Shown: positions 1 to 64,000 of the stretch, in pieces
How positions within the stretch are numbered: position 1 is the first letter of the stretch
How the letters are laid out: each line of letters opens with the position of its first letter
Origin: Sinomicrobium pectinilyticum
Lineage (GTDB): Bacteria; Bacteroidota; Bacteroidia; Flavobacteriales; Flavobacteriaceae
DNA: 64,000 nucleotides
Reading direction: 5' to 3'
NCBI RefSeq assembly: GCF_003725735.1
Contig: NZ_RJTM01000116.1
Span: 1 to 64,000 of the forward strand
Position numbers and translations under genes: made by a program
Notes under the pieces: generated by a model
Told to the model about the DNA's origin: nothing
What the model saw: only the letters and a program-made list of their open reading frames with translations
The model's database searches: none

Positions 1-491
1 TTCCCCACCCGGTTTTTCATACCGTAGATGGAATACAACAGATACCCTATGCCAAAAATATATGCCGGGATGGGAATGGGGATAAAAAAGAAGTAGATAC
101 TCATCCCCGGATTGAGCAGTATACCGGAATAAATAATGCCCGTCACGGCACCACTGGCTCCTACGGCACTGTAATAATCCTCATTTTTATGAAACTGAAA
201 AGACAACAGGTTTCCGGCCAGTAAACTCGCCAGGTAAATAGCCAGAAACTTCAGATTGCCGAAATGAAATATCACGATCGGGGCAAAGAAGTAAAAGGTG
301 ATCATATTGAACAACAGGTGTGTAAAGTCCACATGCAAGAACCCGGAGGTCAGCATACGTAGTTTTTCTCCCTTTTTTATTGCCCTTATCTCAAACTTAT
401 AACGTTCAAAAAAAGAAGGATCGTTAAATCCTTTGATGGAAACCAATACGTTAGCAGCAATCACTGCTATCATTACTATATTCAAATCCAT
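1..491 (-). CDS. Rhomboid family intramembrane serine protease (partial)
   Basis: This gene runs off the left edge of the window, so only about 163 N-terminal residues are visible. Rhomboids cleave transmembrane substrates inside the inner membrane. The visible part starts with a hydrophobic helix, then the L1 loop region, then a segment with His58 and Asn62 (HLLFN), and later the nucleophile motif GASGAV with Ser113 as the predicted catalytic serine. Family knowledge puts the partner histidine in a later helix, beyond the edge. The start was taken at ATG 491-489 because it is followed at once by the first membrane helix. The gene is divergent from the acyltransferase. The family call is firm. 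The substrate is unknown. Confidence 0.85.
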   Translation of the reverse strand, partial: MDLNIVMIAVIAANVLVSIKGFNDPSFFERYKFEIRAIKKGEKLRMLTSGFLHVDFTHLLFNMITFYFFAPIVIFHFGNLKFLAIYLASLLAGNLLSFQFHKNEDYYSAVGASGAVTGIIYSGILLNPGMSIYFFFIPIPIPAYIFGIGYLLYSIYGMKNRVG

Positions 492-502
492 AGAATGGTA
501 TG

Positions 503-538
503 TTTGTATCCTTATGTGTTCAAATATAGCTATATTTG
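503..538 (+). promoter_or_regulatory. Candidate -33/-7 promoter of the acyltransferase gene
   Basis: TTTG at 503-506 and TATATTTG at 531-538 match the Bacteroidota promoter pattern TTTG / TAnnTTTG, although the 24-base spacer is slightly long. The -7 element ends 21 bases before ATG 560. It overlaps the alternative TTG start at 536, which argues for the ATG. Confidence 0.4.
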
Positions 539-559
539 CCGGAAATACTAAGAGATATA

Positions 560-1444
560 ATGCAGCTTCTGGTCTTTATTCTGGCTTATCCTTTCTTATG
601 GTTGATCTCTGTCCTCCCGTTCCGGCTTCTTTACCTGATCTCCGATATCGTTTACATCCTGCTTTACAGGATTATAGGATACCGCAAAAAGACCGTAAGG
701 AATAACCTTAAACTGGCTCTTCCCCACCTGTCAGACGAAGAAAGGCTGGATATCGAAAAAAAGTTTTACAGGCATTTGGCCGATGTTTTCCTGGAAATGA
801 TAAAAACCCTCTCCATCTCTCAGGAAGAAATGGAAAAGAGGTTCGTATATACCAATGTGGAAGAAATACTGAAGCTGGAGAAAAGCAAAAGTGTTGTACT
901 ACTCTTCCCTCATTATGCAAACTGGGAATGGACTTCATCACTGGACCCACAGGTTGCTTCCAAAGGATATGCCATATATAAGCGCATAAGAAACCCGTAT
1001 TTTGACCGTCTGGTAAAACGAATACGTCAGAAGTTTGGCACCACATTAATAGAAACAAAGGAAACTATCCGCGTAATCCGGCAAAATCAGAGGGACCATA
1101 TTACCTGTATATACGGTTTTCTGAGCGATCAGTCACCACTCATGAGCAAAGCCATATACTGGCAGGAATTCATGGGAGTTAAAGTACCGGTCCATGTAGG
1201 TTCGGAAATACTTGCCAAAAGGACCGGACTTGCCGTAATATACCTGCGTGTTGAAAAAGTCAGAAGAGGATATTACCAGGCTACCTTCCTTACCCTGGCC
1301 GAAAACCCTGAAACCTATCCGGATTACCAGGTTACGGACATGTTCCTCCGGGAGGTGGAAAAACAAATAAAAGAAGCTCCTCAATATTATTTCTGGACCC
1401 ACAAACGATGGAAACATATGGGGAAAGCACCGGACAAGCTCTGA
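560..1444 (+). CDS. Lysophospholipid acyltransferase family protein (LpxL/HtrB-like)
   Basis: A predicted inner-membrane acyltransferase of 294 residues, of the family that adds secondary acyl chains to lipid A or, in other members, makes ornithine or glycine lipids. An N-terminal hydrophobic anchor occupies about residues 1-35. The catalytic H-X4-E/D motif is HYANWEW, with His118 and Glu123. A conserved basic core follows, and the protein ends in a WTHKRWKH-like segment typical of the family. The frame is open back to a TTG at 536, but ATG 560 was chosen because it starts with the membrane anchor and lies behind a TAnnTTTG element. It stands alone, so the acceptor lipid cannot be told from context. 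The lipid A gene block 12 kb away makes lipid A modification plausible. Confidence 0.85.
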   Translation: MQLLVFILAYPFLWLISVLPFRLLYLISDIVYILLYRIIGYRKKTVRNNLKLALPHLSDEERLDIEKKFYRHLADVFLEMIKTLSISQEEMEKRFVYTNVEEILKLEKSKSVVLLFPHYANWEWTSSLDPQVASKGYAIYKRIRNPYFDRLVKRIRQKFGTTLIETKETIRVIRQNQRDHITCIYGFLSDQSPLMSKAIYWQEFMGVKVPVHVGSEILAKRTGLAVIYLRVEKVRRGYYQATFLTLAENPETYPDYQVTDMFLREVEKQIKEAPQYYFWTHKRWKHMGKAPDKL

Positions 1445-1703
1445 GGAATTGGTAATGTGAAAGGAAATAATGACAGGACCAATATGCATTCATAACAATT
1501 CCTGAACCGAACTACAGACTACAAGCCACTGGCTTTATAAGCAATCATTAAAATTGCGATTTGGTCATTACGGCAACTCTTTTGTAAACTCAATAACGGG
1601 AGTTTTGAGAAGTCAAAGCGATATGCACTAACGCATGTGGTTCAAACTATTTTTGAGACCAATCGAAAAAACCTGAGTACGTATCTCAATTTCTGCCTGA
1701 TAC

Positions 1704-2597
1704 CTAAAAAGTGATTTTCTCCCAGGACCCCGCATATACCGGCGCTACCTTGTTCAGCGAATTTTTAAGGCTTACGATGTCCACTTTGGGACCATCGGAA
1801 AAGACATTCAGTATTTCGTCTTTCTTCGCATCGAAAAAGACCTGAAGCAAAAACGAATTGGGCCTGGTGGAATTAACACGCTCCAGGAATTTCATGGACC
1901 TGGCCATGGATTCTTTTCCGGAAGCCGCATCTTCGGTCATCCTGTCCAGTCCCATCCGGTGATACTCGTATAAAGCCGTACGATAACTCTTAAACGGGTT
2001 CGACAACAGGTTATCCACAAGCCCCCACCGGCTCTTGTTCCCGTCCGACTGTTTCCATCCGGAATAATTACTGCTCTGGGCCAGGTTAACAATATTCCGG
2101 GCCTGCTGGTAATAATCCGTCCCGCCTTCCGGGGCAAAAGTATCCGCATCCATTCCGAGTATAACATATATATAATATGTAATCACCGACACGAGGTTGG
2201 ATTCAAATGTATTCCGGTTAAAGAAGAGGGGTTGAAATTCCAGATAACGGAAATCAAACTGCCTGTCCTGAAAATTAAATACGGGAGATTCGTAGGATGT
2301 ATTGTAGACCGGACGGGAAGATTGCACCTGTATGGAGGCCGAAAACCGATCGGACTCATACTTGGAGACCGTAATGTACATGCTGCAGTTTATTCTTTCC
2401 TGCATGGCATACATACGGTTTGTCCATTTGGTTTTGTTTATAAAATCGGTAATGGACTTTTCCAGGGTTTCAAATATCTGCCTGTTACTCTGCCCCACCT
2501 GTTCAGCGTCTACCACCACTTTGCAATTGAGTTCCTGTGCGTGGAGAGAAAAATTCCACACCATGAGAAAACAAACTAAAAGAACTGAGTTTTTCAT
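1704..2597 (-). CDS. porD: DUF4835 family protein, PorD-type T9SS-associated protein
   Basis: A 297-residue secreted or periplasmic protein with a signal peptide (residues 1 to about 20, ending HAQ). The mature part begins ELNCKVVVD and has the recognisable DUF4835 sequence NKTKWTNRMYAMQERINCSM. Such proteins are annotated PorD in many Bacteroidota, from their link to gliding and type IX secretion. A direct role is less well established than for PorX, also in this window. It is last in the minus-strand run bamD-rpoZ-coaBC-porD, a conserved order in flavobacteria, 86 bases after coaBC. In many relatives recN follows. Here it does not: about 260 bases without a gene separate it from the acyltransferase stop. 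The family call is confident. The molecular function is unknown. Confidence 0.75.
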   Translation of the reverse strand: MKNSVLLVCFLMVWNFSLHAQELNCKVVVDAEQVGQSNRQIFETLEKSITDFINKTKWTNRMYAMQERINCSMYITVSKYESDRFSASIQVQSSRPVYNTSYESPVFNFQDRQFDFRYLEFQPLFFNRNTFESNLVSVITYYIYVILGMDADTFAPEGGTDYYQQARNIVNLAQSSNYSGWKQSDGNKSRWGLVDNLLSNPFKSYRTALYEYHRMGLDRMTEDAASGKESMARSMKFLERVNSTRPNSFLLQVFFDAKKDEILNVFSDGPKVDIVSLKNSLNKVAPVYAGSWEKITF

Positions 2598-2683
2598 TTC
2601 CGGTTAAAGCAAATGCTATGATTTTTGGTTAATCGTATGACGGAGGTCAATAGCTTAAATCCTGCTCTCAAACAGTTTTTCCA

Positions 2684-3901
2684 TTAGCTGTCTTCCGACA
2701 TCCTGCGTTGTATCTCCTTAAAAATATCCAGGGCCACATCCGATTTGGGTTTCAATTCAAATGACACGATGTTCTCTTCCCTGTCTATAAAGGTAATTTT
2801 ATTTGTTGATTTACCAAAACCTGCTCCTTTGTCATTAAGCGAATTGAGCACTATGGCATCCAGATTTTTCCTGCGGAGCTTTCCTTTGGCATTCTCTGTC
2901 TCGTCATGAGTCTCCAGAGCAAAACCAACAAGGTACTGGTGTTTTTTAATGGCTCCTATCGAGGCCAGGATATCTTTTGTAGGTTCCAGTTCTATCGTCA
3001 GTGAAGCGTCTTTTTTCTTTATTTTCTGTTCCTGCACCGTTACCGGCCTGTAATCGGAAACGGCAGCGGCAAGCACTGCTATATCCACATGCTCAAATAC
3101 CTCGTGGACCGCCAGGTACATCTCTTCAGCGTTCACTACACGGACGATATTTACTCCGGGAATATCTGCAGTAAGATGTGTAGGGCCCATAATCAGTGTT
3201 ACCTCTGCTCCAAGTGAAGCAGCAGTCCGGGCAAGTTCTATGCCCATTCTTCCGGAAGAGTGATTTCCGATAAAACGGACCGGGTCTATAGCTTCGTAGG
3301 TAGGCCCTGCGGTTATGAGTACTTTCTTTTCGTAAAACGGCAGATTGCTCAGGATATGCTTTTCCATGAAAGCCACGATATCCTCCGGTTCCGCCATACG
3401 GCCTTCCCCGGTAAGCCCGCTGGCAAGTTCGCCATGAACAGCGGGGATAATTATGTTTCCGTAAGCTTTAAGGGTATGTAAGGTATTTCGCGTGGAAGGG
3501 TGTTTGTACATGTCCAGATCCATCGCCGGGGCTATATAAACCGGACATTTGGCGGATAAATATGTTGCCAGAAGAAAGTTATCCGAAACACCGTTGGCCA
3601 TCTTAGCCATGCTATTGGCCGTAGCCGGGGCAATAATCATATAATCGGCCCAGAGACCTGCTTCCACATGATTATTCCACATAGCATTACCATCTTCCTC
3701 ATCTGTAAACGAGGACAGCACGGGGTTTTTCGAAAGCGTGGATAAAGTAAGCGGAGTGACAAACTCCCTGGCATTTTCGGTCATGATCACCCGGACATCA
3801 GCTCCTGCCCTGATAAATAACCGTACCAGAAAAGCAGTTTTGTAAGCGGCAATGCCCCCGGTAATGCCTAAAAGGATATTCTTGCCGCTTAAAACAGACA
3901 T
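2684..3901 (-). CDS. coaBC: Bifunctional phosphopantothenoylcysteine decarboxylase/phosphopantothenate-cysteine ligase
   Basis: A 405-residue fusion for two steps of coenzyme A synthesis: joining cysteine to 4'-phosphopantothenate (CoaB part) and decarboxylating the product with FMN (CoaC part). The CoaC flavoprotein domain fills about residues 1-180, with GITGGIAAYK, the PAMDLDMY substrate loop and the flap ASGLTGEGRMAEPEDI. The CoaB domain follows with NHSSGRMG and the lysine-rich loop KIKKKDAS. In the flap the cysteine used by the E. coli enzyme (ACG) is replaced by serine (ASG), which I believe is common in this phylum. It abuts rpoZ with no gap, so the genes are surely co-transcribed. 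Confidence 0.95.
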   Translation of the reverse strand: MSVLSGKNILLGITGGIAAYKTAFLVRLFIRAGADVRVIMTENAREFVTPLTLSTLSKNPVLSSFTDEEDGNAMWNNHVEAGLWADYMIIAPATANSMAKMANGVSDNFLLATYLSAKCPVYIAPAMDLDMYKHPSTRNTLHTLKAYGNIIIPAVHGELASGLTGEGRMAEPEDIVAFMEKHILSNLPFYEKKVLITAGPTYEAIDPVRFIGNHSSGRMGIELARTAASLGAEVTLIMGPTHLTADIPGVNIVRVVNAEEMYLAVHEVFEHVDIAVLAAAVSDYRPVTVQEQKIKKKDASLTIELEPTKDILASIGAIKKHQYLVGFALETHDETENAKGKLRRKNLDAIVLNSLNDKGAGFGKSTNKITFIDREENIVSFELKPKSDVALDIFKEIQRRMSEDS

Positions 3902-4228
3902 TTACGCTTCTTTTTCGGTATTCCTGTAGTATATTTTGTCGTTTAACCACTCTTCTACCGCAATAGCATGAGGCTTGGGAAGTTTTTCATAGAACTTGGA
4001 AACTTCGATCTGTTCCTTGTTCTCGAATATTTCTTCCAGGCTGTCGGTATATGTGGCAAATTCTTCCAGTTTCTCTATCAGTTCCTTTTTGATCTCGGAA
4101 TTGATCTGGGTAGCCCTTTTGGCAACGATAGATATCGCCTCATAGATATTATCGGTAGGGGCGTCTATCTTGTTTTTGTCGAGGGTAACGGTAGAAACCG
4201 GGGCTTCTGTTTTTCTCAAATTGCTCAT
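3902..4228 (-). CDS. rpoZ: RNA polymerase omega subunit (Bacteroidota type)
   Basis: A 108-residue protein with the omega-like core DNIYEAISIVAKRATQIN and a long acidic C-terminal helix that other phyla lack. Omega helps fold and assemble the beta' subunit. The assignment rests on the core motif, the length and the conserved place between bamD and coaBC. It follows bamD by 10 bases and directly precedes coaBC, so the three look like one transcript. Bacteroidota omega is divergent and is often labelled only as a hypothetical protein. Confidence 0.85.
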   Translation of the reverse strand: MSNLRKTEAPVSTVTLDKNKIDAPTDNIYEAISIVAKRATQINSEIKKELIEKLEEFATYTDSLEEIFENKEQIEVSKFYEKLPKPHAIAVEEWLNDKIYYRNTEKEA

Positions 4229-4238
4229 CTCTCTCTTC

Positions 4239-5030
4239 TTATTTGCTAAATTGTTGTAATTCCTGTTCTACTTCGGCCATCATTTTTTCGGCCTCATCGG
4301 CATACTTGGTATCCGGATAATACCTTTTTAAAGTATTATAGGATTCTTTGGTATGATTAAGACGCTCTTCCATCTTCGCGTAAATACTGTTTACGGCAAG
4401 ATTATAGGAAGAAAGCATTCTGTAATACATCGCATCTTCCCGAAAAACGGTTCCGGGATAGTTCGAAAGAAAATTATCAAATGATTTTATGGCCGCTTTG
4501 TAATCGCTTATCCGATTGTACTGCTTGGCAATTTCAAAATCCTTTTTCTCCAATTTGGTCCGCAATTCATGAATCAGCTTGTTGGCCTCGTCGAGATATT
4601 CGGAATCAGGGTAATTATTGATAAACAGCTGCAATTTATCCACAGCCGTATTGGTTTCCTTCTGGTCCAGACTGTATTTCGGAGACAGCATGTAATAACT
4701 CTTGGCCCCCAGGAAAGCCGCCTCTTCTGCTTTATCACTTTTCGGATAGGATTTCGAAAAACGGTCGAACTGATAAGCTGCAAGATAATAATCTTTAGTC
4801 TGGTAATAGGCGTTGGCATGGAAGTACACTACCCTTTCTCCCTGCGGTTTTCCTGCATATTGAGGTACGACCTGCTCCAAAAGACGGTTTGCTCTTTTAT
4901 AGTCTCCTTCATTGTACAGTTTCTCAGCCAGATCATACTTTACCTTAACATCCTCGCTCTTCAGTGCCTTTTGAAACGGGCTACAGGAGCTTATCAGGGC
5001 AGCAGCAGCGATGTATAAAAATTTCTTCAT
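4239..5030 (-). CDS. bamD: Outer membrane protein assembly factor BamD
   Basis: A 263-residue lipoprotein of the BAM complex, which folds beta-barrel proteins into the outer membrane. The signal sequence ends in a lipobox (ISSC, Cys16). The mature protein is built of helical TPR-like repeats, with recurring patterns such as YNEGDYKRANRLLEQ, AAYQFDRFSKSYPKS and AIKSFDNFLSNYPGT. The length fits BamD/YfiO. It is the first gene of the run bamD-rpoZ-coaBC-porD. It should serve the many barrels this organism makes, including the SusC protein in this window. Confidence 0.93.
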   Translation of the reverse strand: MKKFLYIAAAALISSCSPFQKALKSEDVKVKYDLAEKLYNEGDYKRANRLLEQVVPQYAGKPQGERVVYFHANAYYQTKDYYLAAYQFDRFSKSYPKSDKAEEAAFLGAKSYYMLSPKYSLDQKETNTAVDKLQLFINNYPDSEYLDEANKLIHELRTKLEKKDFEIAKQYNRISDYKAAIKSFDNFLSNYPGTVFREDAMYYRMLSSYNLAVNSIYAKMEERLNHTKESYNTLKRYYPDTKYADEAEKMMAEVEQELQQFSK

Positions 5031-5180
5031 GCTTTAACGCGTAATTTTAAGTGGTTTCCGTCCGTGTCATCACGGCAATGGTCTTCACCGCTAAAATTAA
5101 CGGCAAAATTAGCCAATAATTGGATAATACAAAATTTATTATCGCCGAAGATACAATTTACACGCTTCCCCGAAAACAGG

Positions 5181-5220
5181 CCGGGGCGAATTTTAACCAT
5201 ATTTTTAGAATTCGCCCCGG
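5181..5220 (-). terminator. Inverted repeat between dapA and bamD, possible terminator
   Basis: A 12-base arm at 5181-5192 (CCGGGGCGAATT) is perfectly complementary to 5209-5220, with a 16-base AT-rich loop. It lies 35 bases after the dapA stop on the minus strand and before bamD. There is no clean T-run after the stem, so termination is likely but not certain. Confidence 0.5.
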
Positions 5221-5255
5221 TTTATGCCTGTATGTTTCTTGTCCAATGGTCCAGC

Positions 5256-6158
5256 CTATACGGTCCCTGAACGGAGCCGAAGGGCGTTTTTTTCAACAAA
5301 ACCTGCAATTCTCTGCCCCAGGTCCCTGTCTACCTTCACCAAAGGCAACCGCAATACATCATCTGCCAGACCCAGGGCCCTGAATACTGATTTGATGCCC
5401 GCCGGGTTCCCCTGTTCAAAAATCATGTCTATGGCATCCATAAGTTTATAATGCAACCTATAGGCTTCAGTAGCATTTCCGTCAAGACCGTACCGTACCA
5501 TCTCCGTAAATTCCCTGGGGAATCCCTGGCCTATTACTGATATTACTCCCGCCCCCCCGGCAAGTACCATGGGCAGGGTAACCATATCATCCCCCGAAAT
5601 TACCAGGAAACCTTCCGGCTTTTCCTTAATAAGGCGCATGGCCTGAACGATGTCCCCGGCCGCTTCTTTTATACCTATTATATTATCTATGTCCCTTGCC
5701 AGCCTCAGTACCGTTTGCGGCAACATATTAGAAGCTGTCCTTCCCGGTACATTATAAAGAATCACCGGAAGGGATGATGCCTCTGCCACTGCTTTGAAAT
5801 GCTGGTATATTCCTTCTTGTGTAGGTTTGTTGTAATAAGGTGACACGGATAAGATAGCATCAAACCCGGACATGTCCGTAGTATGCAGTTCATTTACAAC
5901 CTCGGCAGTGTTGTTTCCTCCTACTCCCAGAACCAACGGAAGTCTTCCCGCATTTGCCTTTATCACGGTCTGTTTTACTGTTTCCTTCTCTTCTCTGGTC
6001 AATGTTGCGCTTTCCGCAGTGGTTCCTAAAACCACCAGATACTCCACTCCTCCTTCGATGCAGTGGTCCACAATTTTTTCAAGTGCGGCCCGGTCTACAC
6101 TGTTATCTCTTTTAAACGGGGTTACCAGAGCTACCCCGGTGCCTGTAAATTTTGACAT
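5256..6158 (-). CDS. dapA: 4-hydroxy-tetrahydrodipicolinate synthase
   Basis: A 300-residue class I aldolase that condenses pyruvate with aspartate semialdehyde, the first committed step toward diaminopimelate and lysine. The Schiff-base lysine is Lys164 in GIKEAAGD. Thr46-Thr47 (GTTAES), Tyr135 (YNVPGR) and Arg140 are also present. The body is typical of the family. The last nine residues, ALRLRSGTV, are not typical: their codons lie within and just beyond a 21-base dispersed repeat (5264-5284), so the native C-terminus appears to have been replaced or extended. The start is 1 base from the DUF6913 stop, so DUF6913 and dapA are probably co-transcribed. Confidence 0.95.
5264..5284. repeat. 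Dispersed Bacteroidota-type repeat inside the 3' end of dapA
   Basis: On the minus strand the 20 bases CCCTTCGGCTCCGTTCAGGG closely resemble the widespread flavobacterial intergenic element CCCTTCGACTCCGCTCAGGG (recalled, not searched). Here the element is in frame and encodes part of the ALRLRSGTV tail of DapA. Confidence 0.6.
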
Positions 6159-6159
6159 C

Positions 6160-6684
6160 TTATATCTTGTTTAAAATAGTGAGATATTTAATTAACTCTT
6201 CTCTGAATTCCGGAAACCTGTCCGGACTGATGTTCATTATAAAATCGTTTTCTTTTTCATATTCTCCTGCAAGCCCTACTTTAAAAGCGGCTTTTATTTG
6301 ATGCGTAGCCAGACCCAGCAGCAAATTCGGCTTACTGTAATAACTCAGCAGCATATCATATGGCTTTTCCAGTAATGCTTTATAATCTCCGTTACGGATC
6401 TCTCCCCTCCACCCCAGTTCTTCTTCGTGAAGGACCGGTATTCCGTAAAAAGCATTGGCATCCTTACGGGGAATAAAACCGATGATCCTGAAATTTTCCT
6501 GCCTTACCCCTATATCTCTTGCCAGGGTTTTAAAAGTTTCCGTTTCTCCATATTCGTCCAGGTTTACCACGCAGGCCAGAGAAGATACCTTAGCACTCCC
6601 GTAACCCTGCCCGCCACTCCTGGCGGACAAGCCTTTTTTGAGAATTTTATAGGCGGCTTTCTCTTTATATTTCTTAAAAAACAT
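6160..6684 (-). CDS. DUF6913 domain protein
   Basis: A 174-residue soluble protein of a family conserved in flavobacteria, usually upstream of dapA as here. No catalytic motif is apparent. The recognisable part is [20 protein letters not shown] followed by [20 protein letters not shown], and a C-terminal [17 protein letters not shown] helix. The frame is open further upstream, but ATG 6684-6682 was chosen because the protein then begins [15 protein letters not shown] and a TACATTTG element sits 19 bases before it. The longer start would overlap the divergent gene. The function is unknown. Proximity to dapA is the only hint. Confidence 0.75.
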
Positions 6685-6703
6685 ATACCTTCGCTTTGTT
6701 TTG

Positions 6704-6711
6704 CAAATGTA
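6704..6711 (-). promoter_or_regulatory. -7 promoter element for DUF6913-dapA
   Basis: TACATTTG on the minus strand matches TAnnTTTG and places the transcript start just before ATG 6684. No clear -33 TTG is visible. This element excludes the longer start codon at 6723. Confidence 0.5.
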
Positions 6712-6721
6712 ATACATTACC

Positions 6722-7525
6722 ATGCATAAAAACAGAAGATCACCGTATCATAATAACATAGGAATAACACATTTTGTTATTTTTATAACGATAACTTTAT
6801 TTTTCTCCTGTAAAAGAGGGGATGTTGTTACAGAGCCACAAATTTCCCGTATCGAAGGAAAGGAGATTAATATCAACGACAGTATCACGGAAGATAAAAC
6901 TATTGAGGAATTCATACAACCGTTCCGTGAGCACATAGACGAAGACCTTAGCGCACCCCTTGCGTATAACTCTGCCAATCTCAGTAAAACCGACGGTGAA
7001 CTGAATACGGCAATAGGAAACCTCATGGCTGATATTGTCATGCAGAAATCCCAGCCGGTATTTAAAAGGAGAACAGGTAAGAATATCGATGCTGTGCTGC
7101 TTAATTTTGGCGGCATACGTGCAACCATGGCCAAGGGAGATGTAACGGCACGGACAGCCTATGAGGTAATGCCTTTTGAAAATGCCATCGTGGTACTGGA
7201 ACTTACTGCTGACAAGGTACAGCAACTGACAGCTTACCTCGCAAAAGCAAAGACCGCACACCCGGTTAGCGGCATGCAATTGGTACTGGATAATGACGGA
7301 AAAGTGAAAAAATTTCTCATTGCAGGAAAACCGCTCGATAAAAACAGACATTACTACATTGCTACTTCGGATTACCTGATGAACGGTGGAGACCATATGG
7401 ATTTTTTCCTGAATCCCGTAAGCACCACGCCGCTGGATTACCGCATCCGGAATGCCATGATCGATTATTTCACGGAAACGGACACTATCCGGACGCAACA
7501 GGACGATCGTTTCATTCGCGACTAA
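6722..7525 (+). CDS. 5'-nucleotidase C-terminal domain lipoprotein (UshA C-half, no catalytic domain)
   Basis: A 267-residue predicted lipoprotein (lipobox FFSC, Cys30) that carries only the substrate-binding C-terminal domain of UshA-type 5'-nucleotidases. Visible motifs are LLNFGGIRATMAKGDVTA (the N-x-GGIR signature) and ATSDYLMNGGDHMDFF (the NGGD loop). In many flavobacteria a second gene right after it supplies the metallophosphoesterase N-half. Here the next gene is DUF7935 and no such partner is in the window. Alone it should bind nucleotides but lack the metal centre needed for hydrolysis. Either the partner lies elsewhere or the protein has another role. The start is divergent from DUF6913, 37 bases away. 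Confidence 0.85.
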   Translation: MHKNRRSPYHNNIGITHFVIFITITLFFSCKRGDVVTEPQISRIEGKEININDSITEDKTIEEFIQPFREHIDEDLSAPLAYNSANLSKTDGELNTAIGNLMADIVMQKSQPVFKRRTGKNIDAVLLNFGGIRATMAKGDVTARTAYEVMPFENAIVVLELTADKVQQLTAYLAKAKTAHPVSGMQLVLDNDGKVKKFLIAGKPLDKNRHYYIATSDYLMNGGDHMDFFLNPVSTTPLDYRIRNAMIDYFTETDTIRTQQDDRFIRD

Positions 7526-7707
7526 ATCATCCCGAACCGGAAGTCCGGAGATCAGAAAGCAGCAATGAAAGCAGTTGCTATGGAACGGCAAAATTCGGAA
7601 TCCGAAAACAAGCCCCATACAGGATTTCTCGCGCCTGCCTTATAACAATTACCCGCTGCCATGCGTTATATAAAACACCAATCGTAAAACCGTATAAATA
7701 ATACAAT

Positions 7708-8226
7708 ATGATCCCGGTAACAGAATTACTTTTTTACTGCCTGCCCGCAGTCATTACGGGGCTGGTTGCCTATTATTTTTTTCAGCAGTTTGTCAAAAAC
7801 GAAAATTCGCGCCGTCATTTCTTTCTGAAGCGCGAAAGTCAGAAAGATATTCTCCCTATCCGTCTGCAGGCTTATGAACGCATGGTGCTTTTCCTGGAAC
7901 GTATCAATCCCTCCAAATTACTGCTGCGCGTTTCTCCTAACGGAAGCGGCAAAGAGGAATACGAAGCCCTTCTCATCCGCAATATCGAAGACGAATACGA
8001 CCACAACCTGTCTCAGCAGATATATATGAGTGACGAATGCTGGAATGTAATAAAAACTGCCAAGAACAGCACCATCCAACTCATCCGGAAGGTGAATATG
8101 AGCGAAAAAACGGATTCGGCCGATAAACTCCGGGAAAGCATCCTGAATGAAATGTTTGACAAAACATCTCCGTCTGCCGCTGCCCTGGCTTATATTAAAA
8201 AGGAAGTAGGTGATTTTCTGACCTGA
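7708..8226 (+). CDS. DUF7935 family membrane-anchored protein
   Basis: A 172-residue protein with one N-terminal transmembrane segment (about residues 7-26, ELLFYCLPAVITGLVAYYFF) and a cytoplasmic, probably helical domain. The conserved part reads ILPIRLQAYERMVLFLERI and later EYDHNLSQQIYMSDECWNVI. I recognise it as a conserved flavobacterial hypothetical protein, often found beside rnpB as here. No enzyme motif is seen and the function is unknown. Confidence 0.75.
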   Translation: MIPVTELLFYCLPAVITGLVAYYFFQQFVKNENSRRHFFLKRESQKDILPIRLQAYERMVLFLERINPSKLLLRVSPNGSGKEEYEALLIRNIEDEYDHNLSQQIYMSDECWNVIKTAKNSTIQLIRKVNMSEKTDSADKLRESILNEMFDKTSPSAAALAYIKKEVGDFLT

Positions 8227-8344
8227 AATTAAAATCCGATAGCCCCGAAAAAGACCCAGGTATAAAAAATTGTGAAGGTTTTTAGCTACAGTTATCCTGC
8301 ACCTTCATTATCTTTTGCACCCGGTTTGCATCTTTTAGAATTGA

Positions 8345-8390
8345 TTCCCGGAAAACAACCGAATATTTCCGGGAAAGGTTCGTAACTTTG
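8345..8390 (+). promoter_or_regulatory. Hairpin and -7 element upstream of RNase P RNA
   Basis: A perfect 10-base inverted repeat, TTCCCGGAAA at 8345-8354 and TTTCCGGGAA at 8366-8375, is followed by TAACTTTG at 8383-8390, a good TAnnTTTG -7 element. The predicted transcript start at about 8395 matches the 5' side of the RNase P P1 helix. The hairpin occupies the place where a -33 element would be expected. Confidence 0.5.
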
Positions 8391-8418
8391 TCCCGCAGGC
8401 CATCTTATCGCTTCCCGG

Positions 8419-8436
8419 TCCCGATAACTATCGGGA
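8419..8436. repeat. Palindrome copy 1 in RNase P RNA (P3 arm)
   Basis: TCCCGATAACTATCGGGA forms a near-perfect hairpin between the P2 strand and the CR-I core, which is where P3 belongs. Confidence 0.8.
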
Positions 8437-8615
8437 TCCGGGGAGAGGAAAGTCCGGACACCACAGCGCAGCGTAGCGGGTAACACCCGCCCCCCGGCTT
8501 ACCGGGAGAGGACAAGTGCAACAGAAAGGATGTACAGGTAATGCTGTAGTGAAATCAGGTAAACTCTACGCGGTGCAACGCCATGTATACCGGCATTTAA
8601 GGGTTGCGCGCCCGA

Positions 8616-8633
8616 TCCCGATAACTATCGGGG
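8616..8633. repeat. Palindrome copy 2 in RNase P RNA (P15-P17 arm)
   Basis: TCCCGATAACTATCGGGG differs from copy 1 only in the last base. It lies just before the conserved GGGTAGGC, in the arm that corresponds to P16/P17 of class A RNAs. Confidence 0.8.
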
Positions 8634-8828
8634 TGCCGGAGGGTAGGCGGTTAGAGATCCCGGGTAACCGGTATCCCAGATAAATGATAAGACTCGACAG
8701 AATCCGGCTTACAGGCCTGCTTTTTTTTATTTTTAGAGACTCAAGGCTTCAGACCCCGGGCTTTAATTTCCGGGCATATACTGCATCACCATTCTTTTGC
8801 ACATGTCTCTCAACTTCGGAACTGCAGG

Positions 8829-9713
8829 CTAGCTGAACAGGTCTGATGACAGGTACCGGTCGCCACGATCGCATATAATTGTTACGATAACTCCCTCATT
8901 CAGGGTTTTGGCCAGTTTCAGGGCTGCACATACCGCTCCTCCGCTGCTCATCCCTGCAAATATCCCTTCTTCACGGGCCAGTCTCCTGGTCATTTCAGCG
9001 GCCTCGGCTTCACTTACTTCTATAATTTCATCAACTTTGGACGGGTTGAATATTCCCGGCAGGTATTCTTTCGGCCATTTGCGTATTCCGGGAATACTGG
9101 AATTATCGGTAGGCTGCACTCCAACGATACGGACATCCCGGTCCTTCTCTTTCAGGAAGGTAGAAGTCCCCATTATAGTGCCTGTAGTTCCCATTGCAGA
9201 TACAAAATGAGTGATATTTCCCCCGGTATCCCGCCATATTTCCGGACCCGTAGTCTTATAATGGGCTTTCCAGTTATCATCATTCCCAAACTGGTTCAGA
9301 GACATATACCCCTCTTCTGCCACCTTTTTTTCCGCATAATCCCGGGAACCTTCGATACCCGAATCCGATGAGGTCAGGGTTACCTTGGCTCCGTAAGCCC
9401 GCATTGTCTGAACCCGCTCACGGGTGGAGTTTTCCGGCATAACCAGTTCTATGTCCAGCTTGAACAAACCGGCTATCATCGCCAGGGCTATCCCCGTATT
9501 ACCACTGGTGGCTTCGATCAGCTTTGTTCCGGGTTTTATATCTCCCCGGTCCAGGGCGCTTTTTATCATATTGTACGCTGCCCTGTCTTTTACACTGCCT
9601 CCGGGATTATCTCCCTCCAGTTTCAGCAACAGGCTGATATTTTTATTCTTCACCAGAGTGGTTGCAGCTACCAATGGTGTATTCCCTATATTGTCGAGTA
9701 AGGTTTTATACAT
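8829..9713 (-). CDS. cysM: Cysteine synthase B (O-acetylserine sulfhydrylase)
   Basis: A 294-residue PLP enzyme that makes L-cysteine from O-acetylserine and sulfide, or in CysM also from thiosulfate. PLP binds Lys42 in GGSVKDR. The phosphate-binding loop is ATSGNTGIA, and FAGMSSGGAV and CDRGDRYLSS follow. The pattern SSIPGIRKWPKEYLPGIF is a close match to E. coli CysM as I remember it and separates it from CysK. The frame is open to 9806, but ATG 9713 gives the normal N-terminus MYKTLLDNIGNTPLV. It is a single gene on the minus strand between rnpB and tsaE. Confidence 0.93.
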   Translation of the reverse strand: MYKTLLDNIGNTPLVAATTLVKNKNISLLLKLEGDNPGGSVKDRAAYNMIKSALDRGDIKPGTKLIEATSGNTGIALAMIAGLFKLDIELVMPENSTRERVQTMRAYGAKVTLTSSDSGIEGSRDYAEKKVAEEGYMSLNQFGNDDNWKAHYKTTGPEIWRDTGGNITHFVSAMGTTGTIMGTSTFLKEKDRDVRIVGVQPTDNSSIPGIRKWPKEYLPGIFNPSKVDEIIEVSEAEAAEMTRRLAREEGIFAGMSSGGAVCAALKLAKTLNEGVIVTIICDRGDRYLSSDLFS

Positions 9714-9794
9714 GTCGAACAGCTTTATTATGCTTTTCCTATAGATTATATGGATTAATAGTGGCAAAAACCCGCTTCCGCGAATTTTATCATA

Positions 9795-9802
9795 CAAAAA
9801 TA
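9795..9802 (-). promoter_or_regulatory. -7 element upstream of cysM
   Basis: TATTTTTG on the minus strand fits TAnnTTTG. It implies a leader of about 75 bases before ATG 9713 and rules out the upstream in-frame start at 9806. Confidence 0.4.
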
Positions 9803-9833
9803 CCAATATTTTTATCGAAGAAGTACCCCTTCT

Positions 9834-10241
9834 TCAAAAAGATAATTCCCGTCTACCGTCCGCACTTTTTTCAATCCGGACGGCAACGGCATCTTCCGGC
9901 AGCAGCCCTTCGATCTTCTCCGGCCATTCGATAAAGACCCACGCACCGGTATAGAGATAATCTTCAATACCTATGTCCAGGGCCTCGATCTCATCATTAA
10001 TGCGATAGAAGTCAAAATGATATATTTTACTCCGGTGTTCTCCTTCGTACTCATTGACAAGCCCGAAGGTAGGGCTTCCGGTGACATCTTTTACACCCAG
10101 ATGATGCGCCAGTGATTTTATCAGGGTAGTTTTCCCTACTCCCATATCTCCGTAGAACAACAGGGTCTTTCCGGGCACTTCATCCAGAAGCTGCCGGGAC
10201 ACTACCTCTATTTCCTCCAGGGTATAACTGATCTTTTTCAA
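9834..10241 (-). CDS. tsaE: tRNA threonylcarbamoyladenosine biosynthesis ATPase TsaE
   Basis: A 135-residue P-loop ATPase that works with TsaB and TsaD to make t6A37 in ANN-decoding tRNAs. It has Walker A GDMGVGKTT (about residues 31-39), SPTFGLVNEY, the IYHFDFYRI strand and WVFIEWPEKI, all in family order and at the usual length. It lies 17 bases after porX on the same strand and is probably co-transcribed with it. A short inverted repeat (9817-9823 with 9829-9835) overlaps its stop codon. Confidence 0.92.
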   Translation of the reverse strand: MKKISYTLEEIEVVSRQLLDEVPGKTLLFYGDMGVGKTTLIKSLAHHLGVKDVTGSPTFGLVNEYEGEHRSKIYHFDFYRINDEIEALDIGIEDYLYTGAWVFIEWPEKIEGLLPEDAVAVRIEKSADGRRELSF

Positions 10242-10258
10242 GGTCTCGGTATTAAATT

Positions 10259-11806
10259 CTACCTGGGTTCCAGGACTATAAAAGGTATGATCATCTCCTC
10301 AAGTGATATTCCCCCGTGCTGATAGGTATTCCGGTAATAGCTCACGTAATGGTTATAATTATTGGGATATGCGAAAAAGAGATCATCCTTTGCAAAAATA
10401 AACGAACTGCTCATATTAATAGATGGCAAATGGATATCCTTAGGCCTTTTCGCCGCAAAGACCTCCTTAGCTTCGTAAGAAAGACTCCTGCCCGTTTTAT
10501 AGCGCAGATTCAGGCTTGTTTCCTTATCCCCTATCACCTTAGACGGATTTTTGACATTTATGGTGCCGTGGTCTGTGGTGAGCAAGAGTTTAAAACCGAG
10601 TTGTTGCGATTGCTGGATGATTTCCAGTAACGGGGAGTTTTTAAACCAGCTCTGGGTAAGTGAACGGTAGGCCTTATCATTGGATGCAAGCTCTTTGATA
10701 ACTTCCATTTCGGTTTTGGAATGCGAAAGTATATCCACAAAGTTGTACACCACTACGGTAAGGTCGTTATCCTTCTGTGATCTGAAGTTCTGTGCCAGTT
10801 GCCTTCCGGCCTTCAGACTGGAAATCTTATGGTATTCCCATTTGATATCCAGGCCGAGACGACGTATTTGTTCGTGCAGAAAATCTGCTTCGTGCAGGTT
10901 TTTTCCACCTTCATCCGTGTCGTTCTTCCAGTATTTAGGGTACAGCTTTTCCATTTCCGCTGGCATTAACCCCGCAAAAATGGCATTCCTGGCGTACTGT
11001 GTGGCTGTAGGAAGGATACTGAAATACGGTACTTCGTTTTTACTTTTATAATGTACATTGACCGCGTCTTCAATAGCCATCCACTGGTCATACCTGAGGT
11101 TGTCTATGACCACCAGCAGCGTAGGCGTGTTTTTCTGCAATTCCGGCACCACCAGTTCGCGGAACAGGGTATGTGACATTACCGGGCCTTCATCGTCCGA
11201 GAACCATCCGGGGTAATTCTTTTCTATGAACTTACCGAACTGCGTATTGGCTTCCGTCTTTTGCGATTCCAGTATCTCTACCATACCTACGTCCTCTATA
11301 TTTTCGAGTTCCAGTTCCCAGTACAAAAGTCTTTTATAGAGCCCGACCCATTCTTCGTAAGAATTGACCATGGCCATATCCATGGCAATCTTCCGAAACT
11401 CCTGCTGATAGTTAGCTGTAGTTTTTTCTGACACCAGTCGCGAGTGGTCGAGGTTTTTCTTCAGCGAAAGTAATATCTGATGCGGATTAACGGGCTTTAT
11501 CAGATAATCCGCTATTTTAGACCCTATGGCCTCTTCCATGAGGTATTCTTCCTCGCTCTTGGTAATCATCACTACCGGTAGATTCGGCCGTTTTGCTTTA
11601 ATTTCCGTCAGGGTTTCCAGGCCGGTCAGCCCCGGCATGTTTTCGTCCAGGAAGACAATATCGTAGCTGTTCTTATCGACATCTTCTATTGCATCGGCCC
11701 CGCTCTGGCAGGTAGAGATCGTATAGTTCTTTTTTTCTAGAAAGAGAATGTGCGGTTTCAACAAATCGATTTCATCATCAACCCACAGTATTTTTATGTT
11801 GCTCAT
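10259..11806 (-). CDS. porX: T9SS response regulator PorX (receiver plus PglZ domain)
   Basis: A 515-residue regulator of the type IX secretion system. The receiver domain (about residues 1-125) has Asp10-Asp11, the phosphoacceptor Asp54 in VFLDENMPG and the switch segment MITKSE with KPVNPHQ. A helical linker leads to the PglZ domain (about residues 200-515) of the alkaline phosphatase superfamily, with VVIDNLRYDQW, LPTATQYARNAIFAG and LLTTDHGT as metal-site motifs. Family knowledge: PorX pairs with the kinase PorY and the sigma factor SigP to control T9SS genes, and its PglZ part is a zinc-dependent phosphodiesterase. The frame is open to 11935, but ATG 11806 starts the receiver fold correctly (MSNIKILWVDDE). 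It is followed by tsaE. Confidence 0.95.
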   Translation of the reverse strand: MSNIKILWVDDEIDLLKPHILFLEKKNYTISTCQSGADAIEDVDKNSYDIVFLDENMPGLTGLETLTEIKAKRPNLPVVMITKSEEEYLMEEAIGSKIADYLIKPVNPHQILLSLKKNLDHSRLVSEKTTANYQQEFRKIAMDMAMVNSYEEWVGLYKRLLYWELELENIEDVGMVEILESQKTEANTQFGKFIEKNYPGWFSDDEGPVMSHTLFRELVVPELQKNTPTLLVVIDNLRYDQWMAIEDAVNVHYKSKNEVPYFSILPTATQYARNAIFAGLMPAEMEKLYPKYWKNDTDEGGKNLHEADFLHEQIRRLGLDIKWEYHKISSLKAGRQLAQNFRSQKDNDLTVVVYNFVDILSHSKTEMEVIKELASNDKAYRSLTQSWFKNSPLLEIIQQSQQLGFKLLLTTDHGTINVKNPSKVIGDKETSLNLRYKTGRSLSYEAKEVFAAKRPKDIHLPSINMSSSFIFAKDDLFFAYPNNYNHYVSYYRNTYQHGGISLEEMIIPFIVLEPR

Positions 11807-11996
11807 ATCCGTATATTTGTATTTTGCATTTCGTACTCCTTTTTTTATCAGACGGGGAAAATAACCGGATCGCGGTTTACAGGTTTCGCGCCAAAAATAA
11901 ACATTAAAAACCCTTAACGGGCATTTGACAAGCAAAGATAATTACTAACCGATACACAAATAAGGCAAAACCAAAAGTTTGCGAAATTTTATATAG

Positions 11997-13223
11997 ATGA
12001 ATCATACTAACAAGCTCAAAATATTTAACGATCCAATTTACGGATTTATTACCATACCCAACACTCTTGTTTTTGACCTTATAGAACACCGGTATTTCCA
12101 AAGGCTCCGCCGGATATCTCAAATGGGGCTGTCTTACCTCGTATATCCGGGAGCTCACCACACCCGGTTTCACCATGCCCTGGGTTGCATGCACCTTATG
12201 CAGAAAGCAGTGCAAACCCTTCGTTTTAAGAAGGTTGATATTTCCGAAGAAGAGGAAGAGGCCCTGCTTATAGCTATTTTGCTGCACGATATAGGCCATG
12301 GTCCCTTTTCCCATGCCATGGAACACAGTATCGTAAACGGGGTGAGCCACGAACAGATATCCCTGCTTTTCATGGAAGAACTCAACCGCACTTTTAACGG
12401 AAGTTTAACGCTGGCCATACAAATGTTCCGTGGCGAATACCATCGCAGGTTCATGCATCAGTTGATTTCGAGCCAGTTTGATATTGACCGGACGGATTAC
12501 CTGAAACGGGACAGCTTTTACACCGGGGTGGCCGAGGGCAATATAAATTCCGAAAGGCTGATTACCATGCTCAATGTGGTAGACAATGAACTGGCTATTG
12601 AGGAAAAAGGGATTTATTCCGTAGAAAAATTCCTGGTGGCACGACGACTGATGTACTGGCAGGTCTATCTCCATAAAACAGGGCTCGCAGCCGAACAGCT
12701 CCTTATACGTGTTTTGCAGAGAGCCAAGGAACTGGTTTCCGAAGGAGTTGATCTTAAAGCCAGTACGGCCCTGGAATATTTCCTCACCAACAAAGTGGAA
12801 ATACAGCATTTTGATGCTTCGGTTCTCGACATTTTTTCAAGGCTTGACGATTACGATATCATCTCAGCCATGAAAGAATGGCAATTTCACGACGACTTTG
12901 TTTTATCAAGGCTCTGCACCATGATCCTGAACCGTGACCTGCTCAAAATCAAGTACCGGAAAAAACCCTTCCCTGAAAAAAAACTGGAAAAACACATTGA
13001 CCTTTTCAAGGAAAGATATGATGTGCCGGAAGAAACGGCGCGTTATTTCGTATTTACAGGAAAAGTGGAGAACCTTGCCTATAGCATGGATAAAGAAAAT
13101 ATCCATATCCTGATGAAATCGGGAAAAATCTCCGATGTCGTCAAGGCATCCGACCTGCTCAACCTGAAAGCATTGTCCAGACCGGTGACCAAATATTATG
13201 CATGTTATCCCAAACACAGCTGA
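11997..13223 (+). CDS. HD domain phosphohydrolase (SAMHD1/dGTPase-like)
   Basis: A 408-residue protein with an HD metal site: Arg57-Phe-His-His60 (TRFHHALG), His97-Asp98 in LLHDIGHGPFSH, and a later aspartate in DIDRTDYLKRD. This architecture belongs to the dNTP triphosphohydrolase-like group, which includes SAMHD1 and bacterial dGTPases. The natural substrate of this bacterial subgroup is not settled. The opening KIFNDPIYGFITIP is typical for the group. It is placed before the lipid A block, an order common in flavobacteria, but 172 bases and a separate promoter argue against a shared transcript. Confidence 0.85.
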   Translation: MNHTNKLKIFNDPIYGFITIPNTLVFDLIEHRYFQRLRRISQMGLSYLVYPGAHHTRFHHALGCMHLMQKAVQTLRFKKVDISEEEEEALLIAILLHDIGHGPFSHAMEHSIVNGVSHEQISLLFMEELNRTFNGSLTLAIQMFRGEYHRRFMHQLISSQFDIDRTDYLKRDSFYTGVAEGNINSERLITMLNVVDNELAIEEKGIYSVEKFLVARRLMYWQVYLHKTGLAAEQLLIRVLQRAKELVSEGVDLKASTALEYFLTNKVEIQHFDASVLDIFSRLDDYDIISAMKEWQFHDDFVLSRLCTMILNRDLLKIKYRKKPFPEKKLEKHIDLFKERYDVPEETARYFVFTGKVENLAYSMDKENIHILMKSGKISDVVKASDLLNLKALSRPVTKYYACYPKHS

Positions 13224-13382
13224 AAAACAACAGCAAAAAAAATAAAAAGACCGTAAAAAGAAGTCCCTGTGAATTTTCAACCTGCCGTAGTTCACAGACT
13301 TATATAACACCTGTGTAACACCCCACCTGCGTGTTTCGTCTATTAACTTAAAGGGGCGATAACTTAATATTTACTTTTTTTA

Positions 13383-13390
13383 TACTTTTG
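13383..13390 (+). promoter_or_regulatory. -7 element directly before lpxD
   Basis: TACTTTTG fits TAnnTTTG and ends only 5 bases before ATG 13396. If used, transcription would begin at or next to the start codon, giving a leaderless or nearly leaderless mRNA. No -33 TTG is seen at the proper distance. Confidence 0.45.
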
Positions 13391-13395
13391 CAGGA

Positions 13396-14424
13396 ATGAA
13401 ATTTACAGCAAGTCAAATAGCAGGCATACTGGAAGGGGACATTATCGGAGACCCGGACGTAGAGGTTTCCAAGCTGGCCAAGATAGAAGAGGGTTCTGAA
13501 GGCGACCTTACTTTTCTGGCCAATCCCAAGTACCGGTCATATATTTACACTACGAAAGCTTCGATCACTATTGTAAACAAGGATTTCGAAGCTGAATCAG
13601 AACTCTCCACCACCCTTATAAAAGTGGAGGATGCCTATAAGTCTTTTTCCAGGTTACTGGAATATTACAACCAGGTAAAGATGAACAAAACCGGAATAGA
13701 ACAGCCTTCTTATATTTCGGAATCAGCCGGTTACGGTGAAAACATCTACCTCGGTGCTTTTGCTTATGTGGGAGATAATGTAAAAATAGGGAACAATTGT
13801 AAAATATATCCCAATGCTTATATAGGTGATAACGTTTCTCTCGGAGATAATGTAGTTATATTTGCAGGCGCCAAAATTTATTCCGAAACAATAATAGGCA
13901 ACAACTGTGTTATTCACAGCGGCGCCGTTATAGGTGCGGATGGGTTTGGTTTTACACCTGATGAAAACGGCAGGTATTCCAAAGTTCCGCAAACAGGAAA
14001 CGTAATTCTCGAAGATTATGTGGATATAGGGGCGGGGACTACTATAGACAGGGCCACATTGGGCTCTACCATCATAAGGAAAGGAGTGAAACTCGACAAC
14101 CAGATACAGGTAGCACACAATGTGGAAATCGGAGAAAACACCGTAATAGCCGCACAGACCGGTATTGCAGGATCTACCAAAATAGGAAAGAATTGTATGA
14201 TTGGAGGACAGGTAGGGATTGTAGGTCATTTAACCATAGGCAACCGCGTTAAGGTTCAGGCCCAGTCCGGAATCATAAGGAACATACAGGACGATGAGGT
14301 CCTTCAGGGTTCGCCCGCCTTTGCTCACGGAGATTTCAACAAATCCTACGTGCATTTCAAGAACCTGCCCAAATTAGTACAAACCATTCACCAATTCGAT
14401 AAAAAACGGAACGATAATGAGTAG
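13396..14424 (+). CDS. lpxD: UDP-3-O-acylglucosamine N-acyltransferase LpxD
   Basis: A 342-residue enzyme for the third step of lipid A synthesis: N-acylation of UDP-3-O-acyl-glucosamine from 3-hydroxyacyl-ACP. The N-terminal uridine-binding domain (about 1-100) has [12 protein letters not shown]. Next comes a left-handed beta-helix of hexapeptide repeats ([11 protein letters not shown] and similar), with catalytic His241 in QVAHNVEIG, and a C-terminal helix. It overlaps the lpxC-fabZ start by 8 bases (ATGAGTAG), which implies translational coupling. This is the full-length copy of two LpxD proteins in the block. Confidence 0.95.
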
Positions 14425-15832
14425 TGATAAAGTTGCCAGACAACGTACCATTGCAAAAGAAGTTACGCTACAGGGAGTAGGTCTTCACACAGGACACGAA
14501 GTAACTATGACCTTTAAGCCTGCCCCGGAAAATCACGGTTACGCCTTTAAACGTATTGACCTCGAAGGCAGTCCGGTTATTGAAGCCGATGCCAATTATG
14601 TGGTTAACACCCAGAGAGGAACAAACCTGGAGAAAAAAGGGGTCCGTATACATACCTCCGAGCATGTTCTCGCTGCCCTGGTGGGACTGGAAATAGATAA
14701 TGTACTGATAGAGCTCAATGCCCCGGAGCCTCCCATTATGGACGGTTCCTCCAAATATTTCGTAGAAGCTCTGGAAAGTGCAGGTATGGTGGAGCAGGAT
14801 GTGGAAAGGGAAGAATACATTGTAAAAGATGTTATCTCTTACACAGATGAAGAGACCGGAAGCGAAATTACCGTTATACCTGCCGATGAATACCAGGTAA
14901 CCACTATGGTAGACTTCGGCACCAAAGTACTGGGAACACAGAATGCCACCCTGAAACAACTGTCCCAGTTCAAAAAAGAAATATCCAATGCCAGGACGTT
15001 CAGTTTCCTGCACGAAATAGAAACCCTGCTGGAACACGGCCTTATCAAAGGAGGTGATCTCAACAACGCTATCGTGTATGTAGACAAGGAACTGTCTCCC
15101 GCAACCATGGAAAAACTGAAAGTAGCCTTTCAGAAAGATTCCATTTCAATAAAACCGAACGGTATTCTTGACAACCTTACCCTACACTACCCTAATGAAG
15201 CGGCACGTCATAAACTTCTCGATGTCATCGGGGATCTCGCTCTCGTAGGTACACGTATCCGGGGCAAGATCATTGCCAACAAGCCCGGCCATTTTGTAAA
15301 CACGCAGTTTGCAAAAAAACTTTCCAAGATCATCAAGATAGAAAAAAGAAACAAAGTACCGCAGTACGATCTGAACCAGGCCCCGTTAATGGATGTTACG
15401 GACATTATGAAGAAGCTGCCTCACAGGCCGCCCTTCCTGTTGGTAGACAAGATCCTGGAACTTTCGGATACCCATGTTGTGGGGGTAAAGAACGTAACGA
15501 TGAACGAACCGTTCTTTGTCGGCCACTTCCCCGGCGCACCGGTAATGCCCGGCGTATTACAGGTAGAAGCTATGGCCCAGGCAGGAGGAATCCTGGTTTT
15601 GAGTACCGTACCGGATCCGGAGAACTACCTCACCTTCTTTATGAAGATAGACAAGGTAAAGTTCAAACAACAGGTGGGTCCGGGGGATACACTGATTTTT
15701 AAACTGGAACTTGTAACTCCTATACGAAGGGGTATATGCCACATGCAGGGATATGCCTATGCCAATGGTAAATTGGCTACCGAAGCCGAAATGATGGCAC
15801 AAATAGTAAAAGTAAAAAATGAAGAGGATTAG
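14417..15832 (+). CDS. lpxC-fabZ: LpxC-FabZ fusion: UDP-3-O-acyl-GlcNAc deacetylase / 3-hydroxyacyl-ACP dehydratase
   Basis: A 471-residue fusion characteristic of Bacteroidota. The N-terminal LpxC part (to about residue 305) is the committed zinc deacetylase of lipid A synthesis. It shows [11 protein letters not shown], the zinc histidine in [10 protein letters not shown], the [12 protein letters not shown] zinc His/Asp pair and [12 protein letters not shown]. The FabZ part (from about residue 326) dehydrates 3-hydroxyacyl-ACP, with [13 protein letters not shown] and the catalytic [20 protein letters not shown]. One polypeptide therefore links use of 3-hydroxyacyl-ACP for lipid A with fatty acid elongation. 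It overlaps lpxD by 8 bases and is followed by lpxA after 63 bases. Confidence 0.96.
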
Positions 15833-15895
15833 GAAAACGACTCAACCGTCCTTCCCAATTCATTTCGCATTATAATTTTCGATCAATCGACACAC

Positions 15896-16681
15896 ATGAA
15901 TCAGCCTTTAGCATATGTACATCCGGGTGCCAAGATAGCCAAAAACGTGGTTATCGAGCCCTTCACTACCATCCATAACAATGTGATTATCGGGGAAGGG
16001 ACCTGGATAGGTTCTAACGTGACTATCATGGAAGGGGCACGGATTGGAAAAAACTGTAATATTTTCCCCGGGGCGGTTATCTCGGCTACTCCGCAGGACC
16101 TTAAATTCCAGGGAGAAGAAACCATTGTAGAGATTGGTGACAATACGACCATACGGGAGTGTGTTACCATAAACCGCGGCACCGTAGACCGGATGAAAAC
16201 CGTTATCGGTAAAAACTGCCTGATAATGGCTTATTGCCACATTGCACACGATTGTATTGTGGGAGACAACTGTATTTTTTCCAACAACAGTACCCTTGCC
16301 GGGCACATCACTGTTGGCGACTATGTGGTTCTTGCCGGAATGACGGCCGTTCACCAGTTCTGCTCTATCGGTAACCACGCTTTTGTTACCGGAGGATCAC
16401 TCGTACGAAAAGATGTTCCTCCGTATATCAAAGGAGCACGGGAACCCCTGTCGTATGTAGGGATCAACTCTGTCGGGCTCCGAAGAAGAGGGTACTCCGC
16501 CGAAAAGATCCGCGAAATACAGAACATTTACAGGATACTGTACCAGAAGAACTATAATAATACCCAGGCCATAGAGATCATAGAAGCAGAAATGGAGGCA
16601 ACTCCGGAAAGGGATGAGATCCTTCAGTTCATACGTGACTCTCAACGGGGTATTATGAAAGGATATTTCAACGCCGGGTAA
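15896..16681 (+). CDS. lpxA: UDP-N-acetylglucosamine O-acyltransferase LpxA
   Basis: A 261-residue trimeric left-handed beta-helix enzyme for the first step of lipid A synthesis. Hexapeptide repeats fill the first two thirds, for example IGEGTWIGSNVTIM and ISATPQDLKFQGEE, which is typical of LpxA. The catalytic base is His118 in CHIAHDC. The helical C-terminus SAEKIREIQNIYRILYQ is also family-typical. It lies inside the lipid A block between lpxC-fabZ and efp. Confidence 0.95.
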   Translation: MNQPLAYVHPGAKIAKNVVIEPFTTIHNNVIIGEGTWIGSNVTIMEGARIGKNCNIFPGAVISATPQDLKFQGEETIVEIGDNTTIRECVTINRGTVDRMKTVIGKNCLIMAYCHIAHDCIVGDNCIFSNNSTLAGHITVGDYVVLAGMTAVHQFCSIGNHAFVTGGSLVRKDVPPYIKGAREPLSYVGINSVGLRRRGYSAEKIREIQNIYRILYQKNYNNTQAIEIIEAEMEATPERDEILQFIRDSQRGIMKGYFNAG

Positions 16682-16737
16682 ATCTCTGCCTGTCGTTTTT
16701 GGTTAAAAAGAAGTTTAAGCGATAAAAAACATAAAAC

Positions 16738-17304
16738 ATGGCAACAACGTCAGATATCCGGAAAGGATTGTGTATCCGGTATAACCATGACATCTTTAAA
16801 GTGATAGAGTTCCTGCACGTAAAACCGGGAAAAGGTCCGGCTTTCGTACGTACCAAACTGAAAAGTGTTACAACCGGTAAAGTGATAGATAATACTTTTT
16901 CCGCAGGACATAAAATAGAAGATGTGCGGGTGGAAACCCATACCTTTCAATACCTTTATCCCGAAGGGGAAACTTTCCATTTTATGAACACGGAAGATTT
17001 CAACCAGATCTCCCTTTCCAAAAATGCCCTTGATGCGCCGGAATTGCTCAAAGAAGGAGAAGTAGTAACCATCCTCATCAATACCGAGGACAGCATGCCC
17101 CTATCCGTAGAAATGCCTTCACACGTTATCCTTGAGGTTACACATACCGAACCCGGTGTAAAAGGAAATACCGCTACCAATGCCACCAAACCGGCAACGA
17201 TGGAAACCGGGGCTACCGTAAACGTTCCGCTGTTTATCAACGAAGGAGACAAAATAAAGATCGAAACCGACAAGGGTACCTACGTAGAGCGGGTAAAAGA
17301 ATAA
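16738..17304 (+). CDS. efp: Translation elongation factor P
   Basis: A 188-residue, three-domain factor that rescues ribosomes stalled at polyproline. The loop that reaches the peptidyl centre is VKPGKGPAFVRT with Lys32 at the tip, the position that carries modifications in other bacteria. No epmA/epmB-like gene is nearby, so the modification here is unknown. The C-terminal domain ends in FINEGDKIKIETDKGTYVER. It sits in the lipid A block between lpxA and lpxD2, 20 bases before the latter, a conserved flavobacterial order. Confidence 0.95.
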   Translation: MATTSDIRKGLCIRYNHDIFKVIEFLHVKPGKGPAFVRTKLKSVTTGKVIDNTFSAGHKIEDVRVETHTFQYLYPEGETFHFMNTEDFNQISLSKNALDAPELLKEGEVVTILINTEDSMPLSVEMPSHVILEVTHTEPGVKGNTATNATKPATMETGATVNVPLFINEGDKIKIETDKGTYVERVKE

Positions 17305-17324
17305 GCCTATAAACGGGAGAGCCT

Positions 17325-18260
17325 ATGAAATTTCCACAGGTACACACATTGCGGCAAATAGCTGCCATTCTGGACTGCGACTACGTGGGCCCGGAAGATT
17401 TCCCTGTCTCGGGAATGAACGAAATACATGTTGTGGAACCCGGCGATATTGTCTTTGTCGATCATCCCAAGTATTACGATAAAGCTCTCAATTCTGCCGC
17501 CACGGTAGTGCTCATTAACAAGCAGGTGGAATGTCCGGAAGACAAAGCCCTGCTTATATCTGACGATCCTTTCCGCGATTTCAATAAACTCACCGGTCAC
17601 TTCCGGCCTTTTGAAAGAGCCGGGGTCTCTGTCTCCCCCACGGCCGCTATAGGTGAAAACACCATCATACAGCCCAACGTATTTATCGGTAACCATGTTA
17701 TCATCGGCGATAATTGTGTTATTCACCCCAACGTTACCATATACGACAATACGGTTATAGGAAACAATGTCACTATTCATGCCGGTACGGTCCTCGGAGC
17801 CGATGCTTTTTACTACAAAAAAAGACCGGAAGGGTTCGATAAACTGCTGTCCGGCGGTAACGTGGTCATTGAAGATTTTGTCGATCTCGGTGCCTCGTGT
17901 ACCATAGACAAAGGAGTTACCGGAAGCACCCGGATAAAAGAGGGCGCCAAACTGGACAACCAGGTGCATGTGGGACATGACACCGTTATCGGAAAAAAAT
18001 GTCTCATAGCCTCACAAACCGGAATTGCCGGTTGCGTTGTTATTGAAGACGAAGTGACCATATGGGGACAGGTAGGCATGACCAGCGGCATTACCATAGG
18101 TGCCAGAGCCGTTATCCTGGCGCAGTCCGGAATAAGTAAGTCCCTCGAAGGAAATACTACCTATTTCGGTTATCCTGCCGAGGAAGCCCGTAAAAAATAC
18201 AGGGAACTGGCCGCTATACGGAAAATACCGGAAATTATAGAAGTGCTCAACAACAGGTAA
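17325..18260 (+). CDS. Second LpxD-like N-acyltransferase
   Basis: A 311-residue paralogue of the first LpxD, with the same layout: an N-terminal uridine-domain-like part (GDIVFVDHPKYYDKAL), a hexapeptide beta-helix, and the catalytic-type His218 in VHVGHDTVIG. It is about 30 residues shorter, and the end of the helix differs (GCVVIEDEVTIWGQVGM), with a short C-terminal tail RKIPEIIEVL. Because the active-site histidine is kept, it may be an active acyltransferase with different chain or acceptor preference. Many flavobacteria have this second copy after efp. Its specific role is not known to me. Confidence 0.85.
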   Translation: MKFPQVHTLRQIAAILDCDYVGPEDFPVSGMNEIHVVEPGDIVFVDHPKYYDKALNSAATVVLINKQVECPEDKALLISDDPFRDFNKLTGHFRPFERAGVSVSPTAAIGENTIIQPNVFIGNHVIIGDNCVIHPNVTIYDNTVIGNNVTIHAGTVLGADAFYYKKRPEGFDKLLSGGNVVIEDFVDLGASCTIDKGVTGSTRIKEGAKLDNQVHVGHDTVIGKKCLIASQTGIAGCVVIEDEVTIWGQVGMTSGITIGARAVILAQSGISKSLEGNTTYFGYPAEEARKKYRELAAIRKIPEIIEVLNNR

Positions 18261-18401
18261 CTACACAGGGAATACCGCTGCGTAAAAAATGGACTACATC
18301 ATCGTTCCGCAATGCAAAACAGGAATTCCGGCTAACAAAAAAATAACAATTCTTGCCGAACATTAAACGGCAAAGCGTAACGCATAATCCATATAAAACC
18401 C

Positions 18402-18409
18402 TATTTTTG
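18402..18409 (+). promoter_or_regulatory. -7 element of sucD
   Basis: TATTTTTG matches TAnnTTTG and gives a leader of roughly 20 bases before ATG 18436. This suggests that sucD is transcribed apart from the lipid A block. Confidence 0.5.
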
Positions 18410-18435
18410 CATAGCCTATTAAAAATTCAAATATA

Positions 18436-19308
18436 ATGAGTGTTTTAGTCAACAAGGATTCAAAAATAATTGTACAAGGTTTTACCGGTAGTGAAGGTAC
18501 CTTTCACGCCGAACAAATGATAGAATACGGAACTAACGTGGTAGGAGGAGTAACTCCCGGAAAAGGAGGTCAGGAGCACCTGGGCCGCCCTGTTTTCAAT
18601 ACGGTAAAAGACGCCGTGGAAAAAGCCGGTGCGGATACTTCCATCATCTTTGTTCCGCCTGCCTTTGCTGCAGATGCTATTATGGAGGCTGCCGATGCGG
18701 GCATTAAAGTTATCATTACCATCACGGAAGGTATTCCGGTAGCCGATATGATTACCGCTTCCGACTATATCAAAAATAAAGACTGCCGGTTGATAGGGCC
18801 TAACTGTCCCGGTGTTATTACTCCCGGCGAAGCCAAAGTAGGTATTATGCCCGGCTTTGTTTTCAAGAAAGGAAATGTAGGTATCGTATCCAAGTCCGGT
18901 ACCCTTACTTACGAAGCTGCCGACCAGGTGGTCCGGCAAGGATTGGGGATTACCACCGCAATTGGTATCGGAGGAGACCCTATCATCGGGACGACAACCA
19001 AAGAAGCGGTAGAGCTGCTCATGAATGACTCCGAGACAGAATGTATCGTAATGATCGGGGAAATAGGCGGACAACTCGAAGCAGATGCTGCCCGGTGGAT
19101 CAAGGAGAACGGTAACAAAAAACCTGTTGTCGGATTCATCGCAGGAGAAACTGCTCCCAAAGGGAGAACGATGGGCCATGCCGGTGCTATCGTAGGCGGT
19201 GCTGATGATACTGCAGAAGCCAAAAAACGGATCATGAAAGAATGCGGTATCCACGTAGTGGATTCTCCTGCGGAAATCGGTAAAAAAGTAGCCGAAGTCC
19301 TGGGATAA
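18436..19308 (+). CDS. sucD: Succinyl-CoA synthetase alpha subunit
   Basis: A 290-residue subunit of the TCA-cycle enzyme that converts succinyl-CoA to succinate with formation of ATP or GTP. The CoA-binding N-terminal fold shows [20 protein letters not shown] and [14 protein letters not shown]. The phospho-histidine is His248 in [11 protein letters not shown]. The beta subunit gene sucC is not adjacent, unlike in E. coli. It has its own promoter-like element and a strong terminator after it, so it looks like a one-gene unit. Confidence 0.95.
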
Positions 19309-19346
19309 GCATTCCTCAAATAAAAACCCTGTTTTTCAGGAAATTT

Positions 19347-19388
19347 AAAATCCATTAGTCTGAAAAAAGCTAATGGATTTTATTTTTT
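19347..19388 (+). terminator. Rho-independent terminator of sucD
   Basis: A 12-base perfect stem (19347-19358 with 19370-19381, arm AAAATCCATTAG) is followed by ATTTTTTAT. Confidence 0.8.
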
Positions 19389-19510
19389 ATCGCTCAAAAA
19401 ATCCGGCGGTTCTTATCATCCGTCCCGGTACTTCTCCCGGTCCGGAGTGTGCAACTTTAAAACATATTGTACCCCAATCAAACGGTTGCCTGTAATAACC
19501 AGATATCACT

Positions 19511-19600
19511 ATGCAGGCCTCGGGTAAACAGGGTAAAATAACCGGACCGGACGGGGATTATCTCATCAGTTCCGAAAAACCGCTCCCCGTAAAATCATAA
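19511..19600 (+). CDS. Possible 29-codon small protein
   Basis: Between sucD and fabG lie about 500 bases with no normal-size gene. In the middle is ATG 19511, which opens 29 codons, rich in Gly, Lys and Pro (including GKITGPDGDYLISSEKPLP), to TAA 19600. A strong intrinsic terminator begins 18 bases later, which is what one expects of a real transcript end. I do not recognise the peptide. No TAnnTTTG element is obvious upstream. It could also be a chance frame inside a small RNA that ends at the same terminator. Confidence 0.35.
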   Translation: MQASGKQGKITGPDGDYLISSEKPLPVKS

Positions 19601-19618
19601 TAATAAACTTCTTACGAC

Positions 19619-19651
19619 AAATCCCCGCTAAATTGGCGGGGATTTTTGTTT
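19619..19651 (+). terminator. Strong intrinsic terminator without a recognised upstream gene
   Basis: A perfect 10-base stem, AAATCCCCGC (19619-19628) with 19636-19645 and a 7-base loop, is followed by TTGTTTTG. sucD already has its own terminator at 19347, so this one implies a separate short transcript in 19389-19618. Confidence 0.75.
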
Positions 19652-19677
19652 TGTGCTCTATCTATTTGCTATATTTG
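19650..19677 (+). promoter_or_regulatory. Candidate fabG promoter
   Basis: TTTG at 19650-19653 and TATATTTG at 19670-19677, with a 16-base spacer, fit the Bacteroidota promoter pattern. They imply a leader of about 130 bases before fabG. Confidence 0.45.
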
Positions 19678-19709
19678 GTCATTGCTTATCGGGAAAAAGA
19701 CGGAAAAGA

Positions 19710-19747
19710 AGGGTAGACATATGATATATTATACCCTCCGCTTTTTT
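19710..19747 (+). terminator. Weak hairpin with T6 in the fabG leader
   Basis: AGGGTA (19710-19715) pairs with TACCCT (19732-19737), followed by CCGC and six T. In the predicted fabG leader this could act as an attenuator. The stem is short, so this is tentative. Confidence 0.3.
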
Positions 19748-19814
19748 ACCTTTAGTCTCAAAGAATTAATATCGGACGGGTGTTGACCAATTAAAAATGA
19801 ATAAAAAACATCAG

Positions 19815-20561
19815 ATGAAACTTTTAGAAGGAAAAACAGCTATTATTACCGGCGCAAGCAGGGGAATCGGAAAAGGCATTGCGCAGGTTTTTGCCCGTGA
19901 GGGTGCCAACGTTGCGTTTACATACAGTTCTTCGGCCGAAGCCGCTGCCGAACTGGAAAAGGAACTCGTTTCTCTCGGAGTAAAAGCAAAAGGCTACAAA
20001 AGTAACGCAGCAAGCTTTGAAGAGGCCCAGAAACTGGCAGAAGACGTACTTGCCGAATTTGGCAGTATAGACGTCCTTATAAACAATGCCGGGATTACCA
20101 AAGATAACCTTCTGATGCGTATTTCCGAAGAAGATTTCGACAAGGTCATTGAGGTAAACCTCAAATCCGTTTTCAATATGACCAAAGCCGTACAGAGAAC
20201 CATGTTAAAACAACGTAAAGGTTCCATCATAAACATGAGTTCCGTTGTAGGTGTCAAAGGTAATGCCGGGCAAACCAACTACGCTGCTTCCAAGGCAGGT
20301 ATTCTTGGTTTCACAAAGTCCGTAGCCCTCGAACTCGGGTCGCGCAACATCCGTTGCAATGCCATAGCCCCCGGTTTTATAGAAACGGAAATGACCGCGG
20401 TACTCGATGAAAAAACTGTTCAGGGATGGAGAGATGCCATTCCGTTAAAGCGGGGCGGAACCCCGGAAGATGTAGCCAATGCATGTGTGTTCCTGGCCTC
20501 TGACATGAGTGCCTATGTTACCGGGCAGGTGCTTAATGTTGACGGCGGAATGCTTACATAA
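19815..20561 (+). CDS. fabG: 3-oxoacyl-ACP reductase
   Basis: A 248-residue short-chain dehydrogenase that reduces 3-oxoacyl-ACP with NADPH in fatty acid elongation. The nucleotide-binding motif is TGASRGIGKGIA, followed by NNAGITKDNLLMR, a FabG hallmark. The catalytic Ser (INMSSVVG), Tyr and Lys (NYAASKAG) are present. The frame opens six codons earlier at 19797, but ATG 19815 gives the standard N-terminus MKLLEGKTAIITG. The neighbouring VWA gene starts 72 bases later on the same strand. Confidence 0.93.
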   Translation: MKLLEGKTAIITGASRGIGKGIAQVFAREGANVAFTYSSSAEAAAELEKELVSLGVKAKGYKSNAASFEEAQKLAEDVLAEFGSIDVLINNAGITKDNLLMRISEEDFDKVIEVNLKSVFNMTKAVQRTMLKQRKGSIINMSSVVGVKGNAGQTNYAASKAGILGFTKSVALELGSRNIRCNAIAPGFIETEMTAVLDEKTVQGWRDAIPLKRGGTPEDVANACVFLASDMSAYVTGQVLNVDGGMLT

Positions 20562-20563
20562 AA

Positions 20564-20616
20564 CGAGTGTACGGGTATTCGGGTGGGCGAGTTACACTCG
20601 AACACCCTTACACTCG
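20564..20616. repeat. Inverted repeat between fabG and the VWA gene
   Basis: Arms of 18 bases at 20564-20581 and 20599-20616 match at 16 positions in inverted orientation, with CGAGTGTA at the outer ends. There is no T-run, so it is not a standard terminator. It could be an RNA processing or stability element. Confidence 0.5.
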
Positions 20617-20633
20617 CCAACTAAACCCACAAA

Positions 20634-22655
20634 ATGTTCGTTATATACCTCATTATAGCAGGAGTAGTTGCTCTGCTCGCAGCAGTGTTCCAATACGGAA
20701 AAGCAAAAGGCAAGTCAAAGGAAAACTTGCTTTTTGCTTTTTTGCGCTTCCTGTCCGTATTTGCTATTCTCATGCTGCTCATCAATCCGAAATTCCGGAA
20801 GGTAACCGTTTATGAGGAAAAACCGGCTCTCGCCATTGTTGCGGATAACTCTTCTTCTATCCCCTACCTCGGTCAACAGCAGCAAATAAGCGACATTCTC
20901 TCACAACTGCAACAAAATACGGAACTGGCGGAAAAATTTTCCCCTGATTATTATACTTTCGGGAAAAACCTGAAAAACGGGGATTCCCTTTCCTTTGAGG
21001 AACAACATACCAACCTGAGCGAAGCCCTGACTTCTTTAAAAGAAATTTACAGGGGAAAAAATGCCTCGGTCATCATCCTTACCGATGGCAACCAGACCTA
21101 TGGCGAAGATTACACCTACACTTCGCTGAACTATCCCATGCCCGTGTTTCCGGTAGCATTAGGAGATACGACAACCTATGATGATCTGAAGATACAAAGA
21201 CTTAATGTCAACAGGTACGCGTACTTCCGTAACAAATTCCCCGTAGAAATTATTCTTAACTACGAAGGAAAAACCGCGGTAAGTTCCACTTTTCGCCTTA
21301 CCTCCGGAAACCGGACACTTTACAGTGAGAACGTGAACTTCTCCCCGGAAAAAAGATCGGAGATTATCCGGACACATCTCGAGGCCGGTACCCGGGGCAT
21401 ACTCACGTTCCGGGCCGAAATTCTACCTGTAGAAAACGAAAAAAACACCAAAAACAATTACAAGGAATTCGGTATAGAGGTCATTGACCAGAAAACGGAA
21501 GTCCTTATTGTTTCTGATATCGTTCATCCGGACCTCGGCGCCCTGAAACGGAGTATCGAATCCAATGAAGAACGTACCGTTACCCTGAGTAAACCAACCC
21601 TTGATATAAACCGTATCAACGATTACCAACTCGTTATCCTCTATCAACCGGACGCTTCGTTTACCGGCGTATTCCGTCAACTGGAAAAATCGGGAAAAAA
21701 CACGTTTATCATCGGGGGAAAGAGCACCGACTGGAATTTCCTGAACCGGGCCCAAAAAGATTTTTCAAGAAAACCGGCCAGACTCACTGAGGAAGTACAG
21801 GGCAGTTATAACGAAAGCTATTCCGTATTTGCTTCCGAAGATATCGGCTTATCCCGTTATCCTCCCCTGCAGGTTCCTTTCGGGGATATTACGGTAAATA
21901 CGCCCTATGAACCAATTCTGTTCCAGAAGATCAACGGGGTGGTTACCAAAACCCCGCTACTCCTCACTACAGAAAAAGACAACAAAAAAACAGCCCTGCT
22001 TCTGGGCGAGGATATCTGGCGATGGAGAATGCAGGATTTCCGGGACCACAAGAACTATGAAAAGTTTGACAAATTTATCGGTAAACTGGTACTTTACCTC
22101 GCATCCGATAAAAAAAGGGACCGCCTGGAAACCGATTACGAAACCCTGTACGACGGCACCACCCCTGTGGTTATCACCGCCCAGTATTTTGACAATAATT
22201 ATATTTTCAATCCCGAAGCATCCTTGGGTATAGAAGTCAGGAATAAAGACAATAATACCGAAAAGACCTACCCGATGTTGCTCCGTAATAATTATTACGA
22301 AGCTGACCTGAGCGACCTAGAAGCCGGAGAATATACCTTTACAATACGCGTGGAAGGTGAAAATATGCAACGGTCCGGTCAGTTCCGGATATTGGAATTT
22401 GACGTGGAGCAGCAGTATGCCGGTGCCGATATAGAGGGGCTCCGAAAACTCGCCGGTAACACCGGGGGCACCATAAGCTATAGTTCCGTAAGTGATAGCC
22501 TCTATAACATACTTACAAATGACGAAAGGTTTAAACCTGTTCAGAAAAGTAAAGAGGACAACATAGCTCTTGTGGACTGGAAAATCTTGTTGTTTATTAT
22601 TGTCCTGCTGCTTTCCGCCGAGTGGTTTCTACGTAAATACAGGGGACTTGTTTAA
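20634..22655 (+). CDS. VWA-domain membrane protein
   Basis: A 673-residue inner-membrane protein. Two N-terminal transmembrane segments (about residues 2-20 and 32-52) are followed by a region that starts PALAIVADNSSSI, a MIDAS-like DxSxS pattern, and continues with SVIILTDGNQTYGED, both typical of von Willebrand A folds. The large extracytoplasmic part ends in a last transmembrane helix (WKILLFIIVLLLSAEWFL). The layout resembles the Bat-type and glutamine-amidotransferase-like membrane proteins found next to fabG and SPFH genes in flavobacteria. The function is unknown. A role in envelope stability is only a guess. Confidence 0.75.
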   Translation: MFVIYLIIAGVVALLAAVFQYGKAKGKSKENLLFAFLRFLSVFAILMLLINPKFRKVTVYEEKPALAIVADNSSSIPYLGQQQQISDILSQLQQNTELAEKFSPDYYTFGKNLKNGDSLSFEEQHTNLSEALTSLKEIYRGKNASVIILTDGNQTYGEDYTYTSLNYPMPVFPVALGDTTTYDDLKIQRLNVNRYAYFRNKFPVEIILNYEGKTAVSSTFRLTSGNRTLYSENVNFSPEKRSEIIRTHLEAGTRGILTFRAEILPVENEKNTKNNYKEFGIEVIDQKTEVLIVSDIVHPDLGALKRSIESNEERTVTLSKPTLDINRINDYQLVILYQPDASFTGVFRQLEKSGKNTFIIGGKSTDWNFLNRAQKDFSRKPARLTEEVQGSYNESYSVFASEDIGLSRYPPLQVPFGDITVNTPYEPILFQKINGVVTKTPLLLTTEKDNKKTALLLGEDIWRWRMQDFRDHKNYEKFDKFIGKLVLYLASDKKRDRLETDYETLYDGTTPVVITAQYFDNNYIFNPEASLGIEVRNKDNNTEKTYPMLLRNNYYEADLSDLEAGEYTFTIRVEGENMQRSGQFRILEFDVEQQYAGADIEGLRKLAGNTGGTISYSSVSDSLYNILTNDERFKPVQKSKEDNIALVDWKILLFIIVLLLSAEWFLRKYRGLV

Positions 22656-22875
22656 AGTATTTTTTACAAAAAGAAAAAGTTACAGGGATACCCTACCCTA
22701 CTATAAATTAAAATCCATAGGTTTGTGGTAAAGCGAATGTCTGTTTTACAGTCAATACCATTGGTATCATACAAATAATCACAGGCTATTCGGGGATCTC
22801 CCGCTAAAAAGGAGCCGCAATAGACTCCAGGGGATTAACTTAAATTCAATAATAAACAACCATAACGCATCGCAT

Positions 22876-23697
22876 ATGAATTTCGACAACTTGACAAAAA
22901 TAAAATTACCCATTATTATAGGTATTGTATTACTGATTGTTTTCATTTTCAATTCCACCATTACCATAGGCTCCGGAGAAGCCGGGGTATTATACAAGAC
23001 ATTCGGAGGAGGGGTAGTCACGGACGAACCGCCTATGGGAGAAGGTTTTCATTTTGTTTTCCCATGGAATAAAGTGTTCGTTTATGAAGTTCGCCAGCAG
23101 GAGCTTTCGGAAAAAATGCTGGTACTCTCATCCAACGGACTGGAAATAGGTGTGGATGCCACGGCCTGGCACCAGCCTTTTTATACTAAATTGGGGTCCC
23201 TGCATCGTGAAAAAGGAGAAAATTATATAAACCGGGTTATTCGTCCTGCCATACGTTCTGCCGTTAGAAGTGTTGTCGGAAGATACACTCCGGAACAACT
23301 GTATTCCTCCAAAAGAGATGCCATACAAAATGAAATCCATGAGGAAACCAAAAAAATACTGGATGAACAGTATGTGCAATTAAACGAAATACTGGTTAAG
23401 GACATCACCCTTCCCGCTACCATCAAGGCGGCCATAGAAACCAAACTCCGGCAGGAACAGGAATCCCTGGAGTATGAATTTCGCCTGGAAAAAGCTGAAA
23501 AAGAGGCTGAACGCCAGCGTATCGAAGCCGAAGGAAAGGCCAATGCGAACCGGATACTCAATGCTTCCCTTACCGACCAGATCATCCGGGAAAAAGGCAT
23601 ACAGGCAACGCTTGAACTCTCCAGGTCCCAAAATGCCAAAGTCATTGTAATAGGTTCCGGAAAAGATGGCATGCCTATTATTCTGGGAAACCAGTAA
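22876..23697 (+). CDS. SPFH/prohibitin family membrane protein
   Basis: A 273-residue protein with an N-terminal transmembrane segment (about 10-30, LPIIIGIVLLIVFIFNSTI), then the band-7 domain with GEAGVLYKTFGGG, and a charged coiled coil (about 185-225, RLEKAEKEAERQRIEAEGKA). The end, GSGKDGMPIILGNQ, is typical of bacterial prohibitin-like proteins. SPFH proteins form large ring assemblies on membranes and often hold proteases. No protease gene is adjacent here. The VWA gene lies 220 bases upstream, with its own spacer. Confidence 0.88.
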   Translation: MNFDNLTKIKLPIIIGIVLLIVFIFNSTITIGSGEAGVLYKTFGGGVVTDEPPMGEGFHFVFPWNKVFVYEVRQQELSEKMLVLSSNGLEIGVDATAWHQPFYTKLGSLHREKGENYINRVIRPAIRSAVRSVVGRYTPEQLYSSKRDAIQNEIHEETKKILDEQYVQLNEILVKDITLPATIKAAIETKLRQEQESLEYEFRLEKAEKEAERQRIEAEGKANANRILNASLTDQIIREKGIQATLELSRSQNAKVIVIGSGKDGMPIILGNQ

Positions 23698-23732
23698 TAT
23701 CAGCTGCCCGGTTTGTGAACCGCAAATAATGT

Positions 23733-23760
23733 ATGTCCCGCTTTCGCGGGACATTTTTGT
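23733..23760 (+). terminator. Terminator after the SPFH gene
   Basis: Stem ATGTCCCGC (23733-23741) pairs with GCGGGACAT (23746-23754) around a TTTC loop and is followed by TTTTGTTT. Confidence 0.85.
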
Positions 23761-23957
23761 TTATCCCCTTCTCCCTTTGGCCATAATGTCATTCTGTCCC
23801 GGACAATAAAAACCTGAAAAGACCGGTTTTTCTTCGGTAAACCGAAACAGTGAAAGCCCCTGCTGCAGCATGCCCTCCTACTCCTTTATCCCCAAAGCTT
23901 TGTTAACAACTCCCGCTAAAATTCCCTTCTCCCCTCCCAAAATATGAACGCAATTTT

Positions 23958-23965
23958 TATCTTTG
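23958..23965 (+). promoter_or_regulatory. -7 element of dnaX
   Basis: TATCTTTG is a perfect TAnnTTTG. It covers the upstream in-frame ATG at 23963, so translation must begin at ATG 23984. Confidence 0.55.
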
Positions 23966-23983
23966 TGTCGTAAAGATTTTTCT

Positions 23984-25780
23984 ATGGAGCAATTTGTGGT
24001 TTCTGCGCGTAAATACCGTCCCCAGACATTCAAGGATGTTGTGGGACAACAAGCCATTACCAACACCCTGCTTAATGCCATAGACAATAACCACCTTGCA
24101 CAGGCCTTACTGTTTTGCGGGCCGAGAGGGGTTGGAAAAACCACCTGCGCCCGTATTCTTGCCAAAAAGATCAACCAGGATGGCATAGAAAATCCGGATG
24201 AGGATTTCGCTTTTAATATTTTTGAACTCGATGCGGCTTCCAATAACTCGGTAGATGATATCCGGAACCTTATAGACCAGGTCCGTATACCTCCCCAGTC
24301 CGGAAAATATAAGGTATACATCATTGATGAGGTGCACATGCTCTCTCAGGCAGCTTTCAACGCTTTTCTCAAAACTCTTGAAGAACCGCCGAAACACGCC
24401 ATTTTTATCCTGGCAACCACAGAAAAACACAAGATCATACCTACGATCCTTTCCCGTTGTCAGATTTTCGACTTTAAACGTATTACCGTAAGGGATGCTG
24501 CCGAGTATTTAAAATATATCGCCGAGAACCAGGGTATAGAAGCAGAAGACGACGCGCTGCACATCATAGCACAGAAAGCCGACGGTGCCATGAGGGATGC
24601 CTTGTCCATATTTGACAGGGTCGTTAGTTTTTCAGGAAAACATCTTACCCGTCAGGCAGTTACGGAAAATCTGAATGTACTGGACTACGACACCTATTTT
24701 AAGGCAACCGATCTTATCCTGGAAAACAATATTCCGCAACTGCTGGTGGATTTTAACGAAACCCTGGCAAGAGGTTTTGACGGGCATCATTTTGTTGCCG
24801 GACTGGCCTCTCACTTCCGGGACCTGATGGTAGCTAAAAACGAGGCTACCATTCCGCTACTGGAAGTCGGTAACGAGGCAAAACAACGCTATCTGGAACA
24901 GTCCAGGAAAGCCCCCTTACCTTTCCTGATGAAGGGAATAGAACTGGCAAATACCTGCGACCTCAATTACAAAACGAGTAAAAATCAGAGATTGCTCGTA
25001 GAACTCTGCCTTATGCAACTCGCCTCCATCACTTTCGATGGAGAAAAAAAAAATGACACACATTTCATAATTCCCCCGTCTCATTTCAGGAAAAACGGTA
25101 CCTCCGTAAAAAAAACGGCTACCCTTCCTGCCACGGCTGAGACAGTGCCAGGGCAAAACACTTCCGCCCCGGTTGCCACAGCCACCGTTCCGAAACCAGA
25201 ACCGGAAAGAACCATTCCGGCTTCCCCCGCCGAAACCGCTACCGTCGCACAACAGGAACCGGAACGAGAACAGAATGACAACATCATACCCGGAACCTCC
25301 ACTATAGAGATCCGGAAAAAACATGTCTCCGGGTTATCCCTGTCCAGCATCAAGGCGAAAAAGGAGCTGGAAAAGAACAAAAAGGAAACCCATGTGGACG
25401 AATCCAAACTGCCGCGGGAGCCTTTTACCGAAGAAAAAATGCAGGAAGCCTGGGACAGCTATATAAAAATGATGAATGACAAGGGAAAAAAGATCATAGC
25501 TTCCAACCTGGCTACGGACAGGCCAAAACTGAAAAATGACAATATCATATGGATCGAATTGCCTAACGATACCATGAAAAAAGAAGTGGAACGAGACCAG
25601 TTCCCGCTTATGGAATACCTGAAAACGGAACTTCGCAACCACTTCATAAGCCTGCAGGTGACCGTGAATGAGAAAACCGAACGGAAATATGCATTCACTC
25701 CCCAGGAAAAATACATTAAACTCATGCAAACCAACCCCTTGATAGACACCCTTCGCAAAGAATTTGACCTGGATATCTAA
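23984..25780 (+). CDS. dnaX: DNA polymerase III subunits tau/gamma
   Basis: A 598-residue clamp-loader ATPase. The AAA+ domain (about 1-210) has Walker A GPRGVGKTT, DEVHMLSQAAFNAFLKTLEE and the arginine-finger segment TILSRCQIFDFKRI. Domain III ends near residue 350, followed by a low-complexity Pro/Ala/Thr linker and a C-terminal domain that should contact the polymerase. The Cys-rich zinc module that normally follows Walker A is absent: ARILAKKINQ leads straight into an acidic loop and FELDAASNNS. An A10 run at codons 354-357 lies at the end of domain III. See the separate entry. ATG 23984 fits the promoter and the standard opening FVVSARKYRPQTF. Confidence 0.94.
   Translation: MEQFVVSARKYRPQTFKDVVGQQAITNTLLNAIDNNHLAQALLFCGPRGVGKTTCARILAKKINQDGIENPDEDFAFNIFELDAASNNSVDDIRNLIDQVRIPPQSGKYKVYIIDEVHMLSQAAFNAFLKTLEEPPKHAIFILATTEKHKIIPTILSRCQIFDFKRITVRDAAEYLKYIAENQGIEAEDDALHIIAQKADGAMRDALSIFDRVVSFSGKHLTRQAVTENLNVLDYDTYFKATDLILENNIPQLLVDFNETLARGFDGHHFVAGLASHFRDLMVAKNEATIPLLEVGNEAKQRYLEQSRKAPLPFLMKGIELANTCDLNYKTSKNQRLLVELCLMQLASITFDGEKKNDTHFIIPPSHFRKNGTSVKKTATLPATAETVPGQNTSAPVATATVPKPEPERTIPASPAETATVAQQEPEREQNDNIIPGTSTIEIRKKHVSGLSLSSIKAKKELEKNKKETHVDESKLPREPFTEEKMQEAWDSYIKMMNDKGKKIIASNLATDRPKLKNDNIIWIELPNDTMKKEVERDQFPLMEYLKTELRNHFISLQVTVNEKTERKYAFTPQEKYIKLMQTNPLIDTLRKEFDLDI
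25044..25053 (+). other. A10 slippery run in dnaX, possible gamma-subunit switch
   Basis: Ten consecutive A follow GAG inside codons 354-357 (Glu-Lys-Lys-Asn). Adding one A in the RNA gives Glu-Lys-Lys-Lys followed at once by TGA, a 357-residue product. Losing one A gives a TAA after a few codons (Met-Thr-His-Ile-Ser). Both shifted frames therefore end right after domain III. T. thermophilus dnaX is known to make its gamma subunit by RNA polymerase slippage on an A9 run. The same mechanism is inferred here. Confidence 0.55.
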
Positions 25781-25834
25781 ATATCTATCATCCGGAGCAA
25801 ATTAAAAACAAGATATCGCATTCATATATTCATT

Positions 25835-26656
25835 ATGGACTTTATAAAAATAACAGAACAGGATTCCAATTACCGGGACCTGGAAAAAATGTCGATAAAC
25901 GATATCCTGATCAGTATAAACAAAGAAGATCAAACTGTTCCTCTTGCTGTTGAAAAAGCCATTCCCCAAATAGAAGCCCTGGTCGAACAAATAGTGGGGA
26001 AACTGAAAGGCGGTGGCCGACTTTTTTATATAGGGGCCGGAACAAGCGGCAGGCTGGGAATCCTCGATGCATCCGAATGCCCCCCAACATACGGGGTGTC
26101 CGATCAATTGGTCATAGGGCTCATTGCCGGTGGCGACCAAGCCATCCGGAAGGCAGTGGAAAATGCGGAAGACAGCTGGGAACAGGCCTGGAAAGACTTA
26201 TGTGAATATGATATTTCTCCTCAGGACGTGGTCATCGGTATCGCCGCATCAGGCACCACACCGTATGTAACGGGAGGTCTGGAAGCATGTAACAAAAACG
26301 GCATTCTTACGGGTTGCATAACCTGTAATGAGGGCAGCCCGCTCTCCCGTGTAGCACAATATCCTGTCGTGGCCATTGTAGGGCCAGAATTCGTTACGGG
26401 AAGCTCCCGCATGAAAGCCGGGACCGCACAAAAGCTTATACTGAATATGATCTCTACCACCACCATGATACAACTGGGCCGTGTTAAGGGAAACAAGATG
26501 GTGGATATGCGACTGAGCAACGTAAAACTGGTAAATCGCGGGGTGAGAATGCTCATGGAAGAACTGGCTGTGTCCAGGGAAGAGGCCGAAACCCTTCTGA
26601 ACAGGTATAAAAATGTAAGGAACGCGATCAAAGCGTACCAACAATCTGAAAAATAA
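25835..26656 (+). CDS. murQ: N-acetylmuramic acid 6-phosphate etherase
   Basis: A 273-residue SIS-domain lyase that splits the lactyl ether of MurNAc-6-phosphate to give GlcNAc-6-phosphate and lactate during peptidoglycan recycling. The signature segments are IGAGTSGRLGILDASECPPT and GIAASGTTPYVTGGLEACN, then GPEFVTGSSRMKAGTAQK and the C-terminal LNRYKNVRNAIKAYQ. A MurNAc kinase (MurK/AnmK-type) or transporter is not next to it. It follows dnaX after 54 bases and may be transcribed with it. A short stem (26661-26667 with 26676-26682) follows the stop without a T-run. Confidence 0.94.
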   Translation: MDFIKITEQDSNYRDLEKMSINDILISINKEDQTVPLAVEKAIPQIEALVEQIVGKLKGGGRLFYIGAGTSGRLGILDASECPPTYGVSDQLVIGLIAGGDQAIRKAVENAEDSWEQAWKDLCEYDISPQDVVIGIAASGTTPYVTGGLEACNKNGILTGCITCNEGSPLSRVAQYPVVAIVGPEFVTGSSRMKAGTAQKLILNMISTTTMIQLGRVKGNKMVDMRLSNVKLVNRGVRMLMEELAVSREEAETLLNRYKNVRNAIKAYQQSEK

Positions 26657-26849
26657 GGCACTCTGCACTAAAAGATGCAGAGGTTCGGACAGGTAATGAA
26701 GTTGCTCTTTAGCTACGTTATTAAGTTATTCCGCTAGTCGGGCAACACGTGTAAACCCAATAACCGACAAATTCATTAACTTTATATTTTCCACACTGTT
26801 AAAGTGCGGCAATAAACCGGCTGATTAATAAAACCGAAAAAACAAAACC

Positions 26850-27074
26850 TTGAGACGAACAGACCGACAACTATTCCTGAAGAGCCTGAAATATTTCGCT
26901 TATACCCTCATGCTGATGTTCGGTGCCCCGATAATCCTTTACCAGGCCTTCAAAAACCAGGAACATCCGTTTTACTGGCCGGTACTGATACTGGGGCTTT
27001 TGGCGGCAATAGGAGCTATTGTCATGGCGTTTGTAAGCCTCCGGATAATGATGAAGTCCTTTTTCGGAGACTAA
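26850..27074 (+). CDS. DUF6095 small membrane protein
   Basis: A 74-residue protein with two transmembrane helices (about 12-31 and 43-66) joined by a short loop FKNQEHPFYWP. It starts with TTG at 26850 (TTG AGA CGA ACA). No in-frame ATG gives a complete first helix, so the TTG is accepted. I recognise it as a flavobacterial DUF6095 protein of unknown function. It is convergent with the S41 protease gene, and a hairpin separates the two. Confidence 0.65.
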   Translation: MRRTDRQLFLKSLKYFAYTLMLMFGAPIILYQAFKNQEHPFYWPVLILGLLAAIGAIVMAFVSLRIMMKSFFGD

Positions 27075-27119
27075 AAAAACTCCGTCTCTCTCCCTGCGTA
27101 AAACAGGAAAAGGACGGAG
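27073..27119 (-). terminator. Terminator of the S41 protease gene
   Basis: On the minus strand a 7-base stem (27113-27119 with 27080-27086), with a smaller inner stem, is followed by seven T. It overlaps the stop of the convergent DUF6095 gene. Confidence 0.65.
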
Positions 27120-27143
27120 CCTCATATCCCGGGATATTATTAC

Positions 27144-30100
27144 TTATTTTTTCACCCTAACCGGATATGGCGGACGCTCCATTTTTTTAGGAGGATTTGC
27201 CTTTAATTCCTTCATCACTTCATCGATAGCCCTTTCCAGTTGCGGGTCTTTTCCCTGTATAACCTGCTCAGGCCATTGCTCTACTTCAATATCGGGAGCC
27301 ACTCCTTCGTTTTCAACACGGAAGCCTTCTTCACTGTAAAAAGCGACATTGGGTGCGGTTACCGATCCCCCGTCAATAAACTCGGGAAAACCGAGTATCC
27401 CTACCAGTCCGCCCCAGGTACGTTTGCCTATGAGTTTCCCTAATTTGAACTTCCGGAACATCCAGGGCAGGAAATCCCCTCCGGACCCGGCTGTTTCGTC
27501 TATGAGCATAACTTTGGGCCCTTGTATGGATGCACTTGGTGACTTCAGGTCCATGCCGTAACGGAAATTCCAGTAGGCCTGCACCGGCCTCTTAAGGATA
27601 TCTATATAATAATCTGCCAGGTAACCTCCGCCGTTAAAGCGTTCGTCAATAATAATGGCTTTTTTATTGGCCTGCGGGAAGAAATACCGCTTAAAATATT
27701 CATGCCCGGCATCTGCCGTATTCGGCACATACACATAGGCTACTTGTCCATCGGTCGCTTCGTGTACTTTTTTCATATTACCTTCTACCCAGTCCCGGTT
27801 CCTCAAAGCCCATTCCCAGGCTATAGGGGTGACCTTGACTTCCCTGGCACCGGATTCGCTATCGGAACTGTTCACCTTCAGCGTCACAATTTTATTCGCT
27901 GTGTTTTCAAAAAAGCTGTAAAGGTTATCTTTGGCCGTAACTTCTTTACCATTCACAGCCAAGAGATAATCTCCTTCACGTACATCCACTCCGGGTTCGG
28001 TCAATGGAGACCGCATTTCGGGATTCCAGTTGAGCCCTCCGTATATTTTCTTGAAACGATAACGGTTTCCTGCCACCTCGTAGTCGGCACCCAGCAATCC
28101 GCCCTGCACGGATTCCGGTTCGTGCAAACGGTCTCCTGTATTCTGAAAACGGTGATGCCCCACGGCAAGTTCGCTGAACATCCATTCCATTACCCGGTAA
28201 AGGTCACTCCGACAGGAAAGGTCCGGCAGGAATATCCGGTATTTTTTCCTCATAGCTTCCCAGTCGGCCCCTTGCATGCCGGGGTCATAGAAATAATCGC
28301 GGTTTACTCTCCAGGCCTCTTCAAAAATATTGTTCCATTCGGCAACCGGATCTATTTTTACCTGTATCGCGTCTACCTTCAGGCTACCGTTTTCCGGTTT
28401 TTTCCCGGTGTCGGTTATTCCCCATTTTCCTTTACTCCGGTACAACATCTTTTCGCCTTTGGCGGCAATCACATAAGCATCCGCTTCCATGATTTCCTCG
28501 TCTTTTCTTTCCTTCAGGTCGTATTTATGCAACATGGCCGGGCCACCGTGCGGAGGCCGGGCCAGGTAAAACAGTTCTCCTTCTTTGGCTATACCAAGAC
28601 CGGAATACATACCGGCCGGTACAGGAATGTCCACAATGCGATTCGCTATACCTTTCCAGTCTACCTTCAGCGGAACGGTATGCTCTTTCTCTTCTTCCTT
28701 CTTATCTTTACCGTCCTTTTTATCGGTTTTCTCCTCTCCCTCTCCTGTCTCCTCCATATCGTTTTCGCGGGCAAAGGGCGACTTCACATCTTTTTGCAGG
28801 GTGATGAGATATATGGAACTGTTCATCTCCATATCTATGGAAGATTGGTCGAACCAGTTCAGCACCGGGCCCGCATCTGTTGAGGCCAGCATATACAAAT
28901 ACTTGCCGGAAGGATCAAATACCGGACTGGAAACACTGGATAATCCGTCGGAAAGCGGATAGGATTTCCCTTCTTTTACCGAGTAGAGGTATGCTCTTTC
29001 AAAGTGAGTATCCGTAATTACCGTATAAGCGATCCAGTCGGAATCTGCCGACCAATCACCGAACAACTCCCGGAATGCGCCCGGCACATATCGTTCGTCC
29101 GAAGCAATTTTTGTCACTTTACCGGATGTGGCATCTGCGAGATAAAAGTTCCTCCCGTTGTCTGAAAAACACAGTTTTTTACTATCAGGAGCCCAATGGA
29201 TACGGGCATAAAACCCTGTTCCTCCCGGTTTGATCACCTTCGCTTCTCCTTTTCCTTCTTTATGCCGGATATGTAATGCGTATTCCCCGCCTGCATCGGA
29301 AAAGTAAGCTATGGATTTTCCGTCCGGTGACCATTCCGGATTTTTTTCATGCACTCCGGGGGTATTGGTAATATTCAAAGGATCTCCTTTTTTGGCAGGT
29401 ACTGTTACTATTTCTCCACGAAAATCCACAACTACCCTGGCCCCGGATGGTGAAATGGAGGCACTCCGGACATAGTTTACACCGGACACAAAACGTTTGC
29501 GTAGCTCCAGCAGATCCGTAGCTATACCTATTTTAAGGCGCCTGGTACTATTTCCGGCCACATCATAGACATGCAGGTAGCCTGCCTGTTCATAGATCAC
29601 CTCCCCGTTGTGTGCGTGCAGGCTCATCACCGGAAAATCTTTATAATCGGTCAGCTGTTCTACTTCTTTTGTCCTCGTATCATAAGAAAAGAGGTTGAAT
29701 TCCCCGTTCCTGTCACTACGAAAGTAAATTTTCGATCCCATCCATCCGGGATTGGTATCGTTACACCCACCGGCAGGTTTCGGGATCTCCACTACGGAAT
29801 GATCGTCCGTATTATAAAGCCATATCCGCGAAATGGTACCTCCCCTGTAGTGCTTCCACTGGGTGAATACATCCCTTAAAGGTGTATAGGCAATATGTCC
29901 GCCATCCGGTGCATACGTAGCCCAGAAAGCATTGGGAATATCCAGCTGCGTCACCTTTCCGCCATCCACACCAACGGTAAACAACTGGGTGTAACGATTG
30001 GTAAAGGTATTCCGTTGTGAGGCAAAAAGAACATTTTTCCCATCGGGAGTAAACCCTCTTACCATATCACTGTACGGATGCCAGGTGAGCCGTCGCGGTA

Positions 30101-30410
30101 TACCTCCGGTTACGGGAACTATATATACATCTACATTGCCGTCATATTCGGCGTTAAAGGCGATCATGGAACCATCCGGAGAAAAAACCGGGGCGGATTC
30201 CACTCCTTCGTCTATGGTCAGTCTCAGCGGATTAGAACCGTCTTTACCGGCCACCCAAAGATCTTCGGCATAAATGAACGCGATATGGGTATCGCTCATC
30301 GCGGGCTGGGACAAAAGCCTGGTGTCATCCGGATCGGGAGCGCTTTTCAGGAGGGGAATGTTCAGGACAATGAATAAAAGAGGCAGTATTGTTTTCATTT
30401 GTATTCTCAT
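27144..30410 (-). CDS. Tricorn-like S41 family peptidase
   Basis: A 1088-residue secreted protease. The signal peptide (about 1-24) is followed by two beta-propeller domains built from TolB/WD-like repeats (APVFSPDGSMIAF, PEWSPDGKSIAYFSD and similar), a charged low-complexity insert (EETGEGEEKTDKKDGKDKK, about residues 553-580), a helical domain, a PDZ domain (about 800-850, GVDVREGDYLLAVNGKEV) and the S41 catalytic core. The nucleophile is Ser976 in DETAGSGGDFLP, and the histidine is likely in ELAVGHHRF. Tricorn relatives trim peptides. Here the protein is exported, so it probably degrades peptides in the periplasm. An alternative start is ATG 30398. Upstream lies the CocE-type hydrolase on the same strand. 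Confidence 0.93.
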   Translation of the reverse strand: MRIQMKTILPLLFIVLNIPLLKSAPDPDDTRLLSQPAMSDTHIAFIYAEDLWVAGKDGSNPLRLTIDEGVESAPVFSPDGSMIAFNAEYDGNVDVYIVPVTGGIPRRLTWHPYSDMVRGFTPDGKNVLFASQRNTFTNRYTQLFTVGVDGGKVTQLDIPNAFWATYAPDGGHIAYTPLRDVFTQWKHYRGGTISRIWLYNTDDHSVVEIPKPAGGCNDTNPGWMGSKIYFRSDRNGEFNLFSYDTRTKEVEQLTDYKDFPVMSLHAHNGEVIYEQAGYLHVYDVAGNSTRRLKIGIATDLLELRKRFVSGVNYVRSASISPSGARVVVDFRGEIVTVPAKKGDPLNITNTPGVHEKNPEWSPDGKSIAYFSDAGGEYALHIRHKEGKGEAKVIKPGGTGFYARIHWAPDSKKLCFSDNGRNFYLADATSGKVTKIASDERYVPGAFRELFGDWSADSDWIAYTVITDTHFERAYLYSVKEGKSYPLSDGLSSVSSPVFDPSGKYLYMLASTDAGPVLNWFDQSSIDMEMNSSIYLITLQKDVKSPFARENDMEETGEGEEKTDKKDGKDKKEEEKEHTVPLKVDWKGIANRIVDIPVPAGMYSGLGIAKEGELFYLARPPHGGPAMLHKYDLKERKDEEIMEADAYVIAAKGEKMLYRSKGKWGITDTGKKPENGSLKVDAIQVKIDPVAEWNNIFEEAWRVNRDYFYDPGMQGADWEAMRKKYRIFLPDLSCRSDLYRVMEWMFSELAVGHHRFQNTGDRLHEPESVQGGLLGADYEVAGNRYRFKKIYGGLNWNPEMRSPLTEPGVDVREGDYLLAVNGKEVTAKDNLYSFFENTANKIVTLKVNSSDSESGAREVKVTPIAWEWALRNRDWVEGNMKKVHEATDGQVAYVYVPNTADAGHEYFKRYFFPQANKKAIIIDERFNGGGYLADYYIDILKRPVQAYWNFRYGMDLKSPSASIQGPKVMLIDETAGSGGDFLPWMFRKFKLGKLIGKRTWGGLVGILGFPEFIDGGSVTAPNVAFYSEEGFRVENEGVAPDIEVEQWPEQVIQGKDPQLERAIDEVMKELKANPPKKMERPPYPVRVKK

Positions 30411-30449
30411 GGTTGGTTATTAAAATATGATGATAAATAACGGGAACAG

Positions 30450-30488
30450 TACCCGAAGCCGTTGAGAGCAGTCTCCGGGCTTCGGGTA
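30450..30488 (-). terminator. Hairpin after the CocE-type hydrolase gene
   Basis: The 11-base arms TACCCGAAGCC (30450-30460) and GGCTTCGGGTA (30478-30488) are perfect complements. They lie 14 bases past the hydrolase stop on the minus strand. The T-run is poor, so termination is only likely. Confidence 0.5.
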
Positions 30489-30501
30489 TGGCAGTCCGTA
30501 G

Positions 30502-32346
30502 TTATTCGTCTTCTTTTAAAACGGTAAATTCAATGGAAGAAGAATTGTATACCCTGTGAGTCTGCTTTTGAAAATCTTCCTTTTTAGCGTAGAAAATATT
30601 ATCTACATAGGTTTGCGGGTTCAGATCGATCAGGGGGAACCAGGTACTCTGCACCTGCACCTGTATTTTGTGCCCTTTTTTAAAGGTATGGAACACATCC
30701 TGCAATTTCACGTTTACATCGGTCACTTCGTCCGGTACAAACGGTTCCGGTTTTTCAAAGCTGTTTCGGAAACGGCCACGCATCACTTCGCTGCGCACCA
30801 TCATATGATAATTGCTCATTTTCAGATAGTCCTGCGTTTCTTCGTAATCCTCCGCATCCGGGGGAAATACATCGATCACTTTGACAATCCAGTCGGCATC
30901 GGTCCCGGTGGTAGACACTTTTAACCTGGCCAGAATCTCCCCGGCCAGTGTCATATCTTCTTCCAGTACCCCGGTTTCAAAAACCAGTACATCCGGCCTC
31001 CGCGCGGCAAAACGCTGATCGTCCGTCATGTATTTTCTGGGCGTAAAAACCACTTTAATGTCTTCGGAATAAGGTACCGGTTTTTTGGGATCACTAATGA
31101 ATTCCTGGTACGAAAACTCCATGGTCATTACCTGTGACAGATTTTGGTTCCTTCCCATACCATACACTTCTTTGGTGGTATTTTCCGGTGGCCAGGTATC
31201 GAATTTATGCCATTCGTGTTTCCCGGTGTCAAACATATATGCCTCCGGTAAGCCGGAATTCTTATCCCCGCTCCCTTTCAGAAAATGATTAAAGAATTTC
31301 GTCTCTATCTCTTCCTGGTAAAATTTGGATATACCATCACCGAAATACACATTACCTATAGCCTGGCGCTTGTTTAATCTTATCCAGTCGCCATGGCTCC
31401 ACGGTCCCATAACGATAGTATTATAATTATCACTGCTCTTCATGGCCTTGTAAGTTGACAAGGGGCCGTAAAGGTCTTCCGCATCAAACCATCCCCCTAC
31501 TACCATCACGGCAGGTTTTATATCCTTCAGGTGCTGGATAATACCTCTCGGCTTCCAGAAATCATCATAGTTCGGATGGTCTTTCAACTGCTGCCAGAAA
31601 ACATTGTCCTCCTTAAAGTATTTATCCAGGTTGGACAACGGGCCTGCATCCAGGAAAAACTGGTATTGGTCCTGCGTACCAAGGTCCGGAAGTTCATACC
31701 AGGTTTCGGTGGTGGGTTTGTCTTTCATATGCCCGAACAACGGGGTAACCCTCCAATAGCTTAACATATAAGCCCCGTTGTGATGAAAATCATCAAAGAA
31801 AAAATCCCCTATGGGAGCCTGCGGGGATACGGCTTTCAGGGCGGGATGCGGATCGAGAAGGCTATAAGTAGAATAAAACCCGGGGTATGAACCTCCCCAT
31901 ACACCTACCCGGCCGTTGTTGTTATCTACATTTTTCACCAGCCAGTCGATCGTATCGTAAGTGTCGGAAGCTTCATCGGTCTGTTTCCTTTTTTTCCGGG
32001 GAATATAGGCTCTCATGTTGTCATATACCCCTTCACTGTTCCAACGGCCTCTTACATCCTGGTACACAATAATATACCCTTCTTTCATCATGGTCTCATT
32101 GGGCCCTATTTTGGAACGGTATTGCCCTTCTCCGTAAGGTGCACAGCTATATGGTGTGCGCTGGAGGACAACCGGATATTTTTTGGTTTTGTCCTTGGGA
32201 CTGTAGATCGTGGCATGAAGCTTAATACCATCCCGCATGGTAATGGCCACTTCCTGCTTATCGTAATGTGCCTTTACATCATATTCCTGCGCAATACAGG
32301 AAATAAAGACAAATAATGTAAATAACAAAGCGGAAAATTTCTTCAT
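30502..32346 (-). CDS. CocE/NonD family hydrolase (X-Pro dipeptidyl-peptidase S15-like)
   Basis: A 614-residue secreted alpha/beta hydrolase. The signal sequence (1 to about 19) ends near FISCIAQ. The conserved opening is VAITMRDGIKLHATIYSPKD. The triad is Ser153 in GGSYPGF, Asp in GGWFDAEDLYG and His in GPWSHGDW. The C-terminal jelly-roll (XPPC) domain has RYRNS-like and GHKIQVQVQSTWFP segments. Relatives include glutaryl-7-ACA acylases, cocaine esterase and X-Pro peptidases, so the substrate cannot be read from the sequence. Together with the downstream tricorn-like protease a peptidase role is reasonable. ATG 32346 was chosen because the signal peptide starts there. Confidence 0.88.
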   Translation of the reverse strand: MKKFSALLFTLFVFISCIAQEYDVKAHYDKQEVAITMRDGIKLHATIYSPKDKTKKYPVVLQRTPYSCAPYGEGQYRSKIGPNETMMKEGYIIVYQDVRGRWNSEGVYDNMRAYIPRKKRKQTDEASDTYDTIDWLVKNVDNNNGRVGVWGGSYPGFYSTYSLLDPHPALKAVSPQAPIGDFFFDDFHHNGAYMLSYWRVTPLFGHMKDKPTTETWYELPDLGTQDQYQFFLDAGPLSNLDKYFKEDNVFWQQLKDHPNYDDFWKPRGIIQHLKDIKPAVMVVGGWFDAEDLYGPLSTYKAMKSSDNYNTIVMGPWSHGDWIRLNKRQAIGNVYFGDGISKFYQEEIETKFFNHFLKGSGDKNSGLPEAYMFDTGKHEWHKFDTWPPENTTKEVYGMGRNQNLSQVMTMEFSYQEFISDPKKPVPYSEDIKVVFTPRKYMTDDQRFAARRPDVLVFETGVLEEDMTLAGEILARLKVSTTGTDADWIVKVIDVFPPDAEDYEETQDYLKMSNYHMMVRSEVMRGRFRNSFEKPEPFVPDEVTDVNVKLQDVFHTFKKGHKIQVQVQSTWFPLIDLNPQTYVDNIFYAKKEDFQKQTHRVYNSSSIEFTVLKEDE

Positions 32347-32394
32347 TGTGAGAATTTTATTGGTATAACATATTAAAAGAAAGTAAATATATAA

Positions 32395-32428
32395 CAAAAA
32401 AAGTACGGTTGTCACCGTACTCTTTTTG
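32395..32428 (-). terminator. Terminator of the DsbD-like gene
   Basis: An 8-base stem AGTACGGT (32402-32409) pairs with 32414-32421 around a TGTC loop. T-runs on either side suit termination in both directions. On the minus strand seven T follow. Confidence 0.8.
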
Positions 32429-32447
32429 TTTCGTGAAAAAGGTATTG

Positions 32448-34406
32448 TTATTTAACACTTTCTGCTCCGGCCTTCAACCAGTCGTGATAGGTATCCGTAT
32501 CCGTATACTGTTGTGGTGGTCCGAGCAATTCCATATCAGGGGTCATAATAATGTAATAAGGCTGTGATGCCGTGTGAAAGTTTATCGCCTGGAAGGTTGC
32601 CCACTTCTCTCCTATCGTCCGGATCTTTTTCACCCTTCCGGATTCCAGTTGATAATTAAACTGTTTTTCCTCCGTAAGTTCCTTACGATCATCTACATAC
32701 AGGGAAATAAGCACATAGTCATTCTTCAACAGTTCATATACCTTAGGCACACTCCACACATTTTCTTCCATTTTCCGGCAGTTTACACAGGCCCAGCCGG
32801 TAAAGTCCAGCAAAATAGGTTTGTCATTCGCTTTTGCATATGCCAGGCCTTCGTCAAAATCCTTAAAACAATTCAGTCCGAGGGGGCAATCGCTTTCCTG
32901 TTGTTTTACACTGTAGAATACCGGGGGCGGGAAACCGCTGAGCAGTTTGAGATGGCCACCGAATATTCCCGAGATCAGGTAGATCACAAACGCGGTTACC
33001 AGTACTCCTGTACTTATCCGCAGAAAGCTGAGTTTCTTCAACGGGCCGTCGTGCGGGAATCTGATCTTCCCGAAGAGGTAAAGGGCCATCAGGGCAAAGA
33101 TCACCACCCATATACCTATAAATACCTCCCGTTTCAGGATACCCCAGTGTTGTACGAGGTCCGCATTGGAAAGGAACTTAAAGGCGAGGGCTAGTTCCAG
33201 GAAGCCGAGTATGACTTTTACCGTGGTCATCCATCCTCCGGAACGGGGCAGGGAATTGAGCCAGTTCGGAAAAAGGGCGAAGAGGGCAAAAGGCAAGGCC
33301 AGGGCAAAACCAAAACCGGTAATCCCGGCGGTAAGCTGCATTGCTCCTCCTTCTGCCGTGAGCGATCCCACCAGTAATGACCCCAGTATCGGACCGGTAC
33401 AGGAGAAAGACACTATAGCCAGGGTCAATGCCATAAAAAAGATACCGATAACGCCTCCGGTACCCGAAGCCGAATCCATCTTATTACCCCACGAACTGGG
33501 AAGGGTAAGCTCATAATACCCAAAGAAGGAAAAGGCAAAAAATACAAAAATGACAAAGAAGGCTATATTAAGCCATACGTTCGTGGAAATGGTATTGAGT
33601 ATTTCCGGGTCCAGCGAATCCAGAAAGTGGAACGGCAGGCTCAACAACATATAGATCACTACTATAAATACCCCGTAGAGTATAGCATTGGAAATTCCTT
33701 TTTTTCGGGTTCCGGACTGTTTTGTAAAAAACGAAACCGTAAGCGGTATCATAGGAAATACGCAGGGCGTCAGTAATGCCAGCAAGCCTCCCAGAAATCC
33801 CAGGATAAAAATCCCGGCCAGGCTGTTGCCTCCCCCTTCTTCCTGCTCTCCTCCTTTCAGAAGTTCCGGGTTCTTCAGGTCGAGCTTCAGGTTTTTGGAA
33901 AGCCGGGCACTTTTTTCGTCCACTTCCAGTTGTTTCACCGCTGCTTTTCCCCCATCCAGGGCAAAGGCGAGGTCCGCATCGGAGAAGATACAGCTTTTGT
34001 CATCACAGGCCTGGTATTCCACCAGTCCCTGTATGACCTTAACTTCCGGATTGAGTAATTTTATTTTCTGTTTAAATACGGCTTTCCCGTCAAAATAGGA
34101 AAGTTCCATATCAAAGATATTGTCATATTCCGTGTGAGATTCACTTTCCAGGATATCTCCCACCAGTTCGAAATCCTCCCCTACGTCTTCAAAAGTAAAA
34201 GAGGTCGGTATGGGGCCGCCTTCAGGGATATTGGTCGTATACAGGTGCCAGTTCTCTACAATGGAAGCTGTCATCACCAATTCATATTCCGTATCCGAAA
34301 GCTTCTCAACGGAGGTATTCCAATTTACCTGTTGTGCCTGTGCCGTGACCTTTGGTGAAAAGGTTAGAAAAAACAATCCGATCAGGATGGGAAGAATGTG
34401 TTTCAT
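32448..34406 (-). CDS. dsbD: DsbD-like thiol:disulfide interchange protein
   Basis: A 652-residue inner-membrane electron carrier that passes reducing power from cytoplasmic thioredoxin to the periplasm. After a signal peptide, the N-terminal DsbD-alpha-like domain (about 25-165) has the redox pair in YQACDDKSC. A Glu/Gly-rich linker leads to eight or so transmembrane helices, whose cysteines sit in LTPCVFPMIP and SFSCTGPILG. The C-terminal thioredoxin domain has WACVNCRKME. All three redox pairs of a complete DsbD are present. Likely clients are cytochrome c maturation and disulfide isomerisation. The haem peroxidase in this window would be one beneficiary. Confidence 0.92.
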   Translation of the reverse strand: MKHILPILIGLFFLTFSPKVTAQAQQVNWNTSVEKLSDTEYELVMTASIVENWHLYTTNIPEGGPIPTSFTFEDVGEDFELVGDILESESHTEYDNIFDMELSYFDGKAVFKQKIKLLNPEVKVIQGLVEYQACDDKSCIFSDADLAFALDGGKAAVKQLEVDEKSARLSKNLKLDLKNPELLKGGEQEEGGGNSLAGIFILGFLGGLLALLTPCVFPMIPLTVSFFTKQSGTRKKGISNAILYGVFIVVIYMLLSLPFHFLDSLDPEILNTISTNVWLNIAFFVIFVFFAFSFFGYYELTLPSSWGNKMDSASGTGGVIGIFFMALTLAIVSFSCTGPILGSLLVGSLTAEGGAMQLTAGITGFGFALALPFALFALFPNWLNSLPRSGGWMTTVKVILGFLELALAFKFLSNADLVQHWGILKREVFIGIWVVIFALMALYLFGKIRFPHDGPLKKLSFLRISTGVLVTAFVIYLISGIFGGHLKLLSGFPPPVFYSVKQQESDCPLGLNCFKDFDEGLAYAKANDKPILLDFTGWACVNCRKMEENVWSVPKVYELLKNDYVLISLYVDDRKELTEEKQFNYQLESGRVKKIRTIGEKWATFQAINFHTASQPYYIIMTPDMELLGPPQQYTDTDTYHDWLKAGAESVK

Positions 34407-34493
34407 TATTTGAACTTGGATTTTTGAAGTGTGATTTCAGATATCAGGTTTTGATTTTATTTGTGTTATCGGGGCCCCGTCTCGGGGACTGCT

Positions 34494-35798
34494 TTAAAAT
34501 ATGCCCGAAATATAAAGGGTATTTACCGTCTCCGGACTTACCTTGTACCGGTTATCCAGACGGTGGCCCACAACCCATACTATATCATCGTCGGAGCACA
34601 ACAGCCAGGTGTTCTGTTTATCCAGTACCGACACCTTTTCGTCCTTAAAAAATTTGCTCAGTTTCTTCCGGTTCGTCATTCCCAAAGGGTAAAAATAATC
34701 GCCTTTTTCCCATTTTCTCAATTTCAGCGGATAGTTTAACTTATCTTTATCAATCTTCACTGTATTTTTATCGGGACCTCCCGGGATTTCAGTTTCTGAA
34801 AACCGCAAATGTACCGGGCTATCGATCTCTTCTGTTCCGGCATCTATGATAAAAAAAGGGTCTTCCTCTTTTTTTAAGGGCTCTATAAGCAGGTTTCCCC
34901 TGTCTTTCAGCATGACATATTTGCCGGAGGTGATTTGCTTCCCGGACATGGCATGCAATAATTTACGGACCTCATCCACCGGAAAAGAGAAATCCTTAAA
35001 CAGGTAATAAAGGTAGGATTCCTGCGGATGCAGCCTGTTCAGTTCTTCCACAGAAATTATCCACCGGTTCCCTTCTTTTCGCATGATATGTTCCCGCAGC
35101 TCGTCCACGTGCTTCATCAGTATGGTTTCGCATTCCGCCAGGTGTTTTTGTGTCCGCCCGAACTGCTGTAAAAAATCGGACGATAATGTCTTTAGTCCAG
35201 GGACAATATTGTGACGTATCTTATTCCGTAAGTACTTGGTATCCGTATTGCTGCTGTCCTCCTGCCACGACCAGTGATTTTCCTGTAAATAGCCGAATAG
35301 CTGCTCCCTTGAAAACGGCAGCAGAGGCCGTACGATCTTTCCGTTTACGGGAGGAATTCCGGACAGGCCTTCTATTCCCGTTCCACGGGACAGGTTTATC
35401 AGAAAAGTCTCCAGGCTGTCATCTGCGTGGTGTGCGGTGAGCAGATACGCTCCTTTTCTTTCATTCAGCAAACGGTCAAACCAGTTATACCGGAGTTCCC
35501 TGGCCGCTATCTGTATGGATGTACCTTTTTCCCGGGCATAATCGCCGGTCTCGAAATGCGCTACATAAATTTCAGTTCCGAGTTCTTCCGACAGTTTCCG
35601 CACAAACTTCTCATCCTCATTACTTTCCTCTCCGCGAAGGTGAAAGTTACAGTGTGCCAATGCCATGTCCAGTCCGGCTGCATGACAAAGCCGGGCGAGC
35701 ACCACACTGTCTATCCCCCCACTGACGGCAACCAGCAACCTGGCCTGTTTCAGATAAGGAAAACCCTTTTCTATATGTTCTTCAAACAATCGTAACAT
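34494..35798 (-). CDS. tilS: tRNA(Ile)-lysidine synthetase
   Basis: A 434-residue N-type ATP pyrophosphatase that converts C34 of the CAU-anticodon tRNA-Ile to lysidine so that it reads AUA. The PP-loop is VSGGIDSVV, followed by HCNFHLRGEES, the ARELRYNWF segment and TAHHADDSLETFL. The C-terminal substrate-binding domain ends with the KLSKFFKDEKVSVLDKQNTW stretch. The frame is open to 35831, but ATG 35798 (MLRLFEEHI) is the typical start. Confidence 0.93.
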   Translation of the reverse strand: MLRLFEEHIEKGFPYLKQARLLVAVSGGIDSVVLARLCHAAGLDMALAHCNFHLRGEESNEDEKFVRKLSEELGTEIYVAHFETGDYAREKGTSIQIAARELRYNWFDRLLNERKGAYLLTAHHADDSLETFLINLSRGTGIEGLSGIPPVNGKIVRPLLPFSREQLFGYLQENHWSWQEDSSNTDTKYLRNKIRHNIVPGLKTLSSDFLQQFGRTQKHLAECETILMKHVDELREHIMRKEGNRWIISVEELNRLHPQESYLYYLFKDFSFPVDEVRKLLHAMSGKQITSGKYVMLKDRGNLLIEPLKKEEDPFFIIDAGTEEIDSPVHLRFSETEIPGGPDKNTVKIDKDKLNYPLKLRKWEKGDYFYPLGMTNRKKLSKFFKDEKVSVLDKQNTWLLCSDDDIVWVVGHRLDNRYKVSPETVNTLYISGIF

Positions 35799-35935
35799 CC
35801 GGCTAAAATAACGGTTCTTCTGCAAAGCCAAAAATCCCTTGCCTTATTCTGTCTTTGCATTTAGGCCCATCACAAGTTATACACCGTAAAATGTCATAGG
35901 TCCCAAAACTTTTTTACAAATTGTCGCATTCCTGT

Positions 35936-37237
35936 TCACTCCTCCAGCACCTTTCGCATAGCTGCTGCCTTCAACATACATTCTTCGTATTCTTTTTCCG
36001 GATCGGATTCCCCGGTAATGGCCCCTCCTACCGTAAAAGATATATAATCATTGGCTTTGTTGTACAGAATACTCCGGATGACCACATTGAAATCAAAATC
36101 ACCCGAGGGTGTAAAATATCCAACTGCCCCGCTGTAAAGCCCCCGCCGGGTGACTTCCAGCTGTTCGATGATCTTCATGGCCGATATCTTCGGTGCCCCG
36201 GTCATGCTCCCCATCGGAAAGGTGGAACGCAATATTTCTACGGACGGAACACTGTCTTCCACTTCGGCCGCAACGGTAGATACCAGTTGATGTACCTGTT
36301 CAAACGTATATACCCGGCATAATTCTTCGACCCGGACACTTCCTTTTTTCGCCGTTACGGACAGGTCGTTGCGCACCAGGTCTACGATCATAATGTTCTC
36401 TGAGCGCTCTTTGGGTGTATTTTCCAGTTCTTCTTTCAGTTTACGGTCTTCTTCCGGAGTTTCCGCACGCCTTGCCGTACCCTTTATCGGCTGGGAGATT
36501 ACCTGATTGCCCGTCCTTTTGAGGTATCGTTCCGGGGAGGCGGACAAAAGGTATTTATCTTCCAGTTTCAGACAGGCGGCAAAAGGCGGGCGGGAAATGG
36601 CATTGAGCCTGAAAAAAGCAGGGACGGGATCAAAAGAACTGTTCACGGCGTAAAATTCCTGGCAGAAATTGGCCTCGTAAATATCCCCCCTGCGAATATG
36701 AGCAAGCAACTGTTCCACCTTTTGCAGGTATGCTTCTTTGGGTATTCTCGCCTTAATATCTTCTTTTCCTATCCGTTCGGGAGGTGTAGTGCCTTCGACA
36801 GCTGTTTTCCGGATGTGTATAAAATCCTCCTCCACTTCGTCATCTACCATAGGCATATAACAGAACTTCGCGGTATTGCCTTTGATAAAAACGATCTTCT
36901 TAGGCTGAAAGAAATAAAGGTCCGGAAATCCCAGGTGATCCGTATTTGCCGATGTCAATCGTTCCACATCGTTCTTCAGGTCATAAGACAGGTACCCGAA
37001 TATCCAGTCGGCAGTAGTCGTCTGGTATTCCTTTAGATCGTCAAAAGCGTGGTGATAATCGGTTTTTATGGCGGTGAGAGCATCTACGGCCAGTACGGCA
37101 TCGAATGTAGGGTACAGATGCTTATAATTATTGCTGTCCAGCCATATTACCTCGGTATGTTGTTGTGCCCATAAAAGTAATTTTTCCTTGAATCCGTCCC
37201 CTTCCTCTAGGGAAAATACAACTTCCGTTCTCTGCAT
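35936..37237 (-). CDS. pabB: Aminodeoxychorismate synthase component I
   Basis: A 433-residue chorismate-binding enzyme that makes 4-amino-4-deoxychorismate for folate. The C-terminal chorismate domain shows YEANFCQEFYAVN, SASPERYLKR, SQPIKGTARR, ENIMIVDLVRNDLS and FPMGSMTGAPK. The PIKGT motif, with its lysine, separates PabB from anthranilate synthase TrpE (PIAGT). The N-terminal part is short and divergent (WIFGYLSYDLKNDVE). The glutaminase component pabA is not adjacent. The gene is divergent from the arginine cluster, with about 340 bases between, where the arginine leader lies. Confidence 0.9.
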   Translation of the reverse strand: MQRTEVVFSLEEGDGFKEKLLLWAQQHTEVIWLDSNNYKHLYPTFDAVLAVDALTAIKTDYHHAFDDLKEYQTTTADWIFGYLSYDLKNDVERLTSANTDHLGFPDLYFFQPKKIVFIKGNTAKFCYMPMVDDEVEEDFIHIRKTAVEGTTPPERIGKEDIKARIPKEAYLQKVEQLLAHIRRGDIYEANFCQEFYAVNSSFDPVPAFFRLNAISRPPFAACLKLEDKYLLSASPERYLKRTGNQVISQPIKGTARRAETPEEDRKLKEELENTPKERSENIMIVDLVRNDLSVTAKKGSVRVEELCRVYTFEQVHQLVSTVAAEVEDSVPSVEILRSTFPMGSMTGAPKISAMKIIEQLEVTRRGLYSGAVGYFTPSGDFDFNVVIRSILYNKANDYISFTVGGAITGESDPEKEYEECMLKAAAMRKVLEE

Positions 37238-37359
37238 TCCTCTGTTTTAGAAAATAAGAATGTTACAAATTTAACAAATCCTTTACGAAAGATTGCCTCT
37301 CAAAAGGATTTTATTTTGTACTATTGCAATGTGAAAAACAAGTACTGGGGTTATCACTA

Positions 37360-37389
37360 TTGAAATTTTTGTTTACCTCAATATTTTTG
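37360..37389 (+). promoter_or_regulatory. Promoter of the arginine leader and operon
   Basis: TTG at 37360-37362 and TATTTTTG at 37382-37389, with a 19-base spacer, are the best -33/-7 pair in this gap. The predicted transcript start at about 37394-37396 lies at the edge of the leader ATG (37397). Confidence 0.65.
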
Positions 37390-37396
37390 ACAGAAA

Positions 37397-37492
37397 ATGC
37401 AAAACACTCACAACATATCTACTTCAGTTTTCCTGAGACTTCCGGTTTCAGAGATTCGTCCTGTTGTGCGTCGTACCCCCCGTCGCCCGTAA
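37397..37492 (+). CDS. Arginine-rich leader peptide, putative attenuator of the arginine operon
   Basis: A 31-codon frame, ATG 37397 to TAA 37492, directly behind a -33/-7 promoter and 87 bases before the first gene of the arginine cluster. It encodes seven arginines, five of them in the last 11 codons (RPVVRRTPRRP), all read from CGT or CGC except one AGA. An arginine-codon run just before a stop and upstream of arginine biosynthesis genes is the classic layout of ribosome-mediated attenuation. The 342-base gap holds no other supportable gene. That the peptide is translated and that stalling regulates the operon are inferences. I do not know a described family for it. Confidence 0.6.
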   Translation: MQNTHNISTSVFLRLPVSEIRPVVRRTPRRP

Positions 37493-37500
37493 GGGTGTAC
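37473..37500 (+). promoter_or_regulatory. Hairpin over the end of the leader frame
   Basis: GTACCCCC (37473-37480) can pair with GGGTGTAC (37493-37500) with one mismatch. Its left arm overlaps the last Arg-Thr-Pro codons, so a ribosome stalled on the arginine codons would open it. A second weak stem, GGAAC (37510-37514) with GTTCC (37528-37532), follows. No T-run is seen, so control may act on translation or RNA stability instead of termination. Confidence 0.35.
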
Positions 37501-37579
37501 TTTAATTTTGGAACTTAGGTGAGTCCGGTTCCCCTTTCAAAGAAAATTCCACTTATTTTTTCAACCAAGTAAAAGCAAA

Positions 37580-38281
37580 ATGGACATTGTTATTGCTGAC
37601 AAGTCGCATATAAAATTCGCTTCCCTTATCTGTGATACGATCGAAGAATCGGCCAAGGTAAGAGGTACCGGTATTGCCAAAAGGACTCCGGAATACATTA
37701 TTTCGAAGATCGAGAACGGCAATGCTGTGATTGCTGTAGACGGCGATAAATTTGCAGGGTTCTGCTACATTGAAGCCTGGGGGCACGAAAAGTTCGTCGC
37801 CAACTCCGGGCTGATCGTTCATCCGGACTACCGGAACCTGGGTCTTGCGAAAAAGATCAAGAAGGCTATTTTTGACCATTCCAGGAAAAAATACCCGGAC
37901 GCCAAAATATTCGGTATTACTACGGGGCTTGCCGTAATGAAGATCAATTACGAACTGGGATACAGGCCCGTGACTTTTTCCGAGCTTACGGACGACCCTA
38001 CCTTCTGGAAGGGCTGCCAGACCTGTAAAAACTACGACATCCTGCAACGGACACAACAAAAGATGTGCCTGTGTACCGGGATGCTCTACGATCCAAAAGA
38101 AAAGGAAAACACCGAGGTAAAGCACCCCTATAACAGTAAGGTGCTCCAAAGGTTGAAAAATATAAAACAGAGTATCTTTCTGAAAAACAAGAAACCTTCC
38201 AAAAATTCCATTATCCCTGTAGAAGAAGGGTTTATAAGTCTGAAGAAGGTTATGGATAAATTAAAAGGAAATAATAAATAA
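37580..38281 (+). CDS. GNAT family N-acetyltransferase, candidate N-acylglutamate synthase
   Basis: A 233-residue protein that opens the arginine cluster. The GNAT fold is shown by the acyl-CoA-binding segment VHPDYRNLGLAKKIKK (R-x-x-G-x-A type, about residues 80-95) and the strands around it. A C-terminal extension has four cysteines in two pairs, C146/C149 (WKGCQTCKNYDIL) and C163/C165 (KMCLCTGMLYD), that could hold a metal. No argA or argJ gene is in the cluster, and the pathway needs an enzyme to acylate glutamate. Position therefore makes this the likely first-step enzyme. The exact acyl group, acetyl or succinyl, is not known. Confidence 0.75.
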   Translation: MDIVIADKSHIKFASLICDTIEESAKVRGTGIAKRTPEYIISKIENGNAVIAVDGDKFAGFCYIEAWGHEKFVANSGLIVHPDYRNLGLAKKIKKAIFDHSRKKYPDAKIFGITTGLAVMKINYELGYRPVTFSELTDDPTFWKGCQTCKNYDILQRTQQKMCLCTGMLYDPKEKENTEVKHPYNSKVLQRLKNIKQSIFLKNKKPSKNSIIPVEEGFISLKKVMDKLKGNNK

Positions 38282-38301
38282 TGTGTCAATAAGTGAATAC
38301 G

Positions 38302-38335
38302 TTGGCACATTGCCAAATTTGCTAATTGACAAATT
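38302..38335. repeat. AT-rich dispersed repeat before argG
   Basis: TTGGCACATTGCCAAATT followed by TGCTAATTGACAAATT resembles 41549-41574 before argD. Both are low-complexity runs of TTGGCACATTG and CTAATTGAC/CAATT units. Confidence 0.5.
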
Positions 38336-38350
38336 AAACAACAAATAACA

Positions 38351-39538
38351 ATGAAAAAACTCGTTTTGGCATACAGCGGCGGACTGGACACTTCTTATTG
38401 TGCAAAATACCTATCACAGGAAAAAGGATATGAAGTACATGCCGTAAGCGTAAATACCGGAGGATTTACTCCCGAAGAGAAAAAGGAGATCGAAGAAAAA
38501 GCCCTGAAACTCGGGGTAGCGACATACAGCAACATTGAAGCAGTAGACTCTTTTTATAACAAGGTGGTTAAATACCTTATTTTCGGGAATGTTTTAAAGA
38601 ACAACACCTACCCGCTTTCCGTCAGTGCCGAACGGATCGTGCAAGCTATCGAGATCGTAAACTACGCCAAGAAAATAGGCGCCCAATACATTGCCCACGG
38701 CAGTACGGGGGCCGGGAACGACCAGGTAAGATTTGATATGATATTCCAGATACTCGCCCCGGAAATAGAGATTATCACCCCTATCCGTGACGAGCAGCTT
38801 TCCAGGCAGGAAGAAATCGGTTACCTGAAGAAAAACGGGGTGGACATGTCCTGGGAAAAAGCCAAATACTCCATAAACAGGGGACTTTGGGGTACCAGTG
38901 TAGGTGGTGAAGAAACCCTCACCTCCCATCAGTCGCTCCCGGAAGAAGCCTACCCGAGTCAATTGAAAAGCGAAGGTTCCCAAAAGATAAAACTCACTTT
39001 CAGTCAGGGGGAACTGATAGCCATAGACGGCAAGGAAGACAGCCCTGTCAAAAACATAGAACTGCTCAACAGTATGGCTTCCCAATATGCCATAGGGCGT
39101 GATATCCATGTGGGAGACACCATTATCGGTATTAAGGGGAGGGTCGGTTTTGAGGCCGCTGCCCCCCTGATTATCATAAAGGCACACCATACCCTGGAAA
39201 AACATGTACTTACCAAATGGCAACAGCATCATAAAGAGTACCTGGCCAACTGGTATGGCATGCTCCTTCACGAAGGACAATATCTCGACGAGGTCATGCG
39301 TAATATCGAGGTTTTTCTTGCTGACACACAGAAAAATGTTTCCGGAGATGTGTTTGTCACCCTCCATCCGTACCGTTTTGTAGTAGATGGCATCCAATCC
39401 GGACACGACCTGATGAACGCTTCCTTCGGCAGCTACGGGGAAATGAACAAAGGCTGGACCGCAGATGATGCCAAAGGGTTTATCAAAATCAACTCTAACC
39501 AGAACAAGATCTATTATCACGTAAATAAAATAAATTAA
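38351..39538 (+). CDS. argG: Argininosuccinate synthase
   Basis: A 395-residue enzyme that joins citrulline and aspartate with ATP. The PP-loop is AYSGGLDTSYCAKYL, followed by HGSTGAGNDQVRFD and the INRGLWGTSVGGEE active-site segment. In this pathway citrulline is formed by deacylation of N-acyl-citrulline, so ArgG works after ArgF' and the M20 enzyme. It is the second gene of the cluster, 69 bases after the GNAT gene. Confidence 0.95.
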   Translation: MKKLVLAYSGGLDTSYCAKYLSQEKGYEVHAVSVNTGGFTPEEKKEIEEKALKLGVATYSNIEAVDSFYNKVVKYLIFGNVLKNNTYPLSVSAERIVQAIEIVNYAKKIGAQYIAHGSTGAGNDQVRFDMIFQILAPEIEIITPIRDEQLSRQEEIGYLKKNGVDMSWEKAKYSINRGLWGTSVGGEETLTSHQSLPEEAYPSQLKSEGSQKIKLTFSQGELIAIDGKEDSPVKNIELLNSMASQYAIGRDIHVGDTIIGIKGRVGFEAAAPLIIIKAHHTLEKHVLTKWQQHHKEYLANWYGMLLHEGQYLDEVMRNIEVFLADTQKNVSGDVFVTLHPYRFVVDGIQSGHDLMNASFGSYGEMNKGWTADDAKGFIKINSNQNKIYYHVNKIN

Positions 39539-39610
39539 AGTACGAAGCACGAAGGCAGAAGATAGAAGTAAAGATATAATGCCCTTCGTCTGAAATTTAA
39601 AGATTTAAAA

Positions 39611-40588
39611 ATGATACAAGCAGGAATAATCGGGGGTGCCGGGTACACCGCCGGGGAATTAATACGATTGCTACTGCACCATCCCGCAGCAGAAATAAAT
39701 TTCGTTTACAGTACTTCCAACGCCGGCAACGCCATAAGTGACATTCACCAGGACCTCCTGGGAGAAACAGAACAGGAATTCACCGGAGAAATAAACCCCG
39801 AGGTAGATGTCCTTTTTCTCTGTCTCGGTCATGGCAATTCTAAATCCTTTCTCGAAAAACACCGGTTTTCTGCTAAAACAAAGATCATAGACCTGAGTAA
39901 TGATTTCCGGTTAAATCCCGATGCCGATTTTAACGACATGCATTTCGTATACGGATTGCCCGAACTCAACAAGGAGGAAATAGAAAATGCACAATACATA
40001 GCCAATCCGGGCTGCTTTGCCACTGCTATTCAACTGGCATTACTCCCCCTGGCAAAACACGGACTGTTAAAACAGGATATTCATATCAATGCGGTAACCG
40101 GGGCTACCGGGGCGGGTACCTCCCTTTCCCCCACCTCGCATTTTCCGTGGCGCGACAACAATTTTTCGTATTACAAGCCTTTTACCCATCAGCACCTGGG
40201 AGAAATAGGACAAAGTATAGCACAGTTGCAGCATTCCTTTGACAAAGAGATACTCTTTATGCCTTACCGGGGGAATTTTTCCCGCGGGATCTTTGCCACT
40301 GCGTATACGGAGTTTGACGAAAGTGCAGATAAAGCAAAAGAAATATACGGGGATTTCTATAAAAATGCTGCTTTTACTACGGTAAGTGACAAGGAATTAC
40401 ACCTCAAACAGGTGGTCAATACCAATAAATGCCTTATTCACCTGCATAAGCACAAAAACAAACTGTTGATCACTTCTATTATCGATAACCTGACCAAGGG
40501 TGCATCCGGACAGGCCATACATAACATGAACCTGATATTCGGACTGGAGGAAACCCTCGGACTCGGATTAAAAGCCTCGTATTTTTAA
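39611..40588 (+). CDS. argC: N-acyl-gamma-glutamyl-phosphate reductase
   Basis: A 325-residue NADPH enzyme that reduces N-acylglutamyl-5-phosphate to the semialdehyde. The Rossmann motif is GIIGGAGYTAGELIRLL. The catalytic cysteine is Cys135 in ANPGCFATA, and the later segment is HQHLGEIGQ. It is followed by two palindromes that share a CGGCCG centre. In this organism the acyl group may be acetyl or succinyl. Confidence 0.95.
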   Translation: MIQAGIIGGAGYTAGELIRLLLHHPAAEINFVYSTSNAGNAISDIHQDLLGETEQEFTGEINPEVDVLFLCLGHGNSKSFLEKHRFSAKTKIIDLSNDFRLNPDADFNDMHFVYGLPELNKEEIENAQYIANPGCFATAIQLALLPLAKHGLLKQDIHINAVTGATGAGTSLSPTSHFPWRDNNFSYYKPFTHQHLGEIGQSIAQLQHSFDKEILFMPYRGNFSRGIFATAYTEFDESADKAKEIYGDFYKNAAFTTVSDKELHLKQVVNTNKCLIHLHKHKNKLLITSIIDNLTKGASGQAIHNMNLIFGLEETLGLGLKASYF

Positions 40589-40602
40589 TACAGGCCCCGT
40601 AC

Positions 40603-40622
40603 AGGCGTACGGCCGTACGCCT
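40603..40622. repeat. Palindrome with ACGGCCGT core, copy 1
   Basis: AGGCGTACGGCCGTACGCCT is a perfect 20-base palindrome that starts 15 bases after the argC stop. It is one of four arginine-cluster palindromes with a CGGCCG centre. Confidence 0.85.
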
Positions 40623-40640
40623 TCAATTCATTAATTGTAA

Positions 40641-40664
40641 AGCATCGTGCGGCCGAACGATGCT
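40641..40664. repeat. Palindrome with CGGCCG core, copy 2
   Basis: AGCATCGT (40641-40648) and ACGATGCT (40657-40664) flank GCGGCCGA. The arms are unrelated to those of copy 1. Only the centre is shared. Confidence 0.8.
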
Positions 40665-40696
40665 GCAAGGGCCACAAGGCAAATAAAAACCAACGC

Positions 40697-41491
40697 ATGA
40701 AAATAGCCATAATAGGAACCGGAAACCTGGGGCTTTCCATAGCCAAAGGACTCATCATCAGTAACTCGGTCACCACCCTTTACCTGACCAAAAGGAACCC
40801 GGGTGCCATTAAAAACTGGGAAGAGTACGGGAATGTCATCGTAACCTCCGACAACCGTGAAGCGGTAAAGAACTCAGATATCCTGATCTTTGCCGTACAG
40901 CCGGGACAGTTCGAAGGAATATTACAGGAAATAAAGGACCTGCTGAATGAAAAACACGTACTTATTTCCACCATTACCGGGTTTAAGATCCGGAAAATCG
41001 AATCTGTTATCGGCAATGAACACTATATCATCCGTAGTATGCCCAATACAGCCATTTCCGTCGGCAAATCCATGACCTGTGTATGCAGCAACGAAAAGGG
41101 AAAACAACGTGTGGAACTGGCCAGGGCCATTTTCAACAAACTGGGGACTTCCATAGAGATTCCCGAAGAACAGATGCGTGCGGCTACCGTGATCTGTGCC
41201 AGTGGCATCGCTTTCTGGATGCGCCTTATACGCGCTACGACGCAGGGGGCTATTCAGCTGGGGTTCGATGCCAAGGAAGCACAGGAACTGGCGATGCATA
41301 CCTGTATGGGGGCGGCTACCCTCCTTGTGGAATCCGGTAATCACCCGGAGGAAGAAATCGACAGGGTAACCACCCCGAGGGGATGTACCATAGAGGGTCT
41401 CAACGAAATGGAACACAGCGGGCTAAGTTCTTCCCTTATTAAGGGAATTGTGTCCTCTTTCAACAAAATAAACCAGATTGCCGACCTGTAA
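40697..41491 (+). CDS. proC: Pyrroline-5-carboxylate reductase
   Basis: A 264-residue NAD(P)H enzyme for the last step of proline synthesis. The opening IAIIGTGNLGLSIAKGLI is the nucleotide site, RSMPNTAISVGKSMT is the ProC signature region, and the C-terminal part has TTPRGCTIEGLNEMEH. Its place in an arginine cluster suggests that proline and arginine synthesis share glutamate-derived precursors. In some relatives proA and proB also lie here. They are absent from this cluster. Confidence 0.93.
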   Translation: MKIAIIGTGNLGLSIAKGLIISNSVTTLYLTKRNPGAIKNWEEYGNVIVTSDNREAVKNSDILIFAVQPGQFEGILQEIKDLLNEKHVLISTITGFKIRKIESVIGNEHYIIRSMPNTAISVGKSMTCVCSNEKGKQRVELARAIFNKLGTSIEIPEEQMRAATVICASGIAFWMRLIRATTQGAIQLGFDAKEAQELAMHTCMGAATLLVESGNHPEEEIDRVTTPRGCTIEGLNEMEHSGLSSSLIKGIVSSFNKINQIADL

Positions 41492-41548
41492 AATTTGATA
41501 ATGAGATAATTGGGCGATGTGCCAATGAGATAATGATTAATAAAATAA

Positions 41549-41574
41549 TTGGCACATTGACTAATTGACCAATT
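41549..41574. repeat. AT-rich dispersed repeat before argD
   Basis: TTGGCACATTGACTAATT followed by GACCAATT matches the unit seen before argG (38302-38335). It fills most of the 111-base gap between proC and argD. Confidence 0.5.
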
Positions 41575-41602
41575 TTCTAATTAATAATTTTCAACATCCG
41601 AA

Positions 41603-42736
41603 ATGAAACTATTTGACGTTTACCCATTATATGATATTACCCCGGTACAAGGAAAAAATGTCCATGTTACTGATGATAAAGGCATTACTTATCTCGATCT
41701 TTACGGCGGGCATGCCGTGATCTCCATAGGCCATTCCCACCCCAGGTACGTATCTGCAATATCCGAACAAGCCGGCAAACTCGGATTTTACTCGAATGCC
41801 GTGCAAAACCCGCTGCAGATGGAACTGGCAGAAAAGCTCGGGGCCCTTTCCGGATGTGACAATTACGAACTTTTTCTCTGTAATTCCGGGGCAGAAGCCA
41901 ACGAAAACGCATTGAAACTCGCTTCTTTCCAAACCGGAAAAGCCAGGATCATTGCCTTTAACAATGCCTTTCACGGACGGACCTCGGCAGCGGTAGCGGC
42001 TACGGATAACAAAAATATCAATGCCCCTATCAATGCCCAGCACCAGGTAACCTTCCTGGAACTGGGAGATATCGCTGCACTGGAAAAGGAGTTGCAAAAA
42101 GGCGATGTATGTGCGGTTATCATAGAGTTTATCCAGGGTGTGGGCGGACTGGATGAGGCAACGGCTGATTTCTATGAGAATGCAGACAAACTCTGCAAAC
42201 AACATGACAGCATGTTCATTGCGGACGAAATTCAATGCGGATATGGCCGTACCGGAGACTTCTTTGCCTTTCAGCAGTATAACGTAACACCTGATATTAT
42301 TTCCATGGCCAAAGGTATGGGCAATGGCTTTCCGGTAGCGGGAATTCTCGTTTACCCGTCCATCAAGGCAAAACACGGTATGCTGGGAACTACTTTCGGA
42401 GGAAACCACCTGGCCTGTGCAGCCGCCATTGCCGTACTGGATGTACTCAAAGAAGAAAAACTCATGGAAAATACCAGGGAAGTTGCAGCCTATTTTGTGG
42501 AAAAGGCCGGGACCATACCACAGATAAAGCAGATAAAGGGCCGGGGATTGATGCTGGGACTGGAATTTGATTTTGAAGTGGGCGAACTCCGGAAAAAGCT
42601 TATTTACGACCATCATATTTTTACAGGCGGGAGCAGCAATAAAAAGCTATTGCGTATTTTACCTCCGCTGACGGTGAAGAAAGAACATATCGATGCGTTT
42701 TTTGATGCATTAAATAACGTAGTAATGAACTCTTAA
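41603..42736 (+). CDS. argD: N-acylornithine aminotransferase
   Basis: A 377-residue class III PLP aminotransferase that converts N-acylglutamate semialdehyde to N-acylornithine. Visible are LYGGHAVISIGHSHPRY, FCNSGAEANE-type NSGAEANENALK, FIADEIQCGYGRTG and the PLP lysine Lys237 in ISMAKGMGNGFPV. Its place between proC and argF' fits the arginine assignment better than a general aspartate aminotransferase-family label. Confidence 0.92.
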   Translation: MKLFDVYPLYDITPVQGKNVHVTDDKGITYLDLYGGHAVISIGHSHPRYVSAISEQAGKLGFYSNAVQNPLQMELAEKLGALSGCDNYELFLCNSGAEANENALKLASFQTGKARIIAFNNAFHGRTSAAVAATDNKNINAPINAQHQVTFLELGDIAALEKELQKGDVCAVIIEFIQGVGGLDEATADFYENADKLCKQHDSMFIADEIQCGYGRTGDFFAFQQYNVTPDIISMAKGMGNGFPVAGILVYPSIKAKHGMLGTTFGGNHLACAAAIAVLDVLKEEKLMENTREVAAYFVEKAGTIPQIKQIKGRGLMLGLEFDFEVGELRKKLIYDHHIFTGGSSNKKLLRILPPLTVKKEHIDAFFDALNNVVMNS

Positions 42737-42760
42737 AAATCTTCCTCACCAGAGGAAAAA

Positions 42761-42784
42761 AGCTCCCCTCTTGAGAGGGGAGCT
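42761..42784. repeat. Hairpin after argD
   Basis: AGCTCCCCTC (42761-42770) pairs perfectly with GAGGGGAGCT (42775-42784) around TTGA. The weak GTTTCGTTTT after it makes it a possible terminator or processing element. The rest of the gap is AT-rich TAATAAC-type filler. Confidence 0.6.
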
Positions 42785-42852
42785 GAGTTTCGTTTTCCTG
42801 AAGGGCATACCTAATAACTAAATAACCCAATAACATATTAACTTAAAAACAA

Positions 42853-43800
42853 ATGAAACACTACCTGACAACAGATGACATAGACAGTGTCCCGGAAATC
42901 ATAGCTGAAGCCATTGCATTAAAAAAGGATCCCTATCGGTTCGAGGAACTCGGAAAGCGTAAAACGCTGGGGATGTTATTCTTTAATTCCAGTCTGCGTA
43001 CCCGTCTTAGTACACAAAAGGCGGCCATGCAACTGGGAATGCAGGTTATGGTCATGAATTTTTCGGGTGAGGCCTGGTCACTGGAGTTTGAAGACGGTAG
43101 TGTAATGAATGGTTCTACCTCCGAACACATTAAAGAAGCCGCCGCGGTAATTTCCCAGTACTGTGACGTTATTGCGGTAAGGGCATTTCCTACGTTGACG
43201 GATAAGGAAAAAGACGAGGAAGAATACGTTTTGAAAAGTTTTCAGAAATACGCGTCTGTACCTGTTGTAAACATGGAAAGCGCTACAGCGCACCCTTTAC
43301 AGGCCCTAACGGATGCCATTACGATAACGGAACTGAAAACCAAAGAAAAGCCGAAAGTTGTCCTCTCCTGGGCACCACATCCCAAGGCATTGCCACATGC
43401 TGTCGCCAATTCCTTCACCGGTATGATGCGCAAAATGGATGTGGAATTTGTCATCACCCATCCAGTCGGATATGAACTCAATCCGGAGGTCACGGGAGAT
43501 ACCCCGATAATCTACGACCAGGATGAAGCATTGAAAGATGCTGATTTTGTATATGTAAAGAACTGGAGTTCGTATAAAGATTACGGCCAGGTATTGCACA
43601 CCGACCCGGGTTGGAGGATTACGCCGGAAAAAATGGCATTGACGGATAATGGTAAATTCATGCATTGCCTGCCTGTACGGAGAAACGTTATCGTGGACGA
43701 TGCTGTCCTGGACAGCCCGCAATCCGTCGTTATACCACAGGCTAACAACCGTACCTTTGCAGCACAAATTGTCCTGAAACATATATTACAATCATTATAG
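42853..43800 (+). CDS. argF': N-acylornithine carbamoyltransferase (ArgF')
   Basis: A 315-residue transcarbamylase of the type that acts on N-acetyl- or N-succinyl-ornithine instead of free ornithine. The carbamoyl phosphate motif is SSLRTRLSTQK, followed by HPLQALTDA and HCLPVRRN. It aligns without gaps, over the first 92 residues, with the B. fragilis N-succinylornithine enzyme as I remember it. At the specificity position (Pro90 there, Glu92 in the X. campestris acetyl enzyme) this protein has Ser90 (GSTSEH), so the acyl preference cannot be read from that rule. The gene lies between argD and argB. Confidence 0.92.
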   Translation: MKHYLTTDDIDSVPEIIAEAIALKKDPYRFEELGKRKTLGMLFFNSSLRTRLSTQKAAMQLGMQVMVMNFSGEAWSLEFEDGSVMNGSTSEHIKEAAAVISQYCDVIAVRAFPTLTDKEKDEEEYVLKSFQKYASVPVVNMESATAHPLQALTDAITITELKTKEKPKVVLSWAPHPKALPHAVANSFTGMMRKMDVEFVITHPVGYELNPEVTGDTPIIYDQDEALKDADFVYVKNWSSYKDYGQVLHTDPGWRITPEKMALTDNGKFMHCLPVRRNVIVDDAVLDSPQSVVIPQANNRTFAAQIVLKHILQSL

Positions 43801-43802
43801 TA

Positions 43803-43824
43803 AAGCCCTACGGCCGTGGGGCTT
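43803..43824. repeat. Palindrome with ACGGCCGT core, copy 3
   Basis: AAGCCC and GGGCTT arms flank TACGGCCGTG, starting 2 bases after the argF' stop. It has a T/G pair next to the core. Confidence 0.8.
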
Positions 43825-43881
43825 AATCGGGAGCCACTACCATGGGTCTCAATGATACCCCGGGTCTAAAAAAAGAAAAAA

Positions 43882-44661
43882 ATGAAACCTAAATTATCCG
43901 TAGTCAAAATAGGCGGAAATATCATAGAAAACGAATCGGCATTATGTGATTTCCTTACGGATTTTGCGGCAATGGAAGGTTACAAAATCCTGGTCCACGG
44001 AGGTGGCAGGACGGCGACCCGCATTGCGGAACAACTCGGTGTGCCTGCACAGATGGTAGGCGGACGGCGCATCACTACCCGTGAAACCCTGGACGTGATC
44101 GTTATGGTCTATGGCGGACTTACCAACAAGAATATTGTTTCACTCCTGCAAAGCCTGGACTGTAACGCCATAGGACTGTCCGGAGCGGACGGCAATACCA
44201 TTGTTTCCGATAAAAGACCGGTAAAGGACATTGATTACGGCTATGCCGGCGATATAAAACAGGTAAATGCCCATGCAGTCAAAGCCTTGCTGGAAAGTAA
44301 CATGACTCCGGTATTCTGTGCCATTACCCACGATAAAAGAGGGCAATTGTTCAATACCAATGCAGATACCATTGCCTCCGAAGTAGCGATAGCTATGAGT
44401 GAACATTTCGAAACCTCATTATATTATTGTTTTGAGAAAAAAGGGGTATTGCGAAGCATCGAAGACGACAACTCCGTTATAGAACATATCAATACGGAAA
44501 AATACGAACAACTGCTCGCCGAAAACATCATAGCGGACGGCATGCTGCCTAAAATGCACAATTGCTTTAACGCTTTACAACAACACGTGAGCAAAGTACA
44601 TATCGGCCTGCCGGGTATGATCGTCGGGAAAGAAAGACTGTTTACAACGCTAACATTATAA
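43882..44661 (+). CDS. argB: N-acylglutamate kinase
   Basis: A 259-residue amino acid kinase that phosphorylates N-acylglutamate, the second step of the pathway. The ATP-site glycines are in VVKIGGNIIE, the substrate loop is VHGGGRTATRIAEQLG, and later come GLSGADGNTI and the metal/ATP segment FNTNADTIASEVA. The N-terminal arginine-binding helix of feedback-inhibited forms is absent, so control at the enzyme level may be weak. That fits a need for control at the leader. The latter link is inference. Confidence 0.93.
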   Translation: MKPKLSVVKIGGNIIENESALCDFLTDFAAMEGYKILVHGGGRTATRIAEQLGVPAQMVGGRRITTRETLDVIVMVYGGLTNKNIVSLLQSLDCNAIGLSGADGNTIVSDKRPVKDIDYGYAGDIKQVNAHAVKALLESNMTPVFCAITHDKRGQLFNTNADTIASEVAIAMSEHFETSLYYCFEKKGVLRSIEDDNSVIEHINTEKYEQLLAENIIADGMLPKMHNCFNALQQHVSKVHIGLPGMIVGKERLFTTLTL

Positions 44662-44672
44662 TACAGATTAAC

Positions 44673-44702
44673 CGTAAAGATGCACGGCCGTGCATCTTTA
44701 CG
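44673..44702. repeat. Perfect 30-base palindrome with ACGGCCGT core, copy 4
   Basis: Arms CGTAAAGATGC (44673-44683) and GCATCTTTACG (44692-44702) flank ACGGCCGT. It lies 11 bases after the argB stop. No T-run follows, so it is not a simple terminator. Confidence 0.9.
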
Positions 44703-44744
44703 AATCTCAACGGGATAATCTTCATAAAAAGATATAAAATAAGC

Positions 44745-45806
44745 ATGATAGACCAGCTCACACCATCGGCCATAGCGCTGTTAAAACAACTGATAAACAC
44801 ACCTTCTTTTTCTTCGGAAGAGGACAAAACCGCAGCCCACATAGAAAACTGGCTGCAATCGCACAACATACCGTTCCGGCGCAGGGATAACAATGTATAT
44901 GCCTTCAATAAGTATTTTGAAGAAAGCAAACCTACCTTGTTGCTCAATTCGCATCACGATACCGTAAGACCGAACACGGCTTATACGAAAGACCCGTTTG
45001 ACGCCCATATCGAGGACGGGAAATTATACGGACTGGGAAGCAATGACGCCGGGGGGTGCCTGGTGTCGCTCCTGGCCACTTTCGCCTACTTCTACGACAA
45101 GCCCGACCTGAATTACAACCTGATCATCGTGGCTTCGGCGGAAGAAGAAAGTTCGGGCGACAAGGGACTGAACAGCATGCTCCCCGTATTACCTCACATA
45201 GACGTAGCTATTGTAGGTGAACCTACGCTCATGCAACTGGCCATAGCAGAAAAAGGATTGGTGGTGTTTGATGCCACAGTAAAAGGCACGCCCAGTCACG
45301 CTGCGCATCCCAACGACAATAATTCCATTTACAATACTATCAAAGTACTGGAATGGTTCCGGGACTACCGTTTCGAAAAGGTTTCGGAAGTACTCGGGGA
45401 AGTGAAGATGACAGTAACCCAGATCAATGCGGGGAAACAGCACAATGTGGTTCCGGCGGAGACCAATCTCGTTATCGACGTACGGGTCAATGACAAATAT
45501 ACCAACCGGGAGATCGCAGATCTGCTACAGGCACAATCTCCCTGTGATGTTATCACTCCCCGTTCATTAAGGCTTAATTCATCATCCATCCCCAAGGAGC
45601 ATCCTTTAGTACAGGCCGGAATAGCTTTGGGAAGAGAAACTTATGGTTCGCCTACGCTTTCTGACCAGGCCGTATTGACTTGTCCGTCCCTGAAATTAGG
45701 CCCCGGAGATTCGACACGATCGCATTCGGCAGATGAGTTTATTTATGTGAAGGAGATTGAGGAAGGGATCAAGCTCTATATAAAACTATTGGAAAAAGTA
45801 TTGTAA
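44745..45806 (+). CDS. argE': M20 family deacylase, probable N-acyl-citrulline/ornithine deacylase
   Basis: A 353-residue zinc peptidase-family amidohydrolase. Metal ligands are in LLNSHHDTVRP (His, Asp), LGSNDAGG (Asp) and ASAEEESSGD (Glu-Glu), with the dimerisation insert around PSHAAHPNDNNS. In a pathway that uses ArgF' the deacylase must act on N-acyl-citrulline to release citrulline for ArgG. The gene lies between argB and argH, which supports that role over a general peptidase. The acyl group removed is unknown. Confidence 0.88.
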   Translation: MIDQLTPSAIALLKQLINTPSFSSEEDKTAAHIENWLQSHNIPFRRRDNNVYAFNKYFEESKPTLLLNSHHDTVRPNTAYTKDPFDAHIEDGKLYGLGSNDAGGCLVSLLATFAYFYDKPDLNYNLIIVASAEEESSGDKGLNSMLPVLPHIDVAIVGEPTLMQLAIAEKGLVVFDATVKGTPSHAAHPNDNNSIYNTIKVLEWFRDYRFEKVSEVLGEVKMTVTQINAGKQHNVVPAETNLVIDVRVNDKYTNREIADLLQAQSPCDVITPRSLRLNSSSIPKEHPLVQAGIALGRETYGSPTLSDQAVLTCPSLKLGPGDSTRSHSADEFIYVKEIEEGIKLYIKLLEKVL

Positions 45807-45867
45807 AAAGACAAACTCTCTTTTAAATTTAGCCTGAATTGAACCTGTATCAATTCGGGTCCAACAT

Positions 45868-45933
45868 CTTTGCGAATCTTTGTGCTATTCTGTACAGCTT
45901 TGTGTAATAGTTATTTCACAGAGTTTCACAAAG
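45868..45933. repeat. Inverted CTTTG/CACAAAG dispersed repeat before argH
   Basis: CTTTGCGAATCTTTGTG (45868-45884) is the inverted match, 14 of 17 bases, of CACAGAGTTTCACAAAG (45917-45933). I recall similar strings as common flavobacterial intergenic filler. Confidence 0.5.
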
Positions 45934-46062
45934 GTCTCTCAGAGATACACAGAAGTTTGATTTTATTAAAAACTGAAAAAACAGATCATGGGTATTTTAT
46001 AAGTTAATCGGGATATTCACGTTACCTTATTAACTCTTTTACTCTTTAACTAAGCACAAAAC

Positions 46063-47340
46063 ATGAAACTCTGGGACAAAGGCTTTAGCACCGACAAAAA
46101 AATAGATCACTTTACCGTAGGAAATGACAGGGAACTGGACCTTCTCCTCGCCAGATATGATGTTATCGCTTCTACGGCACATGCGAAAATGCTGGGGAAG
46201 ATAGGTTTACTGACTGAGGAAGAAACCGGGCAACTGGTTACGGAACTGGGAAACATTCAGAAAGATATAGAAACGGGGAACTTCACTATAGAAGACAGCT
46301 TTGAAGACATGCACTCCAAAATAGAGTATCTCCTGATCCAAAAACTCGGCGATACGGGAAAAAAGATACATACGGCACGCTCCCGGAACGACCAGGTACT
46401 TGTGGCCATGCACCTGTACCTGAAACACGAATTACAGGAGATCAGGCAACAGACTGTTGAACTCTTTGATCTCCTGATGGAACTGGCCGAAAAGTACAAG
46501 GATGTTCTTCTCCCCGGCTATACACATTTACAGATCGCCATGCCTTCTTCTTTCGGGCTGTGGTTTTCCGCTTATGCCGAAAGCCTTATCGATGACCTCT
46601 ATTTTATTGATGCCGCTTATAAGGTGGCCGACCAGAATCCGCTGGGAAGTGCTGCCGGGTATGGTAGTTCTTTCCCCATAAACCGGGCCTTTACGACTGA
46701 AGAACTCGGTTTTGCCACGATGAAATACAATGTTGTAGCTGCACAAATGGGACGTGGAAAAGTAGAAAAAAGCGCTGCATTCGGTATGGGGAGCATTGCC
46801 GCCACGCTTTCTAAAATGGCCATGGATGTATGCCTGTACATGAGCCAGAATTTCGATTTTATTTCCTTCCCGGACGAACTTACTACGGGAAGCAGCATCA
46901 TGCCGCATAAAAAGAACCCGGATGTGTTTGAACTTATCCGGGGGAAATGCAACAAGATACAGGCAGTACCTAACCAGCTTACGCTTATCATCAACAACCT
47001 GCCCAGCGGCTATCACAGGGACCTGCAACTGGTAAAAGAAGTCATTGTACCTGCCATACAGGACCTTAAAGCCTGCCTGGAAATGGCTGCCTTTACGCTG
47101 AAAGACATCCGTGTGAACAACGGTATCCTCGAAGACCGGAAATACGATTACCTCTTTAGCGTGGATACGCTTAACGAACTCGTACAGTCCGGGATGCCTT
47201 TCCGGGATGCCTATAAAAAAATGGGAATGGACATTGCCGAAGGGAACTTTAAACCCAAAAGGGATATACGCCATACCCACGAAGGCAGCCTGGGCAATCT
47301 TTGCCTGGAAGAGATCCGGGAGAAAATGAAAAAGAGCTGA
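46063..47340 (+). CDS. argH: Argininosuccinate lyase
   Basis: A 425-residue fumarase-superfamily enzyme that splits argininosuccinate to arginine and fumarate, the last step of the pathway. The signature loop is GSSIMPHKKNPD, preceded by HTARSRNDQV and PGYTHLQIAMPSSFG. It is the last gene of the cluster. It is followed by about 390 bases of repeats and then the convergent peroxidase gene. Confidence 0.95.
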   Translation: MKLWDKGFSTDKKIDHFTVGNDRELDLLLARYDVIASTAHAKMLGKIGLLTEEETGQLVTELGNIQKDIETGNFTIEDSFEDMHSKIEYLLIQKLGDTGKKIHTARSRNDQVLVAMHLYLKHELQEIRQQTVELFDLLMELAEKYKDVLLPGYTHLQIAMPSSFGLWFSAYAESLIDDLYFIDAAYKVADQNPLGSAAGYGSSFPINRAFTTEELGFATMKYNVVAAQMGRGKVEKSAAFGMGSIAATLSKMAMDVCLYMSQNFDFISFPDELTTGSSIMPHKKNPDVFELIRGKCNKIQAVPNQLTLIINNLPSGYHRDLQLVKEVIVPAIQDLKACLEMAAFTLKDIRVNNGILEDRKYDYLFSVDTLNELVQSGMPFRDAYKKMGMDIAEGNFKPKRDIRHTHEGSLGNLCLEEIREKMKKS

Positions 47341-47582
47341 CCGGTTTACATCGATATGGGGTACGTCCACGTCCAGGCTATTATAAGTACTGTTATCAAT
47401 GCCACCACCATACGAATAAGATCCACAACCGCAAGAATATTATTTGTGATAGTGAGAAATATTAATGAGGATGCCCGTTTTGTTAAGAACTATCTTTCGA
47501 GATATGGACATATTATATAATGGTATGCCCGGAATGGGAACTTCTATATCCGAATAAAGAAAGGGAGGGACTTACCGGCCGG

Positions 47583-47625
47583 GGCTTCGATACACCCCGG
47601 TCGGAGACCGGGGCACTCAGCCGCC
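47583..47625. repeat. Element A: GGCTTCG...CACTCAGCC repeat around a hairpin
   Basis: GGCTTCGATACA and CACTCAGCCGCC flank a CCCCGGT/ACCGGGG hairpin (47595-47613). The gap 47341-47731 holds no gene I can support. Its main content is this element and its inverted partner at 47679-47723. Confidence 0.65.
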
Positions 47626-47678
47626 TTTGTGCAGGCTGTTATAGTTTGCTTTTTGCTATACTGTAAAAATAAAACAGG

Positions 47679-47723
47679 GGTGGCTGAGTGGCGCGGCCTT
47701 CAGGCCGTTGTACCGAAGCCACC
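47679..47723. repeat. Element B: inverted partner of element A with a different hairpin
   Basis: Read on the minus strand it shows GGCTTCGGTACA and CACTCAGCCACC, almost the same flanks as element A, but around CGGCCT/AGGCCG (47694-47707). It ends 9 bases from the peroxidase stop. Confidence 0.65.
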
Positions 47724-47731
47724 TCATTTCT

Positions 47732-49534
47732 CTAATAATCATCTACCACCTTTTCTCCGGACAAGGTTTTCATAAAGGCTATAATAGCGCCTTGTTCATC
47801 CGGGGTAAGTTCGAGGTTATCAAAGGGGAGTGTCTGGTGGGAAAAGTCAAAGCCGAGTCCGCCCCCGCCTCCTTTGTTGTAAAAATCCATAACTTCTTCC
47901 AGGGTCCGGTAAACCCCGTTATGCATATAGGGTGCTGTTTCGGCTATATTCCTTATGGAAGGTGTTTTGAACATGCCGCGGTGTAAGACTTCTTCGTATT
48001 TCCAGTAAAATCCTTCGTCATCGTCCAGCATCTTATTTTCGGCGGTTTCCGGTACGCCTATGACTTCCTTTTCTGTTTCTTTATAGAAAGGGGGAACTGT
48101 CCCGCCGGTCAAAGGGATAAAATGGCAGGTTGCACACAGGGCTTTTCCCATAAACAGGTTGAATCCCTCCTTCTCCGCTGCCGAAAAATCATCTTCTTCT
48201 CCCCTGATATTCTTATCGAACCTGGAATTAAAATTGTTGAGGGTGCTTATATAAGAAGAAATCGCCCGGATAATATCGCGGTTATTTTTAGGGACATGGC
48301 CAAAAGCCTGCCGGAACTTATCACTATAGGTACTGTCTTTTAAGATATCGGTATTAAATTCGTGTACATTGGTATTAAATTCGTTTTGATCTGTAAATAC
48401 CGAGGATATCTGTTCCAGAAGGTCTTCGGAACGACCATCCCAGAAGAATGATCTCTGGAAAGCTACATTGAGTAAGGTAGGAGTATTCCTTTTTAACGGC
48501 CTTCCCCGATTGTCTTTATTGGATACAAGCCCATCGGCATACGCTTTTTCCGGTATATGACAGGTAGCGCAGGACATGGTGCTCCCGGCAGACAAGGCGG
48601 GTTCGAAAAACAACATCTTTCCCAATGCTATTTGCTCTTTTGTGGGGTTCCTGTTGATGCTGGGCGTAAAATACCGGAGATTAAAGCTGTTTTCTTCAAA
48701 AAAAGTGGGAGCATCAAAATTAAACGGATAACCGCCCGAAGGCTCCCAAATACCAGATTCTTTACGTATCTCTACCCAGGCCCGGGTGACGGGGTTCATA
48801 TAATCCCGGATAAATACAAAACGGTCAAAGGTTTCGAAATCCGGGTTTCCGGTTACAAAAGTTTCTGCCTGTTCGAGCAGTTGTATGAACCGTTTGTCCA
48901 AGCTATCATTTTTTTCTGTGATGATTTTACGTATGCTCCTTGTATATGTTTCTTTCAGGGAGTTGAGAGAGGTTTTTATTTCCCCGATGCTCAGGTAACT
49001 CACGGGGGTGTCAAACCCTGCAGTGGAGAAACTGATTATACGTAACAACTGCTGATGGGTCGCTATAAAAAAACGTTGGGCATTCAGCTCCCTTTTTTCC
49101 ATTTCTTTTTGCAACACGACCAGCATTCCCCGGGTGATATCGGTTTCGTACAAAAATTCCTTGTCAGATACTCCGCCTTCATAGATACTTTCTTCTATTT
49201 TCTGCAGTCCTACGGGCGGGAGTACTCTCTGGTTGTCATCCAAAAAAACAGGCAGGGCGGGACCGTTTACCCTGTGCCCGACTTCCGGGTTCAGGTAAGC
49301 GGCATAGGGCTCGGCTTTTTTAAAGGCTATCCTCAGCTTTTTAAAGAATGTTTTGGTGTTTTTGCCATTCACCCCTTCATCGCGGAGCGAATCGGTATAG
49401 CGGATGGCGGCATTCATGGCTTCTGTGTAGTATTGTTGTGTTTTGTCCCAATCTGGTAGCTGTTCTGCTTTTTCATGTTTGCAGGAAAAGCTTAATCCTG
49501 TAAGGATACATAGGTAGAAAATGGTTCTGCGCAT
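47732..49534 (-). CDS. Di-haem cytochrome c peroxidase family lipoprotein with an imelysin-like N-terminal part
   Basis: A 600-residue lipoprotein (lipobox SFSC, Cys18). The C-terminal half is a MauG/CcpA-type di-haem protein with two haem-binding motifs, CATCH at Cys322 and at Cys467, plus GKMLFFEPALS and SIRNIAETAPYMHNG. The N-terminal 280 residues are helical, with HRVNGPALP and FETFDRFVFIRDYMNP, which recall imelysin-type iron-regulated domains. Family members reduce peroxide or oxidise protein or small-molecule substrates in the periplasm. It follows the PhoX-like gene after 89 bases on the same strand, so the two probably form an operon. The joint role is unknown. Confidence 0.85.
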   Translation of the reverse strand: MRRTIFYLCILTGLSFSCKHEKAEQLPDWDKTQQYYTEAMNAAIRYTDSLRDEGVNGKNTKTFFKKLRIAFKKAEPYAAYLNPEVGHRVNGPALPVFLDDNQRVLPPVGLQKIEESIYEGGVSDKEFLYETDITRGMLVVLQKEMEKRELNAQRFFIATHQQLLRIISFSTAGFDTPVSYLSIGEIKTSLNSLKETYTRSIRKIITEKNDSLDKRFIQLLEQAETFVTGNPDFETFDRFVFIRDYMNPVTRAWVEIRKESGIWEPSGGYPFNFDAPTFFEENSFNLRYFTPSINRNPTKEQIALGKMLFFEPALSAGSTMSCATCHIPEKAYADGLVSNKDNRGRPLKRNTPTLLNVAFQRSFFWDGRSEDLLEQISSVFTDQNEFNTNVHEFNTDILKDSTYSDKFRQAFGHVPKNNRDIIRAISSYISTLNNFNSRFDKNIRGEEDDFSAAEKEGFNLFMGKALCATCHFIPLTGGTVPPFYKETEKEVIGVPETAENKMLDDDEGFYWKYEEVLHRGMFKTPSIRNIAETAPYMHNGVYRTLEEVMDFYNKGGGGGLGFDFSHQTLPFDNLELTPDEQGAIIAFMKTLSGEKVVDDY

Positions 49535-49623
49535 CTGTTCTTATTTTGTAAAAATACGGGAAAGGCCTCCATTATGATAATGGCGGCCTTTATGATATAA
49601 TGATTATGATTAAGAAAAGGGGC

Positions 49624-51162
49624 TTATCTTGGTAATCCTTTGAGTAAAACAATCTGTGATGCCTGGTTATCTTCACGCGCCGTATTGGTATGACCGTCCA
49701 GGTTCATAAAGTTGTCATTTTTCCAGTAATGCGGTTGTACGGCAAGCAGGAAAGTTCCGTCTACACCCACTTTGTCGGAAACATCGATCAACGAGCCGAA
49801 TTCCCCGCTCAGCCCGGTACTGTTGTTAGGCGAAAGGTCTTGCCGAACCACCAGTTCGAGCACTTTGGAAATATTGGACCCGTTGAGGTCGGACTGATAA
49901 ATATATGCGGAATGCCCTCTGGAAAAAGAGTTGGGGTCTTCCTGAAAATAAATGAAATTTTCGGTAACACATATATTATCCGGGCTTTGCAGTTCGGCCA
50001 GGTTGCCGTCCATATTATTGCTGTCGGTATTACCGCTGATGATCTGGGTAAGTTTCCCGGTAAGGGGCGTATTTTCGTCTAAAACCAATTTATAAATGGT
50101 ACCCCAATCGTTATATGTACCACTTCCCGGGCCTCTCCCGGTAACGTTGAAATATACATTACGAGCATTGGTATCGGAACCTTTCTGGTAATCCACATCT
50201 TCTACACGCATAAACTGGGTAGCATTTGCGGCCATGCAAGCTTTATCCATTTCGTCGTAAGGCAATGAAGCCCCGTTTTCAATTTCCACAAATTCTACAT
50301 CATATGTAATTCCTCTGTCAAAACTGGCTTCATTATAGGTATTTCCGTCCTCTGCATCGGTAACTCCATTTTCTCCATCCGAAACCTGTTTGGTCTTGAG
50401 TACATATATCTTCCCGTTTTCCAGGTCATCATCACCGTTTTCGGAATAGTACAATATCACTTGTCCTTCGGAATCCCTGGAATCGTCATCACCTCCTATG
50501 ATAACTGTTTTCCCGGGATAGGCATTTTTAGGAAGCGGTACAGCATTTTCCCAGGCAAATTGTCCCAATGCGTCCAGCCCGAAATCGGCTGTAGGTGTGG
50601 GAGATTCTACCCACGGGTCAATGCCTTTTACATGATAGTGTATGCTTTCGGAGGCGGAAAGGAACAAATCTTTGGAGCCACCATGAATGGCAGCTTCCCA
50701 CATAGTACCGGAACATTGGCGGGCATAATCGGCCACCCCGGAGTTCAACAGGTAATCCCCGGACACCGGATTTAAATGTTCATCGAGAAATATCCGTGAA
50801 ACAGCATAGCTGTCCTCACAGTTCACCACATAGAGATAACCGTCCCCGTCTTTTAAAAATCCTGCTCCGTCAGCAGAACCTGCCAGTTGAAAATCTTCCC
50901 CGATAACATCGGGGGTACTGATGAGGGAATATGCCTCTACAAAGTTGAACTGACCAGACATGGCCACCAATGGTTTGGTCCCTGACTTATTTTCGAACAT
51001 GGTAGGCTGTTCGGTGAGGTCTTCGCCATCTTTACCATCTTCCCCGTCTATACCATCTTTACCGTCTACGCCATCCAGACCGTCTTCCCCGTCATCACAG
51101 GCGGTAAACATAATGGCCAGGGGAACAAATAAAAGCATAAGGATTAAGTGAAATTTTCTCAT
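49624..51162 (-). CDS. PhoX-like (DUF839) lipoprotein with a collagen-like Gly-x-Asp tract
   Basis: A 512-residue lipoprotein (lipobox FTAC, Cys22). Residues 25-48 are eight Gly-x-Asp triplets. The remainder resembles the PhoX beta-propeller: QCSGTMWEA followed by FLSASES (the iron-cysteine and Glu region), FMRVEDVDYQ (the RPED-like motif), VYFNVTGRG and LQSPDNICV. PhoX enzymes are calcium/iron alkaline phosphatases active outside the cell. The similarity is visible but remote, so activity is not certain. The gene is divergent from the sigma factor of the SusCD/alkaline phosphatase locus, which supports a link to phosphorus supply. Downstream is the di-haem peroxidase. Confidence 0.7.
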   Translation of the reverse strand: MRKFHLILMLLFVPLAIMFTACDDGEDGLDGVDGKDGIDGEDGKDGEDLTEQPTMFENKSGTKPLVAMSGQFNFVEAYSLISTPDVIGEDFQLAGSADGAGFLKDGDGYLYVVNCEDSYAVSRIFLDEHLNPVSGDYLLNSGVADYARQCSGTMWEAAIHGGSKDLFLSASESIHYHVKGIDPWVESPTPTADFGLDALGQFAWENAVPLPKNAYPGKTVIIGGDDDSRDSEGQVILYYSENGDDDLENGKIYVLKTKQVSDGENGVTDAEDGNTYNEASFDRGITYDVEFVEIENGASLPYDEMDKACMAANATQFMRVEDVDYQKGSDTNARNVYFNVTGRGPGSGTYNDWGTIYKLVLDENTPLTGKLTQIISGNTDSNNMDGNLAELQSPDNICVTENFIYFQEDPNSFSRGHSAYIYQSDLNGSNISKVLELVVRQDLSPNNSTGLSGEFGSLIDVSDKVGVDGTFLLAVQPHYWKNDNFMNLDGHTNTAREDNQASQIVLLKGLPR

Positions 51163-51199
51163 AATGTAAAATTCGGTTTTTAGTTTTCCAGTTTTATAC

Positions 51200-51227
51200 C
51201 AAAAATACCGGATTGCCGGAACGGCAA
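51200..51227 (-). promoter_or_regulatory. Promoter of the PhoX-like gene
   Basis: On the minus strand TTG at 51227-51225 and TATTTTTG at 51207-51200, with a 17-base spacer, form a good -33/-7 pair about 40 bases before ATG 51162. Confidence 0.55.
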
Positions 51228-51635
51228 GGTTAATGCAGTATTACGATTCGCACATACAACTTAATTTTATGTTAAATATCTCTGCATTGCGAATTCCTTA
51301 TTGATATGGCGTTGTTATGAATTTACAATATCATAATATTCCTATATTCAATTTTTATGTACTTTGCATGCCATAAAACTGTTCAGTTTTTGTATGTCGT
51401 TTAAGGAAAAATGGACACTATTGTGGGCCCGATTTTTTTGGACACCACCCTTATCCCGACGAACAGAAAAAAGGTATTATGGATTAACTCATGCCCGAAT
51501 AATGTGATAAATGATCAACCCCAAAGATCAGACATCATAAATTCAAATCGAACAGAGAACCACTTACTGCTTTATCATATCAAATCTCCTGGAAATTCAA
51601 CATTAAAAAATCGGAACAGGGTTTAAATCAGTTCA
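51228..51635. other. Intergenic control region between the PhoX-like gene and the ECF sigma gene
   Basis: About 410 AT-rich bases without a supportable gene. A 71-codon open frame at 51411-51626 has no family likeness and an uneven composition, so it is not called. TACTTTG at 51360-51366 is one base short of a TAnnTTTG element for the plus strand. Promoters for the sigma factor are expected here but cannot be pinned down. Confidence 0.5.
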
Positions 51636-52199
51636 ATGAAAGAGGATTACAGCGAAAAAGGTAATATTGAGAAGTATGCCGCGCAGGTCCGAAACTCGGA
51701 CAGGACCGCATTTAACAATCTGTTTGCACTGTTATGGGAACCCATGTATGTGTATGCCGCTTCTATTGTTCCGGACAATGCCGTTGCCGAAGACCTGGTA
51801 CAGGAGGTCTGGATCGATTACTGGCAACGCAGGGAAGACGTACAGATACGGAATATAAAACCCTACCTGTACAGAGCTATCCGGTATCGCTGCTATAATG
51901 TGCTGAGAGATTCGAAATTTACAGCCATACAGATCGAAACGGCCAGTACCATTACCACACCTGCCGAGACGGAACTGGAAGAAGACCTTACCGAACTCTC
52001 CAAACAGATACAGGCCATTATTTCGGAACTCCCGCAGCGGTGCCAGGAGATTTTTACCATGAGCCGCATTCACCAGTACAGCAATATGGAAATAGCCGAA
52101 AAACTACAGATATCACAGCGATCGGTAGAAAACCAGTTGTCCCTGGCCCTGGGCAAGCTCCGAAGGGAACTTTCCATAGTGAAAGTATTCTTTTTTTAG
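51636..52199 (+). CDS. ECF RNA polymerase sigma factor (SusC-associated)
   Basis: A 187-residue sigma-70 family factor. Region 2 has AFNNLFALLWEPMYVYAASI and the core-binding AEDLVQEVWIDYWQRR. Region 4 has LPQRCQEIFTMSRIHQYSNM, EIAEKLQISQRSVENQLS and a basic end. Such factors in Bacteroidota are held by a FecR anti-sigma protein and switch on a neighbouring SusCD transporter. Gene order here is sigma, fecR, susC, susD, phosphatase, exactly as this model requires. Confidence 0.92.
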   Translation: MKEDYSEKGNIEKYAAQVRNSDRTAFNNLFALLWEPMYVYAASIVPDNAVAEDLVQEVWIDYWQRREDVQIRNIKPYLYRAIRYRCYNVLRDSKFTAIQIETASTITTPAETELEEDLTELSKQIQAIISELPQRCQEIFTMSRIHQYSNMEIAEKLQISQRSVENQLSLALGKLRRELSIVKVFFF

Positions 52200-52386
52200 C
52201 CCCCTCTCCCCTTTTCTCCGGCATATTACACTACAGAAAATGCCAGGCCCTCGCACTACGATCCCGGAATGCTCTTTTACCATAAAGTTAACGAAAAACA
52301 TCTGCAGATTAAGCTATCGTTAACACTGCATCCGGCCGTGTGAGTGCCTGTGTGTTTTTGGTACTCTTAGGTATAATGCAAGCACA

Positions 52387-53352
52387 ATGACCGAAAACGA
52401 GATAAAAACATTAATGAAAAAATACCAGGATGGTACCATAAGCCATAAGGAAGAACTGCTCCTGGAGGAATTCGATGGCCACCTTTTGTATAAAAGGGAA
52501 AAGGAGGTTTTTAACAACCCACAACACAAAAAACGGATCGGCCGAAGGTTGGGAAACTCCATCAATGATTCCATATCCCGTAGTAACACTTTGCACTGGA
52601 CAGCCCCTGGAAAAATAGCAGCTTCGGTGATTATTCTACTCGGTCTCGGACTTTCCATATACCTGAAATGGAACACCCCGGCGAAGACACTCCCTATAAC
52701 TATCCTGGAAAAAAGTACGGACTGGGGACAAAAACTCAGCCTTACCCTTACAGATGGCACCGAAGTACGCCTCAACTCGGGCAGTACCATAAAATTTCCG
52801 GAAAGGTTTACCGGCAACACCCGTGAAGTGGAACTTACCGGTGAAGCCTTCTTTAATGTAGCCAGAAACCCAAAGAAACCTTTTATCATAAAATCCGATG
52901 AAATCCGCACCACGGTTCTCGGAACTTCCTTTAACATCAACACCTTTCCGGAGAACGAAGAAATTACGGTTACCGTAGCTACCGGAAAAGTGAAAGTAGC
53001 CTCAGACAGCAATGCCGTATTCCTGGGGCCGGAAGAACAGGGCGTGTTTGACAAAAAATCCAACCGGATCTCCCGGAGGAAAACAGATATCAGGAACTTT
53101 ATACAATGGAAAGACGGCATTATCCATTTCGAAGATACCTCACTGTTCCAGGTAAGCAAGGTGCTCGGAGCCTGGTATGGAGTGACGTTTGTCTTTGCCG
53201 AAGAGGAACTCAAAAACTGCCATCTCACCGCTATCTACAACAATGAAATACTATCGGTAGTACTGGAAAGTATAAAATATGCCAAAAAAGGCCTGCAATA
53301 CGAGTACCTCGATGATAATAAAGTCCTCATTAAGGGAAGATGCACCGATTAA
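52387..53352 (+). CDS. FecR-type anti-sigma factor
   Basis: A 321-residue membrane protein. The cytoplasmic N-terminal helical part (1-75) should bind the sigma factor. One transmembrane segment follows at about 76-93 (IAASVIILLGLGLSIYLKW). The periplasmic FecR domain has LTDGTEVRLNSGSTIKFPE, GEAFFNVARNPKKPF and TVLGTSFNI. The C-terminal DUF4974-like part (about 245-321) has IHFEDTSLFQVSKVLGAWYG and should meet the STN domain of SusC. It is 187 bases after the sigma gene. TATAAT-like sequence at about 52373 could hint at its own promoter, but that is weak. Confidence 0.92.
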   Translation: MTENEIKTLMKKYQDGTISHKEELLLEEFDGHLLYKREKEVFNNPQHKKRIGRRLGNSINDSISRSNTLHWTAPGKIAASVIILLGLGLSIYLKWNTPAKTLPITILEKSTDWGQKLSLTLTDGTEVRLNSGSTIKFPERFTGNTREVELTGEAFFNVARNPKKPFIIKSDEIRTTVLGTSFNINTFPENEEITVTVATGKVKVASDSNAVFLGPEEQGVFDKKSNRISRRKTDIRNFIQWKDGIIHFEDTSLFQVSKVLGAWYGVTFVFAEEELKNCHLTAIYNNEILSVVLESIKYAKKGLQYEYLDDNKVLIKGRCTD

Positions 53353-53496
53353 TGACCAATCTAACACAAAAAACAAGGCTTATGATATAGATTTTCTATG
53401 AAAAAAAACAGTCTGCAACACTTTGGCGAGCGATCACAGACTGCATACGGTTCAATAATTACAGATACTAATAACCATTAAACATTATGTGAAATT

Positions 53497-56400
53497 ATGA
53501 AATTGCTAACTTTTAAACAATTTATTCAATTGACATTCCATACATTTTGCTTTCTGATTGCCGGGGCATTGCTAAACCCGGTACTTGCCGCCGATGCGGC
53601 AGGACAAAAACTGGAAAGCTATAAAGTAGACTTGTCCATCAAGGACGCTACCGTGGTAGAGGTCCTTAAAGACATTGAGGCACAAACGGATTTTAAGTTT
53701 GTGTATGACCGGAAAATAGAGAGGTTGAGCAAAACTTATGATATTTCATACAAAGATAAATCTCTGCGTTCTATTTTAGAGTGGATTGCAAAAGATGCCA
53801 GCCTTGCTTTCAGAAGAATCAACCACACCATCTCTATTGATGTAAACCAGAAAAAGGTTACGGAGAGGGTTTTGGATATAGCATTCCAAACCATAACCGG
53901 TATTATTACTGATGAAAACGGGGTTCCCCTTGCAGGGGCGACCATCATTGTAAAAGGTACTACAAACGGGGCGACCACGGATTTCGACGGAAATTTTTCT
54001 ATAGACGTTGAGGACGATGCCGTACTGGAAATATCGTACTTGGGATACAAGTCCCGGGAAGTTCCGGTTAACGGACGTTCTGAGATCAACATCCAGTTAA
54101 CTCCGGACGCCGCTCAATTGGATGATGTCATAGTTGTAGGATATGGTACACAGAAAAAAACGGATGTTACCGGCTCTATCGGATCTGTAAAGCAGGAAGA
54201 TTTTAATAAAGGTATCGTAACCAATCCCGGGCAGCTCTTACAAGGTAAGGTTGCGGGCGTCAATGTCTCTACGGTCAGTGGCGAACCGGGGGCTTCGCAG
54301 GATGTTATTATCCGAGGTATAGGTAGTCTGCGTTCCGGGACCACACCGCTTTATGTGGTAGACGGTTTTGCATTGGATAATACTTCTACCGGGGTACCTA
54401 CCAATCCTTTGAACTTTATTAACCCTCACGACATTGAAAAAATAGACGTACTGAAAGACGCTTCTGCTGCTGCCATCTATGGTGCCAGGGCGGCCAACGG
54501 GGTTATTGTGATTACTACCAAAAAAGGAAAACAGGGACGCACCGAGATGAACCTTACGGTATCTACTGCCCTGTCCACACTGGCCAATAAGATAGATGTT
54601 TTCAATGCCGGCGAATTCCGGGAGCAGGTTGCCCGGGTAGGTGGTAACCTCAGAGACGGAGGTGCGGACACGGACTGGCAGGACGAATTTACAAGGACAG
54701 CCATATCCAAAAACATCAATTTCTCCATGGGTGGCGGTACCGAAAAATTCTCTTACTACGGATCTGCCGGGGTTAATGACCAGGAAGGTATTTTGAGAAA
54801 CAGTGACCTGAGAACTTATTCGGGACGTCTGAACCTGTCGCAAAAAGCGCTGGACGATCGTTTTAAAGTGGAACTAAACCTGTCCGGGACCAGGACCGAA
54901 AACAAAAGACCGCTAACCACCACCATCATATCGGACATGCTGCGATCTAACCCTACGTACCCGGCCTATACAAATGGTGAACCAACCCCTGTAATAAACG
55001 GCGATCACTTCAATTCCCTCGTACGGGAACAGTTATACGGGGATTTTGCCAATAACAACCGTATCCTGGCCAATATCTCTCCTTCCGTAGAGATTGTCAA
55101 AGGATTGACTTATAAGCTAAACCTCGGCGTGGACTATTCCAATACGGACAGGGAACAGCAAAATAAACCATACACGGCACGGGAAGATGAAATTGGTTCC
55201 CTGGACCTTGCTTATACCACCAACACCAATACCCTGGTGGAAAATTACCTGACCTATAAGCAGAACATAGGCCAGCACGATATGACATTTTTGGTAGGCC
55301 ATACGTACCAGGAAACCCTCTATAAATTCAGGAGGTGGGAATACGAAAATTTTCCGGACAACGGTATTGATCCGAGATACCAGATAGAAGCTGCGGGTAA
55401 TCTGATATCTCAAGCATCTGATGCCATTAAAAACGAACTGCAATCCTTTTTCGGACGGATAAATTACGGCTTTGCAAACAGGTATTTACTCACAGTGACC
55501 ATGCGTGCAGACGGGTCTTCCAAATTCGGGGAAAACAACAAGTACGGTTATTTTCCTTCTGTTGCCGCCGGATGGAACATCAGCCAGGAAAATTTCATGA
55601 GCAATTCCCCTTTCAGTAACCTCAAACTCAGGGCTAGCTGGGGACGTACGGGAAACCAGGAGATCCCTTCCAAGATCACGCAATCCAGCTACACGGACAG
55701 CAGGGCCGATAATGACACTTACCCGCTCAGCGACAACATAAATGGCCTGAGTGACTATCCTTATGGTACTGTTTATACCCGTCTTGCCAATCCGGATATT
55801 CAATGGGAAGTTTCTACACAGGCCAATATAGGTCTGGATTTCGGCCTGTTCAATAACCAATTGACGGGTACAGTGGATTACTTCAACAAAGTATCCGAGA
55901 ACGTATTGCTTGAAGTGGTCCCGTCCGACCCAATACAACCTACCACTACGTTCTGGACCAATATCCCGGATATGGAAATCAAAAATAACGGGGTGGAGAT
56001 TTCTCTGGATTACCGGAGTAACGGAAGCGAGGGTGATTTTTCCTACAATATTGGCGGTAATGCTGCCTTTACCAAAAACAAAGTGGTCAATTCCCCATAC
56101 CAGGTACTGACCACAGGGGCAGCCCAGGGAGCCGGGCAAACAGGCGCTACGATCAACGGTTACCTGAACGGGGAGCCTATAGGTACTTTTTATATGAAAG
56201 ATTTTATGGGCATTAATGCCGAAGGGTTCAGCCAGTTCCGGGATGTAAACGGAGACGGGGAAATACTGGATAACGACCGTGTTGTTGTAGGTAAGGCTTT
56301 ACCTGATGTCACCTATGCATTCTACCTGAATTTCTTCTACAGGAAATTTGACCTTAACCTCAATTTCAACGGTGCGGCAGGAAACCAGATCTATAACCAC

Positions 56401-56781
56401 ACCGCCATGTCTAATTTTACCAAGGGAAACCTTGCTTTGTCCTTTAACACTACAGATAAAGCCATTGAATACGAGGAAGAAGTGGTAAACAATACCAATG
56501 AAGTATCTACACGATACCTGGAAAACGGGGACTATCTGCGCCTCAACAATGCTACTTTGGGTTATAACCTGGACCCCAAGCTTTTGGGGATGACAGATTA
56601 TATAAAGAACATACGCCTCAGTATTACGGGGCAAAACCTGTTTGTGCTGACCGATTACAGCGGATTCGATCCTGAAGTGAATACAGGTGATTCATCGGGA
56701 GGAATCCAGACTTTCGGAATCGACAGATATACCTATCCGAAGGCAAGAACATTCCTGTTTGGCTTAAATGTATCCTTTTAA
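53497..56781 (+). CDS. SusC/RagA-type TonB-dependent transporter with STN signalling domain
   Basis: A 1094-residue outer-membrane transporter. After the signal peptide comes an STN (secretin/TonB N-terminal) domain (about 45-115, SIKDATVVEVLKDIEAQTDF), the module used to signal to FecR. A CarboxypepD_reg-like domain (about 130-210, GIITDENGVPLAGATIIVKG) leads to the SusC box DDVIVVGYGTQKK, the plug (RGIGSLRSGTTPLYVVDGF) and a 22-strand barrel ending LFGLNVSF. It forms the transport complex with the SusD protein 15 bases downstream. The only enzyme gene beside it is an alkaline phosphatase, so the cargo may be a phosphorylated compound. Confidence 0.95.
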   Translation: MKLLTFKQFIQLTFHTFCFLIAGALLNPVLAADAAGQKLESYKVDLSIKDATVVEVLKDIEAQTDFKFVYDRKIERLSKTYDISYKDKSLRSILEWIAKDASLAFRRINHTISIDVNQKKVTERVLDIAFQTITGIITDENGVPLAGATIIVKGTTNGATTDFDGNFSIDVEDDAVLEISYLGYKSREVPVNGRSEINIQLTPDAAQLDDVIVVGYGTQKKTDVTGSIGSVKQEDFNKGIVTNPGQLLQGKVAGVNVSTVSGEPGASQDVIIRGIGSLRSGTTPLYVVDGFALDNTSTGVPTNPLNFINPHDIEKIDVLKDASAAAIYGARAANGVIVITTKKGKQGRTEMNLTVSTALSTLANKIDVFNAGEFREQVARVGGNLRDGGADTDWQDEFTRTAISKNINFSMGGGTEKFSYYGSAGVNDQEGILRNSDLRTYSGRLNLSQKALDDRFKVELNLSGTRTENKRPLTTTIISDMLRSNPTYPAYTNGEPTPVINGDHFNSLVREQLYGDFANNNRILANISPSVEIVKGLTYKLNLGVDYSNTDREQQNKPYTAREDEIGSLDLAYTTNTNTLVENYLTYKQNIGQHDMTFLVGHTYQETLYKFRRWEYENFPDNGIDPRYQIEAAGNLISQASDAIKNELQSFFGRINYGFANRYLLTVTMRADGSSKFGENNKYGYFPSVAAGWNISQENFMSNSPFSNLKLRASWGRTGNQEIPSKITQSSYTDSRADNDTYPLSDNINGLSDYPYGTVYTRLANPDIQWEVSTQANIGLDFGLFNNQLTGTVDYFNKVSENVLLEVVPSDPIQPTTTFWTNIPDMEIKNNGVEISLDYRSNGSEGDFSYNIGGNAAFTKNKVVNSPYQVLTTGAAQGAGQTGATINGYLNGEPIGTFYMKDFMGINAEGFSQFRDVNGDGEILDNDRVVVGKALPDVTYAFYLNFFYRKFDLNLNFNGAAGNQIYNHTAMSNFTKGNLALSFNTTDKAIEYEEEVVNNTNEVSTRYLENGDYLRLNNATLGYNLDPKLLGMTDYIKNIRLSITGQNLFVLTDYSGFDPEVNTGDSSGGIQTFGIDRYTYPKARTFLFGLNVSF

Positions 56782-56796
56782 TCACTTCTAAAAAGA

Positions 56797-58530
56797 ATGA
56801 AAATGAAAAATAAATTTATCATAGCATTACTAGCCATAAGTTCTTTACTGAACTCTAACTGTACTGATCTGGAAGAGCAGGTTTTAGATGAGTCCCTGAC
56901 GGGCAGCGGACAATCCGAAGCTGTCAGCGGTGCCATTGCCCCTGCTTACGGACTACTTCCGCAAACCTTCCGGCACACCCGGTACTTCGGTTTACAGCTC
57001 ATCCCCTCGGATGAAGCAATTTTGCCGGCACGTGGCGGAGATCAGTGGTATGATGGCGGAAGATTTCTGGAACTGCATACACATAATATTACCCCCAGCA
57101 ACGGCCTGGTCGGTGACGCCTGGAACTATATGACCACCAATATTTCCAGAACTGTAATTGCCATTGAAGTATTGACCCCGTTAGCGGAGACAAACACTGA
57201 AGCACAGGCGGCCCTCTATGAAATGAAAGCGTTGCGGGCCTATTTAAATATGCTTATGCTGGACAGCTGGGGACTGGCATTTAAGAAAGAATCTTCGGAA
57301 GATATGTCTGAGATACTTCGGGGACAAGAGGCCATAGATTATATTGAAAGTGAATTCTTGTCAGTGGCAGATGTAATAAATAAAGACGAGGGACCGGGTA
57401 GAATGACCCAGGCAGCAGTTTGGGGCTTTCTGGCCAAATTGCACCTGAATGCGGCAGTTTATCGCGACCCGTATGGCACCCCGAGTTTTTCTACGGAAGA
57501 TATGGACAAGGTTATCGAATACACAGATAACATTATCAATTCCGGTAATTTCACCCTGTCTCCGGAATACTTTGACCTGTTTAACGATGATAACCATGAT
57601 AATCAGGAGCTGATCTTTGCACTGGACCAGCGCGGTATATTGAACAACGATCACAGCCGCTGGGCTTACTGGTCGTTATCAGGTTCTTTATTTCCAAGGC
57701 CGGAATACCCCAATGCAGATGGTACGGACGGGCCTTCTATTACCCCGGATTTCTACCAGACATGGGTGGATGCTTATGGTAATACGGACCCGGCTGACGC
57801 CGATGCCAGGTTCTACCAGAAAAACGTGAATGTTCCTTCGGAATATGAGGACCTCGACGGATTTACCCCACAAAATGACGAAGATCGTTATATATGTGTT
57901 GCTGCCGAAGATTTTGAGATTGACAGAGGCATCATGCGAGGTACCCCGTGGGCGCCCAGAAAAGACCCTGACGGTAATTTTTATACCTGTAATGGCGGGT
58001 ACAGGATTTATGCCGTAGGCGAAAGAAGGGAAGCCAATATGGAATATTATGTAAACCACACCTTAGATGTGGATTTTACGGCCAACAACGGGTATGCCAG
58101 CGGTTATCGGGTATCCAAATACCAGTTTAGCCACACTTCTCCCAACGGGAACAATTACAGTAGTGTGGACCTTGTACTATTGCGTTATGCAGAAATTTAT
58201 CTGATGCGTGCAGAGGCTAAATTAAGAAAAGGGGACAATGCCGGTGCTTTGTCCGATGTCAATTTCGTAAGGACATCCAGAACTGCCCGTGCCCCTATTC
58301 CTTCGGCACTCAATTCCATTGACCTGGATATCCTTTATCGCGAACGTGGGTTTGAATTATACTGGGAAATGGCCAGGCGTACGGATATGATACGTTTCGG
58401 ACATTATGAGGATACCTGGACGGAAAAAACCGATACGGATGTAAGGCACAGGTTGTTCCCTATTCCCCAATCGGCTATAGACGGCTCGTCCAATACCCCG
58501 GGGTACCTTGAACAAAACCCCGGATACTAA
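56797..58530 (+). CDS. SusD/RagB family outer-membrane lipoprotein
   Basis: A 577-residue surface lipoprotein that closes the SusC barrel and binds its substrate. The signal sequence ends at a lipobox with Cys22 (NSNC). The mature protein has the helical TPR-like N-terminal part (MKALRAYLNMLMLDSWG), and the C-terminal RagB/SusD motifs ILRYAEIYLMRAEAKL-like (LLRYAEIYLMRAEAKLRKG) and RERGFELYWEMARRTDMIRF. A strong terminator lies 44 bases after the stop. Confidence 0.94.
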   Translation: MKMKNKFIIALLAISSLLNSNCTDLEEQVLDESLTGSGQSEAVSGAIAPAYGLLPQTFRHTRYFGLQLIPSDEAILPARGGDQWYDGGRFLELHTHNITPSNGLVGDAWNYMTTNISRTVIAIEVLTPLAETNTEAQAALYEMKALRAYLNMLMLDSWGLAFKKESSEDMSEILRGQEAIDYIESEFLSVADVINKDEGPGRMTQAAVWGFLAKLHLNAAVYRDPYGTPSFSTEDMDKVIEYTDNIINSGNFTLSPEYFDLFNDDNHDNQELIFALDQRGILNNDHSRWAYWSLSGSLFPRPEYPNADGTDGPSITPDFYQTWVDAYGNTDPADADARFYQKNVNVPSEYEDLDGFTPQNDEDRYICVAAEDFEIDRGIMRGTPWAPRKDPDGNFYTCNGGYRIYAVGERREANMEYYVNHTLDVDFTANNGYASGYRVSKYQFSHTSPNGNNYSSVDLVLLRYAEIYLMRAEAKLRKGDNAGALSDVNFVRTSRTARAPIPSALNSIDLDILYRERGFELYWEMARRTDMIRFGHYEDTWTEKTDTDVRHRLFPIPQSAIDGSSNTPGYLEQNPGY

Positions 58531-58573
58531 CCGGCAGGATAATATTATAAACTGACTACCCCTTTTTTAACAA

Positions 58574-58616
58574 GTACGGCAAGAGCATATTTTTCTTGCC
58601 GTACGCTTTTTAAATT
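58574..58616 (+). terminator. Terminator between susD and the alkaline phosphatase gene
   Basis: GTACGGCAAG (58574-58583) pairs perfectly with CTTGCCGTAC (58595-58604), followed by GCTTTTTAAATTTTT. It should reduce read-through from susCD into the phosphatase gene. Confidence 0.8.
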
Positions 58617-58636
58617 TTTGCTAAAAACCAGAAATT

Positions 58637-59773
58637 ATGAGATTTTTGTTCAAAACGGTACTAATAACAGTCCTCTTTACTATTGCCATAGGATGTGCCC
58701 CGGAAAAAGCCAGGGAAAATGCGGGGGACACTTCGGCCATTGTTCCGGAAGAACCGCTGAGTATAATTTTTATGATCGGGGACGGTATGGGACTATCACA
58801 GGTTTCCTCGGCATTCTATTTTAAGGATACCGTATCAAATTTCGAAAGGTTTTCCATTATAGGTCTGAGTAAAACTTCCTCTACCAGTCACCGGATTACC
58901 GATTCTGCTGCAGGAGCTACGGCTTTTTCCACAGGAGAGAAAACTTATAAGAAAGCTATCGGCGTATCTAAAGATACTATTGCCCTTCCCACGATTCTCG
59001 AAGAGCTGAAAACCGAAGGGTATAATACCGGACTTATAAGCCTTACCTCTATAACTCATGCTACACCGGCGGCTTTTTATGCCCATGTGGAAAACAGGGA
59101 CATGCATGAAGCCATTGCTATGGATATGATGAAGGAAAATGTAGATTTCTTTGCCGGAGCCGGGTTAAAATATTTTACAAAAAGAGAAGACGGCAGAAAT
59201 TTATATGCCGAACTCCAGGCTAAGGATTATCACATGGACTCTACAAGTATAGCCACGGTAGACCCTTCCAGGAGAAATGGTTTTCTGCTTGCTTCTGAAG
59301 GCCTGCCTTCCAAAGTACAAGGCAGGGGTGATTTTTTACCTGAAGTCACAGGCATAGCTCTCGAATATTTCGAGAATGCGAATAAACCTTTTTTTCTTAT
59401 GGTAGAAGGTTCTTATATAGACTGGGGCGGACATGCCAAAGACCCTGAAATGATGGTTCAGGAAGTACTTGATTTTGATAAAACTTTAGGTATAGCTCTC
59501 GATTATGTAGAAAAGCACCCGAATACCCTTCTTGTGGTTACCGCAGACCATGAAACCGGAGGGGCTGCAATCGGTAAATTTTATGATACTGATCCGAAAA
59601 CCGGAAAACCGGTAGAAAACCCGCAAAAAGTTGCTGTGTATTTTATCACCGATCAACATACCGGGACCCATGTGCCTGTATTTGCCCGGGGAAAGGGAAA
59701 AGAATTATTTTCCGGCATTTACGAAAACAATGAAATTTACCACAAAATGCGGCAAGCCCTAGATATGGAATAA
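58637..59773 (+). CDS. Alkaline phosphatase (PhoA superfamily) lipoprotein
   Basis: A 378-residue phosphomonoesterase, probably surface- or periplasm-anchored (lipobox AIGC, Cys20). The zinc-site aspartate is Asp49 in MIGDGMGLSQ. The nucleophile is Ser90 in ITDSAAGATA. Further ligands are in THATPAAFYAH, EGSYIDWGGH, ADHETGG and HTGTHVP. It is shorter than E. coli PhoA (about 470 residues), as is common in this group. It lies after susD, separated by a terminator, so it may be expressed by partial read-through or from its own weak promoter. It gives the locus its phosphate link. Confidence 0.92.
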   Translation: MRFLFKTVLITVLFTIAIGCAPEKARENAGDTSAIVPEEPLSIIFMIGDGMGLSQVSSAFYFKDTVSNFERFSIIGLSKTSSTSHRITDSAAGATAFSTGEKTYKKAIGVSKDTIALPTILEELKTEGYNTGLISLTSITHATPAAFYAHVENRDMHEAIAMDMMKENVDFFAGAGLKYFTKREDGRNLYAELQAKDYHMDSTSIATVDPSRRNGFLLASEGLPSKVQGRGDFLPEVTGIALEYFENANKPFFLMVEGSYIDWGGHAKDPEMMVQEVLDFDKTLGIALDYVEKHPNTLLVVTADHETGGAAIGKFYDTDPKTGKPVENPQKVAVYFITDQHTGTHVPVFARGKGKELFSGIYENNEIYHKMRQALDME

Positions 59774-59801
59774 CCGGGAGACTATATAGTAACATCACTT
59801 G

Positions 59802-59834
59802 AAAAACCTGCTTAACGACAGGTTTTTCTTTTTT
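59802..59834. terminator. Bidirectional terminator between the phosphatase and AraC genes
   Basis: AAAAACCTG (59802-59810) pairs with CAGGTTTTT (59819-59827), followed by CTTTTTT. The A- and T-runs serve both convergent genes. Confidence 0.8.
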
Positions 59835-60678
59835 AAGCCATAAGCCCTGCTTTTTTCCGGTACGATCGCGGACTCTGCCCGTTCTGCTTGCGGAAAAATT
59901 TATTGAAATGACTTTCGTCCGTAAACCCGAATTCGTCGGCTATTTCATTAATCCGCTTGTCGCTGTACTGCAAACGATGTTCTATGAGTTTTGTTCTGTA
60001 CTGCGCAATATAATGCCGCATCGTCTGGCCCGTATGCTTTTTGAAATACCTGCCGAGATATGCGTTGGAGAGATTGAAATGCTCACTCAAGAAATCAGCT
60101 CTCAGCTTTTCCGGGTAAAAGATATTGGACTGTATAAACTGTAATATGTTGCGGGCTTTATCTTCGGTATGCGCGGCCATCTCCAGTCCCTGGAACTTGG
60201 CAATGTTTCTCGCCACAATAAGGATGAGTGTATTTACATATTGCCGTATGAGTTCCCGGTGCGAAATATCGAGGCCGGTATGCTCCCGGATAATGGCATC
60301 TACAAGCGGGCGAGCAATCTTTTTATCTTCCAGATTCCTCAGAATACATCCGGGGCGGTGATTGGCATTCTGAAGTATATATTCCAGCTTTTGTACGTTG
60401 CCTTCGGGTATTCCGCTATCCTTAATATAGATATTATTGAACCGTAAGAAGAAAAAAGTAGTGGTTGTCCTTATCTCAAAGGAGTGGCAATCTTCCGGGG
60501 TAATAAGGAACATGTGCCCTTCGTTATAATTGAAGCGACTGTTGTTGATACACTGCTCCCCGCTGCCCGAAACAATATATACCAATTCGAAAAAACTGTG
60601 ACTGTGCCCCTCTGCGGGACATTCATCCATTGTTTTGTAAACAATAGAATAGGCCTCATATAGGTTTTCTCTGGTCAT
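59833..60678 (-). CDS. AraC family regulator with cupin sensor domain
   Basis: A 281-residue transcription factor. The N-terminal cupin has GHSHSFFELVYIVSGSG and GHMFLITPEDCHSFE, and a C-terminal pair of helix-turn-helix motifs starts at about residue 170 (LRADFLSEHFNLSNAYLGRY and INEIADEFGFTDESHFNKFF). The frame is open to 60708, but the -7 element at 60706-60713 lies across that start, and ATG 60678 opens with MTRENLYEAYSIVYKT. It is divergent from the MDR oxidoreductase gene, its likely target. The inducer is unknown. Confidence 0.9.
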   Translation of the reverse strand: MTRENLYEAYSIVYKTMDECPAEGHSHSFFELVYIVSGSGEQCINNSRFNYNEGHMFLITPEDCHSFEIRTTTTFFFLRFNNIYIKDSGIPEGNVQKLEYILQNANHRPGCILRNLEDKKIARPLVDAIIREHTGLDISHRELIRQYVNTLILIVARNIAKFQGLEMAAHTEDKARNILQFIQSNIFYPEKLRADFLSEHFNLSNAYLGRYFKKHTGQTMRHYIAQYRTKLIEHRLQYSDKRINEIADEFGFTDESHFNKFFRKQNGQSPRSYRKKAGLMA

Positions 60679-60705
60679 CCCCGCAAATATATTACCGATA
60701 TAAGA

Positions 60706-60713
60706 CAAAAATA
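60706..60713 (-). promoter_or_regulatory. -7 element of the AraC gene
   Basis: TATTTTTG on the minus strand fits TAnnTTTG and supports translation from ATG 60678. Confidence 0.45.
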
Positions 60714-60784
60714 TACAATTTTATGGCTATATTAATGTATAATTTCATCCGGTGATACTATAAAAGTATATGTGAAATGCCTAT

Positions 60785-60809
60785 AACCGATTTTTCGGTT
60801 GTCAACCGA
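60785..60809. promoter_or_regulatory. Three AACCGA half-sites, possible operator
   Basis: AACCGA at 60785-60790 and 60804-60809, with the inverted TCGGTT at 60795-60800 between them, lie 29 bases before the oxidoreductase start. TCGGTT-GTC-AACCGA is a perfect 15-base inverted repeat. The divergent AraC regulator is the obvious candidate to bind here. Confidence 0.4.
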
Positions 60810-60837
60810 TCATTTAAAAACAAATAAATATTAACAG

Positions 60838-61773
60838 ATGAAAGCTATAGCATTAAAAGCCCCGGGAGGAACGGATCAGTTGCTTTACACAGATGTTCCA
60901 AAACCGGAGGTACAAAAGGGTGAAGTACTCATAAAGGGCAAAGCCATAAGCATCAATCCCGTGGATGTAAAATCGCGTTCGGGAAAAGGAGTTTACGGCA
61001 GGATAAAAGACCAGGACCCGCTTATACTGGGATGGGATATTTCCGGGATCGTTGAAGAGAGTAAAAGTGCCTTGTTCCGAACCGGCGATGAGGTTTTCGG
61101 TATGGTTAATTTTCCGGGACATGGTAAGGCTTATGCGGAATATGTGGTTGCACCTGCGGACCAACTGGCACTAAAACCGGCAAACATTTCGCATGGAGAA
61201 GCGGCGGCAGCTACGCTGGTGGCCTTAACGGCCTGGCAGGCCCTCGTAACACATGCCAATATACAAAAAGGGCAAAACGTACTTATTCACGCTGCTTCGG
61301 GCGGCGTGGGGCATATGGCTGTTCAGATCGCCAAACATGCCGGGGCCATCGTAACAGGGACTTCATCTGCCAAAAACAGGGATTTCGTCCTGGGCCTCGG
61401 AGCAGACAGGCATATTGACTATCGGGGTTACGACTGGAAAAACCATCCCCGGGAATTTGATTTTGTACTGGATACCATCGGAGGGGATAATATCGATAAA
61501 TCCCTGGAGGTTACCAAAGAGGGCGGAACGCTCATCAGCATTCCTTCCGGGCTTAACGAAGCTGTCACGGACAAGGCAAAATCCAAAGGTGTGAAAGGAT
61601 ATTTTATTTTGGTGGAATCTGACGGAAACGATATGAAAAGTATTGCCGACCTGCTGGAAAAAGGGGCTCTGAAACCACATATCCAGGAAACCCTTCCGTT
61701 TGACAGTATGGCTGAAGCCCATACGCAGATAGAGAGCGGAAGGACCGTGGGTAAGGTAGTACTCGCCATCTAG
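60838..61773 (+). CDS. Zinc-free MDR oxidoreductase (quinone reductase-like)
   Basis: A 311-residue NADP(H)-dependent enzyme of the medium-chain reductase superfamily. The GroES-like part opens MKAIALKAPGGTDQL and includes ISINPVDVKSRSGKG. The nucleotide site is IHAASGGVGHMAVQIAKHAG, followed by VLDTIGGDN. The zinc ligands of alcohol dehydrogenases are absent, so a quinone or enone reductase is likely. It is divergent from the AraC regulator and convergent with the DUF6176 gene. Confidence 0.87.
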   Translation: MKAIALKAPGGTDQLLYTDVPKPEVQKGEVLIKGKAISINPVDVKSRSGKGVYGRIKDQDPLILGWDISGIVEESKSALFRTGDEVFGMVNFPGHGKAYAEYVVAPADQLALKPANISHGEAAAATLVALTAWQALVTHANIQKGQNVLIHAASGGVGHMAVQIAKHAGAIVTGTSSAKNRDFVLGLGADRHIDYRGYDWKNHPREFDFVLDTIGGDNIDKSLEVTKEGGTLISIPSGLNEAVTDKAKSKGVKGYFILVESDGNDMKSIADLLEKGALKPHIQETLPFDSMAEAHTQIESGRTVGKVVLAI

Positions 61774-61790
61774 AGAACAGTTAGTCATAT

Positions 61791-61843
61791 TTTACCCGTT
61801 GTACATCCGGACTATCGTCACCCAAAAGTGTACAAAGGGTAAA
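61791..61843. repeat. Long inverted repeat between convergent genes
   Basis: TTTACCCGTTGTACA (61791-61805) pairs at 14 of 15 positions with TGTACAAAGGGTAAA (61829-61843). It may end transcripts from both sides, though there is no real T-run. Confidence 0.5.
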
Positions 61844-61849
61844 TTATCT

Positions 61850-62206
61850 TTATTGCTCCATGGCATCCACGGAAAACAACGCTTTTAACTTTATGTGGTT
61901 TTCCATATCAATACATTCGCCGAAAAATTTAAAGTGTTGTACGTCGATGGGCCGTGTGCCGGAGAAAACAAGGTCGTTGCCCGGAGCGAAGTCCCCGGTG
62001 TTCATGTAATAATACACGTAGTAAATTCCGTTTTCATTAGACAGGAACACCGATTCGGCAAAGATCCTCTCTTCCCGGATACCCTCCAGTATTTCTTCGC
62101 GGTTTTCCGGCCGGTTGAGATATTTCATCCATTCGAAAAAACGGTCCAGTTTTCCTTCTTTCAACGGGAAACGCACGAGGCTTACTTCTGGTTCTTTTTC
62201 ACTCAT
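61850..62206 (-). CDS. DUF6176 family protein
   Basis: A 118-residue small soluble protein. It opens MSEKEPEVSLVRFPLKEGKL, then FFEWMKYLNRPENREEILEG and NGIYYVYYYMNTGDF. This pattern resembles the DUF6176 group, a ferredoxin-like alpha-beta fold of unknown function. The frame is open to 62266, but ATG 62206 gives a better N-terminus and keeps it clear of the methyltransferase gene. It lies 63 bases after the methyltransferase on the same strand and may be co-transcribed. Confidence 0.65.
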   Translation of the reverse strand: MSEKEPEVSLVRFPLKEGKLDRFFEWMKYLNRPENREEILEGIREERIFAESVFLSNENGIYYVYYYMNTGDFAPGNDLVFSGTRPIDVQHFKFFGECIDMENHIKLKALFSVDAMEQ

Positions 62207-62269
62207 GGTCTTGGTAATTTTAGTTGTTCCGGGATTCGGTAAAAAGGGATTTTTATTGCAGGACAAAGG

Positions 62270-62935
62270 TCACAGTGCTGCTTTCCGGGCTTTGATGATC
62301 CAGTACTTCCGTTTGTGTTCGTTTCCGGCATTACTCCGTACCTCCTCTTCAAAAGCGCAGGAGGTAATGACAGTAAAGCCATGAGCGCGAAACAGCCGTT
62401 CTGCTTCCGCAATACCATATAGGGTAAAACGTTCGTCTACAAACGGAAGGGCTTCCATAGATATACGATCTACCCAGGCACAGTAAAAACTTCTGCCCGG
62501 CGCCAATACGCGGTATACCTCACACAATTGTATTTCCGGATGTTCCCAGAAATAAATGGTATTTACGGTAAAAGCGATGTCAAAAAAAGCATTATCGTAT
62601 GGTAAGCGTATGCCGTCGGTTTGCCGGAAGAAGGCCATTTCGTCGCGCACATGGCTTATATTGTTTGTATGGGCCCGGTCTACCATCAGGTCCGAAGTAT
62701 CCACACCGTAATATGTTACCATAGGCTCTTTTTTATAGAGGGTTCCCAGGTGTTTGCCGTTACCGAAACCTATTTCGAGGATACGGTCGCAAGGCAGAAT
62801 CTCCATGGAATCTATCGTTTTGCGGATCATATTACCGTTGGTGCGGAACATCCGGTCTCCTGCCGCTATCCCCGCTTCGCCACTGGGACAATGTAACTGG
62901 GCCGCCAGTTCCTTTAAATCATTTCTTTCTGACAT
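62270..62935 (-). CDS. Class I SAM-dependent methyltransferase
   Basis: A 221-residue enzyme with the SAM-binding motif I ILEIGFGNGKHL, motif II YYGVDTSDLMVDRA, and LPYDNAFFDIAFTVNTIYFW as the post-II region of UbiE/Methyltransf_11-type enzymes. The acceptor is unknown. It is divergent from the last AraC-type gene and shares with it the short region that holds a TTTAGA/TCTAAA inverted repeat. Confidence 0.88.
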   Translation of the reverse strand: MSERNDLKELAAQLHCPSGEAGIAAGDRMFRTNGNMIRKTIDSMEILPCDRILEIGFGNGKHLGTLYKKEPMVTYYGVDTSDLMVDRAHTNNISHVRDEMAFFRQTDGIRLPYDNAFFDIAFTVNTIYFWEHPEIQLCEVYRVLAPGRSFYCAWVDRISMEALPFVDERFTLYGIAEAERLFRAHGFTVITSCAFEEEVRSNAGNEHKRKYWIIKARKAAL

Positions 62936-62940
62936 AATAA

Positions 62941-62969
62941 TTTAGATTTATTCTAAATAACTATCTTTG
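62941..62969 (+). promoter_or_regulatory. Inverted repeat TTTAGA-N5-TCTAAA next to a -7 element
   Basis: TTTAGA (62941-62946) and TCTAAA (62952-62957) form an inverted repeat 4 bases before TATCTTTG (62962-62969), a perfect TAnnTTTG for the AraC gene that starts at 63040. The repeat would sit over the -33 region. It resembles DtxR/MntR-type operators as I recall them, which suggests metal control. Confidence 0.45.
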
Positions 62970-63039
62970 TACAAAGATGATATATTTCCCGGCATTCCAT
63001 TTACAATTACGGGAGCATTTTTTATAAAAAAGGGAGCAT

Positions 63040-64000
63040 ATGAAATTCAGTCTTCGAACATCGGACTTACGGGAACTTATTTATGAAATAAACCTGCCGC
63101 CGGACTATCGTGTACCTTCGGGGATCGACGAAAGGGAATTCAGTTTTGACATGGCTTTCGGAAAGGGGCATTACAAGGAATTGTGGTTTGAAGGTATACA
63201 TATTACCTACGGGGTTTCAGATGTATACCAAAACCTGAAATTCAAAGCTGATTGTGACAGTTCGGTCATTGAAATGCACTTCTCCATTTCCGGATACACA
63301 AGTGCCGGGAGCAAGGGCAATCCCTGTGTCTTTACTACCTTCAGGTCCGGGGAGCAGAACCTTTTTTACACACCTTATTTTGATGGTTATTTTTATCACT
63401 CGCCGCAAAACCTCCCCGGCAGGATGCTGGAAATACACCTTTCCGAAAAGTTCTTCAAACGGGTGGCCCGGGGACATTCGGAGTTACTAGATCATTTTGT
63501 CACAAGTATTGAAAAGCGAAAAACTGTTTTTCTGGACCATCATAACCGTAAGATCACCCCTGAAATGCAGATCGTACTTAACCAGATTATTAACTGTAAC
63601 AAACAAGGGATGCTGAAACGGTTCTATATCGAGGCCAAGGTACTGGAATTACTCATGTTGCAACTGGAATCCTACCATACAGAAACACCAGGTTTTGAGG
63701 CACTTCAACGGGAGGATATCGAAAAACTGCACTATGTTAAGGATCTGCTGGAAGGAAATTTCGAAGCCAGTTTCTCCCTGGCAACACTGGCCCGAAATTC
63801 GGGTATGAACGAGTTCAAGCTCAAAAAAGGGTTTAAATCCCTTTTTGGTACTACCGTATTCCGGTACCTGAGGGACATACGTCTCGGTGCGGCACGGGAA
63901 CAGCTTTTAAGCGGTGAAAAAAGCATACAGGAAATTGCGGATTCTTGCGGGTACCAGACTCCGCAATACTTTACCACGGCCTTTAAAAAGAAATACGGTG
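63040..64000 (+). CDS. AraC family regulator, PchR-like (partial)
   Basis: The first 320 residues of an AraC-type transcription factor cut by the right edge. It starts at ATG 63040 behind a TAnnTTTG element. The N-terminal sensor part is PchR-like (ISGYTSAGSKGNPCVFTTF, YFYHSPQNLPGRMLEIHLS). The C-terminal domain has FSLATLARNSGMNEFKLKKG and KSIQEIADSCGYQTPQYFTT, the two helix-turn-helix motifs. PchR-type regulators in other bacteria respond to siderophores. A metal-type operator at its promoter fits that. Only a short C-terminus is missing. Confidence 0.88.
   Translation, partial: MKFSLRTSDLRELIYEINLPPDYRVPSGIDEREFSFDMAFGKGHYKELWFEGIHITYGVSDVYQNLKFKADCDSSVIEMHFSISGYTSAGSKGNPCVFTTFRSGEQNLFYTPYFDGYFYHSPQNLPGRMLEIHLSEKFFKRVARGHSELLDHFVTSIEKRKTVFLDHHNRKITPEMQIVLNQIINCNKQGMLKRFYIEAKVLELLMLQLESYHTETPGFEALQREDIEKLHYVKDLLEGNFEASFSLATLARNSGMNEFKLKKGFKSLFGTTVFRYLRDIRLGAAREQLLSGEKSIQEIADSCGYQTPQYFTTAFKKKYG

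Follow-up and report, generated by a model that had tools for sequence, protein, structure and literature searches.

Leader Peptides and the Control of Arginine Biosynthesis

Most of what is known about arginine control in bacteria concerns the ArgR repressor. Among leader peptides that act by halting the ribosome, TnaC of the tna operon (PMC8429421) stalls in response to free tryptophan. TnaC has a Pro-stop end at which the halted ribosome could shield a Rho site; the arginine leader described here mostly has a similar end, but only its Arg codons are conserved and its stop codon moves. Another type of leader is represented by mgtP of the Salmonella mgtCBR operon, a proline codon-rich frame that answers to low levels of charged tRNA-Pro (PMC3641672). 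Both mgtP and mgtM are short leader frames, whose tandem arrangement recalls a two-leader subgroup of the loci analyzed here; however, they respond to other signals, control other genes, and belong to Proteobacteria.

According to the main text of a 2010 survey of terminators, leader peptides were then known, ermC apart, only in Proteobacteria and Actinobacteria, to which the survey added Firmicutes; the words “arginine” and “Bacteroid” are absent from that text (PMC2965389). For Bacteroidota, the Bacteroid-trp leader (RF01692; PMC2864571) has been described, likewise a leader RNA of this phylum, which serves a different amino acid, has a different structure, and includes an intrinsic terminator. 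The transcriptome of F. psychrophilum provided strong clues to leader-peptide attenuation before amino acid operons, and it revealed elements upstream of pheA and of hisG that are conserved in Flavobacteriaceae; among its structured 5′ regions, no arginine leader was found in the main text, which mentions arginine once, in connection with cyanophycin (PMC9723704). The transcript map of B. thetaiotaomicron reports short frames reminiscent of leader peptides, in passages that do not mention arginine (PMC7366714). Among the open-licence papers listed at the top of literature searches, none described an arginine leader peptide or arginine attenuation, in Bacteroidota or in general, which is weak evidence of novelty.

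An Arginine-Rich Frame Upstream of Nine Genes

The DNA analyzed here, referred to as the window, is a 64,000-nucleotide stretch of the Sinomicrobium pectinilyticum genome (contig NZ_RJTM01000116.1, positions 1 to 64,000, forward strand). The best named relative is S. oceani, whose GNAT protein is 95% identical; the genus is Sinomicrobium-like. The region upstream of the arginine genes contains the following features.

37360..37389, plus strand: promoter-like site consisting of TTG (37360-37362), a 19-base spacer, and TATTTTTG (37382-37389), from direct reading and comparison with relatives
37397..37492, plus strand: leader peptide frame MQNTHNISTSVFLRLPVSEIRPVVRRTPRRP followed by the stop codon, 31 codons, 6 of them Arg, from direct reading and comparison with relatives
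37457..37486, plus strand: five Arg codons (codons 21, 25, 26, 29, and 30), the proposed control codons, from reading and frame comparison
37484..37497, plus strand: hairpin A, CGCCC GTAA GGGTG, with the last Arg codon and the Pro codon in the 5′ arm and the stop codon TAA in the loop, from covariation
37498..37509, plus strand: U-rich linker between hairpins A and B (56% T over 68 family loci), from composition
37510..37532, plus strand: hairpin B, a bulged stem GGAAC..GGTTCC with inner GG/CC and the pentaloop TGAGT (37520-37524), from covariation
37580..38281, plus strand: first gene, GNAT-family acetyltransferase, from a weak, below-cut-off NCBIfam match
38351..47340, plus strand: argG, argC, proC, argD-like, N-acylornithine carbamoyltransferase, argB, argE/dapE-like, and argH, which probably form a cotranscribed and controlled operon

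The preliminary description of this region, made from the sequence alone, placed the frame within 8 bases of a promoter (there are 7 bases between TATTTTTG and the ATG at 37397) and its end 87 bases before the first gene, which is indeed the distance from the leader stop to the GNAT start at 37580. Its count of seven Arg codons was one too high, as direct reading gives six; five do lie within the last 11 codons, as it had stated. The arginine cluster of nine genes that it saw downstream is also there. The argC, proC, carbamoyltransferase, argB, and argH products, five of the nine, pass the NCBIfam cut-offs, and the names GNAT, argG, argD-like, and argE/dapE-like reflect the best NCBIfam match only. 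For GNAT, the score was 21.8 bits against a cut-off of 154; judging from its position in the operon, this protein may be an N-acylglutamate synthase.

The leader frame is short enough for annotation to miss it, and no Rfam model matches this element: the search gave no RF01692, T-box, riboswitch, or other family match, the only match up to an E value of 10 being a chance one on the other strand. Elsewhere in the window, a class A bacterial RNase P RNA lies at 8392-8727 on the plus strand.

Distribution of the Element in the Family

The first gene of the operon, GNAT, was detected in 98 of the 149 family genomes, and the upstream DNA of 70 of these was combined in alignment A1, which includes three loci (L005, L016, and L017) that were added by hand because the first pattern had missed them. 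All 70 aligned loci contain the Arg-codon core, a hairpin A whose loop includes the stop codon or lies close to it, the U-rich linker, and hairpin B; two of them (L045 and L055) have degenerate cores. Here and in the counts below, the loci are related by descent and therefore do not represent independent events. The element is present in all 6 genomes of the genus and in 80 of the 80 named Flavobacteriaceae loci, from a separate collection, that were the best of 458 relatives, at least 4 of these loci coming from genomes already in the covariance model R1.

In a set of 60 genomes, model R1 matched 38 of the 39 GNAT-positive ones, each time just 5′ of GNAT; in G033, the single exception, the corresponding position is occupied by a divergent version (L130, L165). 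Among the 21 GNAT-negative genomes, there was no R1 match with an E value below 0.005, at filters strict enough to lose weak matches. Matches away from the arg operon in the 60 genomes were weak. Twenty of the weak places listed were read, of which L130 was the divergent element at GNAT-argG and the other 19 were not convincing. The best match off the arg operon, L121 (G048:C9:28824-28895; E of 3e-4), has no obvious gene start close by on the same strand.

Coding Selection and Arginine Specificity

Anchored at the last Arg codon, the leader frame runs through at least 20 codons without a stop in all 72 of the family loci compared, as against 19 and 22 of the 72 for the other two frames and 38% of shuffles. 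These 72 loci come from a set of 74 (the 70 aligned ones and L242-L245), the two with degenerate cores, L045 and L055, being missed by the pattern. The leaders vary in length and sequence but share an Arg-rich tail, mostly RRRP or RRP, with RRT, PRT, RRTFVRA, RRLVRV, and RRLVRI also represented. Within the genus, differences between leaders fall on codon positions 1, 2, and 3 in the numbers 32, 49, and 97, an excess at the third position. By codon, 65 of the differences are synonymous and 75 are nonsynonymous; these similar numbers indicate weak constraint on the main part of the peptide. The data indicate that the short frame before the arg operon is under selection as a coding sequence, in keeping with its recurring start and promoter distance, and the alignment check that had been proposed for it came out in its favor, with the frame and its Arg codons kept in 72 of 72 loci and CGN and AGR synonyms exchanged.

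Outside the family, ATG frames with three or more Arg codons among their last 14 occur 5′ of the same gene in 62 of 91 loci, as against 8 on the reverse strand of the same loci and 5.7 (maximum, 10) in shuffles; no such frame was seen in the other 29. A few of the 62 frames (e.g., L227, L233, and L261) look accidental. Upstream DNA was covered for 72 of the 83 GNAT-positive genomes of one set; a further set of 95 GNAT-positive genomes gave 19 new places, with a twentieth, G033, already known from the family search. The 91-locus test leaves out the family itself, L150, which is short, and two loci that are truncated or misplaced (L188 and L256). Tails of such frames include PSRRRVYSPRV, RRRRYFFRV, RPVFYIRR, and PFFPRR, each directly followed by the stop codon. 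Their Arg codons comprise 88 AGR and 175 CGN; since both spellings are in use, it is the Arg codons that are conserved and not a DNA word. In f94, which belongs to another class of the phylum, an Arg-rich frame is found in 13 of the 13 usable loci (L247-L255 and L257-L260), 9 of them with the tail RIPRRR before the stop codon; the search that led to f94 gave 30 loci for 61 matching genomes. By eye, the stop codon often lies within a hairpin in f94 and elsewhere in the class, such as AGGGTTTGACCCT or GACGCTGATCGCGTC.

The enrichment appears to be specific for arginine, the product of the operon: with a cut-off of at least 4 codons, Arg qualified in 40 loci and Leu, which ranked next, in 8, the reverse strand and the shuffles giving 2 and 1.2 loci, respectively. 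This result bears on the idea that the leader frame has no sensing role and, for example, delivers ribosomes that raise GNAT translation by reinitiation. Leader genes have been proposed, as a general matter, to allow reinitiation (PMC4833913), but this gives no reason for the preference for Arg among the 20 amino acids (40 loci, with at most 8 for any other) or for the absence of ArgR from these genomes (see below), which makes a frame of this kind hardly credible.

Two Hairpins Downstream of the Arginine Codons

The hairpin over the Arg codons and the stop codon that was noticed in the window corresponds to hairpin A (CGCCC-GTAA-GGGTG, 37484-37497), which spans the last Arg codon and the stop. 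Hairpin B (37510-37532), missed in the preliminary description, is the better conserved of the two. In the family, 90.3% of the cells of hairpin A are paired, with changes on both sides in 2 of 5 pairs; the corresponding values for hairpin B are 93.6% and 7 of 8 pairs. For the two hairpins together, 92.3% of the cells pair and double changes occur in 9 of 13 pairs, a fit reached by none of 500 shuffles and destroyed in a control in which the partners were slid against each other. Alignment-based fold prediction recovered hairpin B and two pairs of hairpin A. In single-sequence folding, the leader of the window was no better than shuffles (z of -0.05; -0.68 to +1.74 in another run), so that the evidence for the structure comes from covariation in the relatives. 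No further helix stood out in a scan of alignment columns, a scan that would miss helices at variable distances.

Hairpin B is the least understood part of the element. Its bulged A, inner GG/CC, and UGNGU loop are nearly invariant in the family, and coding or ribosome position alone does not explain the near invariance of the loop. The loop lies 56 to 114 nt before GNAT, apart from L050 (183) and L064 (254). Outside the family, a hairpin with a UNNGY pentaloop follows the leader in 10 of 67 loci, where shuffles gave 0.78 and the loop class that ranked second gave 5, and the loops of this type read UACGY or UCCGU.

An element with so constant a loop might be a purely RNA-based sensor, with hairpins A and B forming an arginine riboswitch or a protein-binding element next to an incidental frame. 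The near invariance of hairpin B, which does not stem from coding, and the lack of an Rfam match would both agree with this. However, an incidental frame would not be expected to stay open in 72 of 72 loci or to spell Arg outside the family with both AGR and CGN; in other families, the Arg codons are kept and it is the loop of hairpin B that differs (UNNGY hairpins in 10 of 67 loci), and two distant relatives look like textbook attenuators. An RNA sensor of this type is accordingly judged very improbable.

Several more specific roles of hairpin B were considered. Its loop in the family resembles a Shine-Dalgarno-like site, but the loops outside the family, UACGY or UCCGU, do not favor that function. 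A general element shared by multiple operons was rejected, as a scan of the S. pectinilyticum genome for AGGTGNGTCC gave 20 matches compared to 24 for the reversed control. Competition of the 5′ arm of hairpin A with the loop of hairpin B is not supported by the variants L005 and L016 and shows no corresponding covariation. Phage lambda N, which binds boxB, provides a precedent for recognition of RNA by an arginine-rich peptide, and binding of hairpin B by the arginine-rich leader peptide in the same manner was considered by analogy.

Predicted Control by Ribosome Stalling

The last Arg codon and the GG of hairpin B are separated by 31 to 36 nt in 72 of 72 loci, within a search range of 29 to 46 nt. 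Measured from where the last Arg codon starts, the stop codon lies at 6 nt in 61 of the 72 loci and at 15 to 33 nt in the other 11. Thus, the distance is fixed to the Arg codons and the stop codon is mobile, which favors stalling on the Arg codons rather than an arrest when translation terminates. Judging by the usual footprint, hairpin A would be covered by a ribosome placed on the Arg codons, with hairpin B just outside its reach.

The proposed mechanism starts from an arg operon mRNA whose 5′ end would encode a short leader peptide with a terminal run of Arg codons. When charged tRNA-Arg is scarce, the ribosome would stall on these codons and cover the 5′ arm of hairpin A, so that hairpin A could not form, while hairpin B, located 31 to 36 nt past the last Arg codon, would lie just outside the stalled ribosome. 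The operon would be expressed in this state. When arginine is plentiful, the ribosome would reach the stop codon and leave, hairpins A and B could form, and expression of the nine-gene operon would be expected to fall.

Comparison across genomes establishes the sequence side of this scheme, that is, the coding frame, the Arg codons, both hairpins, and their fixed geometry, together with the lack of a detectable ArgR; that uncharged tRNA-Arg causes the stalling, in which direction the operon responds, and which step forms the output are what these features suggest. The layout of ribosome-mediated attenuation that the preliminary description recognized in a single genome thereby gains support from the frames, Arg codons, and hairpins of its relatives. 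Control of the operon by a leader peptide with Arg codons, through ribosome stalling, is considered highly probable, and it is very likely that in many Bacteroidota such a leader switches on the arginine genes when arginine is short. In many other bacteria this task falls to a repressor protein, which most of these Bacteroidota lack; ribosome stalling seems to take its place as the arginine sensor in a large part of the phylum.

The same ribosome could instead be halted by its own nascent peptide, as in TnaC or SpeFL, at the RRP-stop end, with the peptide in the tunnel sensing free arginine or ornithine. The position of the stop codon one codon after the last Arg in 61 of the 72 family loci, with Pro mostly in between (a residue that the anchor word favors), would suit such an arrest, and a ribosome that shields a Rho site while sitting at the stop codon is the known logic of tna. 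Yet Pro and the stop codon prove dispensable: 11 of the 72 frames read on for 3 to 9 more codons with the spacing from Arg to hairpin B unchanged, several family tails are RRT, PRT, RRLVRI, or RRTFVRA, and tails outside the family end in RR, PRV, IRI, or RIPRRR before the stop. The leaders differ widely in length, and a comparison for the conserved nascent-chain residues and fixed stop of the TnaC/SpeFL type revealed nothing conserved beyond the Arg tail, the stop having moved in those 11 loci. Nascent-peptide arrest is thus improbable, if somewhat less so than an RNA-only sensor.

As for the output of stalling on the Arg codons, premature termination of transcription is favored over control of translation or of RNA stability. 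Such termination would proceed without an intrinsic terminator, most likely with the help of Rho or a different factor at the untranslated RNA between the leader and GNAT, and is given about an even chance. From hairpin B to the gene, the RNA is G-poor (6.9%). The 60 nt before the last Arg codon contain approximately 15.5 C and 9.8 G, whereas the first 60 nt of GNAT contain 10.5 C and 9.9 G. This composition is compatible with Rho and says no more than that; naming Rho is a guess from composition.

Leaders with and without Intrinsic Terminators

The absence of a clear terminator with a T-run, pointed out in the preliminary description, holds for this genome and generally for the family, and two distant relatives do have one. 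Before the first gene, the window contains no G+C hairpin with an immediate T-run beyond hairpin A itself. A looser scan of the window listed a single site, hairpin A with its 5 pairs and an interrupted T stretch (0.4 sites expected from shuffling), and a stricter scan listed nothing there, so an intrinsic terminator in the window was rejected as a candidate. Applied to the family, the stricter scan picked out hairpin A at L028, L061, L069, and the divergent L165; at L004, L006, L013, L040, L049, and L050, the site listed falls within the leader frame. An antiterminator strand was likewise sought in the window by pairing the leader with the arms of hairpins A and B; none of the three tests clearly outdid the shuffles, of which 51, 238, and 357 of 500 were as good.

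The two distant relatives, L216 and L217 from another family, combine an Arg leader with a T-run terminator (-17.5 and -17.9, respectively). A strand of the leader can pair with the 5′ arm of the terminator, at -24.4 in L216 (none of 500 shuffles) and -15.7 in L217 (7 of 500). In minimum-energy folds of the RNA left free beyond a ribosome on the Arg codons, the terminator is still present, which implies that antitermination would require the competing strand to pair first during transcription.

Leaders for two other amino acids serve as yardsticks within the genus. A his leader with a strong terminator was recognized by eye in 6 of 6 genomes (L236-L241); in S. pectinilyticum itself (L238, on contig C110), it encodes MNPIVLHHHHFYTCTQAR before the stop codon, and a leader strand predicted to open the terminator pairs at -21.3 kcal/mol, with none of 500 shuffles as good. 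The Bacteroid-trp leader is also found in 6 of 6 genomes, 5 of them over the Rfam cut-off, and two of the leaders were read. The S. pectinilyticum copy (L343, C2:55386-55512) encodes MHTILNNTWWWSNLRRNVVS before the stop codon, with WWW codons, and is followed by an intrinsic terminator and a trpE-like gene, named from its sequence. Given these his and trp leaders with their terminators, leader-peptide attenuation is, as far as sequences can tell, in use in the genus. The arg leader resembles the his attenuator in being a short leader with a run of cognate codons before a biosynthetic operon. It differs in that the his attenuator has an intrinsic terminator while the arg leader of the window lacks a T-run terminator and a detectable antiterminator, and in that the arg stop codon lies inside a small hairpin that is followed by a conserved second one. 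The arg leader thus apparently represents a terminatorless form of leader-peptide control. A single genome that has attenuators with (his and trp) and without (arg) an intrinsic terminator offers a clean setting for studies of terminatorless output.

One tentative reading is regarded as possible rather than probable. It posits an Arg attenuator as old as the phylum, in which the terminator would have been replaced by hairpin B as a recognition hairpin with a UNNGY pentaloop, placed 31 to 36 nt past the control codons and read by a protein, RNA polymerase, or a ribosome only while a ribosome is parked on the Arg codons. If true, reading of a recognition hairpin would be a new output stage for ribosome-mediated attenuation, one that works without a terminator/antiterminator pair.

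ArgR and Loci without the Leader

ArgR (PF02863) was found in none of the 149 family genomes, in a search that was positive for 8 of 14 control genomes, including E. coli and B. subtilis. In the class, 11 of 247 genomes encode ArgR, and in six class genomes its gene is located directly 5′ of GNAT. Upstream DNA was read for four of these six, the Bacteroides-like L219, L222, L225, and L226, where the ArgR gene directly precedes the GNAT-argG operon, and none of the four passed the Arg-leader test; L222 contains a 13-codon GTG frame with Arg. Loci with ArgR and loci with the leader can be viewed as an exchange of one regulator for another, which is directly testable.

Neither the leader nor ArgR was seen in the examined loci of a family guessed to be Chryseobacterium-like and of g127, a genus of the family studied here. 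In this family, the loci seen to lack the Arg frame are those examined for g127, L168-L170 and L246 together with the more distant GNATs L151, L152, L154, and L163. In the leaderless loci L151, L152, L154, L159, L161, and L164, GATAAAATATC-like palindromes were noticed by eye 5′ of GNAT; possibly, these are operator sites of some regulator.

Promoter Region and Tandem Leaders

The promoter-like site of the window, TTG and TATTTTTG separated by 19 bases, reads as the preliminary description had it, and we take it to be of the -33/-7 type of Bacteroidota; the recurrence of the box in relatives makes this plausible. Promoter counts were made on 60 of the 70 aligned family loci. An exact TAnnTTTG is found within 120 nt 5′ of the leader ATG in 27 of the 60, compared to 7.9 in shuffles, and 22 of these 27 exact boxes lie at -12 to -16 from the ATG. 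If inexact boxes are included, the best one lies at -15 or -12 in 42 of the 60 (a count made without a shuffle control), with -15 mostly in loci with a single leader and -12 mostly in loci with two. Loci such as L007, L010, L048, and L058 deviate from this pattern, and the exact promoter word is not preserved within the genus. Because the box recurs at -15 or -12 from the ATG, transcription probably starts within a few bases of the leader ATG.

Within window positions 37312-37379, approximately 70 to 85 nt 5′ of the leader, the block TATTTTGTA[CG]TATTGCAA is kept in 6 of 6 genus members, several of which have an inverted repeat of the type GAGGT...ACCTC after it. This block might be a second promoter or an operator. 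The word at 37312-37329 was considered for the main promoter, being kept in all 6 members of the genus; the site at 37360-37389 was preferred because the family box sits at -15 or -12.

A subgroup of the family has Arg leaders in tandem (L037, L041, L047, L054, L057, L061-L063, and approximately 19 further loci). The first leader lies at about -300 to -225 and often reads MKxLKNKIRC..PGLPVRxRRRF before the stop codon. The second often has approximately 30 codons, with a GTG or TTG start in frame. In many of these loci, a small AT-rich hairpin can be seen by eye between the two leaders.
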